Assembly (NCBI RefSeq): GCF_009733815.1
Contig: NZ_WNXY01000009.1
Span: 248,001 to 312,000 of the forward strand
DNA: 64,000 nt
From: Pseudactinotalea suaedae
GTDB taxonomy: Bacteria > Actinomycetota > Actinomycetes > Actinomycetales > Beutenbergiaceae
Direction of reading: 5' to 3'
The notes below the pieces were generated by a model, which saw only the letters and a list, made by a program, of their open reading frames with translations, did no database searches and was not told the origin of the DNA. The position numbers were made by a program, and so were the translations under genes. The first letter of the stretch is position 1. Every line of letters begins with the position of its first letter. Positions 1 through 64,000 of the stretch are shown piece after piece.

Positions 1-50
1 AGGGCGTCGACCCCACGCTCGGGCCGCCGCAGCCCAAGCTGTTCAGCTGA
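1..50 (+). CDS. C-terminal fragment of an unidentified protein
   Basis: A reading frame enters from the left edge and ends at the TGA at 48-50, giving the C-terminal residues GVDPTLGPPQPKLFS. Codon use (C or G in nearly every third position) fits a coding frame of this genome. The fragment is too short to assign a family. Sixty-three bases separate it from the next start, so it may or may not share a transcript with the ABC exporter downstream. Confidence 0.45.
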   Translation, partial: GVDPTLGPPQPKLFS

Positions 51-113
51 GCGGGCTGACGTAGGTCTCGATTCGATCGCGGTTTCGGCCCGGATCCAGG
101 GCGCTCGGCGGGC

Positions 114-1100
114 GTGCAGTACGGTCGAGCCGTGGGATCCGCCGTCGCAGTTGTCGGGCTGCGTCGCGAGTTCGGGGGCCGTCGGGGGCAGCCGGTCGTG
201 ACGGCGCTCAAGGACGTCAACCTGCAGATCCCCGAGGGCGAGATCCACGGGCTGCTGGGCCCCAACGGTGCGGGCAAGACCACGCTGTGCAAGATCCTCT
301 CGACCGTGCTGCTCCCGACGCGAGGCAGCGTCGAGATCTGCGGCTACGACGTCGAGTCCGAGACCGCCGCCGTGCGGCGCCTGATCGGCATCGTGTTCGG
401 CGGCGAGCGGGGTCTGTACACCCGGCTGACGGCGCGTGGGAACCTCGAGTTCTGGGCGTCGCTGTACGGCCTCTCGGGCACCCAGTCGCAGCGGCGCGTC
501 GGACAGCTGCTGGAGCGACTCGGCCTCGACCAGCGCGCAGACACCCGCGTGGAGACCTTCAGCCGCGGCATGAAGCAGCGCCTCCACCTGGCGCGCGGGC
601 TCATCGGCGACCCCCGCGTGCTCATCCTCGACGAGCCGACCACCGGCATGGACCCCGTCGCCGCGCAGGAGTTCCGCACGCTGGTGACGAGCCTGCAGAC
701 CGAGGGCCGCACGATCCTCGTGACCACGCACGACATGGCCGAGGCGGAGGCCATCTGCGACCGCGTCACGCTCATCGACCACGGCTCGGTCCTCGCGACC
801 GAGCGGCCCAGCACCCTCGGCAGGTGGATCACCCGGTACGCGCGGGTGCGCGCCTCCGGGCTGCTCCCCGCGCAGGTCGCGCCGGTCACGGCGGCCCTGT
901 CGGGGCTCGACGGCGTGGCCACCGTCCACGAGGTCGCAGAGGGGACGCTGCTGGTCGACACCGCCGCCGACGGCGCAGCCCCGGCGGTCATGCGGCTCCT
1001 CCTCGACCTAGGGATCACCGACGTGGCGACCACGCGTCCGGACCTGGCCGAGGTCTACCTGCGCGTCATCGGCAACCGCGGGATGCGGGTCGATCGGTGA
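114..1100 (+). CDS. ABC-2 type exporter, ATP-binding protein
   Basis: This is the cytosolic ATPase of a multidrug- or antibiotic-type ABC exporter (CcmA/DrrA-like). Walker A (GPNGAGKTT) is near residue 49, the signature FSRGMKQRL near 149, Walker B plus D-loop (ILDEPTTGMD) near 171, and the H-loop in TTHDMAEAE follows. The roughly 100-residue C-terminal extension is typical of DrrA-like ATPases. The GTG start at 114 lacks a strong ribosome-binding site, and a GTG at 132 is an alternative. The stop overlaps the start of the first permease (GTGA), so all three exporter genes are probably translationally coupled. The substrate cannot be read from sequence. Confidence 0.93.
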   Translation: MQYGRAVGSAVAVVGLRREFGGRRGQPVVTALKDVNLQIPEGEIHGLLGPNGAGKTTLCKILSTVLLPTRGSVEICGYDVESETAAVRRLIGIVFGGERGLYTRLTARGNLEFWASLYGLSGTQSQRRVGQLLERLGLDQRADTRVETFSRGMKQRLHLARGLIGDPRVLILDEPTTGMDPVAAQEFRTLVTSLQTEGRTILVTTHDMAEAEAICDRVTLIDHGSVLATERPSTLGRWITRYARVRASGLLPAQVAPVTAALSGLDGVATVHEVAEGTLLVDTAADGAAPAVMRLLLDLGITDVATTRPDLAEVYLRVIGNRGMRVDR

Positions 1101-1915
1101 CGCTGATCATCGCGCCGCCGACACGTCTCGAGTCGGCGCTGGCCTACCTGAACGGGTTGCTGGCGGGCAGCGAGCGTGAGGTTCGCGAGCTGCGCCGCTC
1201 CCCCGACCGGCTGATGGCGCTGGTGACGGCGCCGCTGCTGACGCTGGTGTTCCTCGCGATCATGCTGCAGGCAGGACGCGAGGACCTGGCGCCGTTCGCG
1301 GTGCTGGCGCCGGCGCTGCTGGTGCTGTGGCAGATGGCGCTGCAGACCTCGGGCGACACGGTCGAGAGCGAGCGCGAGAACGGCTCCCTGGAAGCGCTGG
1401 TGGTCGCACCGGCACCGTTCCCGGCGGTGATCACCGGTCGGATCGCGGCGGTCACGACCGTGTCGATGCTCGGGTTCGTGGAGTCCTGGCTGGTGGCCGC
1501 GCTGGTGTTCGGGGTGCGGGTGGAGATCTACCACCCGTGGGTGTTCGTGGGCGCCGTCCTCGCCACCGCCTACGCCACGGCCGGCAGCGCGATGGCGCTG
1601 GCGGCGCTGTTCGTGCGCACGCGCGCCGCCCGCGCCTTCCAGAACACCTTGACGTACCCGTTCTACATCCTGGGCGGGATCATCGTGCCGGTCAGCTATC
1701 TGCCGGACTGGCTGGAGCCCGCGACCCGGCTGGTGTTCCTGTCCTGGTCCTCGGACCTCATGCGCAGCTCGCTCGACGCCGGACCGGTCCAGGGCGTCGC
1801 GCTGCACCTGGTCATGATCGTGCTGCTCGGCACGCTCGGCGGCGTCGTGGGTGGGGTGCTGGTCCGGCGCGCGCTCGCCGAGGTCCGGCAGACGGGCACC
1901 ATCGGCCATGCCTGA
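1097..1915 (+). CDS. ABC-2 type exporter permease 1
   Basis: This 272-residue membrane protein has about six hydrophobic segments and the ABC-2 membrane fold. The segment ESERENGSLEALVVAP, near residue 90, is the cytosolic coupling region typical of this family, and YPFYILGGIIVPVSYLP is the conserved segment before the last helices. The GTG at 1097 overlaps the ATPase stop by four bases and fixes the start. It probably forms a heterodimeric pore with the next gene product. Confidence 0.9.
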   Translation: MTLIIAPPTRLESALAYLNGLLAGSEREVRELRRSPDRLMALVTAPLLTLVFLAIMLQAGREDLAPFAVLAPALLVLWQMALQTSGDTVESERENGSLEALVVAPAPFPAVITGRIAAVTTVSMLGFVESWLVAALVFGVRVEIYHPWVFVGAVLATAYATAGSAMALAALFVRTRAARAFQNTLTYPFYILGGIIVPVSYLPDWLEPATRLVFLSWSSDLMRSSLDAGPVQGVALHLVMIVLLGTLGGVVGGVLVRRALAEVRQTGTIGHA

Positions 1916-2762
1916 CAGCGCTGCAGCCGTCGAGCGGCCCGTGGTCGGCACCCGACTGCCGCGAGGGACCACGGCGCGCGTGGTGCTGGCCTCGAGCAGG
2001 AACGCCTGGGCCGACCTGGCGGCCACCTTCACGCCGCTGACCTGGACGCTGGGCTGGCTCGGCAGGATCGTGGCCCAGGTCATCTTCTACGCCCTGATCG
2101 GCTCGCTGCTGGGCAGCCCCGATCGCATGCGGTACCTGTACATCGGCGCCGCCGTGGTGGCGACGGCGATGGAGACGCTGCTGGTGGTCTCGACCAGCAC
2201 CCGCGAGCGCTACTCCGGCACGTTGCCGCTGCTGGTGGCCTCGCCGAGCCGGTTGTGGCCGGTGTTCCTGGGGCGCAGCGTGCAGTGGCTGCCGAGCGGG
2301 GTCGCGACGGCCACGGTGGCGCTCTTCGCCATCGGCCCGGCGTTCGGGGTGCGGTTCACGCTCAGCAGCGGGTTCGCCGCCTTCGGGGTGCTCGTGCTGG
2401 TCGCGATCACCACCTACGGCTACGGCCTCGCGCTCGCGGCGCTGGTGCTGCGCTTCATGCGGCTGCGGAACTGGGCGACCAACCTCTCCTACACGGTCAT
2501 GATGCTGATCTGCGGCGTCACGGTGCCGCTCTCGTTCTGGCCGGTGTGGCTGCAGGGTGCTGCCCAGGTCTTCCCGCTGACCCACACGCTGCACGTGATC
2601 CGGCTGCTCGAGGGCGGCACGGGCGACTCCCTCACGATCCTCACCTCGCTCGGGCTGGCGGTGCTGACGTCGCTCGGTTGGTACGGCGTGGCCGCGTTCC
2701 TCCTCGAACGGCTCGCCACCGCCGGCCGCCGCCGCGGGAGCATCGAGTTCGCCGAGTCCTGA
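1908..2762 (+). CDS. ABC-2 type exporter permease 2
   Basis: This second ABC-2 membrane subunit has 284 residues and about six hydrophobic segments. The coupling region reads TSTRERYSGTLPLLVASP, and FWPVWLQGAAQVFPLTH is the conserved region before the last helix. The ATG at 1908 lies eight bases inside the preceding gene, consistent with translational coupling. Two non-identical permeases beside one ATPase suggest a heterodimeric exporter. No local regulator is obvious. Confidence 0.9.
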   Translation: MPDSAAAVERPVVGTRLPRGTTARVVLASSRNAWADLAATFTPLTWTLGWLGRIVAQVIFYALIGSLLGSPDRMRYLYIGAAVVATAMETLLVVSTSTRERYSGTLPLLVASPSRLWPVFLGRSVQWLPSGVATATVALFAIGPAFGVRFTLSSGFAAFGVLVLVAITTYGYGLALAALVLRFMRLRNWATNLSYTVMMLICGVTVPLSFWPVWLQGAAQVFPLTHTLHVIRLLEGGTGDSLTILTSLGLAVLTSLGWYGVAAFLLERLATAGRRRGSIEFAES

Positions 2763-2897
2763 CCGGACCTGCGCCCACCCCGCACCGGGTCTCGACCCAG
2801 TTCTGACCTTCCCCGAGCAAGCCCCGACGGGCGCCAGATCGCGGTGAGCGAAAAACCTGGCGGAACCCTCGCCGTCGGACATACCGTGCTGCTACAC

Positions 2898-3104
2898 GCG
2901 AAAGGAGGTGGTCCGAGACGTGAAGAATCTTGGGACTCGTGAGGTGACTGCCCGCTAGGGCTCACTGCCGCAACGGACGGCTACTGCCCATCCCGACGGC
3001 GCGTGAGCGCTGGTGAGATCACGGCAGTCACCCGAAGGCCCGCGTAGCCGCACACTCGTCCAGTGCGGCGCCCCGAGATCATTCTCGGGAGGCGCGGGCC
3101 TTCG
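2898..3104 (+). ncRNA. Structured RNA locus with a leader-peptide-like frame
   Basis: The DNA between two annotated genes folds into nested perfect stems. 2943-2952 pairs with 3023-3032 (10 bp). Inside it 2960-2965 pairs with 3003-3008 and 2967-2970 with 2997-3000. Directly adjacent, 3033-3044 pairs with 3093-3104 (12 bp). That stem encloses two hairpins, 3047-3053/3063-3069 and 3072-3077/3084-3089, giving a three-way junction. The 5' end carries GAAAGGAGGTGGTCC (2900-2914), complementary to the 16S rRNA 3' tail over 15 bases with one G-U pair. Nothing is encoded downstream on this strand, so this looks like a free-standing RNA or attenuated leader. The last stem could also terminate the GNAT gene on the other strand. 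I cannot name a known family. Confidence 0.55.
2920..2958 (+). CDS. Possible 12-residue peptide in the structured RNA
   Basis: A GTG 11 bases after a GGAGG core opens a frame reading MKNLGTREVTAR (first codon GTG), ending at TAG. The Shine-Dalgarno match is far longer than that of any other gene in this window. The last codons overlap the left arm of the 2943-2952/3023-3032 stem, so ribosome movement would open that stem, as in leader-peptide attenuation. Whether the peptide is made or conserved cannot be judged from one genome. Confidence 0.4.
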   Translation: MKNLGTREVTAR

Positions 3105-3704
3105 TCATGCCCGCGTGCTCGACCGCCGCATCGAGACGTACTCCGAGAACCCGGCACGGGCCGGTGAGCGCATCGGCCGGCTCGCGGACTGCTCGAAGCC
3201 CAGCTTCCGGTACAGCGCCAGCGCGGCGACGTTGGTGTCCTTGATGTCCCGGAGCAGCAACTCGTCGATGCCTGGCAGCGCCAGCAGGTGCCGCATCAGC
3301 GCCGTGGCCACCCCGCGGCCCTGGTAGGCCGGGGCGGTGGTGACGAAGCCGATCTCCGCGAGGCCGGGGCGCGCGTCCGGGGGTGAGCCCAGGAACTGGC
3401 TCCGCACCACGAGATAGGTGATCGTGCCGTGCACCAGCCCGAGACGCCGCCGGATCGGTGCCCAGCGCGGGGCGAAGCACTCCTGCCGGCCCTCGGTCAG
3501 CGAGGCGATCGCCGCGGGCTCGCCGTCGACGAGGGCGACGTAGAAGCGGTCGAGCAGGATCATGTGCTCGAAGGCGTCCGCGAGCTGATCGGGGTCGGTG
3601 GAGAAGTAGGCGAAGTCCTCGGCGAAGCCCCGCACCAGCACCTCGGCGATGCGGCGCCGGAAGGGCTCTCCGAGCTCGTCGGCGCGCCGGATGTCGATGC
3701 TCAT
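3105..3704 (-). CDS. GNAT family N-acetyltransferase
   Basis: This 199-residue acetyltransferase transfers an acetyl group from acetyl-CoA to an unknown amine. The GNAT core is visible. Strand beta-4 (LAEIGFVTTAPAYQG) leads into the acetyl-CoA loop QGRGVATALMRHLL near residues 129-142. The C-terminal DTNVAALALYRKLGFEQ motif is typical of the fold. The ATG overlaps the stop of the TetR gene (ATGA), so the two are co-transcribed and GNAT expression should follow the TetR operator. Its stop lies directly beside the structured RNA element on the opposite strand. Confidence 0.9.
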   Translation of the reverse strand: MSIDIRRADELGEPFRRRIAEVLVRGFAEDFAYFSTDPDQLADAFEHMILLDRFYVALVDGEPAAIASLTEGRQECFAPRWAPIRRRLGLVHGTITYLVVRSQFLGSPPDARPGLAEIGFVTTAPAYQGRGVATALMRHLLALPGIDELLLRDIKDTNVAALALYRKLGFEQSASRPMRSPARAGFSEYVSMRRSSTRA

Positions 3705-4303
3705 CGTCCCTCCCCCACGAGCGGTCGCAGCAGGACCTCCACGCTGGGCACCGGCAGCCCGGGGCCGAGCGCGGCCCGCAGCGTCACGAGGCCCGAGAGC
3801 GTCGCGAAGTAGCAGGTGGTGAGCTCGGCGGGATCGCCCGGCGGGAAGCCGGCCTCGCGCTGGCCGCGTCGGATCAGCTCGGTCGTGGCCTCCCAGAGCG
3901 CGGTGTGCTCGCGGGTCAGCCGGGCGGCGGTCCCGGGAGGGTCGTCGGTCGTGAAGCCCTGGTTCATCACCATGAAGAACTCCGCAGCCGGATCGGAGCG
4001 GAGGCCGCCGAGGATGGCCTCCGTGGTCGCCCGCAAGGTCTGCGCCGGGTCGGCAGCCTCCCGGAGGGCCTCGGCCATCCGGTCCAGGCCGTGCACCGCC
4101 TGGGCGAGCAGCTCCTCGAACAGCACGTCCTTGCTGGCGTAGTGGCGGTAGATCAGACCGGCGCTGATGCCCGCAGCAGCGGCGATCTGGCGCATAGTCG
4201 TCGCGGCGAAACCATGACGGGCGAAGAGGCCGATCGCCGCGGTCTGCACGTTCTCCCGCGTCGCGTCGCGCAGCTGCTCGTACTGCTCGGCTGACCGTGG
4301 CAT
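3701..4303 (-). CDS. TetR family transcriptional regulator
   Basis: This 200-residue regulator has an N-terminal TetR helix-turn-helix, visible as FARHGFAATTMRQIAAAAG followed by GLIYRHYASKDVLFEELL (about residues 24-62). The C-terminal ligand-binding half is divergent, so the inducer cannot be inferred. The start is the ATG at 4303 behind AGGAGGG. The promoter region shared with the divergent oxidoreductase gene contains the perfect palindrome TGAACA-GA-TGTTCA, the likely autoregulatory operator. Control of the two luciferase-like oxidoreductases is a reasonable inference. Confidence 0.92.
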   Translation of the reverse strand: MPRSAEQYEQLRDATRENVQTAAIGLFARHGFAATTMRQIAAAAGISAGLIYRHYASKDVLFEELLAQAVHGLDRMAEALREAADPAQTLRATTEAILGGLRSDPAAEFFMVMNQGFTTDDPPGTAARLTREHTALWEATTELIRRGQREAGFPPGDPAELTTCYFATLSGLVTLRAALGPGLPVPSVEVLLRPLVGEGR

Positions 4304-4321
4304 GACATCCCTCCTGTTGAA

Positions 4322-4335
4322 TGAACAGATGTTCA
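4322..4335. promoter_or_regulatory. Probable TetR operator
   Basis: TGAACA-GA-TGTTCA is a perfect 14-bp palindrome 18 bases upstream of the TetR start and about 40 bases before the divergent oxidoreductase gene. Its place between divergent genes and its form are typical of TetR-family operators. Confidence 0.7.
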
Positions 4336-4375
4336 CTGTACCAGTCGCACGCACCACACCTGGCAGGCTGGGGTC

Positions 4376-5299
4376 ATGCACCCCGACTTCCGCATCTTCA
4401 CCGAACCGCAGCAGGGCGCGACCTACGACGACCAGCTCGCGGTCGCCCAGGCCGCCGAGACCCTCGGCTTCGACGCGTTCTTCCGTTCTGACCACTACGT
4501 CGCGATGGGTGAGGGCGACGGCCTCCCGGGCCCGACCGACTCCTGGGTGACGCTGGCCGGGCTGGCGCGCGAGACGTCGTCGATCCGGCTCGGCACCCTC
4601 GTCACGTCCGCCACGTTCCGCTGGCCCGGCCTGCTCGCGATCCAGGTGGCCCAGGTCGACCAGATGTCGGGCGGGCGGGTGGAGCTGGGTCTGGGCACCG
4701 GCTGGTTCGAGGCCGAGCACCGCGCGTACGGCGTGCCGTTCCCAGCCAAGCGCTTCGGACCGTTCGCCGAGCAGCTCGAGATCATCACCGGGCTGTGGGG
4801 CACCCCGAGCGGGCAGACGTACTCCTTCGACGGCGAGCACTACCAGCTGGCCGACTCCCCCGCCCTGCCGAAGCCGGTGCGGGACATCCCGATCATCATC
4901 GGTGGCTCCGGCGCCCGGCGGACGCCGGCCCTCGCGGCCCGGTACGCCACGGAGTACAACGCGAACTTCTGCTCGGTCGAGGACGCGGCGGCCAACTTCG
5001 GCCGGATCCGCGCCGCGTGCCAGGAGGCCGGGCGCGATCCCGGGTCGATCGTGATGTCGCTGGCCCACACCACCGCGGTGGGGCGCGACGACGCCGAGTA
5101 CCGCCGTCGGGCCGAAGCGAGCGGACGCGACCCCGAGGAGCTGCGCGCGCAGGGCCTGTCGGGCACGGTGTCGGAGGTCGTCGACAAGCTCGGCCGGTAC
5201 CGGGAGGCGGGCGCAGGGCGCTTCTACTTCCAGGTCCTCGACCTCGCCGACCTGGATCACCTCGAGCTGCTGGCGCGCGAGGTCGTGACGCAGCTGTGA
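4376..5299 (+). CDS. LLM class flavin/F420-dependent oxidoreductase 1
   Basis: This 307-residue luciferase-like monooxygenase (bacterial luciferase TIM-barrel) probably uses F420 or reduced flavin to oxidise or reduce a small organic substrate. Family signatures are the N-terminal FDAFFRSDHY, the SIRLGTLVTSATFRWPGLLA strand, and LSGG-like MSGGRVELGLGTGW near residues 100-114. RDIPIIIGGSGARRTPALAARYA near residue 170 is the conserved segment after the insertion region. Its stop overlaps the GTG start of a second LLM enzyme, and a TetR gene diverges upstream. The substrate is unknown. Confidence 0.9.
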   Translation: MHPDFRIFTEPQQGATYDDQLAVAQAAETLGFDAFFRSDHYVAMGEGDGLPGPTDSWVTLAGLARETSSIRLGTLVTSATFRWPGLLAIQVAQVDQMSGGRVELGLGTGWFEAEHRAYGVPFPAKRFGPFAEQLEIITGLWGTPSGQTYSFDGEHYQLADSPALPKPVRDIPIIIGGSGARRTPALAARYATEYNANFCSVEDAAANFGRIRAACQEAGRDPGSIVMSLAHTTAVGRDDAEYRRRAEASGRDPEELRAQGLSGTVSEVVDKLGRYREAGAGRFYFQVLDLADLDHLELLAREVVTQL

Positions 5300-6318
5300 G
5301 GCTCGGCTTCCACACCGGCTACTGGTCCGCGGGACCGCCTCCGGGCGCGGCCGAGGCGGTCGCGGCCGCCGACGACCTCGGTCTGGACTCGGTGTGGACC
5401 GCCGAGGCGTACGGCTCGGACGCGCTGACCCCGCTCGCATGGTGGGGCGCGAGCACGTCGAGGGTGCGGCTCGGGACCGGCATCATGCAGATGTCCGCCC
5501 GCACCCCGACCGCCACCGCGATGGCCGCGCTGACGCTCGACCACCTCTCGGGCGGCCGGTACGTGCTGGGGCTCGGCGCCTCGGGGCCGCAGGTCGTCGA
5601 GGGCTGGTACGGGCAGCCGTACGCCAAGCCGCTCGCCCGGACCCGCGAGTACGTCGCGATCGTGCGGGACGTGCTGCGGCGCGAGGGACCGGTCACCGCC
5701 GCGGGTCCGGCGTACCCGTTGCCGCTGGCCGGCGGTGAGGGCAAGCCGCTCCGCTCGACCGTGCACCCGCTGCGCGCCGACCTGCCGATCCACCTCGCCG
5801 CGCAGGGCCCGAAGAACACCGCGCTCGCCGCCGAGATCGCCGACGGCTGGCTGCCCGCCTTCTTCTCCCCCCGGCTCGACGGCGATGCCCGCGGACATCT
5901 CGAGGCCGGCTTCGCGCGGCGCGCGCCCGAGCGGTCTCCCGCGGCCGAGTTCGAGGTGTGCGCGAGCGTGCCGGTCGCCGTCGGCTCCGACGTCGAGTCG
6001 GCGGCCGCGCTGCTCAAGCCGCACATCGCCCTGTACGTCGGCGGCATGGGCTCGGAGAGCACCAACTTCCACCGCGCCGCCGTGCTGCGGCTGGGGTACG
6101 AGGACGCCTGCGCCGAGGTGACCGCGCGGTATCTGGCCGGGGACAAGGCCGGTGCGGCCGCCGCGGTGCCGACCGAGCTGGTGCTCGACGTCGCCCTGGC
6201 GGGTTCGCCCGCCGAGCTGGCCGAGCAGGCCCGCACCTGGGCCGCGACCTGCGTGACGACCCTGATCATCCAGACCGACCCCCGCGCTCTCGCGACCGTC
6301 GTCGAGGCCCTGGCCTGA
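5296..6318 (+). CDS. LLM class flavin/F420-dependent oxidoreductase 2
   Basis: This 340-residue luciferase-like protein belongs to the F420-dependent subgroup. It shows LGLDSVWTAEAYGSDALTPL (residues 27-46), RVRLGTGIMQMSARTPTATA, LDHLSGGRYVLGLGASGPQV and LPIHLAAQGPKNTALAAEIA. These are the regions that line the cofactor pocket. The GTG at 5296 overlaps the preceding stop (GTGA), so both enzymes are coupled and may act in sequence or on related substrates. The two are only distantly similar, so this is not a recent duplication. Confidence 0.9.
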   Translation: MRLGFHTGYWSAGPPPGAAEAVAAADDLGLDSVWTAEAYGSDALTPLAWWGASTSRVRLGTGIMQMSARTPTATAMAALTLDHLSGGRYVLGLGASGPQVVEGWYGQPYAKPLARTREYVAIVRDVLRREGPVTAAGPAYPLPLAGGEGKPLRSTVHPLRADLPIHLAAQGPKNTALAAEIADGWLPAFFSPRLDGDARGHLEAGFARRAPERSPAAEFEVCASVPVAVGSDVESAAALLKPHIALYVGGMGSESTNFHRAAVLRLGYEDACAEVTARYLAGDKAGAAAAVPTELVLDVALAGSPAELAEQARTWAATCVTTLIIQTDPRALATVVEALA

Positions 6319-6454
6319 GGAACGCCTGGGCGGGAGTCGACCCTGACCCCGACCGCTGCGGTCCACCCCGTGCGAGACTGCGCCGTGACTCTCGGCACCC
6401 GGGCGGATCTGCGACCTGTTCGGCCGGGCGCGGCAGGTGTGGGAGGTTCTTCCC

Positions 6455-7795
6455 GTGCCTGAGACACCCGCGGCCGACCCCGCCACCTCGCTGACCCGCA
6501 CCGAACGCCTCGACAGGCTGCCGTTCACACGCGAGCACGGCAAGCTGCTCGGAGGATCGGGGATCGGGTGGGCGCTCGACGCGATGGACGTCGGGCTGAT
6601 CTCGTTCATCATGGCGGCGCTGGTCAGCGAGTGGTCGCTGAGCGGCTCCGAGGTGTCGTGGATCCTCTCGATCGGGTTCGCCGGGATGGCGATCGGGGCG
6701 AGCGTGGGCGGGCTGCTGGCCGACCGCATCGGGCGGCGGCAGGTGTTCGCGCTGACGTTGCTGGTCTACGGGCTCGCGACCGGGGCATCCGCGCTGGCCG
6801 GTGGTGTCGGCGTGCTGCTGGTGCTGCGGTTCGTCACCGGGCTCGGGCTCGGCGCCGAGCTCCCGGTGGCCTCGACGCTCGTCAGCGAGTTCGCCCCCAC
6901 CAAGATCCGCGGCCGCGTGGTGGTGCTGCTGGAGGCGTTCTGGGCGATCGGCTGGGTCGCCGCGGCCACGATCGGCTACCTCGTGGTGCCGCTCGAGGAC
7001 GGCTGGCGATGGGCGTTCGCGATCGGGGTGGTCCCGGCGATCTACGCCCTGGTGGTGCGGCGCGGGCTGCCCGAGTCGGTGCGCTTCCTCGAGCGCAAGG
7101 GTCGGGTCGAGGAGGCAGAGGCGGCGGTACGGCGCTTCGAGGAGTCGGCGGGCGTCGCCCCGGTGGCGTCCACGCCCGTGCCCGCCGAGCCGGCGCCGCC
7201 GCGGTGGCGCGAGCTCTGGCGACCGGACCTGCGCCGTCGGACAGCCGCCCTCTGGGCCGTCTGGTTCGGCATCAACTTCGCCTACTACGGCGCCTTCCTG
7301 TGGCTGCCGACGATCCTGCTCGGGTCGGGCTTCACGATCGTGAAGTCGTTCGAGTACACGCTCTACATCACGCTCGCCCAGCTGCCCGGGTACGCGCTGG
7401 CGGCCTTCCTCATCGAGCGGTGGGGACGGCGCCCCACCCTCATCACGTTCCTCGCGGTCTCGGCCGGGGCGGCGTTCGCGTTCGGGCAGGCGGACAGCCT
7501 CGCAGCGATCCTCGTCGCCGGGATGGTGCTGTCGGCGTTCAACCTCGGCGCCTGGGGCGCGCTGTACGCGATCACCCCCGAGGTCTACCCGACGTCGATG
7601 CGCGGCACCGGCGCCGGCGCGGCCGCCGCGTTCGGCCGGCTGGCCTCGATCGCCGCCCCGCTCTCGGTGCCGCCGCTGCTCGCCGCCGGCGGCAACGCCC
7701 TCACCTTCGGGGTGTTCGCGGCCGCCTTCGGCCTGGCCATGCTCGCGACCCTGTTCCTCCCCGAGCTGCGCAACAAGGCGCTGACCGAGTCCTGA
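6455..7795 (+). CDS. MFS transporter of the sugar/aromatic acid porter type
   Basis: This 446-residue major facilitator has twelve predicted membrane helices with a cytosolic loop near residues 205-245. Family motifs are DxxGRR-like ADRIGRRQVFALTLLVYG between TM2 and TM3, ERWGRRPTLI between TM8 and TM9, and PEVYPTSMRGTGAG in TM11. The latter resembles the sialate/niacinate/aromatic porters. A GTG six codons further upstream (6437) is possible, but GGGAGG sits eight bases before the GTG at 6455. The 136 bases upstream hold no other gene. The substrate is unknown; uptake of the substrate of the neighbouring oxidoreductases is only a guess. Confidence 0.88.
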   Translation: MPETPAADPATSLTRTERLDRLPFTREHGKLLGGSGIGWALDAMDVGLISFIMAALVSEWSLSGSEVSWILSIGFAGMAIGASVGGLLADRIGRRQVFALTLLVYGLATGASALAGGVGVLLVLRFVTGLGLGAELPVASTLVSEFAPTKIRGRVVVLLEAFWAIGWVAAATIGYLVVPLEDGWRWAFAIGVVPAIYALVVRRGLPESVRFLERKGRVEEAEAAVRRFEESAGVAPVASTPVPAEPAPPRWRELWRPDLRRRTAALWAVWFGINFAYYGAFLWLPTILLGSGFTIVKSFEYTLYITLAQLPGYALAAFLIERWGRRPTLITFLAVSAGAAFAFGQADSLAAILVAGMVLSAFNLGAWGALYAITPEVYPTSMRGTGAGAAAAFGRLASIAAPLSVPPLLAAGGNALTFGVFAAAFGLAMLATLFLPELRNKALTES

Positions 7796-7840
7796 TGCGC
7801 GGTCGTGGAGGCTGGGACCGCGCCCCGCTCGACGGCGAGA

Positions 7841-9205
7841 TCAGCGCAGCAGCTCGCTGATCTCGATCGCCCGCCCCTCCTGCGCCGAGCGCCAGATCGC
7901 CTCACCGGTGGCGACCGCGAGCGCACCCTGCCGGGCATCGGCCATCAGACCCATCGCCGTCGACTCCTCGTCCGGGCCGACGAACAGGTCGCGACGCATC
8001 AGCGGGTCGGCACCGTCGTGCCCGCCGGTCGCGACCGGCACCTCGATGGGTCGCGGCGCCTCGAACAGCGGCCGCAGCACGAGCTCGCCGGACCCGGGCA
8101 GCTGCTCCTGCTCGGGGGTGCGCCCCACGAATGCCTCGATCGACCCGTGCGTGCCGGTGATCGTCAGCCGATACCCCTCCCAGGGTGCCGAGAACTGCAC
8201 CGCGTACGCGGCTGTGGCGCCTCCCGCATAGGAGATCAGGCTGGCGACGTGGTCCTCGATGTCGATCTCGTCGTCGTAGAGGGTCATCTCCCGCGAGGCC
8301 GGGTACTGGACCTCGTACGGCAGGTCGAACAGCCCCGTGCGCGCCCGCCCGGTCGCCTCCGGGAACGTGCCGCTCCCGAGCTGGGCGCGATGGTAGGGGT
8401 CCCGCTCGCGCACCTCGGCCGCGGTGCCCACCCCGGCGGGCCGGTGCGGGCTGCGCGGTCCGTAGTAGTCCCTGCCACCGACTGCGTACACCCGTGTCGG
8501 CTCGGCGCCGAGCCACCACGCGATGAGGTCGAGGTGGTGCGTGCTCTTGTGGATGGTCAGCCCGCCCGAGGCTGCGCGCTCCCGGTTCCACCGCAGGAAG
8601 TAGCTCGCGCCGTGCCGGGTGTCGACGTAGTAGGCGAGGTCCACGTGCAGCGGCCGCCCGATCGCGCCCTCGGCGAGCATCTGCTTGATCCGTCGGTGCC
8701 GCGCTGGGTAGCGGAAGTTGTGGGTGACGTGCACGGTGGCGGTGCTCGCGGCCTCGGCAGCGACCACGGTGGCCGCCTCGGCCGCCGTCGCGACCATGGG
8801 CTTCTCGGAGATCACGTCGACGCCCGCCTCGAGGGCCGCGAGGATGTAGCTGCCGTGCGTGTGGTCGGGCGAGGCGACGATGACGGCGTCGGGTCGCATC
8901 TCGCGGAGCATCTCCTCGAGGGCTTCCGGCTCGTACACCGCGACCGGCGGATACCCCTCCGGCACGAGCGTGGCCACGAACGCCTCCGCACGCGCGCGGT
9001 CCACGTCGAGCACCGCCACGAGCTCGCCGACCGCCGAGAAGTCGTCGTCGCTCGCTCCGTAGCCGTGCGCACCGTCGACCCCGCCGGCCGCTCCGATCAG
9101 CGGCCGCGCGAAGCTCGCGACACCGCGGTTCGACGCCCCGATCAGGGCGTATCGCCGTCGGGCGCCTGTGGCACCGCGCGACGGCGGTGCTGGCGTCTCG
9201 CTCAT
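7841..9205 (-). CDS. Gfo/Idh/MocA family oxidoreductase 1
   Basis: This 454-residue NAD(P)-dependent sugar oxidoreductase has a Rossmann N-terminus (YALIGASNRGVASFARPLI, residues 20-38). The EKP catalytic-lysine motif is intact (GVDVISEKPMVAT). The active-site segment GGLTIHKSTHHLDLIAWWLG carries the family HxxxH-type residues. The C-terminal half forms the alpha/beta substrate domain. A GGAGG precedes the ATG. A CCGCAA-centred site related to the three operators around the lacI gene lies upstream, so this gene is probably part of that LacI regulon with the divergent hydrolase gene. Related families also include GH109 glycosidases, so a hydrolytic role is an alternative. Confidence 0.9.
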   Translation of the reverse strand: MSETPAPPSRGATGARRRYALIGASNRGVASFARPLIGAAGGVDGAHGYGASDDDFSAVGELVAVLDVDRARAEAFVATLVPEGYPPVAVYEPEALEEMLREMRPDAVIVASPDHTHGSYILAALEAGVDVISEKPMVATAAEAATVVAAEAASTATVHVTHNFRYPARHRRIKQMLAEGAIGRPLHVDLAYYVDTRHGASYFLRWNRERAASGGLTIHKSTHHLDLIAWWLGAEPTRVYAVGGRDYYGPRSPHRPAGVGTAAEVRERDPYHRAQLGSGTFPEATGRARTGLFDLPYEVQYPASREMTLYDDEIDIEDHVASLISYAGGATAAYAVQFSAPWEGYRLTITGTHGSIEAFVGRTPEQEQLPGSGELVLRPLFEAPRPIEVPVATGGHDGADPLMRRDLFVGPDEESTAMGLMADARQGALAVATGEAIWRSAQEGRAIEISELLR

Positions 9206-9239
9206 CGAGAACCTCCGTGGTCCGTTGTCTTCGCAATTG

Positions 9240-9255
9240 CCGCAACCGCATGCAT
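9240..9255. promoter_or_regulatory. Candidate LacI operator, divergent Gfo/hydrolase promoters
   Basis: CCGCAA-CCGC-ATGCAT lies between the divergent genes starting at 9205 and 9299. The left half-site and centre are identical to the operator upstream of nagB, while the right half matches at only three of six positions. An adjacent GCAATTGC palindrome (9233-9240) overlaps it. I treat it as a weaker member of the same operator family. Confidence 0.5.
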
Positions 9256-9298
9256 CTCACTAGCCTAGTCAGGTGCGCTCGCGTCGGAGGGACAGCTC

Positions 9299-11242
9299 AT
9301 GGTGACCCCGCTCGGGTGGCGCCCCAATCTCGACGGTCATCACGACGTCTCGCTCGATCTTCTGCTGCACGTCAACAGGCGCACCGAGCGCACGCTGGCC
9401 CGGACCGCCGTCGGACTGGACGAGGCGGCAGACGCCGATGCCGTGCGGTCGCACCAGCAGGCCACGCGGGACGCCGTGCTCGCCGGGTTCGGCGGTCTGC
9501 CGCAGCGGCCCGAGGGCCCGCCGCCGACCCGCTGGCGCGGTCCCCTGGCGGGGACGGGATGCGTGGTCGAGCACGTCGTCTACGAGTCCTCGCCGGGCGT
9601 GCACGTGACCGCGACGCTGTATCGACCCGGCACCGGGAGCGGGCGCCGCCCTGCCGTGCTGTTCGTCTGCGGCCACACGCCCAACGGCCGTGCCGCCCCC
9701 GAGTACCAGCAGGTGTGCGCACGGCTGGCGCGCGCGGGTCTGGTGGTGCTCGCGATCGACCCGGAGGGCCAGGGTGAGCGGCTGGGCTACCTCGACGCCG
9801 AGCACGTCCCCTCGATGCGCGGCACGGTCGAGCACAGCTACGCCGGGATGCCCGCCTGGTGGCTGGGCCAGAGCATCGCCCGGTGGTTCGTGCACGACGC
9901 GCGCCGCGCCGTCGACCTGCTGGTCTCGCTCCCCGACGTCGATCCCGAGCGGATCGGCATCACCGGCAACAGCGGTGGCGGCACCCTGACCACGTGGATG
10001 CTGGCGCTCGAGGATCGGCTCGCCGCCGCCGCGGTGGGTACCTTCGTGACCAGCCGCGGCGTCTACCTGTGGTCGGGCCAGTCGCAGGACGCCGAGCAGG
10101 TGCTGCCAGGCGGGACGGCGCACGGCGTGGACCACGCCGACCTGCTGGCCGCGTTCGCACCCCGCCCGCTGGCGGTGCTCGCCGTCGACTTCGACTTCTT
10201 CCCGATGGAGGGCACCCTGGAGTCGGTCGAGCGAGCGCGTGCCGCCTACCGCACGCTCGGTGCCGCGGGGGCGCTGGAGCTGCACACGGCTCCGTTCCCG
10301 CACCGGTACCCACCGCCGCTCGCGCACGCCGCGGCACGCTTCTTCTGCGCAGCGTTCGGGCTCTCCGAGCCGCCCCTCGACGACCTCCAGGAGCCCCTGC
10401 CCGCGGACGCCATGCGCGCGGTGCCGAGCGGGCAGGTCGCGATCGACCACCCGGACGCGCTGTTCGTGCACGACCTCGTCCGCGCCGAAGCCGAGCTCGT
10501 CGCACCACCCGAGCCCGCCACCGCCCGCGCCTGGCTCCAGGACCGTGTCCGGGCGCACCGGCAGCGGCCGCGAGCCCCCTTCGCGCGGTGGCTGGCCGAG
10601 CGCGAGGGGCATCTCCACGGCATGTGGCGCTCCGAGCGCGACCTCTGGGGCGCGGGTGTGCTGCTACGGCCGGACCCTGCCCCGACCGCGGGACCCCGCC
10701 CGCTGCGGATCCTGCTGCTGGACGGCGGCACCGGCTCCCTGACCACCGACCACCCCGCCGCCCGGGAGGCGAGCGCGGACGCGACCCTCGCCGTCGACGT
10801 CCGCGGCCGCGGCGTGCTGGCTCCCCACGACAAGGACGGCCTCGACCCACGGAGCCACCGGAGCGCCGTCTTCAAGCTGCTCTGCGACCTCCTCTGGCTC
10901 GACGACTCGCTGGCCGCCGGTCAGGCGTTCGACGTGACCCGCGCGATCGACGTCGCGCTCGCCGACCCGCACCTGGCGACGCTGCTGCCCGGGCTCGGGC
11001 CCGACAGCCCTGTGCACATCGAGGCCGACGGCGCGCTGGGATTCGTCGCGAAGCTGGCCGCCGTCGTCGACGACCGCATCACCACGGTGCACGTGACCGA
11101 CGACGTCGTCGACCCCGGCCGGATGCTCACCGGGCAGTACTGGGACGACGACCGCGGCGCCTGGCAGGCGATCATCCCCGGCCTCGCCCACCACGCCCCC
11201 CTCCCGGTCATCCACGACCTCCTCGGCGACCGCCTGCACTGA
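9299..11242 (+). CDS. Alpha/beta hydrolase, acetyl-xylan-esterase-like
   Basis: This 647-residue hydrolase has one alpha/beta-hydrolase domain near residues 70-360. Its nucleophile elbow is GNSGGG (serine near residue 223), an acidic residue lies in AVDFDFFPMEG, and a histidine in PFPHRYPPP. This resembles sugar-ester esterases and dienelactone/acetyl-xylan-esterase families. A second region of about 250 residues has a Rossmann-like look but no motif I recognise. There is no signal peptide, so it acts inside the cell on imported material. GGAGG precedes the ATG. Location in the amino-sugar regulon suggests it strips an ester group from an imported glycoside. Confidence 0.82.
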   Translation: MVTPLGWRPNLDGHHDVSLDLLLHVNRRTERTLARTAVGLDEAADADAVRSHQQATRDAVLAGFGGLPQRPEGPPPTRWRGPLAGTGCVVEHVVYESSPGVHVTATLYRPGTGSGRRPAVLFVCGHTPNGRAAPEYQQVCARLARAGLVVLAIDPEGQGERLGYLDAEHVPSMRGTVEHSYAGMPAWWLGQSIARWFVHDARRAVDLLVSLPDVDPERIGITGNSGGGTLTTWMLALEDRLAAAAVGTFVTSRGVYLWSGQSQDAEQVLPGGTAHGVDHADLLAAFAPRPLAVLAVDFDFFPMEGTLESVERARAAYRTLGAAGALELHTAPFPHRYPPPLAHAAARFFCAAFGLSEPPLDDLQEPLPADAMRAVPSGQVAIDHPDALFVHDLVRAEAELVAPPEPATARAWLQDRVRAHRQRPRAPFARWLAEREGHLHGMWRSERDLWGAGVLLRPDPAPTAGPRPLRILLLDGGTGSLTTDHPAAREASADATLAVDVRGRGVLAPHDKDGLDPRSHRSAVFKLLCDLLWLDDSLAAGQAFDVTRAIDVALADPHLATLLPGLGPDSPVHIEADGALGFVAKLAAVVDDRITTVHVTDDVVDPGRMLTGQYWDDDRGAWQAIIPGLAHHAPLPVIHDLLGDRLH

Positions 11243-11284
11243 CCTCCCCACCACCCCGCCTCAGCCACCCCCCACCCCCACCCG

Positions 11285-11335
11285 CGGTTCGAGGTAATCC
11301 GCCACCACGCTGCGGCTGCCGATTACCTCGAACCG
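11285..11335. terminator. Long hairpin at a convergent gene end, copy 1
   Basis: Arms of 15 bp (11285-11299 and 11321-11335) pair perfectly around a 21-base loop. The element lies between the converging hydrolase and ABC ATPase genes, so it can terminate both. No U-tract follows, which is common for terminators in high-GC actinobacteria. A near-identical copy follows 50 bases later. Confidence 0.65.
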
Positions 11336-11384
11336 GAGCCGGGAACGCCGGCGGCAGCGGCAACCCCGCACCCACACCAACCGA

Positions 11385-11429
11385 TTCGAGGTGATCCGCC
11401 ACCACGCCGCGGCTGCCGATTACCTCGAA
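11385..11429. terminator. Long hairpin at a convergent gene end, copy 2
   Basis: A 45-base element almost identical to 11288-11332, differing at only two positions. Arms 11385-11396 and 11418-11429 pair over 12 bp with one G-T pair, and the loop is again 21 bases. Loop conservation suggests a recent duplication or selection on the whole element. Confidence 0.6.
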
Positions 11430-11483
11430 CGCGAGGTCAGAGCGGGTCGCGAGGTGAGAGCGGAACGCGAGGTCAGAGCGGGT
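11430..11483. repeat. Three tandem copies of an 18-bp unit
   Basis: Three head-to-tail 18-bp units of the form CGCGAGGT-C/G-AGAGCGGGT begin at 11430, 11448 and 11466. The first and third are identical and the second differs at three positions. They lie just after the second hairpin and before the stop codon of the minus-strand ABC ATPase gene, outside any coding frame I accept. Confidence 0.7.
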
Positions 11484-11490
11484 CGCCGGG

Positions 11491-13368
11491 TCAGGCGGCT
11501 TCGTCCGGGCGGTAGACGATCCGGGGGCGGGTGCCGCGCAGGCGGGGGTCCGGGATCGGCACGGCGGAGAGCAGCGCCTGGGTGTACCCGTGCTGCGGGT
11601 CGGTGAACACCGACGCCGCGGGGCCCTCCTCCACCAGGTTGCCGTAGTACATGACCGCGACGCGGTCGCAGATCCGCTCGACCACGGAGAGGTCGTGCGA
11701 GATGAACAGATAGGTCAGGCCCAGCTCCTCCTGCAGGTCGGAGAGCAGCTCGAGGATCTGGGTGCGCACCGAGACGTCGAGCGCGGACACCGCCTCGTCG
11801 GCGACCACCAGCTTGGGGTCGGTGATCAGCGCCCGCGCGATCCCGATCCGCTGCCGCTCACCTCCGGAGAACGCGTGCGGGTAGCGGCTGGCCATCGCCC
11901 TGCGCAACCCCACCCGCTCCAGCATCGACTCGACCCGGTCGTCGAGCTCGGACCCCTGCGCGATCCCGGCGACCCGCAGCGGCTCGCCGATCACCTCCCG
12001 CACGGTCATGCGCGGGTTGAGCGAGCCGTACGGGTCCTGGAACACCATCCGGACGAGCCGGCGATAGGGCCGCAGCTCGGACGTGCTGAGGGTCGCGAGG
12101 TCGACGGCGTGGTCACCGTCGTCGTAGTGGATCCGACCGGCGGTCGGCTGGTAGGCGCGCATCACGCACCGCCCGAGCGTGGTCTTGCCGCAGCCGGACT
12201 CGCCGACCAGCCCGAGCGTGCTGCCGGCCGCGATCTCCAGGCTGACGTCGTTGACGGCGACGATCCGCTTCTTCTCCCGCCGAGAGAACATCGTGCCGGC
12301 CACGCTGTCGAACTCCATCCGGAGCCCTTCGATCCGCAGCAGCGGCTCGCCCGCGGTCTCCTCGTGCCGGACGGCCTCCTCGACGGCGCCGCTCACCTCG
12401 ACCCGTTCCGGCGTGCTCTGCGGCTCGGGCGGGGCGACTCTCCCGGTGGGCACGTCCCGCTGCGGCAGGCTGGCGAGCAGCTCCTGGGTGTACGGGTGCT
12501 GGGGGTCGTGGAAGATCTGCTCCACCGGCCCGGTCTCGACGACCTTGCCGTGCCGCATCACGACCACGTCGTCGGCGATCTCCGCCACCACCCCGAGGTC
12601 GTGGGTGATGAAGATCATCGTCATCGACAGCTCGCGCTTGAGCTCGGCCAGCAGGTCCAGGATCTGCGCCTGCGTGGTGACGTCGAGCGCCGTCGTCGGC
12701 TCGTCGGCGATGAGCAGCGACGGCCGGGCGATCAGCGCCATCGCGATCATCGCGCGCTGCCGCATGCCACCGGAGAGCTGGAACGTGTAGGAGTCGATCC
12801 GCTCTGCCGGCTGCGGTATCCCGACGGCCTCGAGCTCGGCGATGACCCGCTCGCGGATCTGACGCTCGTCGAGCTCGGTGTGGAGCTCGAGCACCTCGGC
12901 GATCTGGTTCCCGATCGTGTGCACCGGGCTGAGCGAGGACATCGGCTCCTGGAAGATCAGCCCGATCTGGCTGCCCCGGATCGAGCGGATGCCGTCACCG
13001 GTCTCCGACAGCGCCGCCACGTCGTAGACCGGTCCGTCCGGGTCCGCGCGGAACAGGATTCGCCCGCCCTCGACCAGGCCGGGGTTGTCGACGACCTGGA
13101 TGATCGAGCGTGCGGTGGCCGACTTGCCCGAGCCGGACTCGCCGACGATGCAGGTCGTCCGGCCGCGTCGCACCGTCATGCTGATGTCGTCGACGGCGTT
13201 GACCTCGCCCTCGTCGGTGCGGAACGTCGTGCGGAGGTTCTGGATGTCGAGGATCGCGCCCGGCTCGGACATCTCGCTCGGCTCGACGGTGACGGCGGCG
13301 AGCTGCCGGGGCGCCTTGACGGGCGCCATCCGCCGGCGTCGCCGCGAGCGAAGGAACGACAGGCTCAT
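11491..13368 (-). CDS. Opp/Dpp-type ABC importer, fused double ATPase
   Basis: This 625-residue fusion of two peptide/oligosaccharide-importer ATPases (OppD- and OppF-like) would drive uptake with the two permeases upstream. Each half has Walker A ([13 protein letters not shown] and [12 protein letters not shown]), a signature (LSGGMRQRA and FSGGERQRI) and Walker B ([12 protein letters not shown] and [12 protein letters not shown]). Each half also has the oligopeptide-transporter C-terminal extension ([12 protein letters not shown] and [12 protein letters not shown]). The ATG at 13368 overlaps the permease stop. It is the last gene of a four-gene importer operon whose promoter region carries a LacI-type operator at 17573. 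The context points to an oligosaccharide rather than a peptide. Confidence 0.93.
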
Positions 13369-14537
13369 GGTGCCCTCTTCCCGTAGGGGTCGGCGGAGTC
13401 GCGGAGACCGTCGCCGACGAAGTTGAAGGCGACGACGGCGAGGACGACGGCGAGGCCCGGGAGCAGGAGCCACGGTGCCGTCGCGATGACGTTGACGCTC
13501 TGCGCGTCCTGCAGCAGCACGCCCCAGGAGACGGCCGGGGCGCGCAGCCCCAGACCGAGGAACGACAGCGCGGTCTCCGACAGGATCATCGCCGGCACCG
13601 CGAGCGAGACCGTCGCGATGATGTGCGAGGTGAAGGCCGGGACCATGTGCCGGAAGATGATCCGGCCGGTGGGGACGCCGTCGAGAGTTGCGGCGAGGAC
13701 GTAGTCCTCGTCACGGATCTGCAGCAACCTGCCCCTGATGACGCGCGCGAGGCTGGTCCAGCCGAGCAGCGACAGGATCACCGTGATCATCAGATAGGTC
13801 GGTACCGGCCCCCACTGCGGCGGCACCGCGGCCGCGAGCCCGAGCCACAGTGGCAGCGTGGGGATCGACATGAACAGCTCGATGACACGCTGCAGCACGG
13901 TGTCGACCGTGCCGCCGAAGTAGCCGGAGATGCCGCCCAGCAACAGCCCCAGCAGCAGCGAGACCGCGACCCCGACGAGGCCGATCGACAGCGAGATCTG
14001 CGAGCCGTAGATGATCTTGGACAGCAGGTCCGCACCGGTGCGGTCGGCGCCGAGCGGGTACCAGCGCTGGCCGGGCTCGCTCGGGCCGAACAGGTGCACG
14101 TCGGTCTCGAGCAGCCCGAGCAGCCGGTAGCTGTCGCCGTGCACGAAGAACCGTAGGTGGATGAACTCCTCGGTGTTCTCCTCGAAGACCGGAGCGAGTG
14201 TCTCGAGGTCGGTGCTCCCGGTCGTCGGGTGGACGTAGAGCCCTTCCTCGAAGGAGAACTGAGGGAGCTGCGGCGGGTGATAGGCGTGCTGACCCTCGTA
14301 GCTGCTCGTGCTGAACGGGGCGAAGAACCCGGCGAACAACGCCACCACGTACATGATGACCAGCAGCCACAGCCCGATGATCGCGAGGCGGTGCTTGCGG
14401 AACCGCCACCAGATCAGACGGCGCTGGGACGCCGAGGCGACGTCGCCGCTGCTGCGGCCGGTCTCGGTGGCGAGGTCGTCGGCGGTGCCGCCCTCGTGGT
14501 TCTCGGGATCGGCGACCGGGAGTTCGCGTGAGGTCAT
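13365..14537 (-). CDS. Opp/Dpp-type ABC importer permease 2 (OppC-like)
   Basis: This 390-residue inner-membrane permease has a first helix near residues 50-75 and a long external loop (residues 75-180). The binding-protein-dependent transport domain follows with five helices. The EAA loop reads DGVPTGRIIFRHMVPAFTSH, followed by ETALSFLGLGLRAPAVSWG, a hallmark of OppC/DppC. The extended external loop is longer than in peptide permeases and is typical of subfamilies handling oligosaccharides. It lies three bases after the OppB-like gene. Confidence 0.92.
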   Translation of the reverse strand: MTSRELPVADPENHEGGTADDLATETGRSSGDVASASQRRLIWWRFRKHRLAIIGLWLLVIMYVVALFAGFFAPFSTSSYEGQHAYHPPQLPQFSFEEGLYVHPTTGSTDLETLAPVFEENTEEFIHLRFFVHGDSYRLLGLLETDVHLFGPSEPGQRWYPLGADRTGADLLSKIIYGSQISLSIGLVGVAVSLLLGLLLGGISGYFGGTVDTVLQRVIELFMSIPTLPLWLGLAAAVPPQWGPVPTYLMITVILSLLGWTSLARVIRGRLLQIRDEDYVLAATLDGVPTGRIIFRHMVPAFTSHIIATVSLAVPAMILSETALSFLGLGLRAPAVSWGVLLQDAQSVNVIATAPWLLLPGLAVVLAVVAFNFVGDGLRDSADPYGKRAP

Positions 14538-14540
14538 GGC

Positions 14541-15533
14541 TCAGGCCTTCCCGAACCGCACACGCGGGTCGACGGCGGCGAGCAGCAGGTCGGAGATGAA
14601 GGTCCCGACGACCGTGAGCACGGCGATGATGAGGATGATCCCTCCCGCGAGATACATGTCCTGGGAGCGCAGCGAGCCCAGGAGCAGCGGGCCGGTGGTG
14701 CCGAGCGCGAGCACGGTCGCGACGATCACCTCGCCGTCGAAGATCTGGGGGATGTTCCAGCCAGCGGTCGAGACGAACGGGTTGAGCGCGATCCGCAGCG
14801 GGTACTTCCGGATGATCCGCCCCTCGGGCAGGCCTTTCGCGCGAGCGGTGGTGACGTAGGGCTTGTGGAGCTCGTCGAGCATGTTGGCGCGCGTGGTGCG
14901 GATGATGCCAGCGGTGCCGGCGAGCGCGATGACGACGACGGGTATCCACAGGTGCCCGAACAGGTCCAGGACCCGGGCCAGGCTCCAGGGCGCGTTGACG
15001 TACTCGGCCGAGAATAGCCCGCCCACGCTCTGCCCGAAGAACCGGAAGCCGATGTAGGCCAGCGCGAGCGCGGCCAGGAAGTTCGGCACCGCCAGCGCCA
15101 CGAAGCCCAGGATCGAGATCGCGTAGTCGGCGGGCGAGTGCTGCTTGATGGCCGAGATGACACCCGCCGGGAGCGCGATCGCCCAGGTGAGCAGCAGCGT
15201 CGTCAGCCCCAGCAGGACCGTCAGCCCCAGCCGCTCCGAGATCAGGTCCGAGACCGGTCGCTGGTACTGGAACGACAACCCGAAGTCGCCGTGCAGAACG
15301 ATGTTGGTGATCCACTTCCAGTACTGGACCCAGAAGGGCTCCCCGATCCCGTACCGGATCCGCAACGCCTCCAGCTGGGCGGGGTCCAGGCTCTCCCCCT
15401 GTGCCTCGAGCGCGGCCACCTGCGTGGTGAGGAAGTCACCCGGGGGCAGCTGGATGATGAAGAACGAGATGATCGAGATGATGATCAGCGTCGGGATGAC
15501 GTGCAGCACCCGATGCACAGTGAACCGAAGCAC
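14541..15533 (-). CDS. Opp/Dpp-type ABC importer permease 1 (OppB-like)
   Basis: This 330-residue permease has six membrane helices. The N-terminal RVLHVIPTLIIISIISFFII helix and the periplasmic loop are those of OppB/DppB. The EAA motif region reads TTARAKGLPEGRIIRKYPLR, and the conserved FDGEVIVATVLALGTTGPLL follows. The GTG start at 15533 has GAGGAGG four bases upstream. The gene stands between the binding-protein and OppC-like genes in one operon. Confidence 0.93.
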   Translation of the reverse strand: MLRFTVHRVLHVIPTLIIISIISFFIIQLPPGDFLTTQVAALEAQGESLDPAQLEALRIRYGIGEPFWVQYWKWITNIVLHGDFGLSFQYQRPVSDLISERLGLTVLLGLTTLLLTWAIALPAGVISAIKQHSPADYAISILGFVALAVPNFLAALALAYIGFRFFGQSVGGLFSAEYVNAPWSLARVLDLFGHLWIPVVVIALAGTAGIIRTTRANMLDELHKPYVTTARAKGLPEGRIIRKYPLRIALNPFVSTAGWNIPQIFDGEVIVATVLALGTTGPLLLGSLRSQDMYLAGGIILIIAVLTVVGTFISDLLLAAVDPRVRFGKA

Positions 15534-15571
15534 GCATCCTCCTCACGTGGTCGCCGTGCTGCTGGCACGGA

Positions 15572-17509
15572 TCAGGAAGCGGTGAAGGAGATCTGCTCCG
15601 GCTTCGTGATGCCCTCACGCCCGTAGTAGAAGGACAGCTTCGGCTCGTCGTCGCGAACGCCGCGCACGTCGTCGGTGACGATCACCGGCTGGAACGGTAG
15701 CGCCAGCAGCCCGATGACGTACATCTGCTCCTCGTGCTGGGTGACGATGGCGTGCCCGGCCTCCAGGCGCGCCTCGTCTGTCTCGGCGGCGCGCAGCGCG
15801 TCCCAGCTGTCCATCAGGTCCTTGATCTCCTGCGGCGGCTCGACACCCTCGGCGCCGTTGCTGGCGTACCACTGCCCGAAGCCGGGCGCCGTGTGGCTGT
15901 TGGCTCCGGTCGGGATCAGCCACACCGGCTCCATGTCGAAGTCGTCGCTGGGCACCGTGGTGCCGTCGAGATCGAAGTCGTTGGCCGAGCGGAGCTCGGT
16001 GTACAGGGTCGGGTCCACGGGGCGCAGGCTCAGCCCGACGCCGATCTCCTCCCAGTACCGCTGGATCATCGTGAAGGCGTCGCTCGTGGGGATGCCCGCC
16101 GTGCTGTCGACGTAGACCAGCACGAGGTCGAGCGGTTGCCCGTCGGGGCGCTGGCGCCTGCCGTCGGCGCCGCGCGTCAGCCCGAGACCGTCGAGCAGCG
16201 CGTTCGCCTGATCGGGGTCGTGCTCGAGGTTGCGCTGCCCGGTGCCCTCCAGGAAGTACTCCGAGGCGTCGGTCGGCACCGGCTGGCGCAGCTCCCCGAG
16301 GCCACCGAGCATCGTGGTGTTCATGTCCTCGCGGTCGATGGCGATCGACAGCGCCGCGCGGAAGTCAGGCTCCAGGAACAGCGCCCGCAGCACTTCGTCC
16401 TGGTGCGAGAGATTCGGGCAGATCGACAGCAGCGTGGCGTCGTTGCGCCAGCGCAGCATCCGGAAGGCGTTGGTCTCCTCGTTCTGCAGGAACACCTGCG
16501 CCGAGCTGTAGCCGAGGTTGTGGCCCTGGAAGTTGAGGTCACCGTTGGCGGCACGCAGGTCGATCGCGTCCTGGGTGAGGACCTGGATCTGGACGCCGTC
16601 CATGTAGGGAAGCTGGCGACCCTCGCCGTCGACCTTCCAGTAGTACGGGTTGCGCTCCAGGGAGGCCGTGCCGCTCTGGGCGTTCGCGGGGCTGGTGACC
16701 ATGAAGGCTCCGAGCACCGGGCGCTCCGGGTTGGTCCACCAGTTGTCGCGGTCGGCGAAGTACTGGTCCCAGGAGTCGAATCCGGCCGCCGCGGTCGCGG
16801 CGTCCACCTCGGCCGGATCGGCGTGGTCGGGGTGGAACTGCTGCAGGTAGTGCGCCGGCTTGAGGAACTGGTGGCTCACCGCCGGGTGGCACATGTACTT
16901 CTCGAAGAGCGCGAAGGCGTTCTGGTACCGGAAGATCACGGTCAGCTCGTCCGGCGTCTCGATCGTGGGTCGGTCGTCGCCGTCGCTGAACCAGAACGGC
17001 GGCGCGGGGATCGTCGTGGTGTTGCGCAGCACGTCGTTGACCGTGAACGCGAGGTCGGCCGAGGTGAACGGCTCGCCGTCGGACCACTTCAGGCCCTCGC
17101 GCAGCACGAACGTGAACTCGGTGTTGGTCTCGTTCTTGCTGAACTCGGCGGCGAGGCTCGGCTCGGCGCCGTCCGCCTCCCAGGTCCACTCGAGCAGGCC
17201 GACGGAGGCGAACGCTGTCAGGCCCCCGGCATCGCCCACGTCGAGCTGGGCGCGCTGCAGGGTGCCGCCGAATCGGCCCGGTCCGTCGTGGACCTCGACC
17301 ACCTTCGGCTCGCCGGGCAGCCGCTCGGACAGCTCGGGGAGCTCGCCGGCCTCGACGCGCTCGGCGAGCATGGGCGACTCGAGAGCGTCCTCTGCGCCGT
17401 CAAAGGGGTTCGGAGGCTCCTCGCTCGAGCACGCCGTGAGGATCGCTGCGGCTGCGCCGCCGCCCATGAGCAGCAAGGTGCGTCGGGTCATGCTCGGGGA
17501 CTGGGACAT
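15572..17509 (-). CDS. Family 5 solute-binding lipoprotein (oligosaccharide type)
   Basis: This 645-residue extracellular binding protein carries a twin-arginine-like MTRRTLLLMGG segment and a lipobox LTAC, with the lipid-attached cysteine near residue 26. The SBP_bac_5 fold is indicated by FVLREGLKWSDGEPFTSADL near residue 133 and a C-terminal lobe rich in tryptophan and tyrosine. Such aromatic richness and length match oligosaccharide-binding relatives better than dipeptide ones. It is the first importer gene, preceded by GGAGGAG and, further up, by a 16-bp LacI-type operator. Confidence 0.92.
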   Translation of the reverse strand: MSQSPSMTRRTLLLMGGGAAAAILTACSSEEPPNPFDGAEDALESPMLAERVEAGELPELSERLPGEPKVVEVHDGPGRFGGTLQRAQLDVGDAGGLTAFASVGLLEWTWEADGAEPSLAAEFSKNETNTEFTFVLREGLKWSDGEPFTSADLAFTVNDVLRNTTTIPAPPFWFSDGDDRPTIETPDELTVIFRYQNAFALFEKYMCHPAVSHQFLKPAHYLQQFHPDHADPAEVDAATAAAGFDSWDQYFADRDNWWTNPERPVLGAFMVTSPANAQSGTASLERNPYYWKVDGEGRQLPYMDGVQIQVLTQDAIDLRAANGDLNFQGHNLGYSSAQVFLQNEETNAFRMLRWRNDATLLSICPNLSHQDEVLRALFLEPDFRAALSIAIDREDMNTTMLGGLGELRQPVPTDASEYFLEGTGQRNLEHDPDQANALLDGLGLTRGADGRRQRPDGQPLDLVLVYVDSTAGIPTSDAFTMIQRYWEEIGVGLSLRPVDPTLYTELRSANDFDLDGTTVPSDDFDMEPVWLIPTGANSHTAPGFGQWYASNGAEGVEPPQEIKDLMDSWDALRAAETDEARLEAGHAIVTQHEEQMYVIGLLALPFQPVIVTDDVRGVRDDEPKLSFYYGREGITKPEQISFTAS

Positions 17510-17572
17510 CGTCTCTCCTCCAGGTCACGGCGTCGGTGCAGCGTGTCGCCCTCTATGCGCTCGACCATAGCA

Positions 17573-17588
17573 CCGCAAGCGGTTGCGG
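17573..17588. promoter_or_regulatory. LacI-type operator of the Opp-like importer operon
   Basis: CCGCAA-GCGG-TTGCGG, with perfectly inverted 6-bp arms, lies 64 bases upstream of the solute-binding-protein start. It is the exact reverse complement of the 16-mer at 22105-22120 upstream of nagB. Such identity at unrelated promoters strongly suggests one regulator, probably the LacI protein starting at 19009. Confidence 0.85.
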
Positions 17589-17606
17589 CAATGTCATCGG
17601 CATGTG

Positions 17607-18830
17607 TCATCGAGGTTGCCCGGCGTCGAAGTAGTCCCGCAGGGCGGGGTCGAGCGGCGGCACGTCGATGGCCGAGGAGTCGGTACGCATCGAGGTCGTC
17701 GCGGTCGCCGCGGTGGCCACCGCCTCACGCGCCGCCACCACCGAGGTGCGCGTCGGGGCACCGGTGCGCACGAACGCGAGAAACTCCCGCAGCAGCGAGG
17801 GATCGGCACCGTGGTGGCCGCCCGGAGCGGTCGGGATGGGGAACTCCTCGTGACCATGCTCGAGGAACTCCGAGCGCCGGTTCCACAGCCGCACCACCCC
17901 GTCGTCGCCGATGCCGAAGTTCTCGATCCGGCCCTCGGTCCCGATCACGGTGTAGTTGCGCCAGTAGTCCGGCGCGTAGTGGCACTCCGAGTAGGTCGCG
18001 TACACCCCGTTGTCGAGCTGCATCGTCATCATCGACAGGTCCTCGACGTCGATCACCGGGTTGAGCCCGCGCTGCGCCAACGGCGGCCAGTTCTTCTCGC
18101 GGTCCAGCCACTCGGTGACCATCTGACCGCTGTGATCGGCACGGTCAGCCACCTCGCCGTAGACCGTCAGCGACCCCATCGCGCTGACCCGGCGCGTGTA
18201 ACCGTCCGCGAACCAGTGGATGACGTCGATGTCGTGGGCGCCCTTCTGGAGCAGCAACGAGTTCACGTTGGAGCGCTCGGCGTGCCAGTCCTTGAAGAAT
18301 CGGTCGCCGCCGTCACCCACGAAGTAGCGGCACCACACCGCCTTGACCTGGCCGATCCGACCCTCGGCGATCAGCTGCCGCATCAGCCCGATCACCGGCA
18401 TGTGCCGCATGTTGTGGCCGACGTAGAGCCGGCTGCCGCTCTCGCGGGCCGTGCGCAGCATCCGGTCCGCATCGGCGACCGTGGTCGCCATCGGCTTGTC
18501 GACGAACACGTCGACACCGGCCTCCAGCAGGGTGATCGCATGGTCGGCGTGCTGGTGGTCGAGCGAGGTCACGAACGCGGCGTCGAGGCGGTGCTCGAGC
18601 AGGCCGGTGACGTCCTCGTGCACCGCCACGTCCGCCCCGAACCGCTCGACCGCGCGGGCCTGCGCACGGGGATGCGGGTCCGCGACCGCCACCACGGTGG
18701 CCGCCGCGTCCGCCTCGACAGCGGTCCGGGCGATGACGCCCCGGTTGCCGTTACCGACGAGGCCGAGCCGCAACGGTCGACCCTCCGAGGTGCTCGAGCT
18801 GGCAGGGACCGGACTCACGTTCGTCGCCAT
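17607..18830 (-). CDS. Gfo/Idh/MocA family oxidoreductase 2
   Basis: This 407-residue NAD(P)-dependent oxidoreductase has a Rossmann motif LGLVGNGNRGVIARTAVEA (residues 22-40) and a DKP version of the catalytic-lysine motif (GVDVFVDKPMATT). The active-site segment LQKGAHDIDVIHWFADG is intact. The substrate loop around DWHAERSNVNS is unlike that of oxidoreductase 1, so the two probably handle different positions or steps of the same sugar. It starts at the ATG at 18830, with an operator just upstream shared with the divergent lacI gene. A weak ribosome-binding site is seen. Confidence 0.9.
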   Translation of the reverse strand: MATNVSPVPASSSTSEGRPLRLGLVGNGNRGVIARTAVEADAAATVVAVADPHPRAQARAVERFGADVAVHEDVTGLLEHRLDAAFVTSLDHQHADHAITLLEAGVDVFVDKPMATTVADADRMLRTARESGSRLYVGHNMRHMPVIGLMRQLIAEGRIGQVKAVWCRYFVGDGGDRFFKDWHAERSNVNSLLLQKGAHDIDVIHWFADGYTRRVSAMGSLTVYGEVADRADHSGQMVTEWLDREKNWPPLAQRGLNPVIDVEDLSMMTMQLDNGVYATYSECHYAPDYWRNYTVIGTEGRIENFGIGDDGVVRLWNRRSEFLEHGHEEFPIPTAPGGHHGADPSLLREFLAFVRTGAPTRTSVVAAREAVATAATATTSMRTDSSAIDVPPLDPALRDYFDAGQPR

Positions 18831-18848
18831 GGAGGCCCACGCTATGCA

Positions 18849-18864
18849 ATGCAAGCGCTTGCGG
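18849..18864. promoter_or_regulatory. LacI-type operator between Gfo 2 and lacI
   Basis: ATGCAA-GCGC-TTGCGG contains the perfect 12-bp palindrome GCAAGCGCTTGC (18851-18862). It lies 19 bases upstream of the Gfo 2 start and 145 bases before lacI, and shares its right half-site with the operators at 17573 and 22105. It likely mediates repression of the dehydrogenase and autoregulation. Confidence 0.8.
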
Positions 18865-19008
18865 CAACCTTGACGACTTCTCACGGTCGGCGCTGTCGAG
18901 AGCCGTCGGCGCTCACCTTGCTGCGCTACCCTCGGGCCACGTTGCAGCACGATGCCGCAGCAGGAATGGTGCCGCGAACCGCGTGCGGTGCCCGACCGAA
19001 GGGGTTGC

Positions 19009-20001
19009 ATGGCGGTCACCCTCGCTGACGTCGCGCAGGCGGTCGGCATGTCCGCGTCCACGGTCTCGCGCGCCCTGTCGGGCACGGAGAAGGTCAACGA
19101 GGCCACCCGGCAGCGCATCCACAAGGTCGCGCGCGAGATGGGTTACGAGCCCAACCAGGTGGCGCGCTCACTGACCTCGGGGCGCAGCGACATCCTCGGG
19201 CTGATCGTCCCCGACATCGCCAACCCGTTCTTCCCGCCGATCATCAAGGCGGTGCAGTCGCGCGCCGCGAGCCGGGGCAAGACCGTGCTGATCGCCGACG
19301 TGGACGAGCACCCTGCCGACGAGATCAAGCGCGCCCGGATCATGCGCAAGCGGGTCGACGGCCTGATCGTCGTTTCGCCGCGCACCCCGACCGAGCAGAT
19401 GTCGCAGCTGGTCGACCTGCAGCCGATCGTGTTCGTCAACCGCGAGGTCCCGGGCGCCACGAGCGTGCTGGTCGATGCCTCCGAGGGCATCCAGGAGGCG
19501 GTCGAGCACCTGGCCTCGCTCGGGCACACCCGCATCGGCTACCTCAACGGGCCTCGCCGGTCGTGGTCGAACACCCAGCGCCGCACCGCCGTGCACGCCG
19601 CGTGCGCCCAGCTGGGCATCGAGCTGGTCGAGCTCGGACCGTTCGAGCCCCAGATCCAGGCGGGTGTGCGTGCCGCGGACCTCGTGCACAGCAAGGACCT
19701 GACCGCGGTCATCGCCTACGACGACCTGATCGCGCTCGGTCTGATGGCGCGCATGACCGAGCGCGGCGTCAAGGTCGGTCCCGACATCTCCGTGATCGGC
19801 ATCGACGACAGCCCGATGTCGGGCATGGCCTACCCCACGCTCACCTCGATCCACGTGCCCGGCGCGCGGAGCGGCATGACGGCGGTCGACCTCGTGCTCG
19901 ACCTCGCCGAGAACCAGGGCGAGCCGAGCGAGCCGCAGATGGTCCAGCTCGAGACGCGGCTGATCATCCGCGGCAGCACGGCACCGGCACGCGTGCGCTG
20001 A
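19009..20001 (+). CDS. LacI family regulator of the amino-sugar island
   Basis: This 330-residue repressor has an N-terminal LacI helix-turn-helix (VTLADVAQAVGMSASTVSRA, residues 3-22), the hinge NQVARSLTSGRSDILGLIVP, and a periplasmic-binding-protein-like sensor domain. I take the ATG at 19009, preceded by GAAGGGG, because it begins five residues before the helix-turn-helix. An ATG 57 bases upstream would add an unlikely tail. Four CCGCAA/TTGCGG-type sites within 13 kb point to regulation of Gfo 1, Gfo 2, the hydrolase, the importer and nagBA. The inducer may be an amino-sugar phosphate or the imported glycan. Confidence 0.93.
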   Translation: MAVTLADVAQAVGMSASTVSRALSGTEKVNEATRQRIHKVAREMGYEPNQVARSLTSGRSDILGLIVPDIANPFFPPIIKAVQSRAASRGKTVLIADVDEHPADEIKRARIMRKRVDGLIVVSPRTPTEQMSQLVDLQPIVFVNREVPGATSVLVDASEGIQEAVEHLASLGHTRIGYLNGPRRSWSNTQRRTAVHAACAQLGIELVELGPFEPQIQAGVRAADLVHSKDLTAVIAYDDLIALGLMARMTERGVKVGPDISVIGIDDSPMSGMAYPTLTSIHVPGARSGMTAVDLVLDLAENQGEPSEPQMVQLETRLIIRGSTAPARVR

Positions 20002-20026
20002 CACACCACGGCGGTCCAGCGGATCG

Positions 20027-21235
20027 TTAGGGCAGCAGCGCCGGGGTGCCGCGCACCCAGGTGCGCCACGGACGGAGCTGGTCGTCGAGCACGAGCAGGT
20101 CCGCGTCGAAGCCAGCAGCGAGGCGGCCCTTGCGCTCGCCCACACCGGCGATCGAGGCCGGGCGCGCGCTGAGCATCTCGACCACCTCGGGCACGGGCCA
20201 GCCGAGCTCGAGGCACAGGTGGGCGAGCATGCCGTCCAGCGTGGTGGTGCTTCCACCGAAGGCCGGTTGCCCGACCACCATCCCGACGCCGTCGCGGACC
20301 TCGCACTGGACACTCGCGAGCCCGTAGCGGAACCCGTCGGGCATCCCCGCACCCTCGGTCGCGTCCGACACGACGACGAGGTTCCCGCCGAGGCAGCGTC
20401 GCGCGATCTCGAGGAGCTCGCGAGGGAGGTGCTTGCCGTCGGCGATCACCTCCGCCGTCAGGCCCGCGCTGGACAGCGACGCCTCGAGCAGACCAGGCAC
20501 ACGCCACGGACCAGTCCGGGTCGTGCTCGACTGCCCGCTCCACAGGTGCGTCAGGTGCGACGCGCCCGCCTCGACAGCCGCTGCCACCTCCTCCGGTCCC
20601 GCCTCGCTGTGGCCGATCGCCACCACCGTTCCTGCGTCGGCGAACGAGCGGGTCGCCGCGAGCGCACCAGGCAGCTCCGGCGCGAGGGTGATCATGGCCG
20701 GCCGGGTCTCGACCAGACGAGCGACGTCGTCCGCCCCCGGCGCGACCAGCAGCGCCGGGTCGTGCGCGCCGGCCTGCGCGGGCGACAGGAACGGGCCCTC
20801 GAGGTGGGCACCGAGCAGCTCGGCACCGTCGGCGAGCGGGTGCTCCCGCCAGCGCGCCAGCGCGCGGCTGCGGCGTGCCATGGTCTCGACGGCGTCGCTC
20901 GCCAACGAGGCGAACGTGGCCGTCACGCCCGCCCGCGCGAGGTGCCGCAGGACGCGGGGCACGGCCGATCCGCGCTCCGGGTCCGCAGCCGGCTCGACGA
21001 CGGACTCCAGCGATGCCCCGCCGGCTCCGTGCAGGTGCAAGTCGACCAGCCCAGGAACGACCAGGCGACCCTGTGCCTCGATCACGTTCGCCCCCCGACG
21101 GCGAACCGACCGGGTGGTCACCTCGGCGATGGTGCCGCCCTCGATGACCACCGAGCCCGGCTGGACCCGACCGTCGGCCATCAGCACGGAGGCGCCGGCG
21201 ATGACCGTGGGGGTGGCGTCGTCAGGCTCCGGCAT
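20027..21235 (-). CDS. nagA: N-acetylglucosamine-6-phosphate deacetylase
   Basis: This 402-residue cytosolic metal hydrolase converts GlcNAc-6-phosphate to glucosamine-6-phosphate and acetate. Metal and catalytic residues are in place: DLHLHGAGG (near 68), HLEGPFLSPAQAGAHDP (near 147), GHSEAG (near 205), ASHLTHLW (near 224), DGKHL and SDATEG (near 284). The usual HLFNAM segment after the second histidine is replaced by HLWSGQ, which may change the substrate pocket. It lies 23 bases downstream of nagB in the same operon. It probably acts before NagB in degrading amino sugars released in this island. Confidence 0.92.
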   Translation of the reverse strand: MPEPDDATPTVIAGASVLMADGRVQPGSVVIEGGTIAEVTTRSVRRRGANVIEAQGRLVVPGLVDLHLHGAGGASLESVVEPAADPERGSAVPRVLRHLARAGVTATFASLASDAVETMARRSRALARWREHPLADGAELLGAHLEGPFLSPAQAGAHDPALLVAPGADDVARLVETRPAMITLAPELPGALAATRSFADAGTVVAIGHSEAGPEEVAAAVEAGASHLTHLWSGQSSTTRTGPWRVPGLLEASLSSAGLTAEVIADGKHLPRELLEIARRCLGGNLVVVSDATEGAGMPDGFRYGLASVQCEVRDGVGMVVGQPAFGGSTTTLDGMLAHLCLELGWPVPEVVEMLSARPASIAGVGERKGRLAAGFDADLLVLDDQLRPWRTWVRGTPALLP

Positions 21236-21258
21236 CGCGCTCCGATCCGCGCCGTCGC

Positions 21259-22038
21259 TCAGGCGTTCGCGGGCAGCAGCCCGGCCGAGGACGGCTCGAG
21301 GAACAGTGTGGCGTGCGGCGCCTCACGGAGCTTCGTCGACGGGACGGCGGGGCTGATCTCCTGCGAGACGGTCGCGGCCACCGCGGCGGCCTTGCGGCGC
21401 TCGGGCGCGCACACCTGGACCGAGGTCGCGCTCAGCAGCGCGGGGATCGTCAGCGAGATCGCCGTCCGCGGTGTCGAGGCCTCGTCCGGGAAGTGCCCCT
21501 CCCCGACCTGCTGCTTGACCGACTCGTCGGTCAGCGTGATGATGCGGGCCCACCGGTCGTCGTCGAAGTCGGCGACGTTCGGCTCGTTGAACGCGAGGTG
21601 GCCGTTCTCGCCGATCCCCATGCAGACCAGGTCGAGCGGAGCCTCGCGCAGCAGCGCCTCGTAGCGGGCCGCCTCGGCCTCGGCGTCGGGCGCGTCGCCC
21701 TCGATGTAGTGCACGGCGGCGGGGCCGAAGGGCTCCTCGATGCGCTCACGGATCCAACGACGGAACGCCGCCGTGTGGTTCGCGTCGATGCCCACGTACT
21801 CGTCCATGTGGAAGGCGGTCACCTGCGACCACGGGATGTCCTGCTCGTGCAGCGCCTCCACGAACGCGAACTGGGAGTTCCCGGTCGCGATCACGACGCG
21901 CGCCTGACCCTTGGCGGCGACCGCGTCCCTGATCGTCGCGGCCGCGCGCTCGGCGGCCGCGATCCCCATCTCGCGCTCCGAGGCGTACACCTCGACGGGT
22001 AGCTGCCCTGCTGTGAACGTGGTCGTGGGCTCCGGCAT
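21259..22038 (-). CDS. nagB: Glucosamine-6-phosphate deaminase
   Basis: This 259-residue enzyme converts glucosamine-6-phosphate to fructose-6-phosphate and ammonia. Motifs are VVIATGNSQFAFVEAL (phosphate loop, near residue 48), TAFHMDEYVG with the catalytic aspartate (near 76), and MGIGENGHLAFNEP with the catalytic Glu/His pair (near 140). The ATG at 22038 has AGGAGG eight bases upstream. A 16-bp LacI-type operator lies 67 bases before the start and is identical, in reverse orientation, to that of the importer operon. The end product enters glycolysis. Confidence 0.94.
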   Translation of the reverse strand: MPEPTTTFTAGQLPVEVYASEREMGIAAAERAAATIRDAVAAKGQARVVIATGNSQFAFVEALHEQDIPWSQVTAFHMDEYVGIDANHTAAFRRWIRERIEEPFGPAAVHYIEGDAPDAEAEAARYEALLREAPLDLVCMGIGENGHLAFNEPNVADFDDDRWARIITLTDESVKQQVGEGHFPDEASTPRTAISLTIPALLSATSVQVCAPERRKAAAVAATVSQEISPAVPSTKLREAPHATLFLEPSSAGLLPANA

Positions 22039-22104
22039 CGGACGTCCTCCTGCACATCGGTGTCTTGACGATACGTGCGCCCCCGGCGCACGACTGCAAC
22101 CGTA

Positions 22105-22120
22105 CCGCAACCGCTTGCGG
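22105..22120. promoter_or_regulatory. LacI-type operator of nagBA
   Basis: CCGCAA-CCGC-TTGCGG is the exact reverse complement of the site at 17573-17588 and lies upstream of nagB. An extra TTTGCGG half-site follows at 22124-22130. Confidence 0.85.
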
Positions 22121-22171
22121 CACGTTTGCGGCCCTGATCGTTCGACCCGTCGTCGTCGGGGCCTGGAGCGC

Positions 22172-22483
22172 TCAGCCCCAGCCCAGCGCGCGGACCCCGG
22201 CGGCCGCGAGCGCGCCGAGCAACACCACGACGATGAACGGGGCGCGCAGCCACAGCGCCACCGCGGCGACAGCGATCGCAGCGACCCGGGCGTCGAGGAC
22301 GAGGGCCGATCCCGCGGCGAAGGTCTGGGTGACGACGAGCGCCGCGAGCAGGCCGCAGGTGACCATCGCGGCGGTGTGCGCGACCCGCCGGTTCTCGAGC
22401 ACCTCGCTGGGCACCAGGTAGCCGGCGACCTTGATCACGAGGCAGATGACCGCCGCGAGCAGCACCCATCCCCACAGGCTCAT
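22172..22483 (-). CDS. azlD: AzlD family branched-chain amino acid export subunit
   Basis: This 103-residue membrane protein has about four hydrophobic helices (MSLWGWVLLAAVICLVIKVA at the start). The AzlD size and the segment GYLVPSEVLENRRVAHTAAM between helices are typical of the family. Its ATG overlaps the AzlC stop (ATGA). AzlC and AzlD form a two-subunit exporter of branched-chain amino acids or analogues. No link to the sugar genes is apparent. Confidence 0.88.
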   Translation of the reverse strand: MSLWGWVLLAAVICLVIKVAGYLVPSEVLENRRVAHTAAMVTCGLLAALVVTQTFAAGSALVLDARVAAIAVAAVALWLRAPFIVVVLLGALAAAGVRALGWG

Positions 22484-23175
22484 GTCGTCCCCCGCACGTG
22501 CGGCGGCTCGCGATACTGCCACCAGGCGATCGCGGCGGTGACGGCAGCAGCGGCGAGCACGGGGATCCCGGCGGGTGCGATCGGGATCACGACCGCCGCC
22601 ACGACCGCCGCGACCGCACCGATCGCCTGTGCCTGCCGCTGCGCCAGCCGCGGCCACAGCAGCGCGAGGAAGGCGGCAGCCGCGGCGCCGTCCAGCCCCC
22701 ATCTCGCCGGGTCGCCGAGCACGTCACCGAGCAGCGCGCCGGCCAGCGTCGTGAGGTTCCAGAAGACGAAGACGCCGAGCCCGGCCGCCCAGAACCCGGC
22801 CCGCTGGGCGGGCGGGTCGTCCTGGGCGAGCGCGACCGCCGTCGACTCGTCGATCGTCACCTGAGCCGCCGCGAACCGGCGCAGCCCGTGCGCCCGCAGC
22901 AACGACGCCATCTGCAGCCCGTACAGCGAGTTGCGGATCCCGAGCAGGGCGGCGGTCGCGGTGGCCGCAGCCCCCGCGCCGCCGCCACCGATCACCCCGA
23001 TGAAGGCGAACTGGCTGCCACCGGTGAACATCAGCAAGGACAGCACGCACGTCTGCCACACGTCCAACCCCGACGCGACCGACAGCGCACCGAAGGAGAC
23101 GCCGTACGCGCCCGTCGCCAGTCCTACCGAGATGCCCTGCCTGACGGCGGATCGGACGCTGGGGCTCGCGGGCAC
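22480..23175 (-). CDS. azlC: AzlC family branched-chain amino acid exporter
   Basis: This 231-residue integral membrane protein shows the AzlC signatures RQGISVGLATGAYGVSFGAL near the start, LSLLMFTGGSQFAFIGVIGG near residue 45, and ALLGIRNSLYGLQMA near residue 75. DESTAVALAQDD lies in the central loop. The GTG start lacks a strong ribosome-binding site. It is co-transcribed with azlD. Confidence 0.9.
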   Translation of the reverse strand: MPASPSVRSAVRQGISVGLATGAYGVSFGALSVASGLDVWQTCVLSLLMFTGGSQFAFIGVIGGGGAGAAATATAALLGIRNSLYGLQMASLLRAHGLRRFAAAQVTIDESTAVALAQDDPPAQRAGFWAAGLGVFVFWNLTTLAGALLGDVLGDPARWGLDGAAAAAFLALLWPRLAQRQAQAIGAVAAVVAAVVIPIAPAGIPVLAAAAVTAAIAWWQYREPPHVRGTT

Positions 23176-23254
23176 GTGTCAACTCTGCCACGGGGCTCAC
23201 GAGCCGAACCTCCCGCGACACCCGATGGCGTCGCGTCCGCTCCGGCCCTTCCCG

Positions 23255-24901
23255 TCAGGCCTGCGTCTGAGCGTAGGCCTCCTCGTACTCAGCCCGGATG
23301 GTGTCGCCCCCGCCGGAACGCCAATCGGTCGCGACCTCGTCCCAGGACGAGACCGGTTCACGGCCTAGGAGGATCGCGTTGGCGGCGTCGTTGGCCATCG
23401 TGGTGAGGCGCCCACCGTTCGTGCCCTGCGTCGTCGAGTAGAGACCGACGGTCGGGTTCCGCACACCCGTCGGGATGACCACCTCCATGTGGTCGTAGAT
23501 GTCCTGAGCGACATGGGGCCGACCGGGGTAGTAGCTCGGTCGCGGACCGTCGATGAGGTACTCGATCGGGAACGTGCCGCCTGAGGCTTCGCTGTCACCC
23601 AGCGGCGTCATCACCGGGTCACCGTTGTCGTCGAGCTCGTGGTGCACCCCTTCGACCCCGTACTTGCGGAACATGTGCTCCGCAGTGCCGATCGGGGCGG
23701 CCAGCCAGTTCAGCACCTCGAGCAACATCCGGATCCGCGACTCGTCTGCCTGCTTGAGGGCCGAGATCGTGTTGTTCGGGTTGCCCAGCCACAGCGGCGC
23801 CGGCTCTCCGCTCTCGCTCGGTGTCACCATCAGGCCGACCGCGTAGTTCTCAGGGCCGCCCGATCCGACCTCGTACATCGAGCCCATGCCCGAGTACGTG
23901 TCCTGGTGGATCGCACCCGAGCCCGCCCCGAACCAGAGCTTCTGATCGGCTGTGCTGGCGTCCACGCTGTCAGGATGCACCAGCTCGTCCGCGATCAGAC
24001 GGCGACCCAGCTCGAGCGCATCCTTGTATCCGTCAGTCTCGAGCGCGTGTGTGAAGACCCCGGCCTCGTCCACACCCCACGTGTTGGGCAAGCCGTACAT
24101 CTGCTGAAGCATCGACATGGGCACGGCGGTCAGCGCCCACACGTTCGAGCGCACATCGGTCATCGCCTGGCAGGTCTGAAGGAACTCGTCGATCGTGGTG
24201 GGTTGCGGGTCGACCCCGCGCGCCTCGAACAGGTCGCGACGGGTGTAGAGGAGCACCGAGGACTGCACACCTCGTGTGATCGGCAGGCCGTAGATCGCCC
24301 CGTTGAAGACGGTTCCGCGCCAAGAATCGGTCGGCAGGTTGGCCAGGAAGGGGTAGTCCGCCACCGCGTCACCGGCCAGGTACTCGGTCAGATCCTGGCA
24401 CTGGGTCTCGAGAAACTGCGGGAGCTGGGCGAACCCCAGGTCCACGGTGAAGACGTCGCCAAGACCGTCGCCGGCAACCGCCGTGGCGAAACGCTGCGCG
24501 AAGTCCGCACCCGGCGTGATCGTCAGACTGAGGTCCGACCCGATACGCGCGTTCAGCTCTTGCCAGTAGGAGTTGCGATCCATGCTCGGCGGCACCGCCT
24601 TGTTGATCGGCACCGAGCCTCGGATGGCAGACCCATCGGCCGGCAGCTCGGTTGTCGCTGGCTGCGGGTTGGCCGGGTATGCGAAGAAGGTGTCGGGGAT
24701 GCCGGCGTCGGTTCCCGGGATATCGGCGGTGACACCCGCGAAGCGGATGTAGGAGGGAAGCTCGACACCGGCGCCGGCGACGCTGCCACCGGTCGGGGCC
24801 GTCGGGGTCGAGCACGAGGCCATCGAACCGACGGCGACGATCGCCGCGGCGCCGAGGCCTGCCCCCAGGAAAGTGCGTCGGTCGAGGAGAGAGTCGGACA
24901 T
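23255..24901 (-). CDS. LplA-type sugar-binding lipoprotein
   Basis: This 548-residue extracellular solute-binding protein has an RR-containing signal (DRRTFLGAGLGAAAIVAVGS) and a lipobox MASC (cysteine near residue 30). Its length, the EYLAGDAVADYPFLANLP-like hinge region and the two downstream permease types match the LplA/YtcQ group of oligosaccharide importers. It is the third gene of an operon read permease B, permease C, binding protein. No ATPase is present, so a shared MsiK-type ATPase encoded elsewhere is probably used. The ligand is unknown; a mannan- or arabinan-type oligosaccharide fits the neighbours. Confidence 0.88.
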   Translation of the reverse strand: MSDSLLDRRTFLGAGLGAAAIVAVGSMASCSTPTAPTGGSVAGAGVELPSYIRFAGVTADIPGTDAGIPDTFFAYPANPQPATTELPADGSAIRGSVPINKAVPPSMDRNSYWQELNARIGSDLSLTITPGADFAQRFATAVAGDGLGDVFTVDLGFAQLPQFLETQCQDLTEYLAGDAVADYPFLANLPTDSWRGTVFNGAIYGLPITRGVQSSVLLYTRRDLFEARGVDPQPTTIDEFLQTCQAMTDVRSNVWALTAVPMSMLQQMYGLPNTWGVDEAGVFTHALETDGYKDALELGRRLIADELVHPDSVDASTADQKLWFGAGSGAIHQDTYSGMGSMYEVGSGGPENYAVGLMVTPSESGEPAPLWLGNPNNTISALKQADESRIRMLLEVLNWLAAPIGTAEHMFRKYGVEGVHHELDDNGDPVMTPLGDSEASGGTFPIEYLIDGPRPSYYPGRPHVAQDIYDHMEVVIPTGVRNPTVGLYSTTQGTNGGRLTTMANDAANAILLGREPVSSWDEVATDWRSGGGDTIRAEYEEAYAQTQA

Positions 24902-24948
24902 GGTGGTTCCTTTCTGGTGCGGGACCGGCGACGTCGCCATGCCCCAGG

Positions 24949-25866
24949 TCAGCCCTTGACGGCGCCGGTGAGGACGCCCTTGGCGAAATGGCGTTGCAGG
25001 AACGGGTACACGATGAGGATCGGCACGATCGTGACGACGAGGATCGCCATCTGAATCGATGCCTGCGGGGGCAGGTTCTCCGAGCCGGACCCCAGATCGG
25101 TGGCGGCGATCTCCGTGTTGTTGACGACGTAGGTCCGCAGCACGAGCTGAAGCGGCCACTTCGCGGTGTCGTTCAGATAGATCAGTGCGTTGAAGAAGGA
25201 GTTCCAATAGCCCACGGCGTAGAACAGCCCGATCACGGCCAGCACCGCCTTCGACAGCGGCAGCACGATTCGGGCGAACACCATCAGGTGACCCGCACCG
25301 TCGATCCGTGCCGAGTCGATGAGCTCAGCAGGGATGCCCATGAAGAACGCGCGCAGGACGATCACGTTGAAGGCACTGAGCGCCGTCGGCAGGATCAACG
25401 CCCAGTAGCTGTCCAGCAGCCCCAGCTCCTTGACCACCAGATAGCTCGGGATCAGCCCGGGCGAGAACAGGAGCGACAGCAGAAGCAGCATCAACATCGG
25501 CTTCTGACCGAATGATCCTTGCCGGCTCAGTGCATAGGCGAAGAGCGTGGAGACAGCCAGGCTCACGGCCGTTCCGACGATGGTCACACCGAGGCTGACC
25601 ATCAGCGCGCGTGAGACCACCCCACCGGCGAAGATCGTGCGGTAAGAGTCCAGCGACACGTTGGTCGGGAGCAGCACGAAGCCGCCCGACGCCGTCACCT
25701 GCGCGCGGTCGGCAAGGCTCGTCGAGATGATCCCGACAAAGGGGAGGATGACGGCGGCGCAGAGCACGATCAGCACGATCGCCTTGAGCGCGCGCATCGA
25801 TAGGGGCGGTGCGTCGATCGGGAGGTGTCGTGAACCCCGCTGCGCGCGTCCGGTCGACGTCGTCAT
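24949..25866 (-). CDS. Carbohydrate ABC permease, LplC/YtcP type
   Basis: This 305-residue inner-membrane permease has six helices and an EAA loop ELIDSARIDGAGHLMVFARI near residue 195, where the ATPase docks. The C-terminal YPFLQRHFAKGVLTGAVKG tail is a hallmark of the LplC/YtcP group. Its ATG overlaps the stop of the upstream permease (ATGA), and the binding-protein gene follows after 47 bases. Confidence 0.92.
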   Translation of the reverse strand: MTTSTGRAQRGSRHLPIDAPPLSMRALKAIVLIVLCAAVILPFVGIISTSLADRAQVTASGGFVLLPTNVSLDSYRTIFAGGVVSRALMVSLGVTIVGTAVSLAVSTLFAYALSRQGSFGQKPMLMLLLLSLLFSPGLIPSYLVVKELGLLDSYWALILPTALSAFNVIVLRAFFMGIPAELIDSARIDGAGHLMVFARIVLPLSKAVLAVIGLFYAVGYWNSFFNALIYLNDTAKWPLQLVLRTYVVNNTEIAATDLGSGSENLPPQASIQMAILVVTIVPILIVYPFLQRHFAKGVLTGAVKG

Positions 25867-26870
25867 GAGCGATAGACCCCGTTCTCACCGAGCAGGTGGG
25901 CGATCTTGTTGGCGCCAACCACCAGCGCGACGCCGACCAATCCCTTGACGAGGCCTACGGCTGCCGCCACGCCCCACTGGCCACCGACGATGCCGTTGTT
26001 GTAGACGTAGGTGTCCAGCACCTCGCTGGCGGCGAGCCCGACACCACCCTGCTGAAGGATGATCTGCTCGAACCCCACGGTCAGTGAGTCACCGAGCCGC
26101 AAGATCAGCAACAGGATGACGACGGCCCGGATACCGGGAAGCGTCACGTGCCATACCTGGCGCATCCGCGAGGCACCATCGACCTTGGCAGCCTCGTACA
26201 GCGAGGTGTCGATCTGAGAGAGGGCGGCCAGGAACAAGATCGTGGCCCACCCGGTGTCCTTCCACATGACCTGACTCGTCAGCAGCGCGACGAACAGGTC
26301 CGGGTTGCCGATGATCGACAGCGTCTCTGCACCCTGGGAGCGCAGAAAGCTGTTGAGCATCCCGGAGCCGCCCAGCACCTGCTGGAAGATCGCGACGACG
26401 ATCACCCAGGACAGGAAGTGCGGCAGGTAGAGCACCGACTGCACGGCGCGCTTCAGCCGCTCCGAGAGCATGCTGTTCATCAGCAGCGCGAGCGCGATCG
26501 GCGCCGGGAAGACCAGGACCACCTGCACGAGCGTCAGGACGAGAGTGTTGCGCAGCGCGTTGAGGAAGGCGGGGTCGCCGTTCACGATGACGGTGAAGTT
26601 CTCCAGACCTACCCAGGGACTCTGCCCCAGTGGCAGGAACGGCAGGTAGTTCTGGAACGCGATGATGTTGCCCGCGAGTGGGAGGTACTGGAAGAGCAGC
26701 AGCAGGAGCATCCCCGGCGCTGCCATGAGCAGCAGCGCGCGATCGCGGGCGATGCGCGCGTGCCAGGCGAGCCGTCGCCGAGGCGGTGGTGCCTCGAGCG
26801 CCGCCCGAGACAGCGTCGGCGACGCGGAAACCGCAATGGAGGCGGTCGAGGCGCTGTCGGTGCGACTCAT
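25863..26870 (-). CDS. Carbohydrate ABC permease, LplB/YteP type
   Basis: This 335-residue permease has about six helices after a 60-residue cytosolic N-terminus. It contains QYLPLAGNIIAFQNYLPFLP, LYLPHFLSWVIVVAIFQQVL and the EAA loop LYEAAKVDGASRMRQVWHVT near residue 225. The C-terminal KIAHLLGENGVYRS matches the LplB family ending. The ATG at 26870 follows GGAGGG; a longer frame begins at 26996 but would run through the operators. It is the first gene of the importer operon. Confidence 0.92.
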   Translation of the reverse strand: MSRTDSASTASIAVSASPTLSRAALEAPPPRRRLAWHARIARDRALLLMAAPGMLLLLLFQYLPLAGNIIAFQNYLPFLPLGQSPWVGLENFTVIVNGDPAFLNALRNTLVLTLVQVVLVFPAPIALALLMNSMLSERLKRAVQSVLYLPHFLSWVIVVAIFQQVLGGSGMLNSFLRSQGAETLSIIGNPDLFVALLTSQVMWKDTGWATILFLAALSQIDTSLYEAAKVDGASRMRQVWHVTLPGIRAVVILLLILRLGDSLTVGFEQIILQQGGVGLAASEVLDTYVYNNGIVGGQWGVAAAVGLVKGLVGVALVVGANKIAHLLGENGVYRS

Positions 26871-26888
26871 TCGCCCTCCGGTTCGTAG

Positions 26889-26993
26889 TTCAGCGCTGAA
26901 ACATCGGCAGTATGTGCAGGAACGACGCGTCGTGTCAAGCGCTTGGTTCCAACGTTCCCAGTGCTGGTTGATGAGGGGCAGTTCAGCGCTGTA
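26889..26993. promoter_or_regulatory. Operator-rich divergent promoter region
   Basis: Between the importer operon and the divergent glycosidase gene lie four palindromes. They are TTCAGCGCTGAA (26889-26900), ACGACGCGTCGT (26922-26933), CAAGCGCTTG (26936-26945) and TTCAGCGCTGTA (26982-26993). The two TTCAGCGCTG sites flank the region, one near each start codon. Their CG-centred form fits LacI-family binding, probably by the LacI protein encoded at 28067-29098. Looping between the outer sites is conceivable. Confidence 0.65.
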
Positions 26994-27047
26994 CATTCCG
27001 ACTATCCGGGAACCGACGTTCCGAACCCCGTGTCGAGGAGTCGCACC

Positions 27048-28037
27048 ATGGCGCAGCCACCGATGAGCACCACCCCCGCCGTAGCCGCTGCGGCCGCGGC
27101 AGCACCACCGCTGCTCTCGGAACCTTGGGGTGTCCCGCTCTCCGATGGCCGGCTATGGGCGAAGGATCCGTCGGTCGTACGCTTCGGCGAGCGATACCTG
27201 ATGTACTTCACGGTTCACCCAGCGCCGGGCGACGAGCGCTCGGGGCTGCGCGTCGGCATCGCTGCGAGCTCAGACCTTCGATCGTGGGAGCTCCTCGCCC
27301 GGATGCAGCCGACGGGTGAGTACGACGCACGAGGGTTGGCCGCCCCGGGCGCCGTCGTCATCGATGGGGTCGTCCACCTCTTCTACCAGAGCTACGGCAC
27401 CGGAGCACGCGATGCGATATGCCACGCGTCGTCCACCGATGGCGTCACCTTCACGTCCGATGCGTCCAACCCGGTGTTCCGCCCTAGCGGCGAGTGGAAC
27501 TGTGGGCGGGCCATCGATGCCGATGTCATCGTCGACGGTGATCGTCTGCTGCTGGCGTGGGCAACACGCGACCCAGATATGCGCACCCAGATGGTCGGAA
27601 CCGCAGAAGCCGACCTCGACAGCGCGTTCAGTCGCCAGGACTGGCGCGATCTCAGCCTCGCCGGCCCAGCGCTGACGCCGGAGCTGGACTGGGAGCTTGA
27701 GTGCATCGAAGCTCCCGCCCTTGTCCGGTCGAAGTCCGGTCTCGTGATGTTCTACGCCGGCGGGTACAACAACGATCCCCAGCAGATTGGGTATGCGACC
27801 AGCAACGACGGCGTCAACTGGACGCGGGGATCGGCCGAGCCGTTCATGACCAACGGGAAGCCGGGAACCTGGAACTCGTCCGAGAGCGGGCACCCCGGCG
27901 TGCTCACCGACGCTGACGGACGCACGTACCTCTTCTTCCAGGGCAACGACACGGGCGGCCGCACCAACCTTCTGGCTGCGACGGAGATCCTCTGGGACGA
28001 CGGCGGCCGGCCGCGCCTGCGCACGGCGACTCGCTGA
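27048..28037 (+). CDS. Beta-propeller glycosidase (GH43/GH32/GH117-like)
   Basis: This 329-residue protein with no signal peptide looks like a five-bladed beta-propeller glycosidase. Blade starts recur: AKDPSVVRFGERYLMYFTVH (aspartate, near residue 38), DGVVHLFYQ, DADVIVDGDRLLLAWATRD, CIEAPALVRSKSGLVMFYAG (glutamate) and SGHPGVLTDADGRTYLFFQG. This Asp/Asp/Glu arrangement fits the GH43/GH32 superfamily, but I cannot place it in one family. The ATG at 27048 follows GAGGAG. It diverges from the importer operon and shares its operators, so it probably cleaves the imported oligosaccharide. Confidence 0.75.
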   Translation: MAQPPMSTTPAVAAAAAAAPPLLSEPWGVPLSDGRLWAKDPSVVRFGERYLMYFTVHPAPGDERSGLRVGIAASSDLRSWELLARMQPTGEYDARGLAAPGAVVIDGVVHLFYQSYGTGARDAICHASSTDGVTFTSDASNPVFRPSGEWNCGRAIDADVIVDGDRLLLAWATRDPDMRTQMVGTAEADLDSAFSRQDWRDLSLAGPALTPELDWELECIEAPALVRSKSGLVMFYAGGYNNDPQQIGYATSNDGVNWTRGSAEPFMTNGKPGTWNSSESGHPGVLTDADGRTYLFFQGNDTGGRTNLLAATEILWDDGGRPRLRTATR

Positions 28038-28066
28038 CCGGCGGGGTCACGATCGAGCGCGCAGGG

Positions 28067-29098
28067 TCAGTCGCTGGCTACGGTGCTGCCACGGACGACG
28101 AGTCGGTGTCCTACCACCGTGCGCACAGGCGGTTGGTCGGCTCCGTCCGGACCCGCACGAAGCAGCAGCCGCTGGACGCATCGGCGAGCTATCGCCTCGA
28201 GGTCGAACGCGACGCTCGTCAGCGGTGGGTAGGTGAAGCGTGACTCCTCGTTGTCGTCGAAGCCCGCGACCGCGATGTCACCGGGGACCCGGACTCCACG
28301 CTCACGCAACCGCGCCAGCACACCGCTACCGACCAGGTCGTTGAAGCAGATGATGGCGTCCGGGGGCTCATCAAGCGCGAGTAGCTGATCCACGGCTTCG
28401 GCGCCGTCAGGCCTTCGGTTGCGGGACACCGGGATCAAGTACTCCGCGCGAACCTGGAGCCCTGCGCTCTCCACTGCCTGGCTGAGCCCCCGGTACCGAA
28501 GCTCGCTCGCGTTCGGTCGATCCTGGGGTCGGATCCCGACCGTGGCGATCCGGGACCGTCCTTGCGCCAGCAGGTGCTCCACCAGCTCGCGGGCGGCAGC
28601 CGCGGCATCGGCCGTGACGTGATCAGCGGACGCGGTGACGCCACTCTCGCCGATGAGGACAAGGTTGTGGTGGGCGAAGCGACCAGTGAGGTCGGCATGA
28701 CCGATGGCGTCAGGCTGCAGGATGACGCCGTCGACCAGCTGCGACCCTGCGCCGCTCACCGCTGCTTTCTCCAGCGCCTCCGACGAACCTGTCTGCTCGA
28801 TCAGCACGATCCAGTCGTGCTCACGTGCGGCGTCGATGACGTAGCCGGCCAGGCGTGAGTAGTAAGGATTGTCGAGGCCAGGTATCGCCAGCGCGATGAA
28901 ACCGGTCTGGTTGCTGGCGAGTGCGCGTGCGGACAAGTTGACGCGGTAACCGAGCTCCGCCATCGCCGCCTCGACCTTCGTGCGCGTGGCATCGCTGACA
29001 TAGCGGTAGTTACGGATGACGTTGGAGACCGTCTTCGCTGAGACGCCTGCAACCTCCGCGACATCCTCCAAACGCACGCGGCCACGTCTCCCGCTCAT
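28067..29098 (-). CDS. LacI family transcriptional regulator
   Basis: This 343-residue repressor has the helix-turn-helix VRLEDVAEVAGVSAKTVSNV (residues 8-27), the hinge helix NLSARALASNQTGFIALAIP, and a sensor domain ending in AVAGFDDNEESRFTYPPLTS. It converges on the propeller glycosidase gene and is most likely the local regulator of the importer and glycosidase through the TTCAGCGCTGAA sites. The intergenic region to the divergent GntR-type gene is short (98 bases). Confidence 0.92.
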   Translation of the reverse strand: MSGRRGRVRLEDVAEVAGVSAKTVSNVIRNYRYVSDATRTKVEAAMAELGYRVNLSARALASNQTGFIALAIPGLDNPYYSRLAGYVIDAAREHDWIVLIEQTGSSEALEKAAVSGAGSQLVDGVILQPDAIGHADLTGRFAHHNLVLIGESGVTASADHVTADAAAAARELVEHLLAQGRSRIATVGIRPQDRPNASELRYRGLSQAVESAGLQVRAEYLIPVSRNRRPDGAEAVDQLLALDEPPDAIICFNDLVGSGVLARLRERGVRVPGDIAVAGFDDNEESRFTYPPLTSVAFDLEAIARRCVQRLLLRAGPDGADQPPVRTVVGHRLVVRGSTVASD

Positions 29099-29158
29099 CA
29101 GGGCCGCTCCTGGCGGCGGGGTACGTCCACGGGAGCGATCGTAAAGGGTGGGAGGATG

Positions 29159-29178
29159 ACAATCGCTGTATTGATTGT
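29159..29178. promoter_or_regulatory. Candidate operator upstream of the GntR/LacI hybrid gene
   Basis: ACAATC-N8-GATTGT is a perfect 6-bp inverted repeat 18 bases before the GntR-type start. Position and form fit autoregulation by the GntR-type protein. The AT-rich block upstream of the GH125 gene (GGATATATC near 32868) shows only loose similarity. Confidence 0.45.
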
Positions 29179-29196
29179 GCTCAGAAGGGACGACGC

Positions 29197-30312
29197 GTGG
29201 CGGACGCGCTGTACACGCAGGTGCACGAGACGCTGCGCCGACGCATCCGTGAGGGGACGATCGGCGTCGGCGACCGGCTGCCCTCGCAGGAGGAGCTCAC
29301 CGACGAGTTCTCGGTCAGTGCGATCACGATCAAGCGCGCGCTCGACATGCTCCGTGACGAGGGCTTCGTCGTGCGCCGCCCCCGCATCGGCACGGTCGTG
29401 GTGTCGCGGGAGCCGGAGCGCGACCAGCGGACCGGCGAGGCCGTGGTCGGGTACGTGGTGCCCGGCTTCGACGACGCGTTCGGCACCCGTGTCCTCAACG
29501 GCATGCTCAACCGCGCACCCGGTCGGGCGCACGTGGTCGTCGCCACCTCGCACGGTGACCCCGACCTGGAAGAGCGTCTGATCGAGGCGCAGCTGGAGCG
29601 CGGGCTCGACGCGCTCGTGCTGCTGCCGTCCTCCTCCGAGTTCATCCCGGCCGCGGTGGTGTCGCTGGTCGGGCGTCAGTTCCCGATCGTCATCGTCGAC
29701 CGCACCCTGGTGGGCACGCCGGTCAGCACGGTCACCTCCGACAACGTGGCCGGTGGCCAGCTCGCCGCCGAGCACCTCTTCGGCCTCGGGCACGAGCAGA
29801 TCGCGCTCGCGCTGTCCCCGAACCATGTCTCGACGCTCGACGAACGGCGTCGCGGGTTCGTCGCGGCCCACGCCGAACGCCACGTCCGGCTACGACCCGA
29901 GGCGATCTACGCCGACGTCCGCTCCGTGGTCCCGGGCAGCGTCACCGCCGCCGACGACGACGTCGAACGTCTCGCCGCGTACCTGACCAGCCACCCGCAG
30001 GTCACGGGCGTGGTGGCCGCGGAGTACCACTCGGCGCGGCTCGTGCTCCAGGCCGCACGCCGGGCCGGCCGGGACGTGCCCACCGAGCTGTCGATCATCT
30101 GCTTCGACGCTCCCCCCGAGTTCGTCGACGCGGCGATGCCGTTCACGCACATCGAGCAGGACCAGCACGCGCTCGGCGGCCGAGCGCTCGAGCTCGCGCT
30201 GGAGCAGGTCGCCGATCCGGCGGCCGTGCGTCAGGAGATCATCGCGGTCCGGCTGGTCGAGGGCGGCTCCACCGCGCGGCCGACGGCCGCGCAGGGCTCG
30301 CCGACGGCGTGA
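29197..30312 (+). CDS. GntR-type regulator with LacI-like sensor domain (AraR architecture)
   Basis: This 371-residue hybrid regulator has an N-terminal winged helix of the GntR family (DRLPSQEELTDEFSVSAITI, with VVRRPRIGTVVV as the wing, residues 27-70). A LacI/periplasmic-binding-like sugar sensor covers roughly residues 85-360 and ends in LSIICFDAPPEFVD. This architecture, known from AraR, normally senses a sugar. The GTG at 29197 follows AAGGGA. The adjacent GH76 and GH125 genes point to an alpha-mannoside or mannose as inducer. This is inferred from context only. Confidence 0.9.
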   Translation: MADALYTQVHETLRRRIREGTIGVGDRLPSQEELTDEFSVSAITIKRALDMLRDEGFVVRRPRIGTVVVSREPERDQRTGEAVVGYVVPGFDDAFGTRVLNGMLNRAPGRAHVVVATSHGDPDLEERLIEAQLERGLDALVLLPSSSEFIPAAVVSLVGRQFPIVIVDRTLVGTPVSTVTSDNVAGGQLAAEHLFGLGHEQIALALSPNHVSTLDERRRGFVAAHAERHVRLRPEAIYADVRSVVPGSVTAADDDVERLAAYLTSHPQVTGVVAAEYHSARLVLQAARRAGRDVPTELSIICFDAPPEFVDAAMPFTHIEQDQHALGGRALELALEQVADPAAVRQEIIAVRLVEGGSTARPTAAQGSPTA

Positions 30313-30342
30313 CCGCGTGGCCGGGAGCCGCGTGGCCGGGAG
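30313..30342. repeat. Perfect 15-bp tandem duplication
   Basis: CCGCGTGGCCGGGAG occurs twice head to tail right after the GntR-type stop codon, between converging genes. It is probably a replication-slippage product without obvious function. Confidence 0.7.
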
Positions 30343-30357
30343 CATCCCGGCGAGCGG

Positions 30358-31473
30358 TCAGCCGTCGATCGACGCCCGCGCCTCGGTGGCCATGATCGCG
30401 CTGAGCTGGGTGGAGTAGCCCACCTCGCGCGGTGCGGGCCGGAGCCAGTCGTCGCCCGCGCGCAGCACCGGCTCGTCGGGCGTGTGCGCCGGGGCGGCGT
30501 CCGCGACGCCCGCAGCTGCGAGCGTCGTGACGCCGGAGCGCCAGAGCGCGTCGGTGCTGCTGCGCAGCAGATCCCGCACCGCCGGCACCTCCCGCTCCAG
30601 GAGCAGCTGCGTCGCGTACCGGAACCAGATGCCCTTGAAGAGGCCGGTGTCGGCGCCGTCGACGTCGGGCACCCGGTCGTCGAGGTCGCCGCCGTCACGG
30701 ACGAACACGCCCTCGCGCGCGAGCTCGGTGATCGAGACCTCCGCCGTCTGCTGCGCGAGGTCGAGCCACGTCGTGTCCCCGTCGGTCCGGAACAGCTCGA
30801 CACAGGCGCCGATGAACAGCCCTTGGTTGTAGGTGAAGCGCCAGCTCGAGTCGATCTCGTCGCCGCCCTCGCGACCGAGCCCGTCCCACACGAAGCCGTC
30901 CTCGCGGACGAGGTGTCGCCGCAACCACGCCATCGACGCAAGTGCCGGTTCCAGGTGCTCCGCGCTCCCGGTCCGGCGCGCGAGCCGGGCACCCAGGATG
31001 ATGAACGGCCCGTTGGCCGGGGTGTTCTTGTAGTACGGCTGCTGCCGCCGCCAGCTCATCGACCACCCGTGGGCGTCCGTCCACCCGTGCTCGAGCACAT
31101 GCGTCCACAGCGCACCCACGTCGCGCAGCGGCTCCTCGCTGCCCTCCTCGTCCGACTCGGCGAGCCGGAGCAGCGCCAGCGCGTACCAGAGCATGTCGTC
31201 GAAGTAGTCGTTGACCAGGCTGCCGCCGTTGCGCTCGACGACGTTGCGGGCGGTCGTGCGCGCAGCGTCCAGCCACACGGGCGCGCCGGTCCGCGCGTAG
31301 GCGTCCAACCGGCAGTCGACGGCGTGGGCGAGCCACCAGTAGTTGAAGGTCGTGTCGTCGCGCACCGGATGGGCGTTGTGCAGCAGCTGCGGCCAGGGTG
31401 CGCCCCAGAGCAGGTCGAGGGAGCGCTGGGCGAGATCGGCTCGATCCGGCCACCGCTGGGGGACGTCGGTCAT
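30358..31473 (-). CDS. GH76-family glycosidase, endo-alpha-1,6-mannanase-like
   Basis: This 371-residue (alpha/alpha)6-barrel protein resembles GH76 endo-alpha-1,6-mannanases, which cut the backbone of fungal or mycobacterial mannan. The catalytic-type double aspartate is in NDYFDDMLWYALALLRLA (near residue 90). PYYKNTPANGPFIILGARLA and SWRFTYNQGLFIGACVELF are also family hallmarks. No signal peptide is present, so it would act on short oligosaccharides inside the cell. It is 42 bases downstream of the GH125 gene in one operon. Confidence 0.87.
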   Translation of the reverse strand: MTDVPQRWPDRADLAQRSLDLLWGAPWPQLLHNAHPVRDDTTFNYWWLAHAVDCRLDAYARTGAPVWLDAARTTARNVVERNGGSLVNDYFDDMLWYALALLRLAESDEEGSEEPLRDVGALWTHVLEHGWTDAHGWSMSWRRQQPYYKNTPANGPFIILGARLARRTGSAEHLEPALASMAWLRRHLVREDGFVWDGLGREGGDEIDSSWRFTYNQGLFIGACVELFRTDGDTTWLDLAQQTAEVSITELAREGVFVRDGGDLDDRVPDVDGADTGLFKGIWFRYATQLLLEREVPAVRDLLRSSTDALWRSGVTTLAAAGVADAAPAHTPDEPVLRAGDDWLRPAPREVGYSTQLSAIMATEARASIDG

Positions 31474-31515
31474 CGGTTCACCTTCAGGATCCGGTCTCCG
31501 TGGTCGGGCGCGGTG

Positions 31516-32844
31516 TCAGGTCCGGTTCGTGCTCGTGTGCGACTGGGGTTCCCGGGCGCCGGCCGGCACGCGGTGGCCGAGCACGTCCAGCACCAGCTCG
31601 CAGAACATCGCGTCGGCCCACGAGAACCACTCGCGGGTGAACCGCGTGGGGTCGTCGGCGTCGAACGACTCGGTCATGCGGCCACGGGCGGCGTGGGTGT
31701 CGCGGAGCATCGCGAGCACCGCTCGCTTCTCCTGCTCCTCGCGCGCCGTCAGCCCTTGGACGGCTGCGGCGATCGGCCAGACGTAGCCCGCCGGCGTGTG
31801 CGGGCTGCCGAGCCCCTCGGCGGCACGGCCGCGCACGAACGTGGGGTTGGCCTCGCTGAGCACGAACGCGCGCGTGGCCAGGTAGCGAGGGTCGTCCGGA
31901 GCGACCCCGCCGGTCAGCGGCAGCGACATCAGGCTCGGCATGTTCGCGTCGTCCATGAGCAGGTGGTTGCCGAGCCCGTCGACCTCGTAGGCCCACACCG
32001 GGCCGAACCCCGGGACCTCGACCACGCCGTGCTGCTCGACGGCCTCCTCGAGCTCGGTCGCGAGCGTGACCGCGTCCGCCCCGAGGTCGGGGTCGGCGAG
32101 CGGTGCGGCCGCGAGCTCGGCGAGGTCCCGCAGCGCCGCGGCGGCGAAGATGTTGCCCGGGACGTTGTAGTGGTAGCGGCAGGCGTCATCGCTCGGTCGG
32201 AAGGCGCTCCACGTCATCCCGGTGACGGCGACCGGCGTGCCGTGGCCACCCACGAGCGTGTCCGAGTCCGGGCAGTCGGTGCGCTCGAAACGGTAGTCCG
32301 AGCAGGCGTCGTGGTCCTGCTCGACGCGGATCGTCTGCATCACCAGCCGCGCTGCCTGCACGAACGCCTCGTCGAGGTGGTCGGTCCGACCGGTGGCGCG
32401 CCAGAGCTGGTGGGCCAGCTGGAGCGGGAACGCCAGCGAGTCCACCTCGTACTTGCGCTCCCAGGTCCACGGCGTCATCGCGGTCGCGTCGGCCTGGTGT
32501 CCCGCGCCGGTCGGGCCGTCGTTGAACGCGTTGGCGTAGGGGTCCCGGACGATCTGCCGAGACTGCTGTCGCACGACCGCGGCGATCAGGTCACCCAGAC
32601 CCGGGTCCAGCGAGAGCAGCGCGAGGTACGGGCGCATCTGGGCGGCGGAGTCGCGCAACCACATGGCGGGGATGTCACCGGTGAGCAGGAAGGCCGTCCC
32701 GGCCGGTCCGTCGTCGAACCGCTCGACGGCGTCGCTCAGGGTCCGGCGCATCGCCTCACCGAACATCGTGGCTGTGGTGTGGTCGAGCGCGTCGGCTGCC
32801 GCGCCGACCATCGCATCGAGCACACGGTCGTCGATCAGGCCCAT
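31516..32844 (-). CDS. GH125-family exo-alpha-1,6-mannosidase
   Basis: This 442-residue enzyme matches the metal-independent GH125 family (formerly DUF1237), which removes alpha-1,6-linked mannose from non-reducing ends. Motifs are TGDIPAMWLRDSAAQMRPYL (residues 55-74), NAFNDGPTGAGHQAD, WERKYEVDSLAFPLQLAHQL with a family aspartate, and MTESFDADDPTRFTREWFSW with a glutamate near residue 410. No signal peptide is seen. The first operon position and GAGG-preceded ATG are clear. With the GH76 gene it forms an intracellular alpha-1,6-mannan module, probably under the GntR/LacI-hybrid regulator. Confidence 0.93.
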   Translation of the reverse strand: MGLIDDRVLDAMVGAAADALDHTTATMFGEAMRRTLSDAVERFDDGPAGTAFLLTGDIPAMWLRDSAAQMRPYLALLSLDPGLGDLIAAVVRQQSRQIVRDPYANAFNDGPTGAGHQADATAMTPWTWERKYEVDSLAFPLQLAHQLWRATGRTDHLDEAFVQAARLVMQTIRVEQDHDACSDYRFERTDCPDSDTLVGGHGTPVAVTGMTWSAFRPSDDACRYHYNVPGNIFAAAALRDLAELAAAPLADPDLGADAVTLATELEEAVEQHGVVEVPGFGPVWAYEVDGLGNHLLMDDANMPSLMSLPLTGGVAPDDPRYLATRAFVLSEANPTFVRGRAAEGLGSPHTPAGYVWPIAAAVQGLTAREEQEKRAVLAMLRDTHAARGRMTESFDADDPTRFTREWFSWADAMFCELVLDVLGHRVPAGAREPQSHTSTNRT

Positions 32845-33008
32845 CCCATGTCCTCGCTGACGTAATGGATATATCGAATACGTGGGAAGGTATCAAAGCC
32901 AGGCGCGCTTGTCAGCCCGGGCGCGCGGGGCGTCGGGGATCGACAAGGCGCGTCGGAGAGCGACTTGCGCTCCACGCCCGCCGCTCAGCGCTCGAGGCTC
33001 AGCGCCCG

Positions 33009-33602
33009 TCAGGACTCAGCGGTCGGCCCGAAGCCGAGCCACTCCTCGCGCGTGATCTCGTAGACCACCTCGCCCTGCTCGGCGCTCGGCAACGGGTCGT
33101 CCCACTCCCGCACCTCGGTGCGGACGTGGCGCATGCCGAGCTTGCGCATCACGCCGCGGCTGGCCTGGTTGACCGCCATGGTCTCGGCGGTGACGCGCAG
33201 CAGACCCACGGTGACGAAGCAGTGCTCGAGGACCGCCCGGGCACCCTCGGTCGCCAGCCCGCCGCCCCAGCGCTGTCGGCGCAGCCGCCACCCGACCTCC
33301 GCCGTCGACGGCACCCGATCGGTGACCGGGAGCGGTGGCGAGGCGTCCCACCAGCCGACGAAGTCGCCGTCGGCGAACCCCACCCAGAAGCCGAGGCCGT
33401 GCCGATCGGCGGCGGTGCGCTCGCAGAACGGGCGCCAGTGGGCACGCGCCTCCTCGGCGGTGCGGGCGCGACCGATCAGGTGGCGCATCACCTCGGGGTC
33501 GCCGTCGAGGTCGACCAGATGCGGCAGGTGCTCGGGCCGCATCGGCTCGAGCACCATCCGTGGGGTGGCCAGCGTCGGGCGCACCCGACCCTGGCTACCC
33601 AC
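33009..33602 (-). CDS. GNAT acetyltransferase, RimJ/RimL-like
   Basis: This 197-residue acetyltransferase of the RimJ/RimL group (Acetyltransf_3) opens with the typical LATPRMVLEPMRPEHLPHL. The acetyl-CoA loop is RRQRWGGGLATEGARAVLEH (near residue 108), and AVNQASRGVMRKLGM closes the fold. The GTG start lies only three bases after the nrdF stop, so it is the last gene of the ribonucleotide reductase transcript. A functional link to nucleotide metabolism is not established. The 164 bases between its end and the GH125 start contain no gene. Confidence 0.88.
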   Translation of the reverse strand: MGSQGRVRPTLATPRMVLEPMRPEHLPHLVDLDGDPEVMRHLIGRARTAEEARAHWRPFCERTAADRHGLGFWVGFADGDFVGWWDASPPLPVTDRVPSTAEVGWRLRRQRWGGGLATEGARAVLEHCFVTVGLLRVTAETMAVNQASRGVMRKLGMRHVRTEVREWDDPLPSAEQGEVVYEITREEWLGFGPTAES

Positions 33603-33605
33603 CGC

Positions 33606-34619
<1,014 letters not shown>

Positions 34620-34659
34620 TCAGATTGGTTCGATGCGGGTGCGGCGCTGCCGCGTGCGG

Positions 34660-36825
34660 CTAGAGCATGCAACTGACGCAACCCTCCACCTCGGTGCCCT
34701 CGAGCGCCAGCTGCCGGAGGCGGATGTAGTACAGCGTCTTGATGCCCTTGCGCCACGCGTAGATCTGCGCCTTGTTGAGGTCGCGCGTGGTCACGGTGTC
34801 CTTGAAGAACAGCGTCAGGCTCAGACCCTGGTCCACGTGCTGGGTGGCAGCCGCGTAGGTGTCGATGATCTTCTCGTAGCCGATCTCGTACGCGTCCTGG
34901 AAGTACTCCAGGTTGTCGTTCGTCATGAACGGCGCCGGGTAGTAGACGCGGCCGATCTTGCCTTCCTTGCGGATCTCGATCTTGCTCGCCACCGGGTGGA
35001 TCGAGGAGGTCGAGTTGTTGATGTAGCTGATCGAGCCGGTCGGCGGCACGGCCTGCAGGTTCTGGTTGTAGATCCCGTGCTCCATGACCGAGGCCTTCAG
35101 CGCACGCCAGTCCCCCTGCGTGGGGATCTCGACACCCGCGTCGGCGAACAGCTGCGCGACCCGCTCCGTGGCCGGCTTCCATTCCTGCTCGGTGTACTTG
35201 TCGAAGAACTCGCCGCTGGCGTACTTGCTGCGCTCGAAGCCGCCGAAGGCGGTGCCTCGCTCGATCGCGAGCTTGTTCGACTCGGTGAGGGCGTGGAACA
35301 GCACGGCGTAGAAGTAGATGTTCGTGAAGTCGATGCCCTCCTCGGATCCGTAGTGGATCCGCTCGCGGGCGAGGTAGCCGTGCAGGTTCATCTGGCCGAG
35401 CCCGATGGCGTGGCTGGAGTTGTTCCCCTGCTCGATGCTCGGCACCGACCAGATGTGGGTCTGGTCCGACACGGCGGTCAGCGCACGGATCGCGGTGCCG
35501 ACCGTCTTGCCGAGGTCGGGCGAGTCCATCGACAGCGCGATGTTCATCGAGCCCAGGTTGCAGGAGATGTCCTTGCCGACGTGGTTGTACGACAGGTCCT
35601 CGTTGTACGTCGAGGCCGTCGAGACCTGCAGGATCTCGCTGCACAGGTTCGAGTGCGTGATCTTGCCCTCGACCGGGTTGGCCTTGTTCACCGTGTCCTC
35701 GAACATGATGTACGGGTAGCCGGACTCGAACTGGATCTCGGCGAGCGTGGTGAAGAACTCGCGTGCCTTGATCTTCTTCTTCTTGATCCGGCCGTCGTCG
35801 ACCATCTCGTGGTACTTCTCGGTCACGTTGATCTCGGCGAACGGCACGCCGTAGACGCGCTCGACGTCGTACGGCGAGAACAGGTACATGTCCTCGTTCT
35901 TGCGCGCGAGCTCGAACGTGACGTCGGGGATGACGACGCCGAGGGAGAGCGTCTTGATGCGGATCTTCTCGTCGGCGTTCTCACGCTTGGTGTCGAGGAA
36001 CCGCATGATGTCGGGGTGGTGGGCGTGCAGGTACACCGCACCCGCGCCCTGGCGCGCGCCGAGCTGGTTGGCGTAGGAGAAGGAGTCCTCGAGGAGCTTC
36101 ATCACCGGGATGACGCCGGAGCTCTGGTTCTCGATCTTCTTGATCGGCGCACCGTGCTCACGGATGTTGCTCAGCAGCAGCGCCACGCCGCCGCCGCGCT
36201 TCGACAGCTGCAGCGCGGAGTTGATCGCCCGCGCGATCGACTCCATGTTGTCCTCGATGCGCAGCAGGAAGCACGAGACGGGCTCGCCGCGCTGCTTCTT
36301 GCCGGAGTTGAGGAACGTCGGGGTGGCGGGCTGGAAGCGGCCGGAGACGATCTCGTCGACCATCGTCATCGCGAACTGCTCGTCGCCGTCCGCGAGCGTC
36401 AGCGCGACCATCACGACGCGGTCCTCGAACCGCTCGAGGTAGCGCTTGCCGTCGAAGGTCTTCAGCGTGTACGAGGTGTAGTACTTGAAGGCGCCCAGGA
36501 AGGTCTGGAAGCGGAACTTCTTGCTGTACGCGTGGTCGAAGATCGCCGTGAGGAACTCGAAGGAGTACTTGCCGAGGACCTCGCCCTCGTAGTAGCCCTC
36601 CTCGACGAGGTAGTCGAGCTTCTCGCGCAGGTTGTGGAAGAAGACCGTGTTCTGGTTGACGTGCTGGAGGAAGTACGCGCGCGCCGCCTCCCGGTCCTTC
36701 TCGAACTGGATCTCACCGTTGGGCCCGTAGAGGTTCAGGAGCGCGTTGAGCGAGTGGTAGTCCATCTCGCCCTGCGAGCCTCCACCTGCCTCGATCGTCT
36801 CAACGTCGGTCAGGGTTGCTGCCAC
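34660..36825 (-). CDS. nrdE: Class Ib ribonucleotide reductase, large (catalytic) subunit
   Basis: This 721-residue R1E subunit reduces ribonucleoside diphosphates. Recognisable parts are [20 protein letters not shown] with the first active-site cysteine, [18 protein letters not shown], the central NLCSEI cysteine motif, and the C-terminal CVSCML pair that exchanges electrons with NrdH. The class Ib length and lack of an ATP cone fit NrdE. I choose the GTG at 36825, giving a 16-base overlap with nrdI; an ATG at 36852 is possible. It forms an operon with nrdH, nrdI and nrdF. Confidence 0.95.
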
Positions 36826-37223
36826 AGTCGTTCTATCCCCTCTCGGACGCATGCCACGTCCTCGGTTGTTCCTAGTAGCTCGAACTTGTACAGGTGGGGC
36901 ACGCCGCACTTGCGGGCGATGATGTCGCCGGCGATGCAGTACGCGGCCCCGAAGTTGGTGTTCCCGGCCGAGACGACCCCGCGCAGCTGTGAGCGGTTGC
37001 GCTCCTCGTTGAGGAACCTGATGACCTGCTTGGGCACCGCACCCTGGCCGTTCCCGCCGCCGTAGGTCGGGACGACCAGGACGTAGGGCTGGGTGACGAG
37101 CAGGCGCGGCTCGGTGGGGCGCAGCGGGATCCGCTGGGCCGCCACGCCGAGCCTGTCCACGAAGCGCTTGGTGTTCTCGGAGACGGAGGAGAAGTACACG
37201 ACCGACAGCCGGGGCATCGTCAT
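36810..37223 (-). CDS. nrdI: Class Ib ribonucleotide reductase flavodoxin NrdI
   Basis: This 137-residue flavodoxin-like protein supplies the oxidant that assembles the manganese-tyrosyl cofactor of NrdF. FMN-binding elements are [16 protein letters not shown] (phosphate loop, near residue 10), [15 protein letters not shown] (near 50) and [14 protein letters not shown] (near 83). The start has AAAGGAG nine bases upstream. The 3' end overlaps nrdE. A 199-base spacer separates it from nrdH. Confidence 0.95.
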
Positions 37224-37248
37224 CGTGTCAGCTCCTTTCGTCTGCGGG

Positions 37249-37267
37249 CCTCCGGCTCAGCCGGAGG
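37249..37267 (-). promoter_or_regulatory. Hairpin in the nrdH-nrdI spacer
   Basis: An 8-bp perfect stem (37249-37256 with 37260-37267, CCTCCGGC/GCCGGAGG) with a three-base loop lies just before the nrdI ribosome-binding site. It could modulate relative expression within the operon or act as an RNA processing site. Nothing else is recognisable in the 199-base spacer. Confidence 0.4.
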
Positions 37268-37422
37268 GATGGTGGTGCGCCAAACCGGAGCCCCCGATGT
37301 CGCGGGCCCCGGTCGGCGGGACTGATGTTGTTGTCACCGACGCCCGACGGCGGAGCGTCCTGGGCGGTCGAGGAGAGTCGAGGAGGGATCAGAGCCGGTG
37401 CTGGCTGCTGGGGCTCCCTGGG

Positions 37423-37686
37423 TCAGGCGATGGCAGCGGTGCCGGCCACGCTGCTCTGCGCAGCCTGGACCAGCGACTTGATCCGGTCGGGCCGGAAGCC
37501 CGACCAGTGGTCGCCATCGGCGAACACGACCGGCGCCTGCTGGTAGCCGAGAGCCTTGACCGACTCGAGCGCCTCAGCATCGGTGCTGATGTCGACGACG
37601 GTGTACTCGAGGCCGTGCTTGTTCAGCGCGCGGTAGGTGGCATCGCACTGCACACAGGCCGGCTTGCTGAAGACGGTGATCGTCAT
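37423..37686 (-). CDS. nrdH: Glutaredoxin-like electron donor NrdH
   Basis: This 87-residue redoxin carries the CVQC active site at residues 11-14, near the N-terminus. The APVVFADGDHWSGFRPDRI segment with the cis-proline and the family-specific WSGFRPD motif identify NrdH rather than ordinary glutaredoxin. It reduces the NrdE C-terminal cysteines, itself reduced by thioredoxin reductase. It is the first gene of the operon; tandem NrdR boxes lie about 180 bases upstream. Confidence 0.95.
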   Translation of the reverse strand: MTITVFSKPACVQCDATYRALNKHGLEYTVVDISTDAEALESVKALGYQQAPVVFADGDHWSGFRPDRIKSLVQAAQSSVAGTAAIA

Positions 37687-37864
37687 GGTTTCCCCTCTCC
37701 TGGCTGCGGCTCCCGCAGCGCCCTGGTTGTCACCGCTGTCGGTCCTCGATGCGATGGTTCCGCCCTGTCGGGACGGCCAGATCGGGAGGATCGACGGCGA
37801 TATCACTACCGCGTAACTACATCCATGTCATTCGTGGGCGCTTGTGCTCCGCCCGACGTCTTCG

Positions 37865-37912
37865 ACACTACACCTAGTGGCCGACAAAGCGCGAGACCCC
37901 TAGGTGTTGTGT
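37865..37912. promoter_or_regulatory. Tandem NrdR boxes of the nrdHIEF operon
   Basis: ACACTACACCTAGTGG (37865-37880) and, on the other strand, ACACAACACCTAGGGG (37897-37912) match the NrdR-box pattern. Their centres are 32 bp apart, about three helical turns, as is usual for NrdR pairs. NrdR represses ribonucleotide reductase genes when dATP is high. Confidence 0.85.
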
Positions 37913-37935
37913 CGGGCGTGTCGGAGCCGTGCGTG

Positions 37936-38125
37936 TCATCCACACCCCGACCGCGTGTCGGTGTGCACTCCGGAGGCCTTTCTGTGGGTGGACGGGGCAC
38001 AGCTGTGGACAGCCCTGTGGGCATCGGGAGGGGGCGTGCTGCCGTCCACAGGGAACTGCCAATACGACCCCGTCGGCCTCGCGGGGAGTTCAACACTCGG
38101 TGCACAGCCCGTCCACCTATCCACA
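37936..38125. promoter_or_regulatory. Cluster of DnaA-box-like words
   Basis: Four 9-mers resemble the DnaA box TTATCCACA or its actinobacterial form TTGTCCACA. They are TCATCCACA (37936-37944), CTGTCCACA on the minus strand (38004-38012), CCGTCCACA (38042-38050) and CTATCCACA (38117-38125). Two have one mismatch and two are looser. They lie in the 523-base gap upstream of nrdH, which otherwise holds the NrdR boxes and a terminator. DnaA control of nrd genes is known in Escherichia coli; here it is only suggested. Confidence 0.45.
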
Positions 38126-38168
38126 GGGACAGGTGGGTCCCGCGTGCCTCGCCGGACCCACCTGTCCC
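38126..38168 (-). terminator. Terminator hairpin of the DoxX gene
   Basis: A 15-bp perfect stem (38126-38140 with 38154-38168) and a 13-base loop lie 42 bases after the DoxX stop codon. No U-tract is present. Confidence 0.7.
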
Positions 38169-38209
38169 GCGCGTCCCAGCCGCGCGATGTGACTGCGGAC
38201 GCACACCGC

Positions 38210-38683
38210 TCATTCGACCCGCAACCGCGCTCCGAGGGTCTGCGCCGCGATCACGAGGCCCGCCGCGGCGAGCACGATGTCCTTGAACACGTACTGGGCC
38301 TCGAGACTGGGGCCACCGGAGTACATGAGGTCGGTGAACAGCACGAGCGGCGACATGATCCCGACGAGGGCGACCGCCAGCACAGCGAGCCCCACCCTGA
38401 CGAACCTGCCCGTGATCAGGGTGAGCCCGATGATCGTCTCGATCACCGCGGTCATCAGCACGGCACCCTGGCCACCGATGATGCCGAGCGTCAGCACCTC
38501 GATGGTCGAGGCGGCCAGGTCCTCGGCCGGGCTGAGGCCCGGCACGTACTTGGGGATGGCGAAGGTCAGGAACACGAGGCCGAGACTGACCCGCAGAATG
38601 CTGAGGCTGTGGGCCGCGAGCCAGTCGCGGACCCGCTCGATCGGCCCGGCGGGGCGGCGCAGCGTGGTGGATGTGGTCGACAT
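38210..38683 (-). CDS. DoxX family membrane protein
   Basis: This 157-residue protein with four hydrophobic helices shows SLSILRVSLGLVFLTFAIPK near the start, ALVGIMSPLVLFTDLMYSGG and the C-terminal YVFKDIVLAAAGLVIAAQTL. All are typical of DoxX-like proteins associated with membrane redox or oxidative-stress functions. AAGGAG precedes the ATG. A half-conserved copy of the 18-bp motif found in front of the nearby two-component system lies about 75 bases upstream, so it may belong to that regulon. Confidence 0.87.
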   Translation of the reverse strand: MSTTSTTLRRPAGPIERVRDWLAAHSLSILRVSLGLVFLTFAIPKYVPGLSPAEDLAASTIEVLTLGIIGGQGAVLMTAVIETIIGLTLITGRFVRVGLAVLAVALVGIMSPLVLFTDLMYSGGPSLEAQYVFKDIVLAAAGLVIAAQTLGARLRVE

Positions 38684-38757
38684 GGTGAGCTCCTTCGTAG
38701 GGTGTGATCCGACGCGCTCCACGCTCCCGGGATCGGCCTTCCCGCGCGTCGGCCCAC

Positions 38758-38775
38758 CGACGTCACCTGCGCTAC
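38758..38775. promoter_or_regulatory. Partial copy of the 18-bp regulon motif
   Basis: On the minus strand this reads GTAGCGCAGGTGACGTCG. The half GGTGACGTCG differs at one base from the half-site GGTGACGTAG at 39977-39986, while the other half is poorly conserved. It lies upstream of the DoxX start. The rest of the 296-base gap holds only this site and the SHOCT-gene terminator. Confidence 0.45.
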
Positions 38776-38919
38776 GTCCGCGTGCGTGCCCACCGGTCGA
38801 GGACGACGTCGCCCGTCGACGCCGCCGCACGGGTGCGCTGCCGGGTGGCCGCGCCGGCGACCGGGGGTCCTCCCCCGGGTGCCAGCAGCGGTCGGGCGCG
38901 ATCTCCCGTCCGACGGCGC

Positions 38920-38969
38920 GCACGAGCAGGCCGGCCGGTTCCCGAGGAACCGACCGGCCGCCGTCGTGC
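38920..38969 (-). terminator. Imperfect hairpin after the SHOCT gene
   Basis: An outer GCACGA/TCGTGC stem (38920-38925 with 38964-38969) encloses a GC-rich inner hairpin with GGTTCC/GGAACC at its tip. It begins about 11 bases beyond the stop codon of the minus-strand SHOCT gene and probably terminates it. Confidence 0.55.
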
Positions 38970-38979
38970 CGTGTGCGAG

Positions 38980-39237
38980 CTAGGGCTTGGCTCGCAGCTC
39001 GGCGAGCCGGGCGCGATAGTCCTCGACCGTGATCTCGCCCTGGGCGAACCGCTCGGCGAGCACGCGCTCGCCGGCGCGGGTGCCCGCGAGGGCATCGCGA
39101 CGCCGCCGGCCGAGGACGACCGCGGCGATCACGCCGCCGAACGCCAGCAGCCACAGCAGCGGGAACAGCAGGAACGGGCCAGGTCCGGCGCCGTACCGCC
39201 ACGGTCCGTCGGCCAGGACCTCTCCGAGCATCTCCAT
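38980..39237 (-). CDS. Small membrane protein with SHOCT domain
   Basis: This 85-residue protein has one membrane helix (GPFLLFPLLWLLAFGGVIAA, residues 20-39), a basic stop-transfer RRRRD, and a C-terminal SHOCT motif (VLAERFAQGEITVEDYRARL). SHOCT domains are short oligomerisation-type modules of unknown precise function. A full 18-bp regulon motif lies 85 bases upstream of its start. Confidence 0.85.
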   Translation of the reverse strand: MEMLGEVLADGPWRYGAGPGPFLLFPLLWLLAFGGVIAAVVLGRRRRDALAGTRAGERVLAERFAQGEITVEDYRARLAELRAKP

Positions 39238-39321
39238 GAGTCTCTCCTTCGTGTGGGGGGGTACCCCTTCAGCCTCGGTCCGGGGCAGCCGCGCGACATC
39301 CGCCCGGGCGCGTGACCTGGG

Positions 39322-39339
39322 CTACGCCCACCGACGTAG
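39322..39339. promoter_or_regulatory. 18-bp palindromic regulon motif, copy 1
   Basis: CTACGCCCACCGACGTAG has perfectly inverted 5-bp ends. It is identical to the site at 39969-39986 except for the three central bases. It lies between the CopD-like gene end and the SHOCT gene start, in position to control the latter. Confidence 0.75.
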
Positions 39340-39356
39340 GGCGGCGGCCGGCCGGT

Positions 39357-39911
39357 TCAGGTTTGCGAGGCCTGTCGCAGCCGGCCCCACGGCTTGGTGA
39401 CGGCCAGCACCACCGCGAGGACGAGCATCGTGAGCGACACGGCGGGAGGGAACACCAGGAACGACAGGTCCGCACCGGTGCGGCCCTGCGCGGCCAGCTC
39501 CGCACCGGCCGCGCCCACATCGGCCATGCCCGGTCGCAGCAGCACCAGGATCAGCACCACCAGCAGCACGTTCATCGCGAGCTTGACGGCGACCCACCAA
39601 TAGCGCACGAGACCCCACCTCGTGCCGAGACCCAGCAGCACACCGCTGACCAGCGTCAGCAGCGCCGCCGTGGCCATCGGCACCACGACGAACGACGCGA
39701 GCGCCTGGTAGGCGAGACCGCGCAGGGCGGGGTCCGAGGCGAGCGCACCGACCCCGACCAGCACCGCGACCAGCACGTCGATGCCGATCCACGCGGACGC
39801 AGCGAGGATGTGCACCACCAGGACGAGGCTGCGGGCTCGGCGCCCCAGCCAGGCTCGCGCGGGGCGCGCGCCGGGTGAGCGTGTGGACGGCGGCTGGGTG
39901 TGAGTGGTCAT
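39357..39911 (-). CDS. Polytopic membrane protein, CopD/DUF2269-like
   Basis: This 184-residue protein has four strong membrane helices. RSLVLVVHILAASAWIGIDV near residue 28 carries the conserved histidine of CopD- and DUF2269-type proteins. The third segment RYWWVAVKLAMNVLLVVLIL contains WxxxK. This arrangement is seen in copper-resistance D and related haem- or metal-associated proteins, but metal binding is not proven. It diverges from the sensor kinase gene, with an 18-bp palindrome in the shared 97-base promoter region. Confidence 0.75.
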   Translation of the reverse strand: MTTHTQPPSTRSPGARPARAWLGRRARSLVLVVHILAASAWIGIDVLVAVLVGVGALASDPALRGLAYQALASFVVVPMATAALLTLVSGVLLGLGTRWGLVRYWWVAVKLAMNVLLVVLILVLLRPGMADVGAAGAELAAQGRTGADLSFLVFPPAVSLTMLVLAVVLAVTKPWGRLRQASQT

Positions 39912-39968
39912 GGGTCCACGGTCCCGGGGGCGTGCGCCGGTGTCGTCCGTCGCGGTGCGGCACCGCCG

Positions 39969-39986
39969 CTACGCCCGGTGACGTAG
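39969..39986. promoter_or_regulatory. 18-bp palindromic regulon motif, copy 2
   Basis: CTACGCCCGGTGACGTAG lies between the divergent CopD-like gene and the sensor kinase gene, 22 bases before the kinase start. With copy 1 it defines CTACGCCC-N3-GACGTAG. It is the likely binding site of the NarL-type response regulator encoded just downstream. Confidence 0.75.
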
Positions 39987-40008
39987 CCCGATCGCCGCCC
40001 GCGAACAG

Positions 40009-41208
40009 ATGCCCGCGGCAGCGGCAGCCCCCAAGATGGTGGACGTGGACCACCGCTGGCAGCCCCGGGACGTGGTGCCGGCCGTGCTCGCAGGCGTGCT
40101 GCTCCCGTTCGCCGCCCACATGACACAGCGGTTCGGCTCCCGGTGGACCGGTGGTCCGGGATGGGGGCAAGGTCCCGAACGACTGCTCGACGCCGGGGGG
40201 ATCGCCCTGGTGGTGGTGGCCGGCCTGGCGCTGCTGTGGCGACGTCGGTCCGCCCTGGTCGCGCTGGCGGTCGTCACCGCGGCGATCACCGCCTACCTAT
40301 GGATCGGGTACCCCTACGGGCCGCCGATGCTGACCGTGCTGGTAGCGGTGTACTCGGTGGCCGCGCACCGACCGCTCCGGGTGTCGGCGATCGCCGCGGC
40401 CCTCGCGGGGCTGGTGCTGCTGAGCCATCTCCTCGCGCGTGACCCGGCCGATCTCGAGCCCAGCTCGGGGATCGCGCTGGCCTGGTTCGTCGTCGCGTTC
40501 ACGATCGGCGTCGCCGTGCGCACCGTGCGCGACTCGCGCGCACGTGCACGTGAGGAGGCGCTGCGGCAGCACCTGGACAGCGAGCGGCTGAGCCTGTCCC
40601 GCGACGTCCACGACGTCGTGGGCCACGGCCTGGCGGCGATCAACATGCAGGCGAAGGTGGCGCTGCGCTCGGTCGACCGGAACGACGAGCACGGTCGCCG
40701 CCGTGTCCGCGAGTCGCTCGAAGCGATCAGCGCCAGCAGCGCCGCCGCCCTGGACGAGCTGCGTGCCGTGCTCGCGCGCATCCCCACCGACGGCGCCGAC
40801 GCCGCCCCTCGGCGACCTGCCCCCGGGCTCGCGGACCTGCCGGCGCTCACGGCTCGGCTCGAGCGCACGGGGCTGCGCGTGCTCGTGCGCGAGGAGGGCG
40901 AGCCGGCGCCGCTGGCACCGGCTGCCGATCTCGCGGTGTACCGGGTCGCCCAGGAAGCCCTGACCAACGCGCTGCGACACGGCGACGCGAGCTCCGCCGT
41001 CGAGGTGGCGATCAGCCACGGGCCCCACGCCCTGGTGCTCGAGGTGAGCAACGGCGTCGAGCACCGTGCGACGCCCCACCCGGTCGGCGGCATGGGGATC
41101 CCCGGCATGCGTGACCGGGTCGCGGCGGCGGGCGGCACGCTCGACGTCGATCCCGGCCCGCCACGGTTCGTGGTGCGGGCGAGGTTCCCGACGAAGGAGG
41201 GCCCATGA
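40009..41208 (+). CDS. Sensor histidine kinase, NarL-partner (HisKA_3) type
   Basis: This 399-residue kinase has four to five membrane helices in residues 20-175 and a short linker coil. The HisKA_3 dimerisation domain contains the phospho-acceptor histidine in LSRDVHDVVGHGLAAINMQA (near residue 198). The HATPase domain shows YRVAQEALTNALRHGDA (N box) and GGMGIPGMRDRVAAAGG (G box). There is no extracellular sensor domain, so the membrane helices themselves probably sense the signal. Its stop overlaps the regulator start (ATGA). An ATG at 40036 is an alternative start. Confidence 0.92.
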   Translation: MPAAAAAPKMVDVDHRWQPRDVVPAVLAGVLLPFAAHMTQRFGSRWTGGPGWGQGPERLLDAGGIALVVVAGLALLWRRRSALVALAVVTAAITAYLWIGYPYGPPMLTVLVAVYSVAAHRPLRVSAIAAALAGLVLLSHLLARDPADLEPSSGIALAWFVVAFTIGVAVRTVRDSRARAREEALRQHLDSERLSLSRDVHDVVGHGLAAINMQAKVALRSVDRNDEHGRRRVRESLEAISASSAAALDELRAVLARIPTDGADAAPRRPAPGLADLPALTARLERTGLRVLVREEGEPAPLAPAADLAVYRVAQEALTNALRHGDASSAVEVAISHGPHALVLEVSNGVEHRATPHPVGGMGIPGMRDRVAAAGGTLDVDPGPPRFVVRARFPTKEGP

Positions 41209-41858
41209 TCTCGGTGCTCGTCGCCGACGACCAGGACATCGTGCGCCGCGGGCTGCGCGCCCTGATCGAGGACGAGGACGATCTCGACCTGGTCGGCGAG
41301 GCGGCCGACGGGCGCGACGCCGTCGCGCTCGCCCGCCGCCACCGCCCCGACGTGGTGCTGATGGACATCCGGATGCCGGGCGTCGACGGGCTGGAGGCGA
41401 CCCGCCGCATCGGAGCCACGGCCGAGCTGGCGCACACCCGCGTCATCGTGCTCACGACGTTCGAGACCGACACCTACGTGCTCGACGCGCTGCGCTTCGG
41501 CGCGAGCGGGTTCCTGCTCAAGGACGCCGGGCCGGACGACATCCTCGCCGCGATCCGGCTCGTCCACGAGGGGCAGGCGCTGCTCTCGCCCTCGGTCACG
41601 CGCCGCGTCGTGCGCGAGCTGCTGCAGGCACGCTCGCGCGTGCTGCGACCGCACCCGCAGCTCGGCGACCTGACGGCGCGCGAGCGGGAGGTGGTCGGGC
41701 TCGTCGGGCGCGGCATGTCGAACGACGAGATCGCCGCGGAGCTGGTGCTCAGCCCCGCCACCGCCCGCACCCACGTGAGCCGGGCGATGATCAAGCTGGG
41801 CGCGCGCGACCGCGCCCAGCTCGTGGTGTTCGCCTACCAGTCGGGCCTGGTGGACTGA
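41205..41858 (+). CDS. LuxR/NarL family response regulator
   Basis: This 217-residue regulator has a receiver domain with the acidic pair DD at residues 8-9, phospho-acceptor Asp54 in VVLMDIRMPG and lysine in LLKDAG (near 105). A C-terminal LuxR helix-turn-helix follows (LTAREREVVGLVGRGMSNDE and ATARTHVSRAMIKLGARDRA). It is coupled to the kinase gene. The 18-bp palindromes at 39322 and 39969, and the half-site at 38758, are its most plausible targets, given that NarL-type regulators bind inverted repeats as dimers. Confidence 0.94.
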   Translation: MISVLVADDQDIVRRGLRALIEDEDDLDLVGEAADGRDAVALARRHRPDVVLMDIRMPGVDGLEATRRIGATAELAHTRVIVLTTFETDTYVLDALRFGASGFLLKDAGPDDILAAIRLVHEGQALLSPSVTRRVVRELLQARSRVLRPHPQLGDLTAREREVVGLVGRGMSNDEIAAELVLSPATARTHVSRAMIKLGARDRAQLVVFAYQSGLVD

Positions 41859-41863
41859 CCCGG

Positions 41864-41917
41864 CCGTTGCGTCATACGTCCCGAGCAGGTGCTCCCTCCC
41901 GACGTATGACGCAACGG
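41864..41917. terminator. Long hairpin between response regulator and lacZ-like gene
   Basis: A 17-bp perfect stem (41864-41880 with 41901-41917) starts six bases after the response-regulator stop and ends nine bases before the converging beta-galactosidase stop. The 20-base loop contains a second small palindrome, GAGCA-GG-TGCTC. It almost fills the 67-base gap and is probably a bidirectional terminator. Confidence 0.75.
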
Positions 41918-41925
41918 GGCGTGGG

Positions 41926-44900
41926 TCATCCCACGCGCAGTCGCACCTGCATGCTCGCGGGTGCCGGGTTCAGCGTCGCGTTCGGCAGCACGCCCGGGCC
42001 GCACGCGGCCGAGCCGACACCGTGCTGGGCGATGTCGACGTGCAGCCACAGCGCGCCGTCCGGCGTGAGCTCGTGCGGGTGGGCCGCGGCTGCCAGCGCC
42101 TGGTCCGACCAGGGCCGGGCCGTGAGCTCGAAGCCCTCGAGGTCGTCGGCCCCGAGGATCACGTCACCGGCGCGCAGCTCCAGCGGTCCGCCCTCGAGCT
42201 CGAGCCGCGCCCGCGTGACGCCGCGGCGGGCGCCGTTCTCCTGCGGGTGCGTGTACGGCGTCTGGAGCTCCGCGACCGTGTGCTGGTAGCGACCGAACAG
42301 CACCGCCGTGGTCGAGTCGGCGTAGGACTCGCCAGGGCCCTGGCCGACCCACTCGACCGCCACGTCCGCGGCGTCGGGCTGCTCGAGCGCGAGCAGCCAG
42401 CCCAGCCGCGGCACCGGACCGGCCCAGCGCCCCTCGGGCACCAGGTCGAGAGTGAGCTCGACGACGGCGGGGTCGTCGGCGTCCGAGCGCCACGTGTAGC
42501 GGACGGCGAACCCGCAGTCGCTGGCCGCACCCGCGAGCCGTCCGGTCACCACGAGCGCGCCCTGGTCGGTCTCGACCGCTGCCTCGTCGAGCCGCTCGTG
42601 CAGCCTGCTCAGACCGGCGCGCTCCCACAGCGCGCCGTCCTGGCGACCGGGGCCGCCGTCGGCGCCGTCGTTGTCGGTCGGCGCGCGCCAGGCGTCGGCG
42701 CGCGAGGTGAGCACCTCGGTCTCGCCGAGGCTGACCAGCCGGCCTGCGCCGTCGAACCTGGCCGGCCCGACCTCGAACCCACCCTCGGTGGTCTCGATCG
42801 GTCCCGAGATCCGCTCCAGCGGTGCCCGGCTCTGGATCTGGATCTGTCCGGCGCCCAGCTCGGCGGGGGCGTGCTCGCCGGTCTCGAGGTTGCGGGCGCG
42901 CACGACCCACCAGACCTCGGCGCCCGGGTCGACCTCGGGCATCTCGATGCCGGCGGCCTCCAGCGTGAGCAGCGCGGACTCGCCGGGCTCCAGCACCCCG
43001 ACGGCCTCGTCGAGCGAGCCCTCGGCCACGACCTCGCCGTCGGCGCTCAGGGTCCAGTCGAGGCGGACGTGCTCGGTGCTGCGGAACGCGTACCGGTTGC
43101 GGATCTCCAGGGTGCCGAAGTCGCTCTCGAGCACGTCGCCGGCGTCCTCGATGCGGACCGGCGCGTAGACCGCCGCCATCTCGAGCATGCCGGGCGAGGG
43201 GGTCCGGTCGGGCAGCAGCAGACCGTCGGCGATGAACGTGCCGTCGTGCAGCTCCTCGCCGAAGTCGCCGCCGTAGCCGTAGAACTCCACGCCGTCGGAG
43301 CTCCGCGTGAGGATGCCGTGGTCGATCCACTCCCAGACGAACCCACCCATCAGCCGCGGGTAGATCTCGAACGCGTCGTCGTAGTCGCTGAAGCCACCGG
43401 GGCCGTTGCCCATGGCGTGCACGTACTCGCACTGGATGAAGGGCAGGTTGCGGCGCCGGGTGTCGACCTCGCCGTCGATCGTGTCGTCGGCCTGACCCCG
43501 CTGAAGCGCCCGGTCCTCGCCGCGGCCGATCTGCAGCGTCTCCTCGGTGGAGGCGTACATCCGCGAGTAGACGTCGGTGTGCTCACAGGTCCAGTCGCCC
43601 TCGTAGTGCAGCGGGCGGCTGTCGTCGAGCTCACGGATCGCGGCGGCCATCTCTCCGAGGTTGGAGCCGGTTCCGGCCTCGTTGCCGAGCGACCACATGA
43701 TGATGCTCGGGTGGTGGGCGTCGCGGCGCACCATCCGCTGCACGCGGTCGACCAGCACGTCCCGCCACGCGGGCGAGTCCGTGGGGTTGTCGCGCCAGCC
43801 GGCGGGCTCGAACCCGTGGGTCTCGAGGTCGTTCTCGTCGATGACGTACAGCCCGTGCTGGTCGCACAGGTCGAGGAAGTGCGGGTGCGGCGGGTAGTGG
43901 CTGGTGCGCACGGCGTTGACGTGGTGCGCCTTCATCAGCAGCACGTCCGCCAGCATCGTCTCGGGCGTGACCGCGCGACCGCGGGTGGGCTCGAACTCGT
44001 GCCGGTTGACGCCGTACAGCTTGACCGGCTCGCCGTTGACCTTGAACGTCGCGTCCTCGATCGTGATCGTCCGGAACCCGACCTGGAGCGTGACGCTCTC
44101 GCCGCCGGTGGCGATCGTCGCCTCGTACAGGCGCGGCACCTCCGCGCTCCAGGGCTCGACGGCGGTGCTCACCTCCTTGCCCGCGCTCACCTCGATGCCG
44201 AGCTCGGGGATGGTGACGGTGGCGCCGGCGGGGTCGGAGGTGCGGACCTGCACGGCCAGCGTGCCCTCGCCGGTGGTGTGGTCGTAGGAGGCGTTGACCT
44301 CGACGTGCTCGATGCCGCCCTCGGGGCGGTGCAGCAGCGTGACGTCGCGGAAGATCCCCGAGAGCCACCACTGGTCCTGGTCCTCGACGTAGGTGAAGGC
44401 CGACCACTGCGTCACGCGCACCGCGAGCAGGTTCTCGCCGGCGCTCACGTGCTCGGTGAGGTCGATCTCGGTGGGGAGCCGCGAGCCGTGCGAGGTCGCC
44501 ACGGGCACGCCGTTGACCGACACCTCGAACCAGGAGTCGACACCTTCGAAGCGCAGCACGACCCGGCCCTGCTCCAGCCAGTCGGCGGGCACGTCGACGG
44601 TGCGGCGGTACTCGCCGGTCGGGTTCTCCCGCGGCACCCGGGGCGGGTCCAGCGGGATCGGGAACAGCACGTTCGTGTACGCGGGCTTGCCGTACGGCCA
44701 GGCGTCCGGCGCGCCCGCGAGCTGCCAGTGGCCCGGCACGGACAGCGTGTCCCAGCCCTCCCCGGCGTCGGTCGCGTCCGCGCCGGTGGTGGCCTCGGGG
44801 AACAGGCGGAACCGCCAGTCGCCGTCGAGGGTGAGCGAGGCCGACGAGGCGGCTCCTGCGGGTGGCCGGAATCGCGGCTCCCGCACCCCGGAAGGAACGA

Positions 44901-44928
44901 CGACGTCGGTGTGGGTGGGGCGGGACAT
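41926..44928 (-). CDS. lacZ: GH2 beta-galactosidase, LacZ type
   Basis: This 1000-residue cytosolic enzyme hydrolyses beta-galactosides. The five-domain LacZ order is recognisable. A sugar-binding jelly roll (LDGDWRFRLF, RTVDVPADWLEQGRVVLRFE) comes first. The TIM barrel follows, with acid/base glutamate in WSLGNEAGTG (near 416) and nucleophile glutamate in QCEYVHAMGNGPGGFSDY (near 501). The C-terminal beta-sandwich (Bgal_small_N-like) carries GPGESYADS. The ATG at 44928 follows AGGAGA; a TTG one codon earlier is possible. No dedicated regulator or permease adjoins it. Confidence 0.93.
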   Translation of the reverse strand: MSRPTHTDVVVPSGVREPRFRPPAGAASSASLTLDGDWRFRLFPEATTGADATDAGEGWDTLSVPGHWQLAGAPDAWPYGKPAYTNVLFPIPLDPPRVPRENPTGEYRRTVDVPADWLEQGRVVLRFEGVDSWFEVSVNGVPVATSHGSRLPTEIDLTEHVSAGENLLAVRVTQWSAFTYVEDQDQWWLSGIFRDVTLLHRPEGGIEHVEVNASYDHTTGEGTLAVQVRTSDPAGATVTIPELGIEVSAGKEVSTAVEPWSAEVPRLYEATIATGGESVTLQVGFRTITIEDATFKVNGEPVKLYGVNRHEFEPTRGRAVTPETMLADVLLMKAHHVNAVRTSHYPPHPHFLDLCDQHGLYVIDENDLETHGFEPAGWRDNPTDSPAWRDVLVDRVQRMVRRDAHHPSIIMWSLGNEAGTGSNLGEMAAAIRELDDSRPLHYEGDWTCEHTDVYSRMYASTEETLQIGRGEDRALQRGQADDTIDGEVDTRRRNLPFIQCEYVHAMGNGPGGFSDYDDAFEIYPRLMGGFVWEWIDHGILTRSSDGVEFYGYGGDFGEELHDGTFIADGLLLPDRTPSPGMLEMAAVYAPVRIEDAGDVLESDFGTLEIRNRYAFRSTEHVRLDWTLSADGEVVAEGSLDEAVGVLEPGESALLTLEAAGIEMPEVDPGAEVWWVVRARNLETGEHAPAELGAGQIQIQSRAPLERISGPIETTEGGFEVGPARFDGAGRLVSLGETEVLTSRADAWRAPTDNDGADGGPGRQDGALWERAGLSRLHERLDEAAVETDQGALVVTGRLAGAASDCGFAVRYTWRSDADDPAVVELTLDLVPEGRWAGPVPRLGWLLALEQPDAADVAVEWVGQGPGESYADSTTAVLFGRYQHTVAELQTPYTHPQENGARRGVTRARLELEGGPLELRAGDVILGADDLEGFELTARPWSDQALAAAAHPHELTPDGALWLHVDIAQHGVGSAACGPGVLPNATLNPAPASMQVRLRVG

Positions 44929-45051
44929 CAATTCTCCTGAGCCTCAGACAAAGTGCCGTTGCCAGCGTAGTGGTGCACCCGGAGCGGGCAGGCCACACGT
45001 TCAGCAGGCGAGCGCCGGAAGTCGGTGGCTGCGGTGCCCTACGGTTGCTGC

Positions 45052-46332
45052 ATGACGCCCCCCACGCGTGAGGCGGTCGACGCGGTGCTGGCAGGGTTGC
45101 CGGCGCTCGACTGGCTCGAGGACACCTACACCGACTTCCACGCTCACCCCGAGCTGTCGCACGGCGAGACGCGCAGCGCCGCGATCTGCGCCGCCAAGCT
45201 CCGCGCCCTCGGGTACGAGGTGACCGAGCAGCTGGGTGGCACCGGCGTCGTCGGCGTGCTGCGCAACGATGCCGCCGACGGCGCTTCCGGACCTGTGGTG
45301 ATGTTCCGGGCCGACATGGACGGGCTGCCGGTGCGCGAGGAGACCGGGCTGCCGTACGCCTCGACGGACACCGGCACCGACCGCGACGGCCTCGAGCACC
45401 CCACCATGCACGCGTGCGGTCACGACTTCCACATGACCTGGCTGCTCGCTGCGGCCGAGCTGCTCGCGGCGGGTCGTGAGCACTGGTCCGGCACCTTCGT
45501 CGCGCTGTTCCAGCCGGCCGAGGAGACGGGCGACGGCGCCCTGGCCATGGTCGAGGACGGTCTCGTCGAGCGCGTGCCCCGGCCGGAGGTGGTGCTCGGT
45601 CAGCACGTCGGGCCGGCGCGTGCCGGCAGCCTGCACCTGCGCCCCGGTCCGACGATGTCGCGGTCGGAGAACATCAAGGTGGTGGTGCACGGCAAGGGCG
45701 GGCACGGCTCGATGCCGCACTACACGATCGACCCGGTCGTGGTGGCGTCGGCGATCGTGATGAACCTGCAGACCGTCGTGTCCCGCACGCTGTCGGGCTC
45801 GGAGTTCGGTGTCGTGACGGTGGGCCTGCTGCACGCCGGGACCAAGGCGAACATCATCCCCGCGACCGCCGAGCTCCACCTCAACATCCGTTCCTACGAC
45901 GACGAGGTGCACGCCCGGATCGTCGCCGCCATCACCCGGATCGTGAACGGTCAGGCAGCGGCGGCCGGGTGCCCGAGCGAGCCGGAGCTCACCTTCTACG
46001 ACCAGGTCCCGCTGACCGACAACGACCCCGAGGTCATCGGCCGGGTGCGTGCAGCCCTCGAGGCCGTGGGCGAGGAGGTCGTCGACGGCGAGAAGATCAC
46101 CGGCAGCGAGGACTTCTCGTGGCTCCCCCGCGCCTGGGGGGTGCCCTACGCGTACTGGTTCGTGGGCGGCTGGGACCAGGCGTCCTACGACGCGCTGGAG
46201 GCGCAGGGTCGGCTGCTGGAGGTGCCCAGCAACCACTCCCCATTCTTCGGACCGGCGATCGACCCGACGCTGCGGACCGGGGTGCGCTCCGCCGTCACCT
46301 CCACGCTCGCGTTCCTCGGGCCGCGCGCGTGA
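45052..46332 (+). CDS. M20 family amidohydrolase (N-acyl amino acid hydrolase type)
   Basis: This 426-residue metallohydrolase of the IAA-amino acid/hippurate hydrolase group (M20D) releases an acyl group from an amino acid or similar amide. The metal centre is formed by HACGHDFHMTWLLAAAELL (near residue 124), QPAEETGDGALAMVEDGLVE and the C-terminal NHSPFFGPAID histidine. RADMDGLPVREETGLPYAS is the family signature. The dimerisation domain lies between residues 195 and 310. The start is uncertain: the ATG at 45052 lacks a clear ribosome-binding site. Confidence 0.9.
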   Translation: MTPPTREAVDAVLAGLPALDWLEDTYTDFHAHPELSHGETRSAAICAAKLRALGYEVTEQLGGTGVVGVLRNDAADGASGPVVMFRADMDGLPVREETGLPYASTDTGTDRDGLEHPTMHACGHDFHMTWLLAAAELLAAGREHWSGTFVALFQPAEETGDGALAMVEDGLVERVPRPEVVLGQHVGPARAGSLHLRPGPTMSRSENIKVVVHGKGGHGSMPHYTIDPVVVASAIVMNLQTVVSRTLSGSEFGVVTVGLLHAGTKANIIPATAELHLNIRSYDDEVHARIVAAITRIVNGQAAAAGCPSEPELTFYDQVPLTDNDPEVIGRVRAALEAVGEEVVDGEKITGSEDFSWLPRAWGVPYAYWFVGGWDQASYDALEAQGRLLEVPSNHSPFFGPAIDPTLRTGVRSAVTSTLAFLGPRA

Positions 46333-46340
46333 GCACCCCA

Positions 46341-46381
46341 CGACGTTCTGCTCCTCCGCTCCGCTCCTCCGCACAACGTCG
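46341..46381 (+). terminator. Hairpin downstream of the M20 gene
   Basis: Arms of 10 bases (46341-46350 with 46372-46381) pair with one mismatch around a 21-base pyrimidine-rich loop. Loop size matches that of the paired hairpins near 11300. It lies directly after the amidohydrolase stop and just before the interrupted small gene. Confidence 0.45.
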
Positions 46382-46391
46382 CGAGGACCCC

Positions 46392-46622
46392 GTGACCGAG
46401 CTGCCGCCCGGGCTCGCCGAGGACCCGTTCTAGCACCGCGTGACCCGCTCCGGCCAGGTGCGGGTCAGCCGCGGCGGCCGGGAGATCGTGGTGGTGGGCG
46501 GCCGCGACGCCGAGCGCCTCGCCGCCCGGCTCGCCGGCGCCGACGAGCTGCAGACCCAGCACCTGCTGGCGCGCGCGACCGGCAACTACCGCCGCGGCAA
46601 CGAGAAGCGGCCGCACCGCTGA
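46392..46622 (+). pseudogene. Small conserved-type gene interrupted by an in-frame amber codon
   Basis: A GTG preceded by GAGGA opens MTELPPGLAEDPF, then TAG (46431-46433) stops the frame. The same frame continues without further stops as HRVTRSGQVRVSRGG and ends in ATGNYRRGNEKRPHR at TGA 46622. Codon use on both sides is alike, and the pieces read as one 76-residue protein if the TAG were a sense codon. Only the second part could be translated alone from the GTG at 46440, which has no ribosome-binding site. Options are a recent point mutation, a sequencing error, or read-through. The product is not identified. Confidence 0.6.
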
Positions 46623-46647
46623 CCGGACGCTAGGGCAGACTGTCCCG

Positions 46648-47052
46648 ATGCTGCTGAGGGTCGCTGCGTACGCCGTCGTCGTCGAGCAGGACCGGTTGCT
46701 GCTGGCGCACTGGAACGAGTACGGCATGCAGGGCTGGACGCTGCCGGGCGGGGGCATCGAGGCGGGCGAGGACCCGGCTGACGCCGCGGTGCGCGAGGTC
46801 CGCGAGGAGACCGGCTACGACGTCGAGCTCGACGAGCTGCTGGGGATCGACTCGCTGGTGGCCACCCGCGCCGACGGCCGCGACCAGCACGGCCTGCGGA
46901 TCATCTACCGCGCCCACGTGGTGGGCGGCCACCTGACCGACGAGGCCGACGGGTCCACCGACGAGGCCGCCTGGATCTCCCTCCCCGAGGTCGACTCGCT
47001 CGACCGGGTGAGCCTCGTCGACGCCGGACGGCGGCTGGCCGGGCTGGTCTGA
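46648..47052 (+). CDS. Nudix hydrolase
   Basis: This 134-residue hydrolase cleaves a nucleoside diphosphate linked to another moiety. The Nudix box is complete: GGGIEAGEDPADAAVREVRE, then ETGY (residues 34-57), with the metal-binding REVxEE glutamates. The rest of the fold is minimal, as in MutT/ADP-ribose-pyrophosphatase-like proteins, and the substrate cannot be assigned. The 166 bases after it, up to the next gene end, hold nothing recognisable. Confidence 0.93.
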   Translation: MLLRVAAYAVVVEQDRLLLAHWNEYGMQGWTLPGGGIEAGEDPADAAVREVREETGYDVELDELLGIDSLVATRADGRDQHGLRIIYRAHVVGGHLTDEADGSTDEAAWISLPEVDSLDRVSLVDAGRRLAGLV

Positions 47053-47218
47053 GCGCCCGGCCAGGCGCTCGGGGCGCCGGCCATGACCGCCACCCAGCGG
47101 TGAAGGCTCGCTGCTCGCGCTGATCGCGGATACATCTGCTCTCCCTCCGATGATCATCAGGAGCCGGCCGCCGGTCCGGTGATACGCCGTCGAGCCGGGC
47201 CGGTAGCAGCGGGCGGGG

Positions 47219-47797
47219 TCAGGCAGTCGGCGGGCGCCAGGCCGGGTCGCGGCCGATGAAGCCCATCAGCCTGGTCTGCGGGTCGGCGTGCGCGGGCACC
47301 GGGACCGCGGGTCCGTACTGGCCGGAGCCGCGCATCACCTCCTCCATCCCCACCATGCCCTCGAGCAGCTGGGTGCAGTACGTGGCGTCCAGCTCGACGT
47401 CGATGCCGGCGGACCGGGCGAGGTCCCAGGTGTGCATGACCACGTCGGCCGTGTAGAACGCGTCGATGGTCGCAGCCAGCGACTGCGGCGGCACATGGGG
47501 GTGCTCGAAGGTGCGCCCCGCCCTCGCCGGGTCGTCGAGCAGCTCCTGCACCGCGGCGGTGTGCGCCTCCCATGCCCGCACGGGATCGGGTTCGACGGGC
47601 GGCACCGGCGGGAGCGAGACGCCACCGCCGGCGAGGAACCCGGGGAACCAGGTGACGAGGTGATCCACGACGTCGCGGGCCCGCCACTGCGGCACGGGCG
47701 TCGGGGCGTCCCAGTCGGCGACCTGCCGGACCACCTGCGTGAGTCCGGCGGCCGCCGAGCGGTGCCGCTCGCCCGGTGCGAGATCGGCGAGGGACAT
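47219..47797 (-). CDS. DinB-like metal-binding protein (TIGR03086 / maleylpyruvate isomerase N-domain type)
   Basis: This 192-residue protein has the four-helix DinB-like fold used by mycothiol-dependent enzymes. The motifs are VPQWRARDVVDHLVTWFPGF (first metal histidine, near residue 46), and AFYTADVVMHTWDLARSAGI (second histidine, near 122). Such proteins are frequent in mycothiol-producing actinobacteria, with few characterised. Its ATG touches the stop of the SRPBCC gene (TGATG), so it ends an ArsR-SRPBCC-DinB operon. Confidence 0.88.
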   Translation of the reverse strand: MSLADLAPGERHRSAAAGLTQVVRQVADWDAPTPVPQWRARDVVDHLVTWFPGFLAGGGVSLPPVPPVEPDPVRAWEAHTAAVQELLDDPARAGRTFEHPHVPPQSLAATIDAFYTADVVMHTWDLARSAGIDVELDATYCTQLLEGMVGMEEVMRGSGQYGPAVPVPAHADPQTRLMGFIGRDPAWRPPTA

Positions 47798-48279
47798 CAG
47801 GCCGTGGTCTCCTCGAGCAGGGCGTCGAGCTTGGCGTAGCCCTCGTTGACGCCGACGTCCATGCCGGAGCTGAGCATGCCGTCACGTCCCTCGAAGGAGT
47901 CGCACAGCGACTGCGCGTGCAGCCGTGTGCAGCCGTTGCCCAGGTCCTCGAAGGTCAGCGTCTCGAGTGCCACGGCTTCCGGGAAGCCCTCGAAGGCGAA
48001 GGTCTGCACGATCTTGTTCTCGCTGACCTCGTGGAAGCAGCCTCGGAAGCCGTACTCCTCGCCGTCGCGCCGTGCGACGTAACGCCACTCGCCGCCGTCG
48101 CGGGCGTCCCAGGCCAGGATCTCGGTGTCCATCCCGTTGGGGCCCACCCACCGCGCGAACAGTGCGGGGTCGGTGTGCGCCTTGAGGAGTTGGGCCGGCG
48201 TGGCCTTGAAGTCGCGCGTCATGCGGACCGCCGGCACTGTCGGGTCGGCCTCGATGGTGGTCTCGGTGATGGTGGTCAT
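47797..48279 (-). CDS. SRPBCC (AHSA1-like) domain protein
   Basis: This 160-residue START-like protein has the AHSA1 pattern RMTRDFKATPAQLLKAHTDP, FARWVGPNG, EWRYVARRDGEEYGFRGCFH and the C-terminal GMDVGVNEGYAKLDALLEET. These proteins bind hydrophobic ligands in a deep cavity, and many are encoded beside ArsR-type regulators as here. The ATG lies inside the arsR 3' end (overlap of four bases), so expression follows the ArsR operators at 48640-48701. Confidence 0.9.
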   Translation of the reverse strand: MTTITETTIEADPTVPAVRMTRDFKATPAQLLKAHTDPALFARWVGPNGMDTEILAWDARDGGEWRYVARRDGEEYGFRGCFHEVSENKIVQTFAFEGFPEAVALETLTFEDLGNGCTRLHAQSLCDSFEGRDGMLSSGMDVGVNEGYAKLDALLEETTA

Positions 48280-48629
48280 GATGCTTGTCCCTTCTCGTTC
48301 TCTTCGTTCTCTTTGGTGAGCTCCGCCAGGACGGCGTCCAGGCGCTGGTAGCGCTGCTCGGCCTCACGCCGGTAGCGCTCGATCCATCTGGTCATGAGGT
48401 CGAACACCTCCGCTTCCAGGTGCACCGGGCGGCGTTGTGCCTCCTTGGTCTTCGTGACCAGGCCGGCGTCCTCCAGCACCCGCAGGTGCTTGGAGATCGC
48501 CTGCACGCTCACCTCGTACGGCTCGGCGATCTGCGTGACGGTCGCGTCACCGGCGCTCAGCCGGGCGACGATGTCGCGTCGCGTCGGGTCCGCCAGTGCC
48601 GCGAAGACCTTGGACAGCTCGTCCGCCAT
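48276..48629 (-). CDS. ArsR family winged-helix regulator
   Basis: This 117-residue ArsR-type repressor has ELSKVFAALADPTRRDIVAR (residues 4-23), the recognition helix region VSVQAISKHLRVLEDAGLV and the wing KTKEAQRRPVHLEAE. Metal-binding ELCVCDL is absent, so it senses something other than arsenite. The C-terminal coil rich in Glu and Lys is usual for regulators paired with SRPBCC genes. GAGGAGG precedes the ATG. Two palindromic operators upstream suggest strong autoregulation. Confidence 0.93.
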   Translation of the reverse strand: MADELSKVFAALADPTRRDIVARLSAGDATVTQIAEPYEVSVQAISKHLRVLEDAGLVTKTKEAQRRPVHLEAEVFDLMTRWIERYRREAEQRYQRLDAVLAELTKENEENEKGQAS

Positions 48630-48639
48630 GTGCTCCTCC

Positions 48640-48701
48640 TCAACCAAGTGGTTGAGAAGAACGGTAGAGCGCTGCACGCCGCTTGTCAACCATCTGGTTG
48701 A
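48640..48701. promoter_or_regulatory. Two ArsR-type operators
   Basis: TCAACCA-AG-TGGTTGA (48640-48655) and TCAACCA-TC-TGGTTGA (48686-48701) are perfect 7-bp inverted repeats, each followed by GAAG. Their centres lie 46 bp apart, immediately upstream of the arsR start. They also sit next to the 3' end of pntB. Confidence 0.85.
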
Positions 48702-48718
48702 GAAGCCGTGGGCCGGAG

Positions 48719-50185
48719 TCAGGCGGTCTTCAGCGCGGCGAGCACCTCGGCGAGGGAGGCCTTCGCGTCGCCGAACAGCACCTGGGTCTTGGCGGCGAAC
48801 AGCAGCGCGTTCTCGATGCCCGCGAAGCCGGGGCGCATCGAACGCTTGAGGAAGATCACCTGCCCGGCGGCGTCGGCGTCGATGATCGGCATCCCGTAGA
48901 TCGGAGCCGTGGGATCGGTGCGGGCAGCGGGGTTGACGACGTCGTTGGCACCGACCACCACGACGACGTCGGTCGCCGGCATCGTCGGGTTGACGTCGCT
49001 GGCCTCGACGAGCAGGTCGTACGGCACGTTCGCCTCGGCGAGGAGCACGTTCATGTGACCGGGCATCCGGCCCGCCACCGGGTGGATGCCGTAGACGACG
49101 TCGACGCCCCGCGCGCGGAGCGCCTCGACGAGCTCGGCGACCGTGTGCTGAGCCTGTGCGACGGCGAGCCCGTAACCCGGCACCACGACGACGCGCCGGG
49201 CGTAGGCGAGGGTGACGGCGACGTCGCCCGCGGTCGCGCTGCGGACCGGGCGGTCCGAGGCCTGCGTCGATCCCGCCGTCGAGCTGCCTCGCAGGGCGCC
49301 GAAGAGGATGCCGACGACCGGGCGTCCCATGCCCTTCGCCATGGCGAGCGTGAGGATGGTGCCGGAGGCACCGACCAGCGCGCCCGCCACCAGCAGCAGG
49401 ACGTTGCCGAGGGCCCAGCCCGTCGCGGCCACCGCCAGTCCCGTGAACGCGTTGAGCAGCGAGATCACGATCGGCACGTCGGCGCCGCCGACCGGAAGGA
49501 CCAGCAGCACCCCGAGGAAGGCGGCGATGACGAGGAGCCAGACCGCCAGCGAGACGCTTCCGCCGACCACGACCGCCCAGCCCGTCGCCACCGTCGTCAG
49601 CACCGCGATGCCCATGATCACGGGGGCGCCGGGCAGCACCAGGGGTCGTGCCGTCATCCACCCTTGCAGCTTGAGGAACGTCACGACCGAACCGGCGAAC
49701 GAGATGGCGCCGACAGCGATGCCGAGCACGATGGCGACCAGCGCCGGGACCGGGCTCGGGATCGATGGGTCGATGTAGTCCGTCAGGGCTGCGTCCTCCG
49801 GCAGGATCTCGACCCAGAGATAGGTGCCTTCGGGGAGGGGCGTCGGCAGAGCGAGCTCGACGATGCCGATCAGCGCGGCCGCACCGCCACCGACGCCGTT
49901 CAGCAACGCCACGAGCTGCGGCATCGCGGTGATCTTGACCCGCCGCGCCGCGGGCACGGCCACCACGGCCCCGACCGCCATGGTGACCAGCACGATCGTC
50001 AGGTTCGCGCCGGCGAAGTCCGTCGATGTCAGCACGACGAGGACCGCGAGCAGCGCGCCGAGCGCCCCGAGCGCGTTGCCGCGGCGCGCGGTCGAGGGCG
50101 CGGACAGACCCTTGAGGGAGAGGATGAGCAGCACGGCGGCGACGAGGTACCCGATCTCCGCGGCCGGGGCGCCGAGCACGTTCAC
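48719..50185 (-). CDS. pntB: NAD(P) transhydrogenase subunit beta
   Basis: This 488-residue membrane subunit of the proton-translocating transhydrogenase links the proton gradient to NADPH formation. About eight or nine helices fill the first 290 residues. The NADP-binding domain follows with VVVVPGYGLAVAQAQHTVAE (near 338), GIHPVAGRMPGHMNVLLAEA and the C-terminal VVVVVGANDVVNPAARTDP. The GTG overlaps the preceding gene (GTGA). It is the last gene of the pntAA-pntAB-pntB operon. Confidence 0.95.
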   Translation of the reverse strand: MNVLGAPAAEIGYLVAAVLLILSLKGLSAPSTARRGNALGALGALLAVLVVLTSTDFAGANLTIVLVTMAVGAVVAVPAARRVKITAMPQLVALLNGVGGGAAALIGIVELALPTPLPEGTYLWVEILPEDAALTDYIDPSIPSPVPALVAIVLGIAVGAISFAGSVVTFLKLQGWMTARPLVLPGAPVIMGIAVLTTVATGWAVVVGGSVSLAVWLLVIAAFLGVLLVLPVGGADVPIVISLLNAFTGLAVAATGWALGNVLLLVAGALVGASGTILTLAMAKGMGRPVVGILFGALRGSSTAGSTQASDRPVRSATAGDVAVTLAYARRVVVVPGYGLAVAQAQHTVAELVEALRARGVDVVYGIHPVAGRMPGHMNVLLAEANVPYDLLVEASDVNPTMPATDVVVVVGANDVVNPAARTDPTAPIYGMPIIDADAAGQVIFLKRSMRPGFAGIENALLFAAKTQVLFGDAKASLAEVLAALKTA

Positions 50186-50469
50186 TCGCCGCCCCGCTTG
50201 CCCCTGAACATCTCCAGCATCCTGTCGGTGACGACGAAGCCGCCCACCAGGTTGATCGTCGCCAGCAGCACAGCGAGCGTCCCGACGGCGATCAGCAGCG
50301 GCTGCTCGGCTCGCGCGGTGAGCGCGATCGCCCCCACCAGCACGATCCCGTGGATGGCGTTCGCGCCCGACATCAGCGGCGTGTGCAGCCGCGAGGCCAC
50401 CTTCGAGACCACCTCGACGCCGACGAACCCGGCGAGCACCAGCAACGTCACGGTCGTCACGGCGTCCAT
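50182..50469 (-). CDS. pntAB: NAD(P) transhydrogenase alpha subunit, membrane part
   Basis: This 95-residue protein with three helices matches the membrane segment that in Escherichia coli is fused to PntA. HTPLMSGANAIHGIVLVGAI is the conserved second helix region, and VTDRMLEMFRGK is the usual C-terminus. As in many actinobacteria it is a separate polypeptide. It overlaps both neighbours by one to four bases. Confidence 0.94.
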   Translation of the reverse strand: MDAVTTVTLLVLAGFVGVEVVSKVASRLHTPLMSGANAIHGIVLVGAIALTARAEQPLLIAVGTLAVLLATINLVGGFVVTDRMLEMFRGKRGGE

Positions 50470-51605
50470 CAGCGCGCCCCCTCCGGCTCCAGGCGCACGA
50501 GGAGCCCCGCGAGCAGGTCGTCCTCGGGGTCGATCACCAGCTGCGGCGCACCGCCGGGACCGGTGGCCGTGAGCAGCTCGACGACGTTGCTCACGTTCTT
50601 CGCGTACAGCCGGGAGGCGTCGGTGGGAAGGTCACCGGCGGCGTCGCCCAGGCCGACCACCACGACCTCGCCCCCGCCCCGCACCGACGGCACCCGCACG
50701 TCCGCACCCGGCACCGAACCCTCGACGTTGCCACCGGTGCCCGCAGCCAGGTCGACGACGACCGATCCCGGGCGCATCGCCGCGACCATGTCGGTGGTGA
50801 CCAGCCGCGGCGCGGGCCGCCCCGGCACCGCGGCGGTCGTGATCAGCACGTCGGCCTCGGCGATGTGCGGCGCGATCACCTGCTGCTGGGCCTGCGCGGC
50901 GGAGGCTTCGAGCGACCGGGCGTAGCCGCCCGCAGCCTCGGCGGAACCGACGCCGGCGTCGATGAAGGTGGCGCCGACCGAACGCACCTCCTCGGCGGAG
51001 TCGGGCCGGATGTCGTTCGCCGCGACCGACGCGCCGAGACGCCGGGCGGTCGCGATCGCCTGCAGCCCGGCGACGCCGACCCCGAGCACGACGACCTTCG
51101 CGGGCGGCACCGTCCCGGCCGCGGTCATCGCCAGCGGGAAGAACCGGGGCAGCCGGATCGCGGCCTCGAGCACCGCTCGGTAGCCGGCGGCCAGCGCCTG
51201 GCTGGAGAGCACGTCCATCGTCTGCGCGCGCGAGGAGCGGGGCAGCTGCTCGAAGGCGAGCGGGACCACACCCGCGTCCGCCAGCGCGGCGCGGCGACCG
51301 CCGTCGGTCGCCCCTGCCATGCCGAGCGTGATCGTCCCCGGCCGCAGCGCCGCGACCCGCTCCGCGGGCAGCGGCACCACGTGCACGAGCAGGTCCAACT
51401 CGCGGAGCGCCGCCGCCAGCGGCGTGCCCTCGAGCACCTCGGCGCCGGCGGCTGCGTACTGCGCGTCGGCGTAGTGGGCCGACGTGCCGACGCCGGTCTG
51501 CACCACGACGCGATGGCCCAGCGCGGTGATCGCACGCGCCGCCTCGGGCGTGAGCGCCGCCCGCGTCTCCCCACCTGGTTCACGGAGGGCGACGACAGTG
51601 CTCAC
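50469..51605 (-). CDS. pntAA: NAD(P) transhydrogenase alpha subunit, NAD-binding part
   Basis: This 378-residue soluble subunit is related to alanine dehydrogenase. It has the N-terminal REPGGETRAALTPEAARAIT and the RQD-loop region PRSSRAQTMDVLSSQALAAG (near residue 123). The NAD-binding VVVLGVGVAGLQAIATARRLGA (near 170) and TTAAVPGRPAPRLVTTDMV follow. It transfers hydride from NADH to NADP bound on PntB. The GTG start has only a weak ribosome-binding site. Confidence 0.94.
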   Translation of the reverse strand: MSTVVALREPGGETRAALTPEAARAITALGHRVVVQTGVGTSAHYADAQYAAAGAEVLEGTPLAAALRELDLLVHVVPLPAERVAALRPGTITLGMAGATDGGRRAALADAGVVPLAFEQLPRSSRAQTMDVLSSQALAAGYRAVLEAAIRLPRFFPLAMTAAGTVPPAKVVVLGVGVAGLQAIATARRLGASVAANDIRPDSAEEVRSVGATFIDAGVGSAEAAGGYARSLEASAAQAQQQVIAPHIAEADVLITTAAVPGRPAPRLVTTDMVAAMRPGSVVVDLAAGTGGNVEGSVPGADVRVPSVRGGGEVVVVGLGDAAGDLPTDASRLYAKNVSNVVELLTATGPGGAPQLVIDPEDDLLAGLLVRLEPEGAR

Positions 51606-51697
51606 CGGCTCAACCTATCCAGCCGCCCCTGGTCGCCGCCGGCACACCGCGCGCCCACCCGACCGGCCGGCCCGAGCTGCGCCGCCGTGGTGATCAC

Positions 51698-52774
51698 TCA
51701 GCCCCAGGGGTTGCCGCTCACGCGGACGTCAGCGCCCGTGCGCGCCGACTCGCCGATCGCGAGCCCGATCGCGTGGTCCTGGCACCCGTCGGCGAGCGGG
51801 TACGGCGCCGAGCCGTCGCCGCAGGCCCAACGGCCGGTCTCCTCGAGGATGCTCGCGACCGCGATGTCGTCATCGGACAGCCGGGTCCCCACCCACGGGT
51901 TGCGGAAGACGACCTCGCCGTCGAAGCTCGCGTGCACGACGTCGTTGCCCTCCAGGTTGAGATCGATCCCGGTGCGGCGGTACACGATCGGGGAGGTGAC
52001 CGGGCCGTCGGCCGTGAGCCGGCGGACCGTCTCGTCGGCGATCTCCCCGAGCGAGCCGCGCACGAGGATCCGGCGTGAGAGCACCGGGTTCCACCACTGG
52101 TTGTCCACGAAGTCGTACAGGCCCATCCGGCCGTCGCCGAAGTCGATCGTCGCGATCGTGGTGCCGCGGGGGGTCGGCTCGGGGTTCTCGACCCAGCCGG
52201 CGGGCGTCAGCGGATCGACCATCGGTGCCTCGAAGCGGCGCGCGCTCACCACCGCCTCGGCCCCGGCGTCGGCGCCGAGGAAGGCGCGCACCATCGAGAC
52301 CGCGTGATAGAGGTGCGTGGAGGCGACCTGCACCGCGTGCGGGGTACCGATCACGCCGCGGCGGACCACCTCGAGCCGGGCCGCGTGGCCGGGCATCAGC
52401 ATGTACTGCTCGGCGACCTGCACCAGGCCCGAGGAGCCGACGTCGTGCCACAGTGAGCGCAGCCCCTCCAGGTTCGGCGCGGGCGGGGTCTCGACCAGCA
52501 CCTTCACCCCGGCGGCGACGAGCTCGCGGGTGACCGCGGGCATCGCCTCCCACGTGACGGCCGCGGCGACGAACTCCGGCTGCAGCGCGAGGAGCTCCTC
52601 GACGGACTCGACCGTGGGCACACCCCAGGTCCTGCCGAGCTGCTCGCGGGCCTCCGCCCTGCGCGCCAGCACCCCGACCACCTCCAGCCGGTCCGGCGCA
52701 GCAGCGGCCATCCGCAGGAAGAACTCGGAGCGCCAACCGCTCCCGATCACGCCGAACCGCACCGGATTCCTCAC
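51698..52774 (-). CDS. Gfo/Idh/MocA-like protein lacking the EKP lysine
   Basis: This 358-residue protein has the Rossmann start RFGVIGSGWRSEFFLRMAAA of sugar oxidoreductases. The catalytic EKP motif is replaced by ETP (VLVETPPAPNLEGL, near residue 96), so the usual lysine is missing. The later active-site motif is also altered (STHLYHAVSMVRAFLG). It may be a diverged enzyme, a non-redox relative or a reductase with another proton donor. It is the last gene of the sulfatase, binding protein, LacI, Gfo operon, and GAGAGGA precedes the GTG. Confidence 0.85.
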   Translation of the reverse strand: MRNPVRFGVIGSGWRSEFFLRMAAAAPDRLEVVGVLARRAEAREQLGRTWGVPTVESVEELLALQPEFVAAAVTWEAMPAVTRELVAAGVKVLVETPPAPNLEGLRSLWHDVGSSGLVQVAEQYMLMPGHAARLEVVRRGVIGTPHAVQVASTHLYHAVSMVRAFLGADAGAEAVVSARRFEAPMVDPLTPAGWVENPEPTPRGTTIATIDFGDGRMGLYDFVDNQWWNPVLSRRILVRGSLGEIADETVRRLTADGPVTSPIVYRRTGIDLNLEGNDVVHASFDGEVVFRNPWVGTRLSDDDIAVASILEETGRWACGDGSAPYPLADGCQDHAIGLAIGESARTGADVRVSGNPWG

Positions 52775-52804
52775 ACGCGTTCCTCTCGTCGAGCCGTTCT
52801 CGGG

Positions 52805-53809
52805 TCAGCCGGTGCTCTCGCGCACGACCAGCTGGAAGCCTGCCTGGATCTCGCGCGGCGGTCCCACCGTCGTGGTCTGCTGCCGTTCGAGGCTCTCGAC
52901 GGCGGCCCGTGCGATCTCGTCGCGCGCGGACGCGATCGTGGTGAGGGTCGGGGTCGAGACCCGCCCGTAGGGGATGTCGTCGAACCCGACGACCGCGATG
53001 TCCTCGGGCACCCGGATGCCGCGCGTGGTCAGCTCACGGATCGCGCCGAGCGCCAGCCAGTCCGTGGCGCAGAACAGGCCGTCGGGCAGCTGCCCGGCAC
53101 CGGCGTCGTCGAGCAGCGCGGCCATGGCAGCGGCGCCCTGCTCGCCGGTGTTGGACCTGACCGGTCGGACCCAGCCGGGTGAGACCGACAGCCCATGGGC
53201 ACGGACGCCGTCGAGGAACCCGTCGCCGCGATCGGTCGAGGGCCCCTCCTGCGAGGCCCCGATCATGGCCAGCCGCGTGCGGCCGGTCTCGGCGAGATGG
53301 TCGACGGCGACCCTGCTCGCCGCCGTGTTGTCGATGCCCACGTGGTCGGCGATCCCGCGGTGCGGTCCTTCGCCGATCAGCACGAGCGGCGTGGTGTCGG
53401 AGCGGTCGCGGATCTCGTCGGCGCTGACGTGCAGGGGGTCGAAGATCACGCCGTCGAGCCGTTGCGGGAAGGCCCCGGACAGGATGCGCCGCTCGGCCGC
53501 CACGTCGCCGCGGGTCTGCACGATCAGCACGAACCAGCCGCGCGAGTCCGCGACGTCGAGCACGTGCATCGCCAGCGAGGCGAAGTAGGGCATGTCGAGC
53601 TGCGGCACGACGAGCGCGATCGTGCCCGCGCGCCCCAGCGCGAGGTTCCGCGCGGACAGGTTCGGGTGGTAGTCGAGCTCGTCGATCGCCGCCTGCACCC
53701 GCTCGCGCGTGGAGGCGCGGACGTTCGGCCGCTGGTGCATGACGTTGGTGACGGTCTTGATCGACACCCCGGCGCGCTCGGCGACCTCGCGGAGCGTGGC
53801 CCTCACCAT
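52805..53809 (-). CDS. LacI family regulator of the sulfatase operon
   Basis: This 334-residue repressor has the helix-turn-helix TLREVAERAGVSIKTVTNVM (residues 5-24), the hinge NLSARNLALGRAGTIALVVP and a sugar sensor with VGFDDIPYGRVSTPTLTTIA near the end. Co-transcription with the genes it probably controls makes it an autoregulator. The likely operator is ATTCTAGCGTTAGAAT, 18 bases upstream of the first gene. Confidence 0.92.
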   Translation of the reverse strand: MVRATLREVAERAGVSIKTVTNVMHQRPNVRASTRERVQAAIDELDYHPNLSARNLALGRAGTIALVVPQLDMPYFASLAMHVLDVADSRGWFVLIVQTRGDVAAERRILSGAFPQRLDGVIFDPLHVSADEIRDRSDTTPLVLIGEGPHRGIADHVGIDNTAASRVAVDHLAETGRTRLAMIGASQEGPSTDRGDGFLDGVRAHGLSVSPGWVRPVRSNTGEQGAAAMAALLDDAGAGQLPDGLFCATDWLALGAIRELTTRGIRVPEDIAVVGFDDIPYGRVSTPTLTTIASARDEIARAAVESLERQQTTTVGPPREIQAGFQLVVRESTG

Positions 53810-53873
53810 GAGGGCGGCGAAGCGACGTCGGCCGGCACAGGTGAACCGTACCGACCGACGCCGGCTGGCGCGC

Positions 53874-55199
53874 TCAGCCCAGCGCCGCCTGCGCCTCGCT
53901 CATGAACGTCGCGGCCGCCGTGGCCGGGTCGGCCTGGCCGAACGCGACCGACTCGTTCGCGCGTGCGAACGAGCTGCCGATCTCCCCGTAACCGACCGGC
54001 CATGCGGGCGGCGGCGGGCCGACCAGCTCGGTCAGGTTCTCGACGTAGGCGATGGCACGACCGGGCGCCGACTCCGGGTCCGCACCGAGGGCCTCGCGCG
54101 CCGTCGGCGACGGCGGCACGCCCAGGGTCAGCCCGATCGCCTCGATGGCGCGGGGATCGTTGAGCAGGAAGTCGATGACCGAGGCCGCCTCCTCCGGCGC
54201 GGCCGTGGTGGCCGACACGCACCAGAAGTCGAGCGCCTTGATGAACAGGCCGGACAGGTCGCCGGCCGTCTTGGACGGCACGCTCACGACCTGCAGCTGC
54301 GAGGTCACGAGCGGCTGGTAGAACGTCACCTGCTGCACCCAGCCCCACTGCAACGGGCTCTGGCCCTTGCTGATGAGGGCGTTCTCGAACCCCTGCGTCT
54401 CCGCCGAGACGTCCCCGGGCGGCACCACGCCGGCGCCGCGGAGCCGGTCCCAGTAGGCGAGCCACGCCTCGACGACGTCGACCTCGAACGCGATCTCGCC
54501 CTCGGGCGTGAACAGGTCGCCGGTCTCCTGCCGCGCGTACACCTCGAAGGCCTGGAACGTGCCGCCGTTGTCGTTGCAGCCGTAGCTGCCGTCGGGCGAG
54601 GCGGCGGCGAAGGCGGTCGCGAGCTCCTCGAACTCCTCCCAGGTCCAGCCGTTCTCCGGCACGGCGAGCCCGGCGCCCTCGAGCAGGTCGGGATCGGCGA
54701 AGACCGCGTACACGATCGAGCTCTGGCCGACGCCGTAGGTGCCGCCGGCCACGTCGCCGCTGGCGGCGACGTCGGTGTCGAGGGCGGAGGCGTCGATCGA
54801 GCCGTCGGCGAGCAGGTCGCTCAGGTCGAGCAGCGCACCCCGGCTGGCGTAGTCGTCGAAGTACGTCATCGACATCCGGAACACGTCGGGAGAGTCGCCG
54901 CCCGCCGTCTGGGTGGCGAACCGGTCCCAGTAGTCGTCGAACGGCGCGAACTCGGTCGCCACCGAGACGTCGGCGTGGTCCACGCCGAACGCCTCGAGCG
55001 CGAGCGCCATGCCGTCGTGGACGGGCTGCCCGCCGTACCAGGCCACGCGCATGCCGGTGGAGCCGGTGCCCGAGCCCTCGTCGCCGCCGCTGGTGCCGCC
55101 GTCGCCGCCGGTGCCGCCACGGCTGCAGGCGCTCATCGCGCCCGCGGTGAGCAGGCCGATGCCCGCGGTGAGGAACGTGCGTCGTTGCAGGTCGTTCAT
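53874..55199 (-). CDS. Orphan family 1 sugar-binding lipoprotein
   Basis: This 441-residue solute-binding protein has a signal NDLQRRTFLTAGIGLLTAGA and a lipobox MSAC (cysteine near 25), followed by a Gly/Ser/Thr linker. SBP_bac_1 features include RFATQTAGGDSPDVFRMSMT near residue 100 and EEFEELATAFAAASPDGS near 185. Its ATG overlaps the sulfatase stop. Unusually, no permease or ATPase gene lies nearby, so it must work with a transporter encoded elsewhere or serve as a sensor or sequestering protein. Confidence 0.9.
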   Translation of the reverse strand: MNDLQRRTFLTAGIGLLTAGAMSACSRGGTGGDGGTSGGDEGSGTGSTGMRVAWYGGQPVHDGMALALEAFGVDHADVSVATEFAPFDDYWDRFATQTAGGDSPDVFRMSMTYFDDYASRGALLDLSDLLADGSIDASALDTDVAASGDVAGGTYGVGQSSIVYAVFADPDLLEGAGLAVPENGWTWEEFEELATAFAAASPDGSYGCNDNGGTFQAFEVYARQETGDLFTPEGEIAFEVDVVEAWLAYWDRLRGAGVVPPGDVSAETQGFENALISKGQSPLQWGWVQQVTFYQPLVTSQLQVVSVPSKTAGDLSGLFIKALDFWCVSATTAAPEEAASVIDFLLNDPRAIEAIGLTLGVPPSPTAREALGADPESAPGRAIAYVENLTELVGPPPPAWPVGYGEIGSSFARANESVAFGQADPATAAATFMSEAQAALG

Positions 55200-56707
55200 G
55201 AGGTTTCCTTCGTGGAGGGGCGGGCAGCTGGCGCCCAGCGCCAGTTGTGGGGTGCGGTCTTGGGCACGTAGACGCCGCGGGGCAGGTCGTCGGCGACGCG
55301 GATCATCCAGCGGCTGAGCAGCAGGGTCAGCTCGGCGCGCACGCCGGCCAGCTCAGGCTGCTCGGCGAGGTTGTCGAGCTCGACGGGGTCGGTGCTGAGG
55401 TCGTACAGCTCGACGTGGCCGTCGACGTCGAGGGTCATCTTGTAGCGGCCGGCACGCACCATCCGGGTGCCACCGCTCATGGTCACGGTGTTGAGCTCGT
55501 CGATGCTGGCGCCGTCGTAGGAGAAGTGCAGCTCGGGGTGCTCGTCGTCGCGGTAGGGCACGCCGCCGTAGCCGAGCTCGGCGTAGATCGAGTCGAACTC
55601 GCCTGCGGGCGCGGCCTCGCCCTGCAGCAGCGGCACGAGGCTGCGGCCCTGAACGCCGTCGGGGATGGGCGCGCCGACCAGCTCGCACACGGTGGGGAGG
55701 ACGTCGACGAGCGAGACCGGTTCGTCGAGCACCTGCCCCGGCTGCACACCGGGCCCGGTGATCTGGAACGGGACCCGCATCAGCACCTCGGGCATGCCGG
55801 CGCCCTTGCGCTGCATGCCGTACTCACCCACGAAGTCGCCGTGGTCGGCGACGAACAGGATCACGGTGTTCTCGGCGCGGTCACCGAGGTGGGCCAGCAG
55901 CCGGGCGACCTGGTCGTCGATGAGCCGGAGCATCCCGTAGTAGCTGGCGCGGTAGCGACGCCACTGCTCGTCGAAGCCGGGGCGTTTGGTCTCGAAGAGA
56001 TCGCCCAGCCACCGGAACATCGGGCCCTTGGCGTCGCGCGCCTCGGGACCGGCCACCCGGTCGGGCACCTCGTTCTCGTCGAACATCTCGTAGTACGGCG
56101 ACGGGACCTGGTAAGGGTTGTGCGGCTCCGGGAAGGAGACCCAGCAGAAGAACGGCCTGTCGCCGTCCGCCTCGGTCAGCTCGTCGATCACCTCGATCGC
56201 GCCGGAGGTGATCCGGTACGGGAGCTGCTGCTCGAGCGGGAACGGGGTGGGCTCGGCGCCGACACCGTGATCGAGCTCGGCGAGCCAGGCGTCGAACGCC
56301 TCGTCCTGCTCCGAGCCGGTCGGTCCGCCCTCGTGCCAGTACGGGCCGCGGGCGGCGTCGAAGTCCTCGAGCGGGCGGTGGATGTGCGGCTTGCCCGCGA
56401 ACCCGAGGCCGTAGCCCTGCTCGCGGAGCACGTCGAGCAGGTCGCGGTCGAAGTAGGCGTGGGGCCCCGTGCTGTTCTGGCGGACGCGGTGCGCCGAGGG
56501 GAACCGGCCGGTCAGCATGCTCACACGGGCGGGGACGCACAGCGGCGACGGCGTGTAGCCGGCGCTGAAGATCGTGCCGGCCCGGCCGAGCGCGTCCATG
56601 CCGGGCATGGTGTCGAGGCCGAACCCGGTGGCACGGGTCAGGTCGGCGCGCTGCTGGTCGGTCATGACGATGAGCACGTTGGGCTTGGACTTCGACGGCG
56701 AAGGCAC
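55196..56707 (-). CDS. Sulfatase (formylglycine-dependent)
   Basis: This 503-residue sulfatase has the CxPxR motif (SPLCVPARVSMLTGR) with Cys57, which becomes formylglycine. The metal-binding acidic residues are in VLIVMTDQQRADL (Asp17) and FVADHGDFVGEYG (near residue 288). GKPHIHR (near 105) supplies conserved lysine and histidines. No signal peptide is visible, so it probably acts in the cytosol on imported sulfated sugars. The start is a GTG with an unusually close GAGG. It heads the operon with a binding protein, LacI and a Gfo-like protein. Confidence 0.92.
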   Translation of the reverse strand: MPSPSKSKPNVLIVMTDQQRADLTRATGFGLDTMPGMDALGRAGTIFSAGYTPSPLCVPARVSMLTGRFPSAHRVRQNSTGPHAYFDRDLLDVLREQGYGLGFAGKPHIHRPLEDFDAARGPYWHEGGPTGSEQDEAFDAWLAELDHGVGAEPTPFPLEQQLPYRITSGAIEVIDELTEADGDRPFFCWVSFPEPHNPYQVPSPYYEMFDENEVPDRVAGPEARDAKGPMFRWLGDLFETKRPGFDEQWRRYRASYYGMLRLIDDQVARLLAHLGDRAENTVILFVADHGDFVGEYGMQRKGAGMPEVLMRVPFQITGPGVQPGQVLDEPVSLVDVLPTVCELVGAPIPDGVQGRSLVPLLQGEAAPAGEFDSIYAELGYGGVPYRDDEHPELHFSYDGASIDELNTVTMSGGTRMVRAGRYKMTLDVDGHVELYDLSTDPVELDNLAEQPELAGVRAELTLLLSRWMIRVADDLPRGVYVPKTAPHNWRWAPAARPSTKETS

Positions 56708-56725
56708 CGCCTCAGTGTGCCAGAA

Positions 56726-56741
56726 ATTCTAGCGTTAGAAT
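56726..56741. promoter_or_regulatory. LacI-type operator of the sulfatase operon
   Basis: ATTCTA-GCGT-TAGAAT, 16 bp with perfect 6-bp arms and a central CG, lies 18 bases upstream of the sulfatase start. TAGAAT on the minus strand could also be the -10 hexamer, so binding would block transcription. It is the only AT-rich stretch in the region. Confidence 0.75.
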
Positions 56742-56846
56742 AGTGCCGTGGATCACTCCAGGTGACGCGCAGGTGAACAGCAGGTGACCAAGCGGGGCCG
56801 CGATCCGTAGACTCGCAGGCCCATCACCGGCCCAGCGAGGAGCGCC

Positions 56847-56993
56847 ATGCGTCGGCACATCCGCGGCCTGCTCAGGCTGGTGGCGGCGACCACGCTGGCG
56901 GTCGCCGGGCTCGCGGTCGCCTTCGTGGTCGCCCCCGCTCAGGGCGCGCCGGAGCAGGCGCCGGCCGAGGTGGTTCAGGTCCGCACGCCCTGA
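56847..56993 (+). CDS. Small secreted or membrane-anchored peptide, 48 residues
   Basis: An ATG with GAGGAG six bases upstream opens a 48-residue frame. It has a basic start (MRRHIRGLLRLV), a hydrophobic segment (LAVAGLAVAFVVAPAQGAP) with a possible AQG-A signal-peptidase site near residue 33, and an acidic tail ending VVQVRTP. Good ribosome-binding site and codon bias support expression. No family is recognised. The sulfatase operon diverges on its left; 135 bases separate it from the esterase gene. Confidence 0.6.
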   Translation: MRRHIRGLLRLVAATTLAVAGLAVAFVVAPAQGAPEQAPAEVVQVRTP

Positions 56994-57092
56994 GCGGCGC
57001 CGACTGCAGCACGCGCACCCCGTCCCAGCTCGCTGCTCGATCCCGACACCGCGCTCAGCGGCCCGGGAGTAGACTCGCTCGCATCGTGAGGT

Positions 57093-57106
57093 TGGAAACG
57101 TTTCCA
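57093..57106. promoter_or_regulatory. LacI-type operator of the esterase gene
   Basis: TGGAAACGTTTCCA is a perfect 14-bp palindrome with the central CG of LacI-family sites, 22 bases before the esterase ATG. A TAGACT hexamer about 20 bases upstream may be the -10. No nearby LacI gene has an obviously matching own site. Confidence 0.75.
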
Positions 57107-57128
57107 CCTTCGTTCGACGAGGAGCGAC

Positions 57129-59555
57129 ATGTCCCGGTACACACGCGTCTGGCTCAGCGCAGCCGCCGCCGTCATCATCGGCACGGTGGGCATGGCGCTC
57201 GCGCCGGCCACCCCCGCGCACGCAGCGACCGGAACGGTCTCCATCGAGGAGATGACGTCGGACGCCGTCGGGACGATCGACTACGCGATCTACCTGCCGC
57301 CCGGGTACGAGGACTCCGACGAGGCCTACCCCACGCTCTACCTCCTGCACGGGCGCGGCGACACGATGGCGGCGTGGCAGCACGTCAGCACCACGCTCGA
57401 CACCCTCATCACCGACGGCGACGTCCCACCGATGATCGTCGTGATGCCGGACGCTCCCTGGAACGAGCGCGGCAGCTGGTACACCGACTCGGCCTACACC
57501 GGTGCCGCGGCGAGCGGACCCGGCGAACAGGTCGAGACCGCCATCACGCAGGACCTGGTCGCGCACGTCGACACCGCGTACCGCACGGTCCCCGAGCGCG
57601 AGGCGCGCGCTGTGGGCGGCTACTCGATGGGTGGCGCGGGCGCCGTCCGGATGGCACTCGCCCACCAGGACCTGTTCTCCGCCGGCCTGATCCTGAGCCC
57701 CGCGGTCTACGTGCCGCAGCCGCCGTCGGACTCCTCGGCACGTGACTACGGCGGCTACGGCGCCGGTGACGCGCTCTTCGACGAGGCCCGGTACACCGAG
57801 CTCTCGTACCCGACCGCGCTGGCCGAGCTCGATCCCGCGCTCCCGGTCCACCTGTTCATCGCCGTCGGCGACGACGAGTGGCCCAACCCCGACCCCGCCG
57901 ACGCGATGCACGATCTCGACGTCGAGGCGCACCTGCTCTACATGCAGGCCCGCCGGGTCGCGGGCGTCACGGCCGAGCTGCGCGTCCTCGACGGCGGCCA
58001 CGACTGGGACGTCTGGGACGCCGGCTTCGCGGAGGGCGTCGTCGACATCGGCGCTCGGCTGCGCACCTCGCCGCTGCCCGACTGGGAGGGTGAGCTGCTC
58101 GGCACCGCCGGCGACGACCGCGCCGGTGGTGTGCTCCCGATGCCCGACGGCGGCAGCGTCCTGGCCCTCAACGTCGCCGAGCCGTTCGGCGACGTCCCGC
58201 ACGCGGGCGGGCTCGACGTGGTGGTCCAGCGCCGGGACGCCTCCGGCACCGTGCTGTGGTCCACTTCGCTCGCGACGCCGGCGAACGATCGCGCCTACGG
58301 CGTGGTCGCCGGCGCCGACGGCGGCGTGCTGGTCGCGGGGTACACCCGCGGCGACCTCGACGGCGCGCACCCCAGCGGCGCCTCCGACGACGCGTTCGTC
58401 GCGGCGATCGCCGCCGATGGCTCCGTGAGCTGGACGACACAGCTCGGTGACGCGTCGGCAGCCGACCGCTTCTACGCCGTCACCGCCGACGGCGCGGGCG
58501 GGGCATGGGCGGCGGGGTACACCAGCGGATCGGTGGCCACGCCGAGCGCGGGCGACAAGGACGCCCTGCTGGTGCAGGTGGCCGCCGACGGGACCGTCAC
58601 GACGTCGGTGCAGCTCGGCGGGCCCGGGGAGGACAAGGGTCAGGCGGTCTCGCTGGCACCCGACGGTGGTGCCTATCTGGGCGGTGTCGCCGGAGCCGCC
58701 CTGCCAGGCGCGGCCGGCGCCGGCGGCCTGGACGGCTACGTCGCGCGGTACGCCGCCGACGGGTCGCAGGTCTGGCTGCAGCAGGTCGGTACCCCCGAGA
58801 CCGATCAGTTCTGGGGCCTGGTGACCCGCGCGGACGACTCGGTGGTGGCGATCGGGCACACGCGGGGCGCGCTCGGCGCCGCAGCGCTCGGCGACCACGA
58901 CGTGCTGGTGCAGGCGTTCTCCGCCGAGGGCTCGACGCTGTGGACCACCCAGACCGGGACGTCCACCGACGACCGCGGTATCGCCGGGGTGCTCGGTGCC
59001 GACGGGTCGGTCATGGTGGTCGGGACGACCTACGGCGCCCTCGGTGACCCGGTGGGCGGTGTGGACGTGTTCGCGCTGGCGGTCGGCCCGGACGGCGCCG
59101 TCGGTGCCGCCACCCAGCTCGGCTCGCTCGAGCGTGACGGCGCCGACGAGTGGGACGACCCGAACCTGTTCGCCGCGCCGGGTTCGGTGTGGATCACCGG
59201 GCTGACCTACGGCGCACCGACCGGCACCACGAACGCGGGCAGCGGCGACGTGTTCGTCAGCGTGCTGCCGTTCGAGGTCGCAGCACCGGGCGACGGCGAG
59301 CCCACCGATCCCGGGACGGGCGCGCCGGGCGACCCGGGCACCGACGCCCCGGGTGCCGGGGTCCCGCCCGCCGGCTCCGGCTCCGACGGCGGTCCGGTCA
59401 CCGGTGGGGCCGGCGGGGGTGGGGCGCTGCCCGCCCTCGGTGCCGCGCTCCCGATCACCGCGCTGCTGGTGGCCTTCGGGCTCGTCGTGGTGGGAATGCT
59501 GATGCGGGCCGGGAGGCTGCATGGGCAAGATCCTGCCCATGCCGAGCACCGATGA
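57129..59555 (+). CDS. Surface-anchored esterase with beta-propeller repeats
   Basis: This 808-residue secreted protein starts with a signal peptide (cleavage near AHA-A, residue 34). An esterase-D-like alpha/beta hydrolase domain follows (residues 40-315) with LYLLHGRGDTMAAW, nucleophile elbow GYSMGGAGA (serine near 166) and catalytic-type histidine in GGHDWDVWD (near 290). Next come about six repeats of 55-60 residues of SBBP type, each with a VVAGADGGVLVAGYTRGDLD-like core, forming a propeller (about 320-715). A Pro/Gly/Asp linker, LPALG and a C-terminal helix with basic end suggest membrane or degenerate sortase anchoring. Confidence 0.88.
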   Translation: MSRYTRVWLSAAAAVIIGTVGMALAPATPAHAATGTVSIEEMTSDAVGTIDYAIYLPPGYEDSDEAYPTLYLLHGRGDTMAAWQHVSTTLDTLITDGDVPPMIVVMPDAPWNERGSWYTDSAYTGAAASGPGEQVETAITQDLVAHVDTAYRTVPEREARAVGGYSMGGAGAVRMALAHQDLFSAGLILSPAVYVPQPPSDSSARDYGGYGAGDALFDEARYTELSYPTALAELDPALPVHLFIAVGDDEWPNPDPADAMHDLDVEAHLLYMQARRVAGVTAELRVLDGGHDWDVWDAGFAEGVVDIGARLRTSPLPDWEGELLGTAGDDRAGGVLPMPDGGSVLALNVAEPFGDVPHAGGLDVVVQRRDASGTVLWSTSLATPANDRAYGVVAGADGGVLVAGYTRGDLDGAHPSGASDDAFVAAIAADGSVSWTTQLGDASAADRFYAVTADGAGGAWAAGYTSGSVATPSAGDKDALLVQVAADGTVTTSVQLGGPGEDKGQAVSLAPDGGAYLGGVAGAALPGAAGAGGLDGYVARYAADGSQVWLQQVGTPETDQFWGLVTRADDSVVAIGHTRGALGAAALGDHDVLVQAFSAEGSTLWTTQTGTSTDDRGIAGVLGADGSVMVVGTTYGALGDPVGGVDVFALAVGPDGAVGAATQLGSLERDGADEWDDPNLFAAPGSVWITGLTYGAPTGTTNAGSGDVFVSVLPFEVAAPGDGEPTDPGTGAPGDPGTDAPGAGVPPAGSGSDGGPVTGGAGGGGALPALGAALPITALLVAFGLVVVGMLMRAGRLHGQDPAHAEHR

Positions 59556-60297
59556 CCTCATCGCCGAAGCCGCGGCGGCCGACGTCGACGGCTGGGGCTT
59601 CGACCACCTGACCGGCCGAGCCACCGAGGAGCGCCCACCGTGGCGCTACTCCCGGCTGCTCGCCGAGGCGGTCGCCGCAGCCGGGGTGGCCATCGACCTC
59701 GACACCGGCGGCGGCGAGGTGCTCGCCGAGTGCGGCAGGCTCGCGCAGGAGCAGCACGTCACCGAGTCCTGGCCGCCCAACGCCGCTCGCGCCCGGGAGC
59801 TGCTCGGCCCTCGCGGCGTCCACGTGCACGAGATCGCACCCGGCGCCGCGATCCCGGCAGCCGACGGCACGGTCGACCTCGTGACCTCGCGGCACCCGGT
59901 GGCGCCGGACTGGCCGGAGATCGCCCGCGTCCTCGCGCCGGGCGGCAGCTACCTCGCGCAGCACGTCGGGCCCGCGTCCGCGTTCGAGCTCATCGAGTTC
60001 TTCACCGGCCCGACCACGCCGCAGCAGCGCCGTGGCCGCCACCCGGATGACGAGGCCGCCGCTGCCGAGCGGGCCGGGCTCGAGATCCTCGACCTCCAGA
60101 GGGCCAGGCTGCGGATGGAGTTCTTCGACGTCGGCGCCGTGGTGTGGATCCTGCGCAAGTGCGTGTGGTGGGTCCCCGACTTCGACGTCGACCGCTATCG
60201 CGACCGGCTGGTGGCGATGGCCGACCTGATCCGTCGGGACGGATCGTTCGTCGCCCACTCGACCAGACACCTGATCCGGGCGTCGAGAGCACGCTGA
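59521..60297 (+). CDS. Class I SAM-dependent methyltransferase-like protein
   Basis: This 258-residue protein of methyltransferase type 11 fold has AIDLDTGGGEVLAECG (motif I, near residue 57), a weakened acidic motif II region (TESWPPNAARARELL), ADGTVDLVTSRHPVAPDWPE (motif IV) and ARVLAPGGSYLAQHVGP (motif V/VI). The ATG has GGGAGG five bases upstream and overlaps the esterase gene by 35 bases. An ATG at 59539 is an alternative. The substrate is unknown. Confidence 0.85.
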   Translation: MGKILPMPSTDDLIAEAAAADVDGWGFDHLTGRATEERPPWRYSRLLAEAVAAAGVAIDLDTGGGEVLAECGRLAQEQHVTESWPPNAARARELLGPRGVHVHEIAPGAAIPAADGTVDLVTSRHPVAPDWPEIARVLAPGGSYLAQHVGPASAFELIEFFTGPTTPQQRRGRHPDDEAAAAERAGLEILDLQRARLRMEFFDVGAVVWILRKCVWWVPDFDVDRYRDRLVAMADLIRRDGSFVAHSTRHLIRASRAR

Positions 60298-60348
60298 GCG
60301 GGTCGACCGACCGGCACGGTCGGCACCGACGTTGGTAGTTTGCCCAGC

Positions 60349-61026
60349 ATGTCGGTCTCCGAGCTCTCCGCGAGCACCCAGAACTACCTCAAGGCGATCT
60401 GGGCGCTCGCGGAGTGGTCCGACGAGCCGATCACCCCGACCGCGATCGCCGCGAAGGTGGGGGTGCGGCTCTCGACGGCGTCGGACGCGATCCGCAAGCT
60501 CGCCGCCCAGGGACTCGTCGAGCACACCCGGTACGGCTCGGTGGCGCTGACGCGCGCGGGCCACCGGCACGCGGTCGCGATGGTGCGCAGGCACCGGCTG
60601 ATCGAGACGTTCCTCGTGCAGGTGCTCGGCTACCGCTGGGACCAGGTCCACGACGAGGCCGAGACGCTCGAGCACGCGGTCTCGGACTTCATGGTCGACC
60701 GGATCGACGAGCATCTGGGCCATCCCACCCGCGACCCCCACGGCGACCCGATCCCCCACGCCGACGGCACCGTGACCCAGCCGGACGCCGTGCAGCTCAC
60801 CGGCATCGAGCCCGGCGTCGTGGTGACGGCGGAGCGGATCTCGGACGCGGACCCGGACCTGCTGCGATTCTTCGCCGAGCGCGGCCTCGGCGTCGGCGCC
60901 ACCCTCGAGCTCCGGTCCGGTGCCCCGTTCTCCGGATCGGTCGAGGTGGTGGTCGACGGCGGCGAGGAGTCCGTCGCGCTCGGGCAGTCGGCCACCGACG
61001 CCATCTGGGTCACGCCGGGCGAGTGA
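60349..61026 (+). CDS. mntR: DtxR/MntR family metal-dependent repressor
   Basis: This 225-residue repressor has an N-terminal helix-turn-helix (STQNYLKAIWALAEWSDEPI, VRLSTASDAIRKLAAQGLVE) and a dimerisation domain with metal ligands in RRHRLIETFLVQVLGYRWDQ and EAETLEHAVSDFMVDRID (near residues 80-115). An SH3-like FeoA tail follows. The pattern resembles manganese regulators more than the iron regulator DtxR, since the ligands include no cysteine. It is probably leaderless or weakly initiated at 60349. It converges on the metal importer operon with a 17-base overlap of 3' ends. Confidence 0.88.
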   Translation: MSVSELSASTQNYLKAIWALAEWSDEPITPTAIAAKVGVRLSTASDAIRKLAAQGLVEHTRYGSVALTRAGHRHAVAMVRRHRLIETFLVQVLGYRWDQVHDEAETLEHAVSDFMVDRIDEHLGHPTRDPHGDPIPHADGTVTQPDAVQLTGIEPGVVVTAERISDADPDLLRFFAERGLGVGATLELRSGAPFSGSVEVVVDGGEESVALGQSATDAIWVTPGE

Positions 61027-61894
61027 GCCCGGCCAGGCGACGCCGACGGCGGCGCGCCGCCAGCTTCGTCCCGATCAGGCCGCGGCGCGGGCTGAACAGG
61101 TAGACCAGCGCGAACACCGAGCCCTGGGAGAGCACCACCATCGGACCGGTCGAGGTGTCGAGGTAGTAGCTGGCGTAGACGCCGACCACACCGCACAGGA
61201 CCGCGAGCGCGGGGGCGATCACCAGCATCGTCTGGAACCGGTCGGTCAGCAGGTAGGCGGTGGCGCCGGGGATCACGAGCATCGCGACCACGAGCACCAC
61301 GCCGACGGCCTGCAGCGCCACGACCGCCGTCAGCGCCAGGAGCCCGAGCAGCAGGCCGCCGAGAACGGCCGGGTTGAGCCCGATCGTGTGCGCGTGACCG
61401 GGGTCGAAGGCGTAGAGCGTGAGGTCGCGACGCTTGACGAGCAGCACCGCGAGCACCGCCACCCCGATGATCGCGACACCCACGAGGTCGGTGCGGGAGA
61501 CCCCGAGCAGGTTCCCGAAGAGCACGTGGTTGAGGTCGATCTCGCTCGGCGTCACCGAGACCAGCACGAGGCCGAGGGCGAACAGCGTCGTGAACACCGT
61601 GCCGATCGCGGCGTCCTCCTTGACGCGGCTGGTGCTGCGCACGGCACCGATCAGCGCGACGGCGAGGAACCCGAAGACCGCGGCCCCGACCGCCAGCGGC
61701 ACGCCCAGCACGTAGGCGATCACGATCCCGGGCAGCACCGAGTGCGACACGGCGTCGCCCATCAGCGACCACCCGATGAGCACCAGCCAGCAGGAGAGCA
61801 CACCGCACACGACCGACGCGAGCAGCGTGGTGGCGAGCGCGCGCAGCATGAACTCGTAGCCGAGGGGCTCGGCGAGCATGTCGAGCAGGCTCAT
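61010..61894 (-). CDS. Mn/Zn ABC importer permease
   Basis: This 294-residue membrane subunit of the ABC-3 family has about eight helices. Signatures are CGVLSCWLVLIGWSLMGDAV (near residue 30), HSVLPGIVIAYVLGVPL and VGVVLVVAMLVIPGATAYLL (near 195). Three genes overlap successively (GTGA and ATGA), reading binding protein, ATPase, permease, all typical of manganese or zinc importers. The extreme C-terminus is arginine-rich and overlaps the end of mntR. Confidence 0.92.
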   Translation of the reverse strand: MSLLDMLAEPLGYEFMLRALATTLLASVVCGVLSCWLVLIGWSLMGDAVSHSVLPGIVIAYVLGVPLAVGAAVFGFLAVALIGAVRSTSRVKEDAAIGTVFTTLFALGLVLVSVTPSEIDLNHVLFGNLLGVSRTDLVGVAIIGVAVLAVLLVKRRDLTLYAFDPGHAHTIGLNPAVLGGLLLGLLALTAVVALQAVGVVLVVAMLVIPGATAYLLTDRFQTMLVIAPALAVLCGVVGVYASYYLDTSTGPMVVLSQGSVFALVYLFSPRRGLIGTKLAARRRRRRLAGLTRPA

Positions 61895-62631
61895 CGCTCC
61901 TCCTCCCGCCACATCGGGTCGAGACCGAACGCCAGCGCCAGGTTCTCCGGGCGCAGCACCTCCGCGGGGTCGCCCTGGGCGAGCACGCGCCGCATCAGCA
62001 GCACCGCCTCGTCGGCGAGCGTGGGCAGCGCGTGCAGGTCGTGGGTGCACACGAGCACGGTGGCGCCGTCGGCGGCGAGCTGGCGCAGCAGTCGCGTGAT
62101 CATCGCCTCCGACCGCTTGTCCACGCCGGCGAAGGGCTCGTCGAGCAGCATGATCGTGGCCTGCTGCGCGATCGCGCGCGCCACGAACGCGCGCTTGCGC
62201 TGCCCGCCCGAGAGCTGCCCGATCGGGCGGTTCGCCAGGTCGGTCAGCTCGGTGCGCTCCAGGGCGACGTCGACGGCGGCCCGGTCAGCCGGGCGGGCGC
62301 GTCGCGTCGCTCCCATGCGGCCGTACCGGCCGGTCAGCACGACGTCGCGCACCGAGAGGGGGAAGTCCCGGTCCACGTCCTCGCTCTGGGGCACGTACGC
62401 GATCGAGCCGCGGCTGCGCGCCCGGGCCGGTGGGCCGCCGTCGACGCTCACGGTCCCGGAGTCGGGCCGGATCAGCCCGGTGATCGTCCTGACCAGGGTC
62501 GACTTGCCCGACCCGTTCATGCCGATGAGCCCGCACACCCGCCCGGCGTGGAGGTCGAGGTCCACGTCGTCGAGCGCGAGCACGTCGCCGTGGTTGACGG
62601 TGACGCCGCGGACCTCCACCGAGGCGGTCAC
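61891..62631 (-). CDS. Mn/Zn ABC importer ATPase
   Basis: This 246-residue ATPase shows Walker A GMNGSGKSTLVRT (near residue 37), signature LSGGQRKRAFVARAI (near 138), and Walker B TIMLLDEPFAGVD (near 158) followed by the CTHDLH switch. AYVPQSEDVDRDFPLSVRDV is the Q-loop region typical of the manganese/zinc group. The GTG start overlaps the binding-protein stop. Confidence 0.94.
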   Translation of the reverse strand: MTASVEVRGVTVNHGDVLALDDVDLDLHAGRVCGLIGMNGSGKSTLVRTITGLIRPDSGTVSVDGGPPARARSRGSIAYVPQSEDVDRDFPLSVRDVVLTGRYGRMGATRRARPADRAAVDVALERTELTDLANRPIGQLSGGQRKRAFVARAIAQQATIMLLDEPFAGVDKRSEAMITRLLRQLAADGATVLVCTHDLHALPTLADEAVLLMRRVLAQGDPAEVLRPENLALAFGLDPMWREEER

Positions 62632-63533
62632 GCCGCTCCCCCGGTCAGGCCCGCGACGATGAGGTCGACGTCGTAGCCGATCAGGTCGAGATAGGTGGGC
62701 ACGGGGCCGTCGGCGTCCGAGAGCGAGTCGACGTACAGGGTGCCCCCGAAGCTCGCACCGGTCGCCTCGACGACCTGCTGCATCGGGCCGTCGCTCACCG
62801 TCGACTCGCAGAACACCGCGGGGACCTCACGCGTGCTGACGATCTCGATCGCCGCCGTGATCTGGGAGGGGGTCGCCTGCTGCTCGGCGTTGACCGGCCA
62901 GATGTAGGCCTCGGTGAGCCCGGCGTCACGCGCCAGGTAGGAGAACGCGCCCTCGCAGGTGACCAGGACACGCTGGTCGGCCGGCACGGTCTCCAGCGCG
63001 GTGACCAGGTCGTCGTGGACGGCGCGCAGCTCGCCGGCGTACGCCGACCCGTTCGCCTCGTAGGTGTCCGCCCCGTCGGGGTCGAGCTCGCTGAAGGCCT
63101 CGACCATGATCTCGACGTAGGCGACCACGTTGAGCGGACTCATCCACGCGTGCGGGTTCGGCCGGCCCGCGTAGGCGTCGCTGGCGATGTCGATCGGGTC
63201 GATGCCGTCGGTCAGCACCACGTGCGGGACGTCCGCCTCCGCCACGAACCGCTCGAACCATGCCTCCAGCCCGAGCCCGTTGTCGAGGATCAGGTCGGCG
63301 TCGGAGGCGTTGCCCACGTCGCGAGGTGTCGGCTCGTAGCCGTGGATCTCCGCGCCCACCTTGGTGATCGACTCCACCCGGAGCCGGTCCCCCGCGACGT
63401 TGCGCGCGATGTCGGCGAGCACGGTGAAGGTGGTCAGCACCACGGGGCGGGGGTCCTCGTCCTCCGGCGCGCCGCTGCACCCCGCGAGCACCAGCAGCAC
63501 CAGCGCCGTCATCACCGCCGTCACGCGACGCAT
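62628..63533 (-). CDS. Mn/Zn-binding lipoprotein (ZnuA/PsaA family)
   Basis: This 301-residue cluster A-I binding protein has a signal with lipobox LAGC (cysteine near residue 19) and TTFTVLADIARNVAGDRL. The four metal ligands are visible: histidine in GAEIHGYEPTP, histidine in NPHAWMSP, glutamate in VTCEGAFSYLARDAG and aspartate in LYVDSLSD. The His-His-Glu-Asp set favours manganese, and no histidine-rich zinc loop is present. GGAGG precedes the ATG. A palindrome over the probable -10 box links it to the MntR-like repressor. Confidence 0.94.
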   Translation of the reverse strand: MRRVTAVMTALVLLVLAGCSGAPEDEDPRPVVLTTFTVLADIARNVAGDRLRVESITKVGAEIHGYEPTPRDVGNASDADLILDNGLGLEAWFERFVAEADVPHVVLTDGIDPIDIASDAYAGRPNPHAWMSPLNVVAYVEIMVEAFSELDPDGADTYEANGSAYAGELRAVHDDLVTALETVPADQRVLVTCEGAFSYLARDAGLTEAYIWPVNAEQQATPSQITAAIEIVSTREVPAVFCESTVSDGPMQQVVEATGASFGGTLYVDSLSDADGPVPTYLDLIGYDVDLIVAGLTGGAA

Positions 63534-63549
63534 CCGACCTCCGATAGGG

Positions 63550-63565
63550 CGAACTATAAAGTTCG
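63550..63565. promoter_or_regulatory. Probable MntR operator over the -10 box
   Basis: CGAACT-ATAA-AGTTCG is a perfect 6-bp inverted repeat. On the minus strand it contains TATAGT, a good -10 hexamer about 20 bases upstream of the binding-protein start. DtxR/MntR-type operators often overlap the promoter this way. Confidence 0.7.
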
Positions 63566-63619
63566 GCCTACCGTAGTTTGTGGCGCGGGTCGCCGCAAGC
63601 ACTCGCTCGCAGCAACGAG

Positions 63620-63679
63620 ATCGGACCTCCGGCTCGAGGTCGCACCGCCGGGGGTGCGATCTCGAACCGGAGGTCCGAT
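63620..63679. terminator. Very long hairpin downstream of the AGPS-like gene
   Basis: Arms 63620-63646 and 63653-63679 pair over 27 positions with one mismatch and one G-T pair around a six-base loop. It lies 22 bases beyond the stop codon of the minus-strand flavoprotein gene and is probably its terminator. It is the longest hairpin in the window. Confidence 0.75.
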
Positions 63680-63701
63680 GTCGTGGTGCGAAGCGGTCAG
63701 C

Positions 63702-64000
63702 TCACCATTCGCGCTGACGCGGGATCAGCGAACCGGGGTTGAGGTTCCTGCTCGGGTCGATGGCCTTGAGCAGCCCGACCATCTGGTCGACACCGGCGAC
63801 CGAGATGTCCTGCTCCATCCACGGGGCGTGGTCGGTGCCGACGCCGTGGTGGTGGGACAGCGTGCCGCCGCCGTCGATGAACGCCTGCTGGATCGCGGTC
63901 TTGACGACGTCATACTGGCTGAGGAAGTCGCCGTCGGGGTTCGGCGGGAAACCGAACGTGAAGTACAGGCACGCGCCCGAGTGATAGCTGTGCGAGAGGT
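63702..64000 (-). CDS. FAD-linked oxidase, alkyl-DHAP-synthase-like, C-terminal part
   Basis: The last 99 residues of a flavoprotein continue past the window edge. HSYHSGACLYFTFGFPP and LSHHHGVGTDHAPWM are the substrate-domain motifs of alkyldihydroxyacetonephosphate-synthase-like and related VAO-type oxidases. The three histidines are the hallmark of that group. KAIDPSRNLNPGSLIP is the common C-terminal signature. The N-terminal FAD-binding half is not in the window. Confidence 0.9.
   Translation of the reverse strand, partial: LSHSYHSGACLYFTFGFPPNPDGDFLSQYDVVKTAIQQAFIDGGGTLSHHHGVGTDHAPWMEQDISVAGVDQMVGLLKAIDPSRNLNPGSLIPRQREW

Follow-up and report, generated by a model that had tools for sequence, protein, structure and literature searches.

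In leader-peptide attenuators of the trp and erm type, the position of the ribosome on a very short frame decides which RNA helices form. In dual-function small RNAs (sRNAs) such as SgrS/SgrT, RNAIII/hld and SR1 the peptide matters, and in ribosomal-protein leaders, for example that of E. coli rpsO/S15, the 30S subunit is held on a pseudoknotted start site. The RNA Ms_IGR-5 was reportedly first described by Li et al. in 2013. Rfam lists it as RF02471, an "Actinobacteria sRNA" entered without a function. According to the available parts of the papers concerned, Ms_IGR-5 is supported by an RNA-seq table in S. lividans (PMC8079986), is given as an sRNA unit in S. avermitilis (PMC8780764), and appears as a transcript named IGR-5 in M. 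smegmatis (PMC10454040). Ribosome footprints on it are reported for M. abscessus and M. smegmatis in the accessible sections of PMC4974804, whose authors warn that footprints may arise from RNPs; the accessible passage of PMC3828370 deals with a subject other than Ms_IGR-5.

The literature searched, which had partial coverage, held no description of the short reading frame, the 5' helix P0 or the pseudoknot reported below, and five peptide strings of the frame had no matches in papers. A selected frame whose peptide is not kept, P0 together with the pseudoknot, and a wider taxonomic range were found in no paper searched and are new relative to that literature.

Family membership, surroundings and distribution

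The window (the whole 64,000-nt stretch of DNA analyzed here) contained one match above an Rfam gathering score, a full-length member of RF02471 of about 210 nt (cmscan; score 74.7 bits with the cutoff at 45; E 1.1e-14; model positions 1-184 of 184). It was the single copy in the host genome. An initial reading of the sequence (the first-pass annotation) had described a free-standing structured RNA here, had suspected that its family might already be known, and had proposed Infernal searches of Rfam and of actinobacterial genomes; the Rfam match settles the family, and its features are collected in Table 1. Promoter, P0 and pseudoknot were absent from that annotation. We hold family membership, the selected frame, P0, P2 and P4 with very high confidence, and the pseudoknot with high confidence.

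Table 1. Features of the Ms_IGR-5 locus (positions within the window)
Feature	Position	Strand	Remarks
Promoter	2851-2887	+	A-tract 2851-2855; weak -35-like TGG 2858-2860; -10 TACCGT 2882-2887
RNA gene, RF02471 Ms_IGR-5	2894-3108	+	cmscan; 5' end near 2894 inferred
P0, 5' strand CACG	2895-2898	+	pairs with 2938-2941
Complement of the 16S rRNA 3' tail, GAAAGGAGGTGGTCC	2900-2914	+	15 nt; exact match, duplex energy, purine pattern
12-codon frame GTG AAG AAT CTT GGG ACT CGT GAG GTG ACT GCC CGC TAG (VKNLGTREVTAR)	2920-2958	+	
Pseudoknot strand GGAC (codons 5-6)	2933-2936	+	pairs with 3058-3061
P0, 3' strand CGTG (codons 7-8)	2938-2941	+	pairs with the RNA 5' end
P2, 5' strand GGTGACTGCC (codons 8-11)	2943-2952	+	10-bp stem with 3023-3032
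P2, 3' strand GGCAGTCACC	3023-3032	+	folding, compensatory variants, scan
P4, 5' strand	3033-3044	+	12-bp stem with 3093-3104; highest-ranking covarying pairs
Hairpin inside P4, loop carrying GTCC (3058-3061)	3047-3069	+	perfect 7-bp stem 3047-3053:3063-3069
Second, variable hairpin inside P4	3072-3089	+	perfect 7-bp stem 3072-3078:3083-3089
P4, 3' strand	3093-3104	+	folding and all-pairs scan

For comparison we collected 174 elements (L001-L174), 54 with the Rfam model and at least 120 with a DNA pattern that fixed GGAGGTGRTCC, GGAC and GTGAGGTG. Because the pattern fixes them, neither these letters nor the choice between A and G at R counts as evidence in the pattern loci; left free there were the start and stop codons, the three bases before GGAGG, the third base of codon 6, the first base of codon 7 and all 3' parts. 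The elements include close relatives, and a thinned set held 140. A further model of the 5' part, R1, was built from 111 sequences.

Promoter. After removal of duplicates and short sequences, the elements gave 166 distinct upstream stretches. All 166 carried TANNNT between -40 and -12 from GGAGG, with 166 occurrences at -24 to -20. A TTG-like block lay at -46 to -44, 17-18 nt above TANNNT, and above it an A block at -53 to -51. From the conserved promoter position the RNA should begin near ACAC. The conserved A block above the -35 region may indicate an UP-like element or growth-rate control.

Neighbors. For each of the 174 loci the comparison took in the two closest heuristically called genes on either flank. 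No neighbor was common across families (the largest similarity cluster covered 44/174 loci), and the nearest downstream gene lay on the plus strand in 84 cases and on the minus strand in 80. The RNA is free-standing on these grounds. In the window itself, the ORF list shows no gene following close by on the plus strand, as the annotation had stated. The next ORF (3105-3704, minus strand) is convergent and, named by eye, looks like a GNAT acetyltransferase; the upstream flank (114-2762, plus strand) reads by eye as an ABC ATPase and two permease genes, so that the flanks appear ordinary. The annotation had also offered an attenuator remnant. The short frame does overlap a stem, and the 3' hairpin and P4 are GC-rich, as in a leader-peptide attenuator, but no co-directional downstream gene under its control was found, neighbor and strand vary as described, the RNA has its own conserved promoter, and it is widely conserved rather than decaying. 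An attenuator or its remnant is barely credible here.

Distribution. The Rfam model matched every genome of the genus (3/3) and family (24/24) and 192 of 296 class genomes, with one match per genome except for one genome with two. The other 104 class genomes had no Rfam-model match, and the DNA pattern found nothing in the 20 Rfam-negative class genomes that were checked with it. The RNA is dispensable, since many genomes have no match. Sister lineages apparently without it include G025, G104, G117, G129 and further members of their order; an R1 match was absent in 75/149 order genomes, which offers a natural loss set for a partner-gene search. Across the phylum, the Rfam model matched 40/198 genomes at E <= 0.001 (20 above the cutoff), and at the same threshold R1 matched 141/296 phylum genomes and 74/149 order genomes.

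One pattern locus, L106, came from a sequence named 'Spirochaetia bacterium'. R1 matched 10/198 genomes of its phylum, L106's own included, and nine of the ten second-phylum loci (L253-L261; L262 was not located) read as homologues with a Shine-Dalgarno segment, frame, core and 3' arm at a local G+C of 28-66%. Seven of these nine, a set that includes L106's own locus, matched the full-length Rfam model, below its cutoff (E 8e-6 to 0.03). Contamination as the source of L106 was rejected because nine further genomes of its phylum matched R1, eight of them with homologues by reading, and because of the seven matches to the Rfam model. The RNA extends beyond its class and reaches a second phylum, which, going by the name of the L106 sequence, is probably Spirochaetota. 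A mobile element was also considered and rejected: phages gave no match, a plasmid-filed 2.66-Mb Nocardia record gave one partial match, and a viral contig gave one pattern match whose surroundings, read by eye, were unrelated.

The 16S rRNA complement and the short reading frame

Pairing with 16S rRNA. The 16S rRNA of the host genome ends GGATCACCTCCTTTCT, and the 5' segment of the RNA pairs with this tail across 15 positions, as the annotation had noticed. GAAAGGAGGTGGTCC was the window's sole exact match to GRRRGGAGGTGRTCC and one of three in the whole genome; the second was the opposite strand of the tail of a 16S gene and the third, read by eye, lay inside a coding sequence. The annotation's remark that this pairing goes far beyond that of any gene here is borne out by a predicted duplex energy of -29.3 kcal/mol, against -19.4 kcal/mol for the best in-frame start of 51 window genes that were heuristically called with generously chosen starts.

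Changes mapped on a tree of the 140 thinned sequences followed the 16S partner. The three positions before GGAGG that face a 16S U changed 11, 16 and 18 times, and every one of the 45 changes exchanged A and G. The preceding G, opposite a 16S C, was invariant, and the base before it was a purine in 85% of 166. The R of GRTCC changed seven times, at a position where the search pattern permitted only A or G. In a recount of 107 of the 109 loci not found by pattern (L207 and L225 were not located), the four U-facing positions were purines in 107, 106, 107 and, at R, 107 loci, the sole non-purine being a T in L182. Variation almost only between A and G, opposite U, is typical of a duplex in which the partner strand stays the same.

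Start and stop. The complement precedes the 12-codon frame that the annotation had described. Codon 1 was ATG, GTG or TTG in 172/174 elements (47, 33 and 92, respectively), the exceptions being one ATT and L106, whose in-frame ATG lies two codons further up. Codon 13 was a stop in all 174 (TAG 155, TGA 13, TAA 6), and none had an earlier in-frame stop. Actinobacteria are known for GC-rich genomes, and TAG, found in the window at 2956-2958, predominates at codon 13 despite many hosts being named as actinobacteria. On the tree, the first base of codon 1 changed at least 17 times and never to C, the second not at all and the third once, while the stop switched type at least 14 times and was never lost. 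Weak class matches agreed: in all 29 of the 30 that the script placed (L187 was dropped), the stop kept its place and the start was canonical, lying at the usual distance in 18, one codon further upstream in ten and two codons in one.

The codons between were less constrained. At codons 2, 3 and 4 the tree called for 64, 61 and 77 changes of the codon itself and for 60, 44 and 61 of the encoded amino acid; these codons vary freely. In 70 of 74 distant loci (L211, L212, L271 and L293 were dropped where the script found no match), the stop lay 15 nt (61 loci) or 14 nt (nine) past the start of GAG, compared with 15 nt in all 174 collected elements. A canonical in-frame start followed the Shine-Dalgarno segment at 2-10 nt in 49/70 by script and at 1 nt in six more by eye, against 6/140 in control frames; the remaining 15 had near-cognate starts only (CTG, ATT, ATC, ATA or ACG). 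Frame length ranged from 10 to 19 codons and the distance from start to core varied. Nine distant loci (L229, L265, L272, L274, L277, L285, L288, L291 and L297) had the frame shifted by one base relative to the RNA core and encoded an unrelated peptide, with start (seven canonical, two ATT) and stop still in register.

Two variants stood out among these loci. L229, L265, L272, L285, L291 and L297 form a shortened variant with a 10-codon frame and mostly a CCAC:GUGG-type P0, in which no pseudoknot stretch was found. L300-L302 form a divergent branch whose frame, of 18-19 codons, would start at AUA, one copy having an extra whole codon.

These comparisons indicate that the frame is under selection, with start and stop kept while their types switch, and that the peptide sequence is not what is conserved, judging from the freedom of codons 2-4 and the nine copies in another frame. 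That the frame is translated and has a ribosome role is strongly supported by start and stop conservation together with the A/G pattern opposite 16S U. The clear selection on start and stop would also suit a dual-function sRNA whose small peptide has a role of its own, and the evidence that the small frame is translated is evolutionary. Against such a role, no conserved functional peptide was found, the letters conserved in codons 5-9 are for the most part those of pairing strands and were partly fixed by the pattern, and codons 2-4, frame length and the nine displaced loci behave as above. We disfavor a functional peptide, and with it the annotation's peptide-coding regulator, because the peptide is unconserved and, in nine distant loci, the core is translated in a different frame; a dual-function sRNA of this kind is very improbable.

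The strongest rival on the 16S side is a ribosome trap or store, in which 16S pairing and the downstream pseudoknot and P2 hold a 30S or 70S ribosome, lowering or storing initiation capacity while little peptide is made. The very strong predicted duplex, the conservation of the complement along the 16S tail and the frequency of weak starts (more than half of the collected elements use TTG, and some distant loci have near-cognate starts only) agree with a trap. However, a pure trap fails to explain why the stop and its near-fixed distance to the core are kept (174/174 and 70/70), since it needs no stop codon, and a cellular effect would require very high RNA abundance. We consider a trap unlikely.

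The fold around the frame

Overall fold. Folding of 2880-3120 gave -125.9 kcal/mol (z -5.2), with none of 200 shuffles as low. The end of the frame forms one arm of P2, and P4 closes a second domain with two perfect hairpins, both as first annotated. All 14,878 column pairs of the 140 sequences were scanned against a tree null of 60 simulated alignments, and the top ten ranks went to pairs of P4 and its foot, of P2 and of P0. Only two P4 pairs scored above all null values. Neither P2, with E 0.2 for its best pair, nor the P0 pair, in ninth place with E 0.47, was significant alone, and the one variable pseudoknot pair (E 46) was not significant. Apart from P4, the helices are supported by tests specified beforehand and by compensatory changes in distant loci, as the scan exceeds its null only for P4. 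Compensatory changes, for which the annotation had suggested an alignment, were found for P2, P4, P0 and the pseudoknot partners; in P2 they include GACCAT:ATGGTC in L043. Together with the covariation in the scan, they support a structured RNA.

Helix P0. The variable pair of P0 was Watson-Crick in 158/174 elements, while 20,000 shuffles had a mean of 94 and a maximum of 119. In 111 diverse sequences, 95.3% of cells were paired against 81.3% in shuffles, double changes numbered 50 against 8.2, and sliding the partner reduced pairing to 6-66%. In 40 fresh loci, 149/160 pairs formed and all four formed in 34/40 (maximum of 5,000 shuffles, 118); the 40 R1-found loci lean slightly towards P0 because R1 includes the four P0 pairs, and L207-L231 came from the Rfam model, in which P0 is absent. 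Relatives carried CCAG:CUGG, CGUG:CACG, CAGG:CCUG, CGGG:CCCG, CAAC:GUUG and CCAA:UUGG.

Rfam instead draws a first helix GGUCC:GGAC, which the window is able to form (2911-2914:2933-2936). Thermodynamics does not decide the 5' structure, because three folds lie within 0.2 kcal/mol (P0 forced, -117.7; Rfam helix forced, -117.8; P2 and P4 only, -117.9 kcal/mol). The pair flanking the Rfam helix showed no covariation (76 paired of 163 against 75.4 expected), which weakens that helix as the main 5' structure.

Pseudoknot. The GGAC of codons 5-6 is fixed by the pattern in at least 120 loci, and its partner is free. GUCC was present in the 3' hairpin loop region of 162/164 elements (10 of the 174 were dropped for want of a recognizable 3' arm and closing stem), against 15-31/164 in five 26-nt segments elsewhere in these elements. 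The sole GGAU element, L054, has AUCC, a compensatory GGAU:AUCC; four AUCC loops were listed, and the other three were script misplacements with GUCC in the same stretch. The next pair outward was standard in 97/163 against 67 expected. Changes on both sides were seen in L189 (GGAACG:CGUUCC), L207 (UCGACC:GGUCGA), L273 (GCGUGACC:GGUCACGC), L280 (GCGCGACC:GGUCGCGC) and L282 (CGUGACC:GGUCACG). In 40 out-of-sample loci the complementary stretches summed to 194, against a mean of 143 and a maximum of 172 in 1,000 shuffles; seven of the 40 had no pseudoknot stretch, and the short stretches in L277, L288, L301 and L302 are probably chance. A permutation test on 21 deviant cores (L182 dropped; own sum 83, mean 67 and maximum 80 in 200 shuffles) is weak because several of its loci were mis-anchored.

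Just before the 3' arm of P2, at about 3014-3022, lies a strand that reads GUGAGAUCAC here and GCGAAUNCC in many relatives. It seems strongly conserved and has no evident partner, and may be a tertiary or protein site.

The folded frame also bears on the view that Ms_IGR-5 is a base-pairing sRNA in which translation serves only to guard the RNA against decay or to clear it. Such an sRNA would be free-standing, as this RNA is, and the accessible parts of the papers report transcripts in Streptomyces (PMC8079986, PMC8780764) and M. smegmatis (PMC10454040), but it leaves unexplained both a frame woven into three helices and the constant distance from stop to P2. We regard it as quite unlikely.

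A possible ribosome-gated switch and its counterparts

In the fold, the 3' hairpin loop, the RNA's 5' end and the 3' arm between them pair with the majority of the bases in codons 5-11. The near-constant distance from stop to GAG and the variable distance from start to core suggest that what is selected is ribosome entry at a very strong Shine-Dalgarno segment, the traverse of just the paired segment and an exit. Our preferred reading, held tentatively and at slightly below an even chance, is that this free-standing RNA is a ribosome-gated switch in which fold and translation are mutually exclusive, as the geometry would imply. The 16S 3' tail would pair with the 5' segment over its 15 positions and lead the ribosome into the short selected frame; a ribosome that initiates and reaches the stop would open the pseudoknot, P0 and P2. 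Folded and translated RNA would be alternative states set by the ease of ribosome initiation, with the peptide as a by-product of translation. In favor of this reading are a start and stop under constraint without a constrained peptide, the A/G pattern of the 16S complement, the helices that overlap the frame, the absence of a common neighbor, the conserved promoter and, subject to the RNP caveat, the footprints published for M. abscessus and M. smegmatis. One state might act in trans, through freed UCACC/GUCC strands, a bound protein or altered RNA decay, and would report or buffer translation-initiation capacity.

Stated more fully, and with more doubt, Ms_IGR-5 could be a class of free-standing bacterial RNA, present in two phyla or more, whose tertiary fold has a frame knotted into it that encodes a peptide of no importance. 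Initiation by a ribosome whose 16S tail pairs with the RNA would toggle two states, and the RNA would serve as a dedicated sensor of free, initiation-competent ribosomes; the sensing may possibly extend to the status of the 16S 3' end. The annotation's idea of a ribosome-sensing RNA is compatible with these results. If the switch reading is true, Actinomycetota, and probably Spirochaetota too, possess an RNA dedicated to gauging translation initiation. An RNA catalogued merely as an actinobacterial sRNA is widespread and apparently under strong selection for translation, with which its fold should compete, and a translated frame can hide in a catalogued sRNA because its peptide is unconserved.

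Among known systems, the switch reading resembles leader-peptide attenuators in that a ribosome on a short frame would choose between helices; unlike them, the RF02471 RNA has no common downstream gene and its peptide is unconserved. It shares with SgrS/SgrT, RNAIII/hld and SR1 an sRNA-size transcript, a small frame and its own Shine-Dalgarno sequence, whereas in Ms_IGR-5 conservation extends to the frame but not to its peptide. As in the E. coli rpsO/S15 leader, a pseudoknot lies near the Shine-Dalgarno sequence and start codon, but the RF02471 RNA is free-standing, without a ribosomal-protein gene, and its frame ends inside the fold. The likeness to the Rfam entry itself lies in sequence, P2, P4 and a full-length model match. 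In its structure line positions 1-13 are unpaired and the end of the Shine-Dalgarno segment pairs with GGAC; to this entry the present analysis adds a selected frame, P0, the pseudoknot, other classes and a second phylum.
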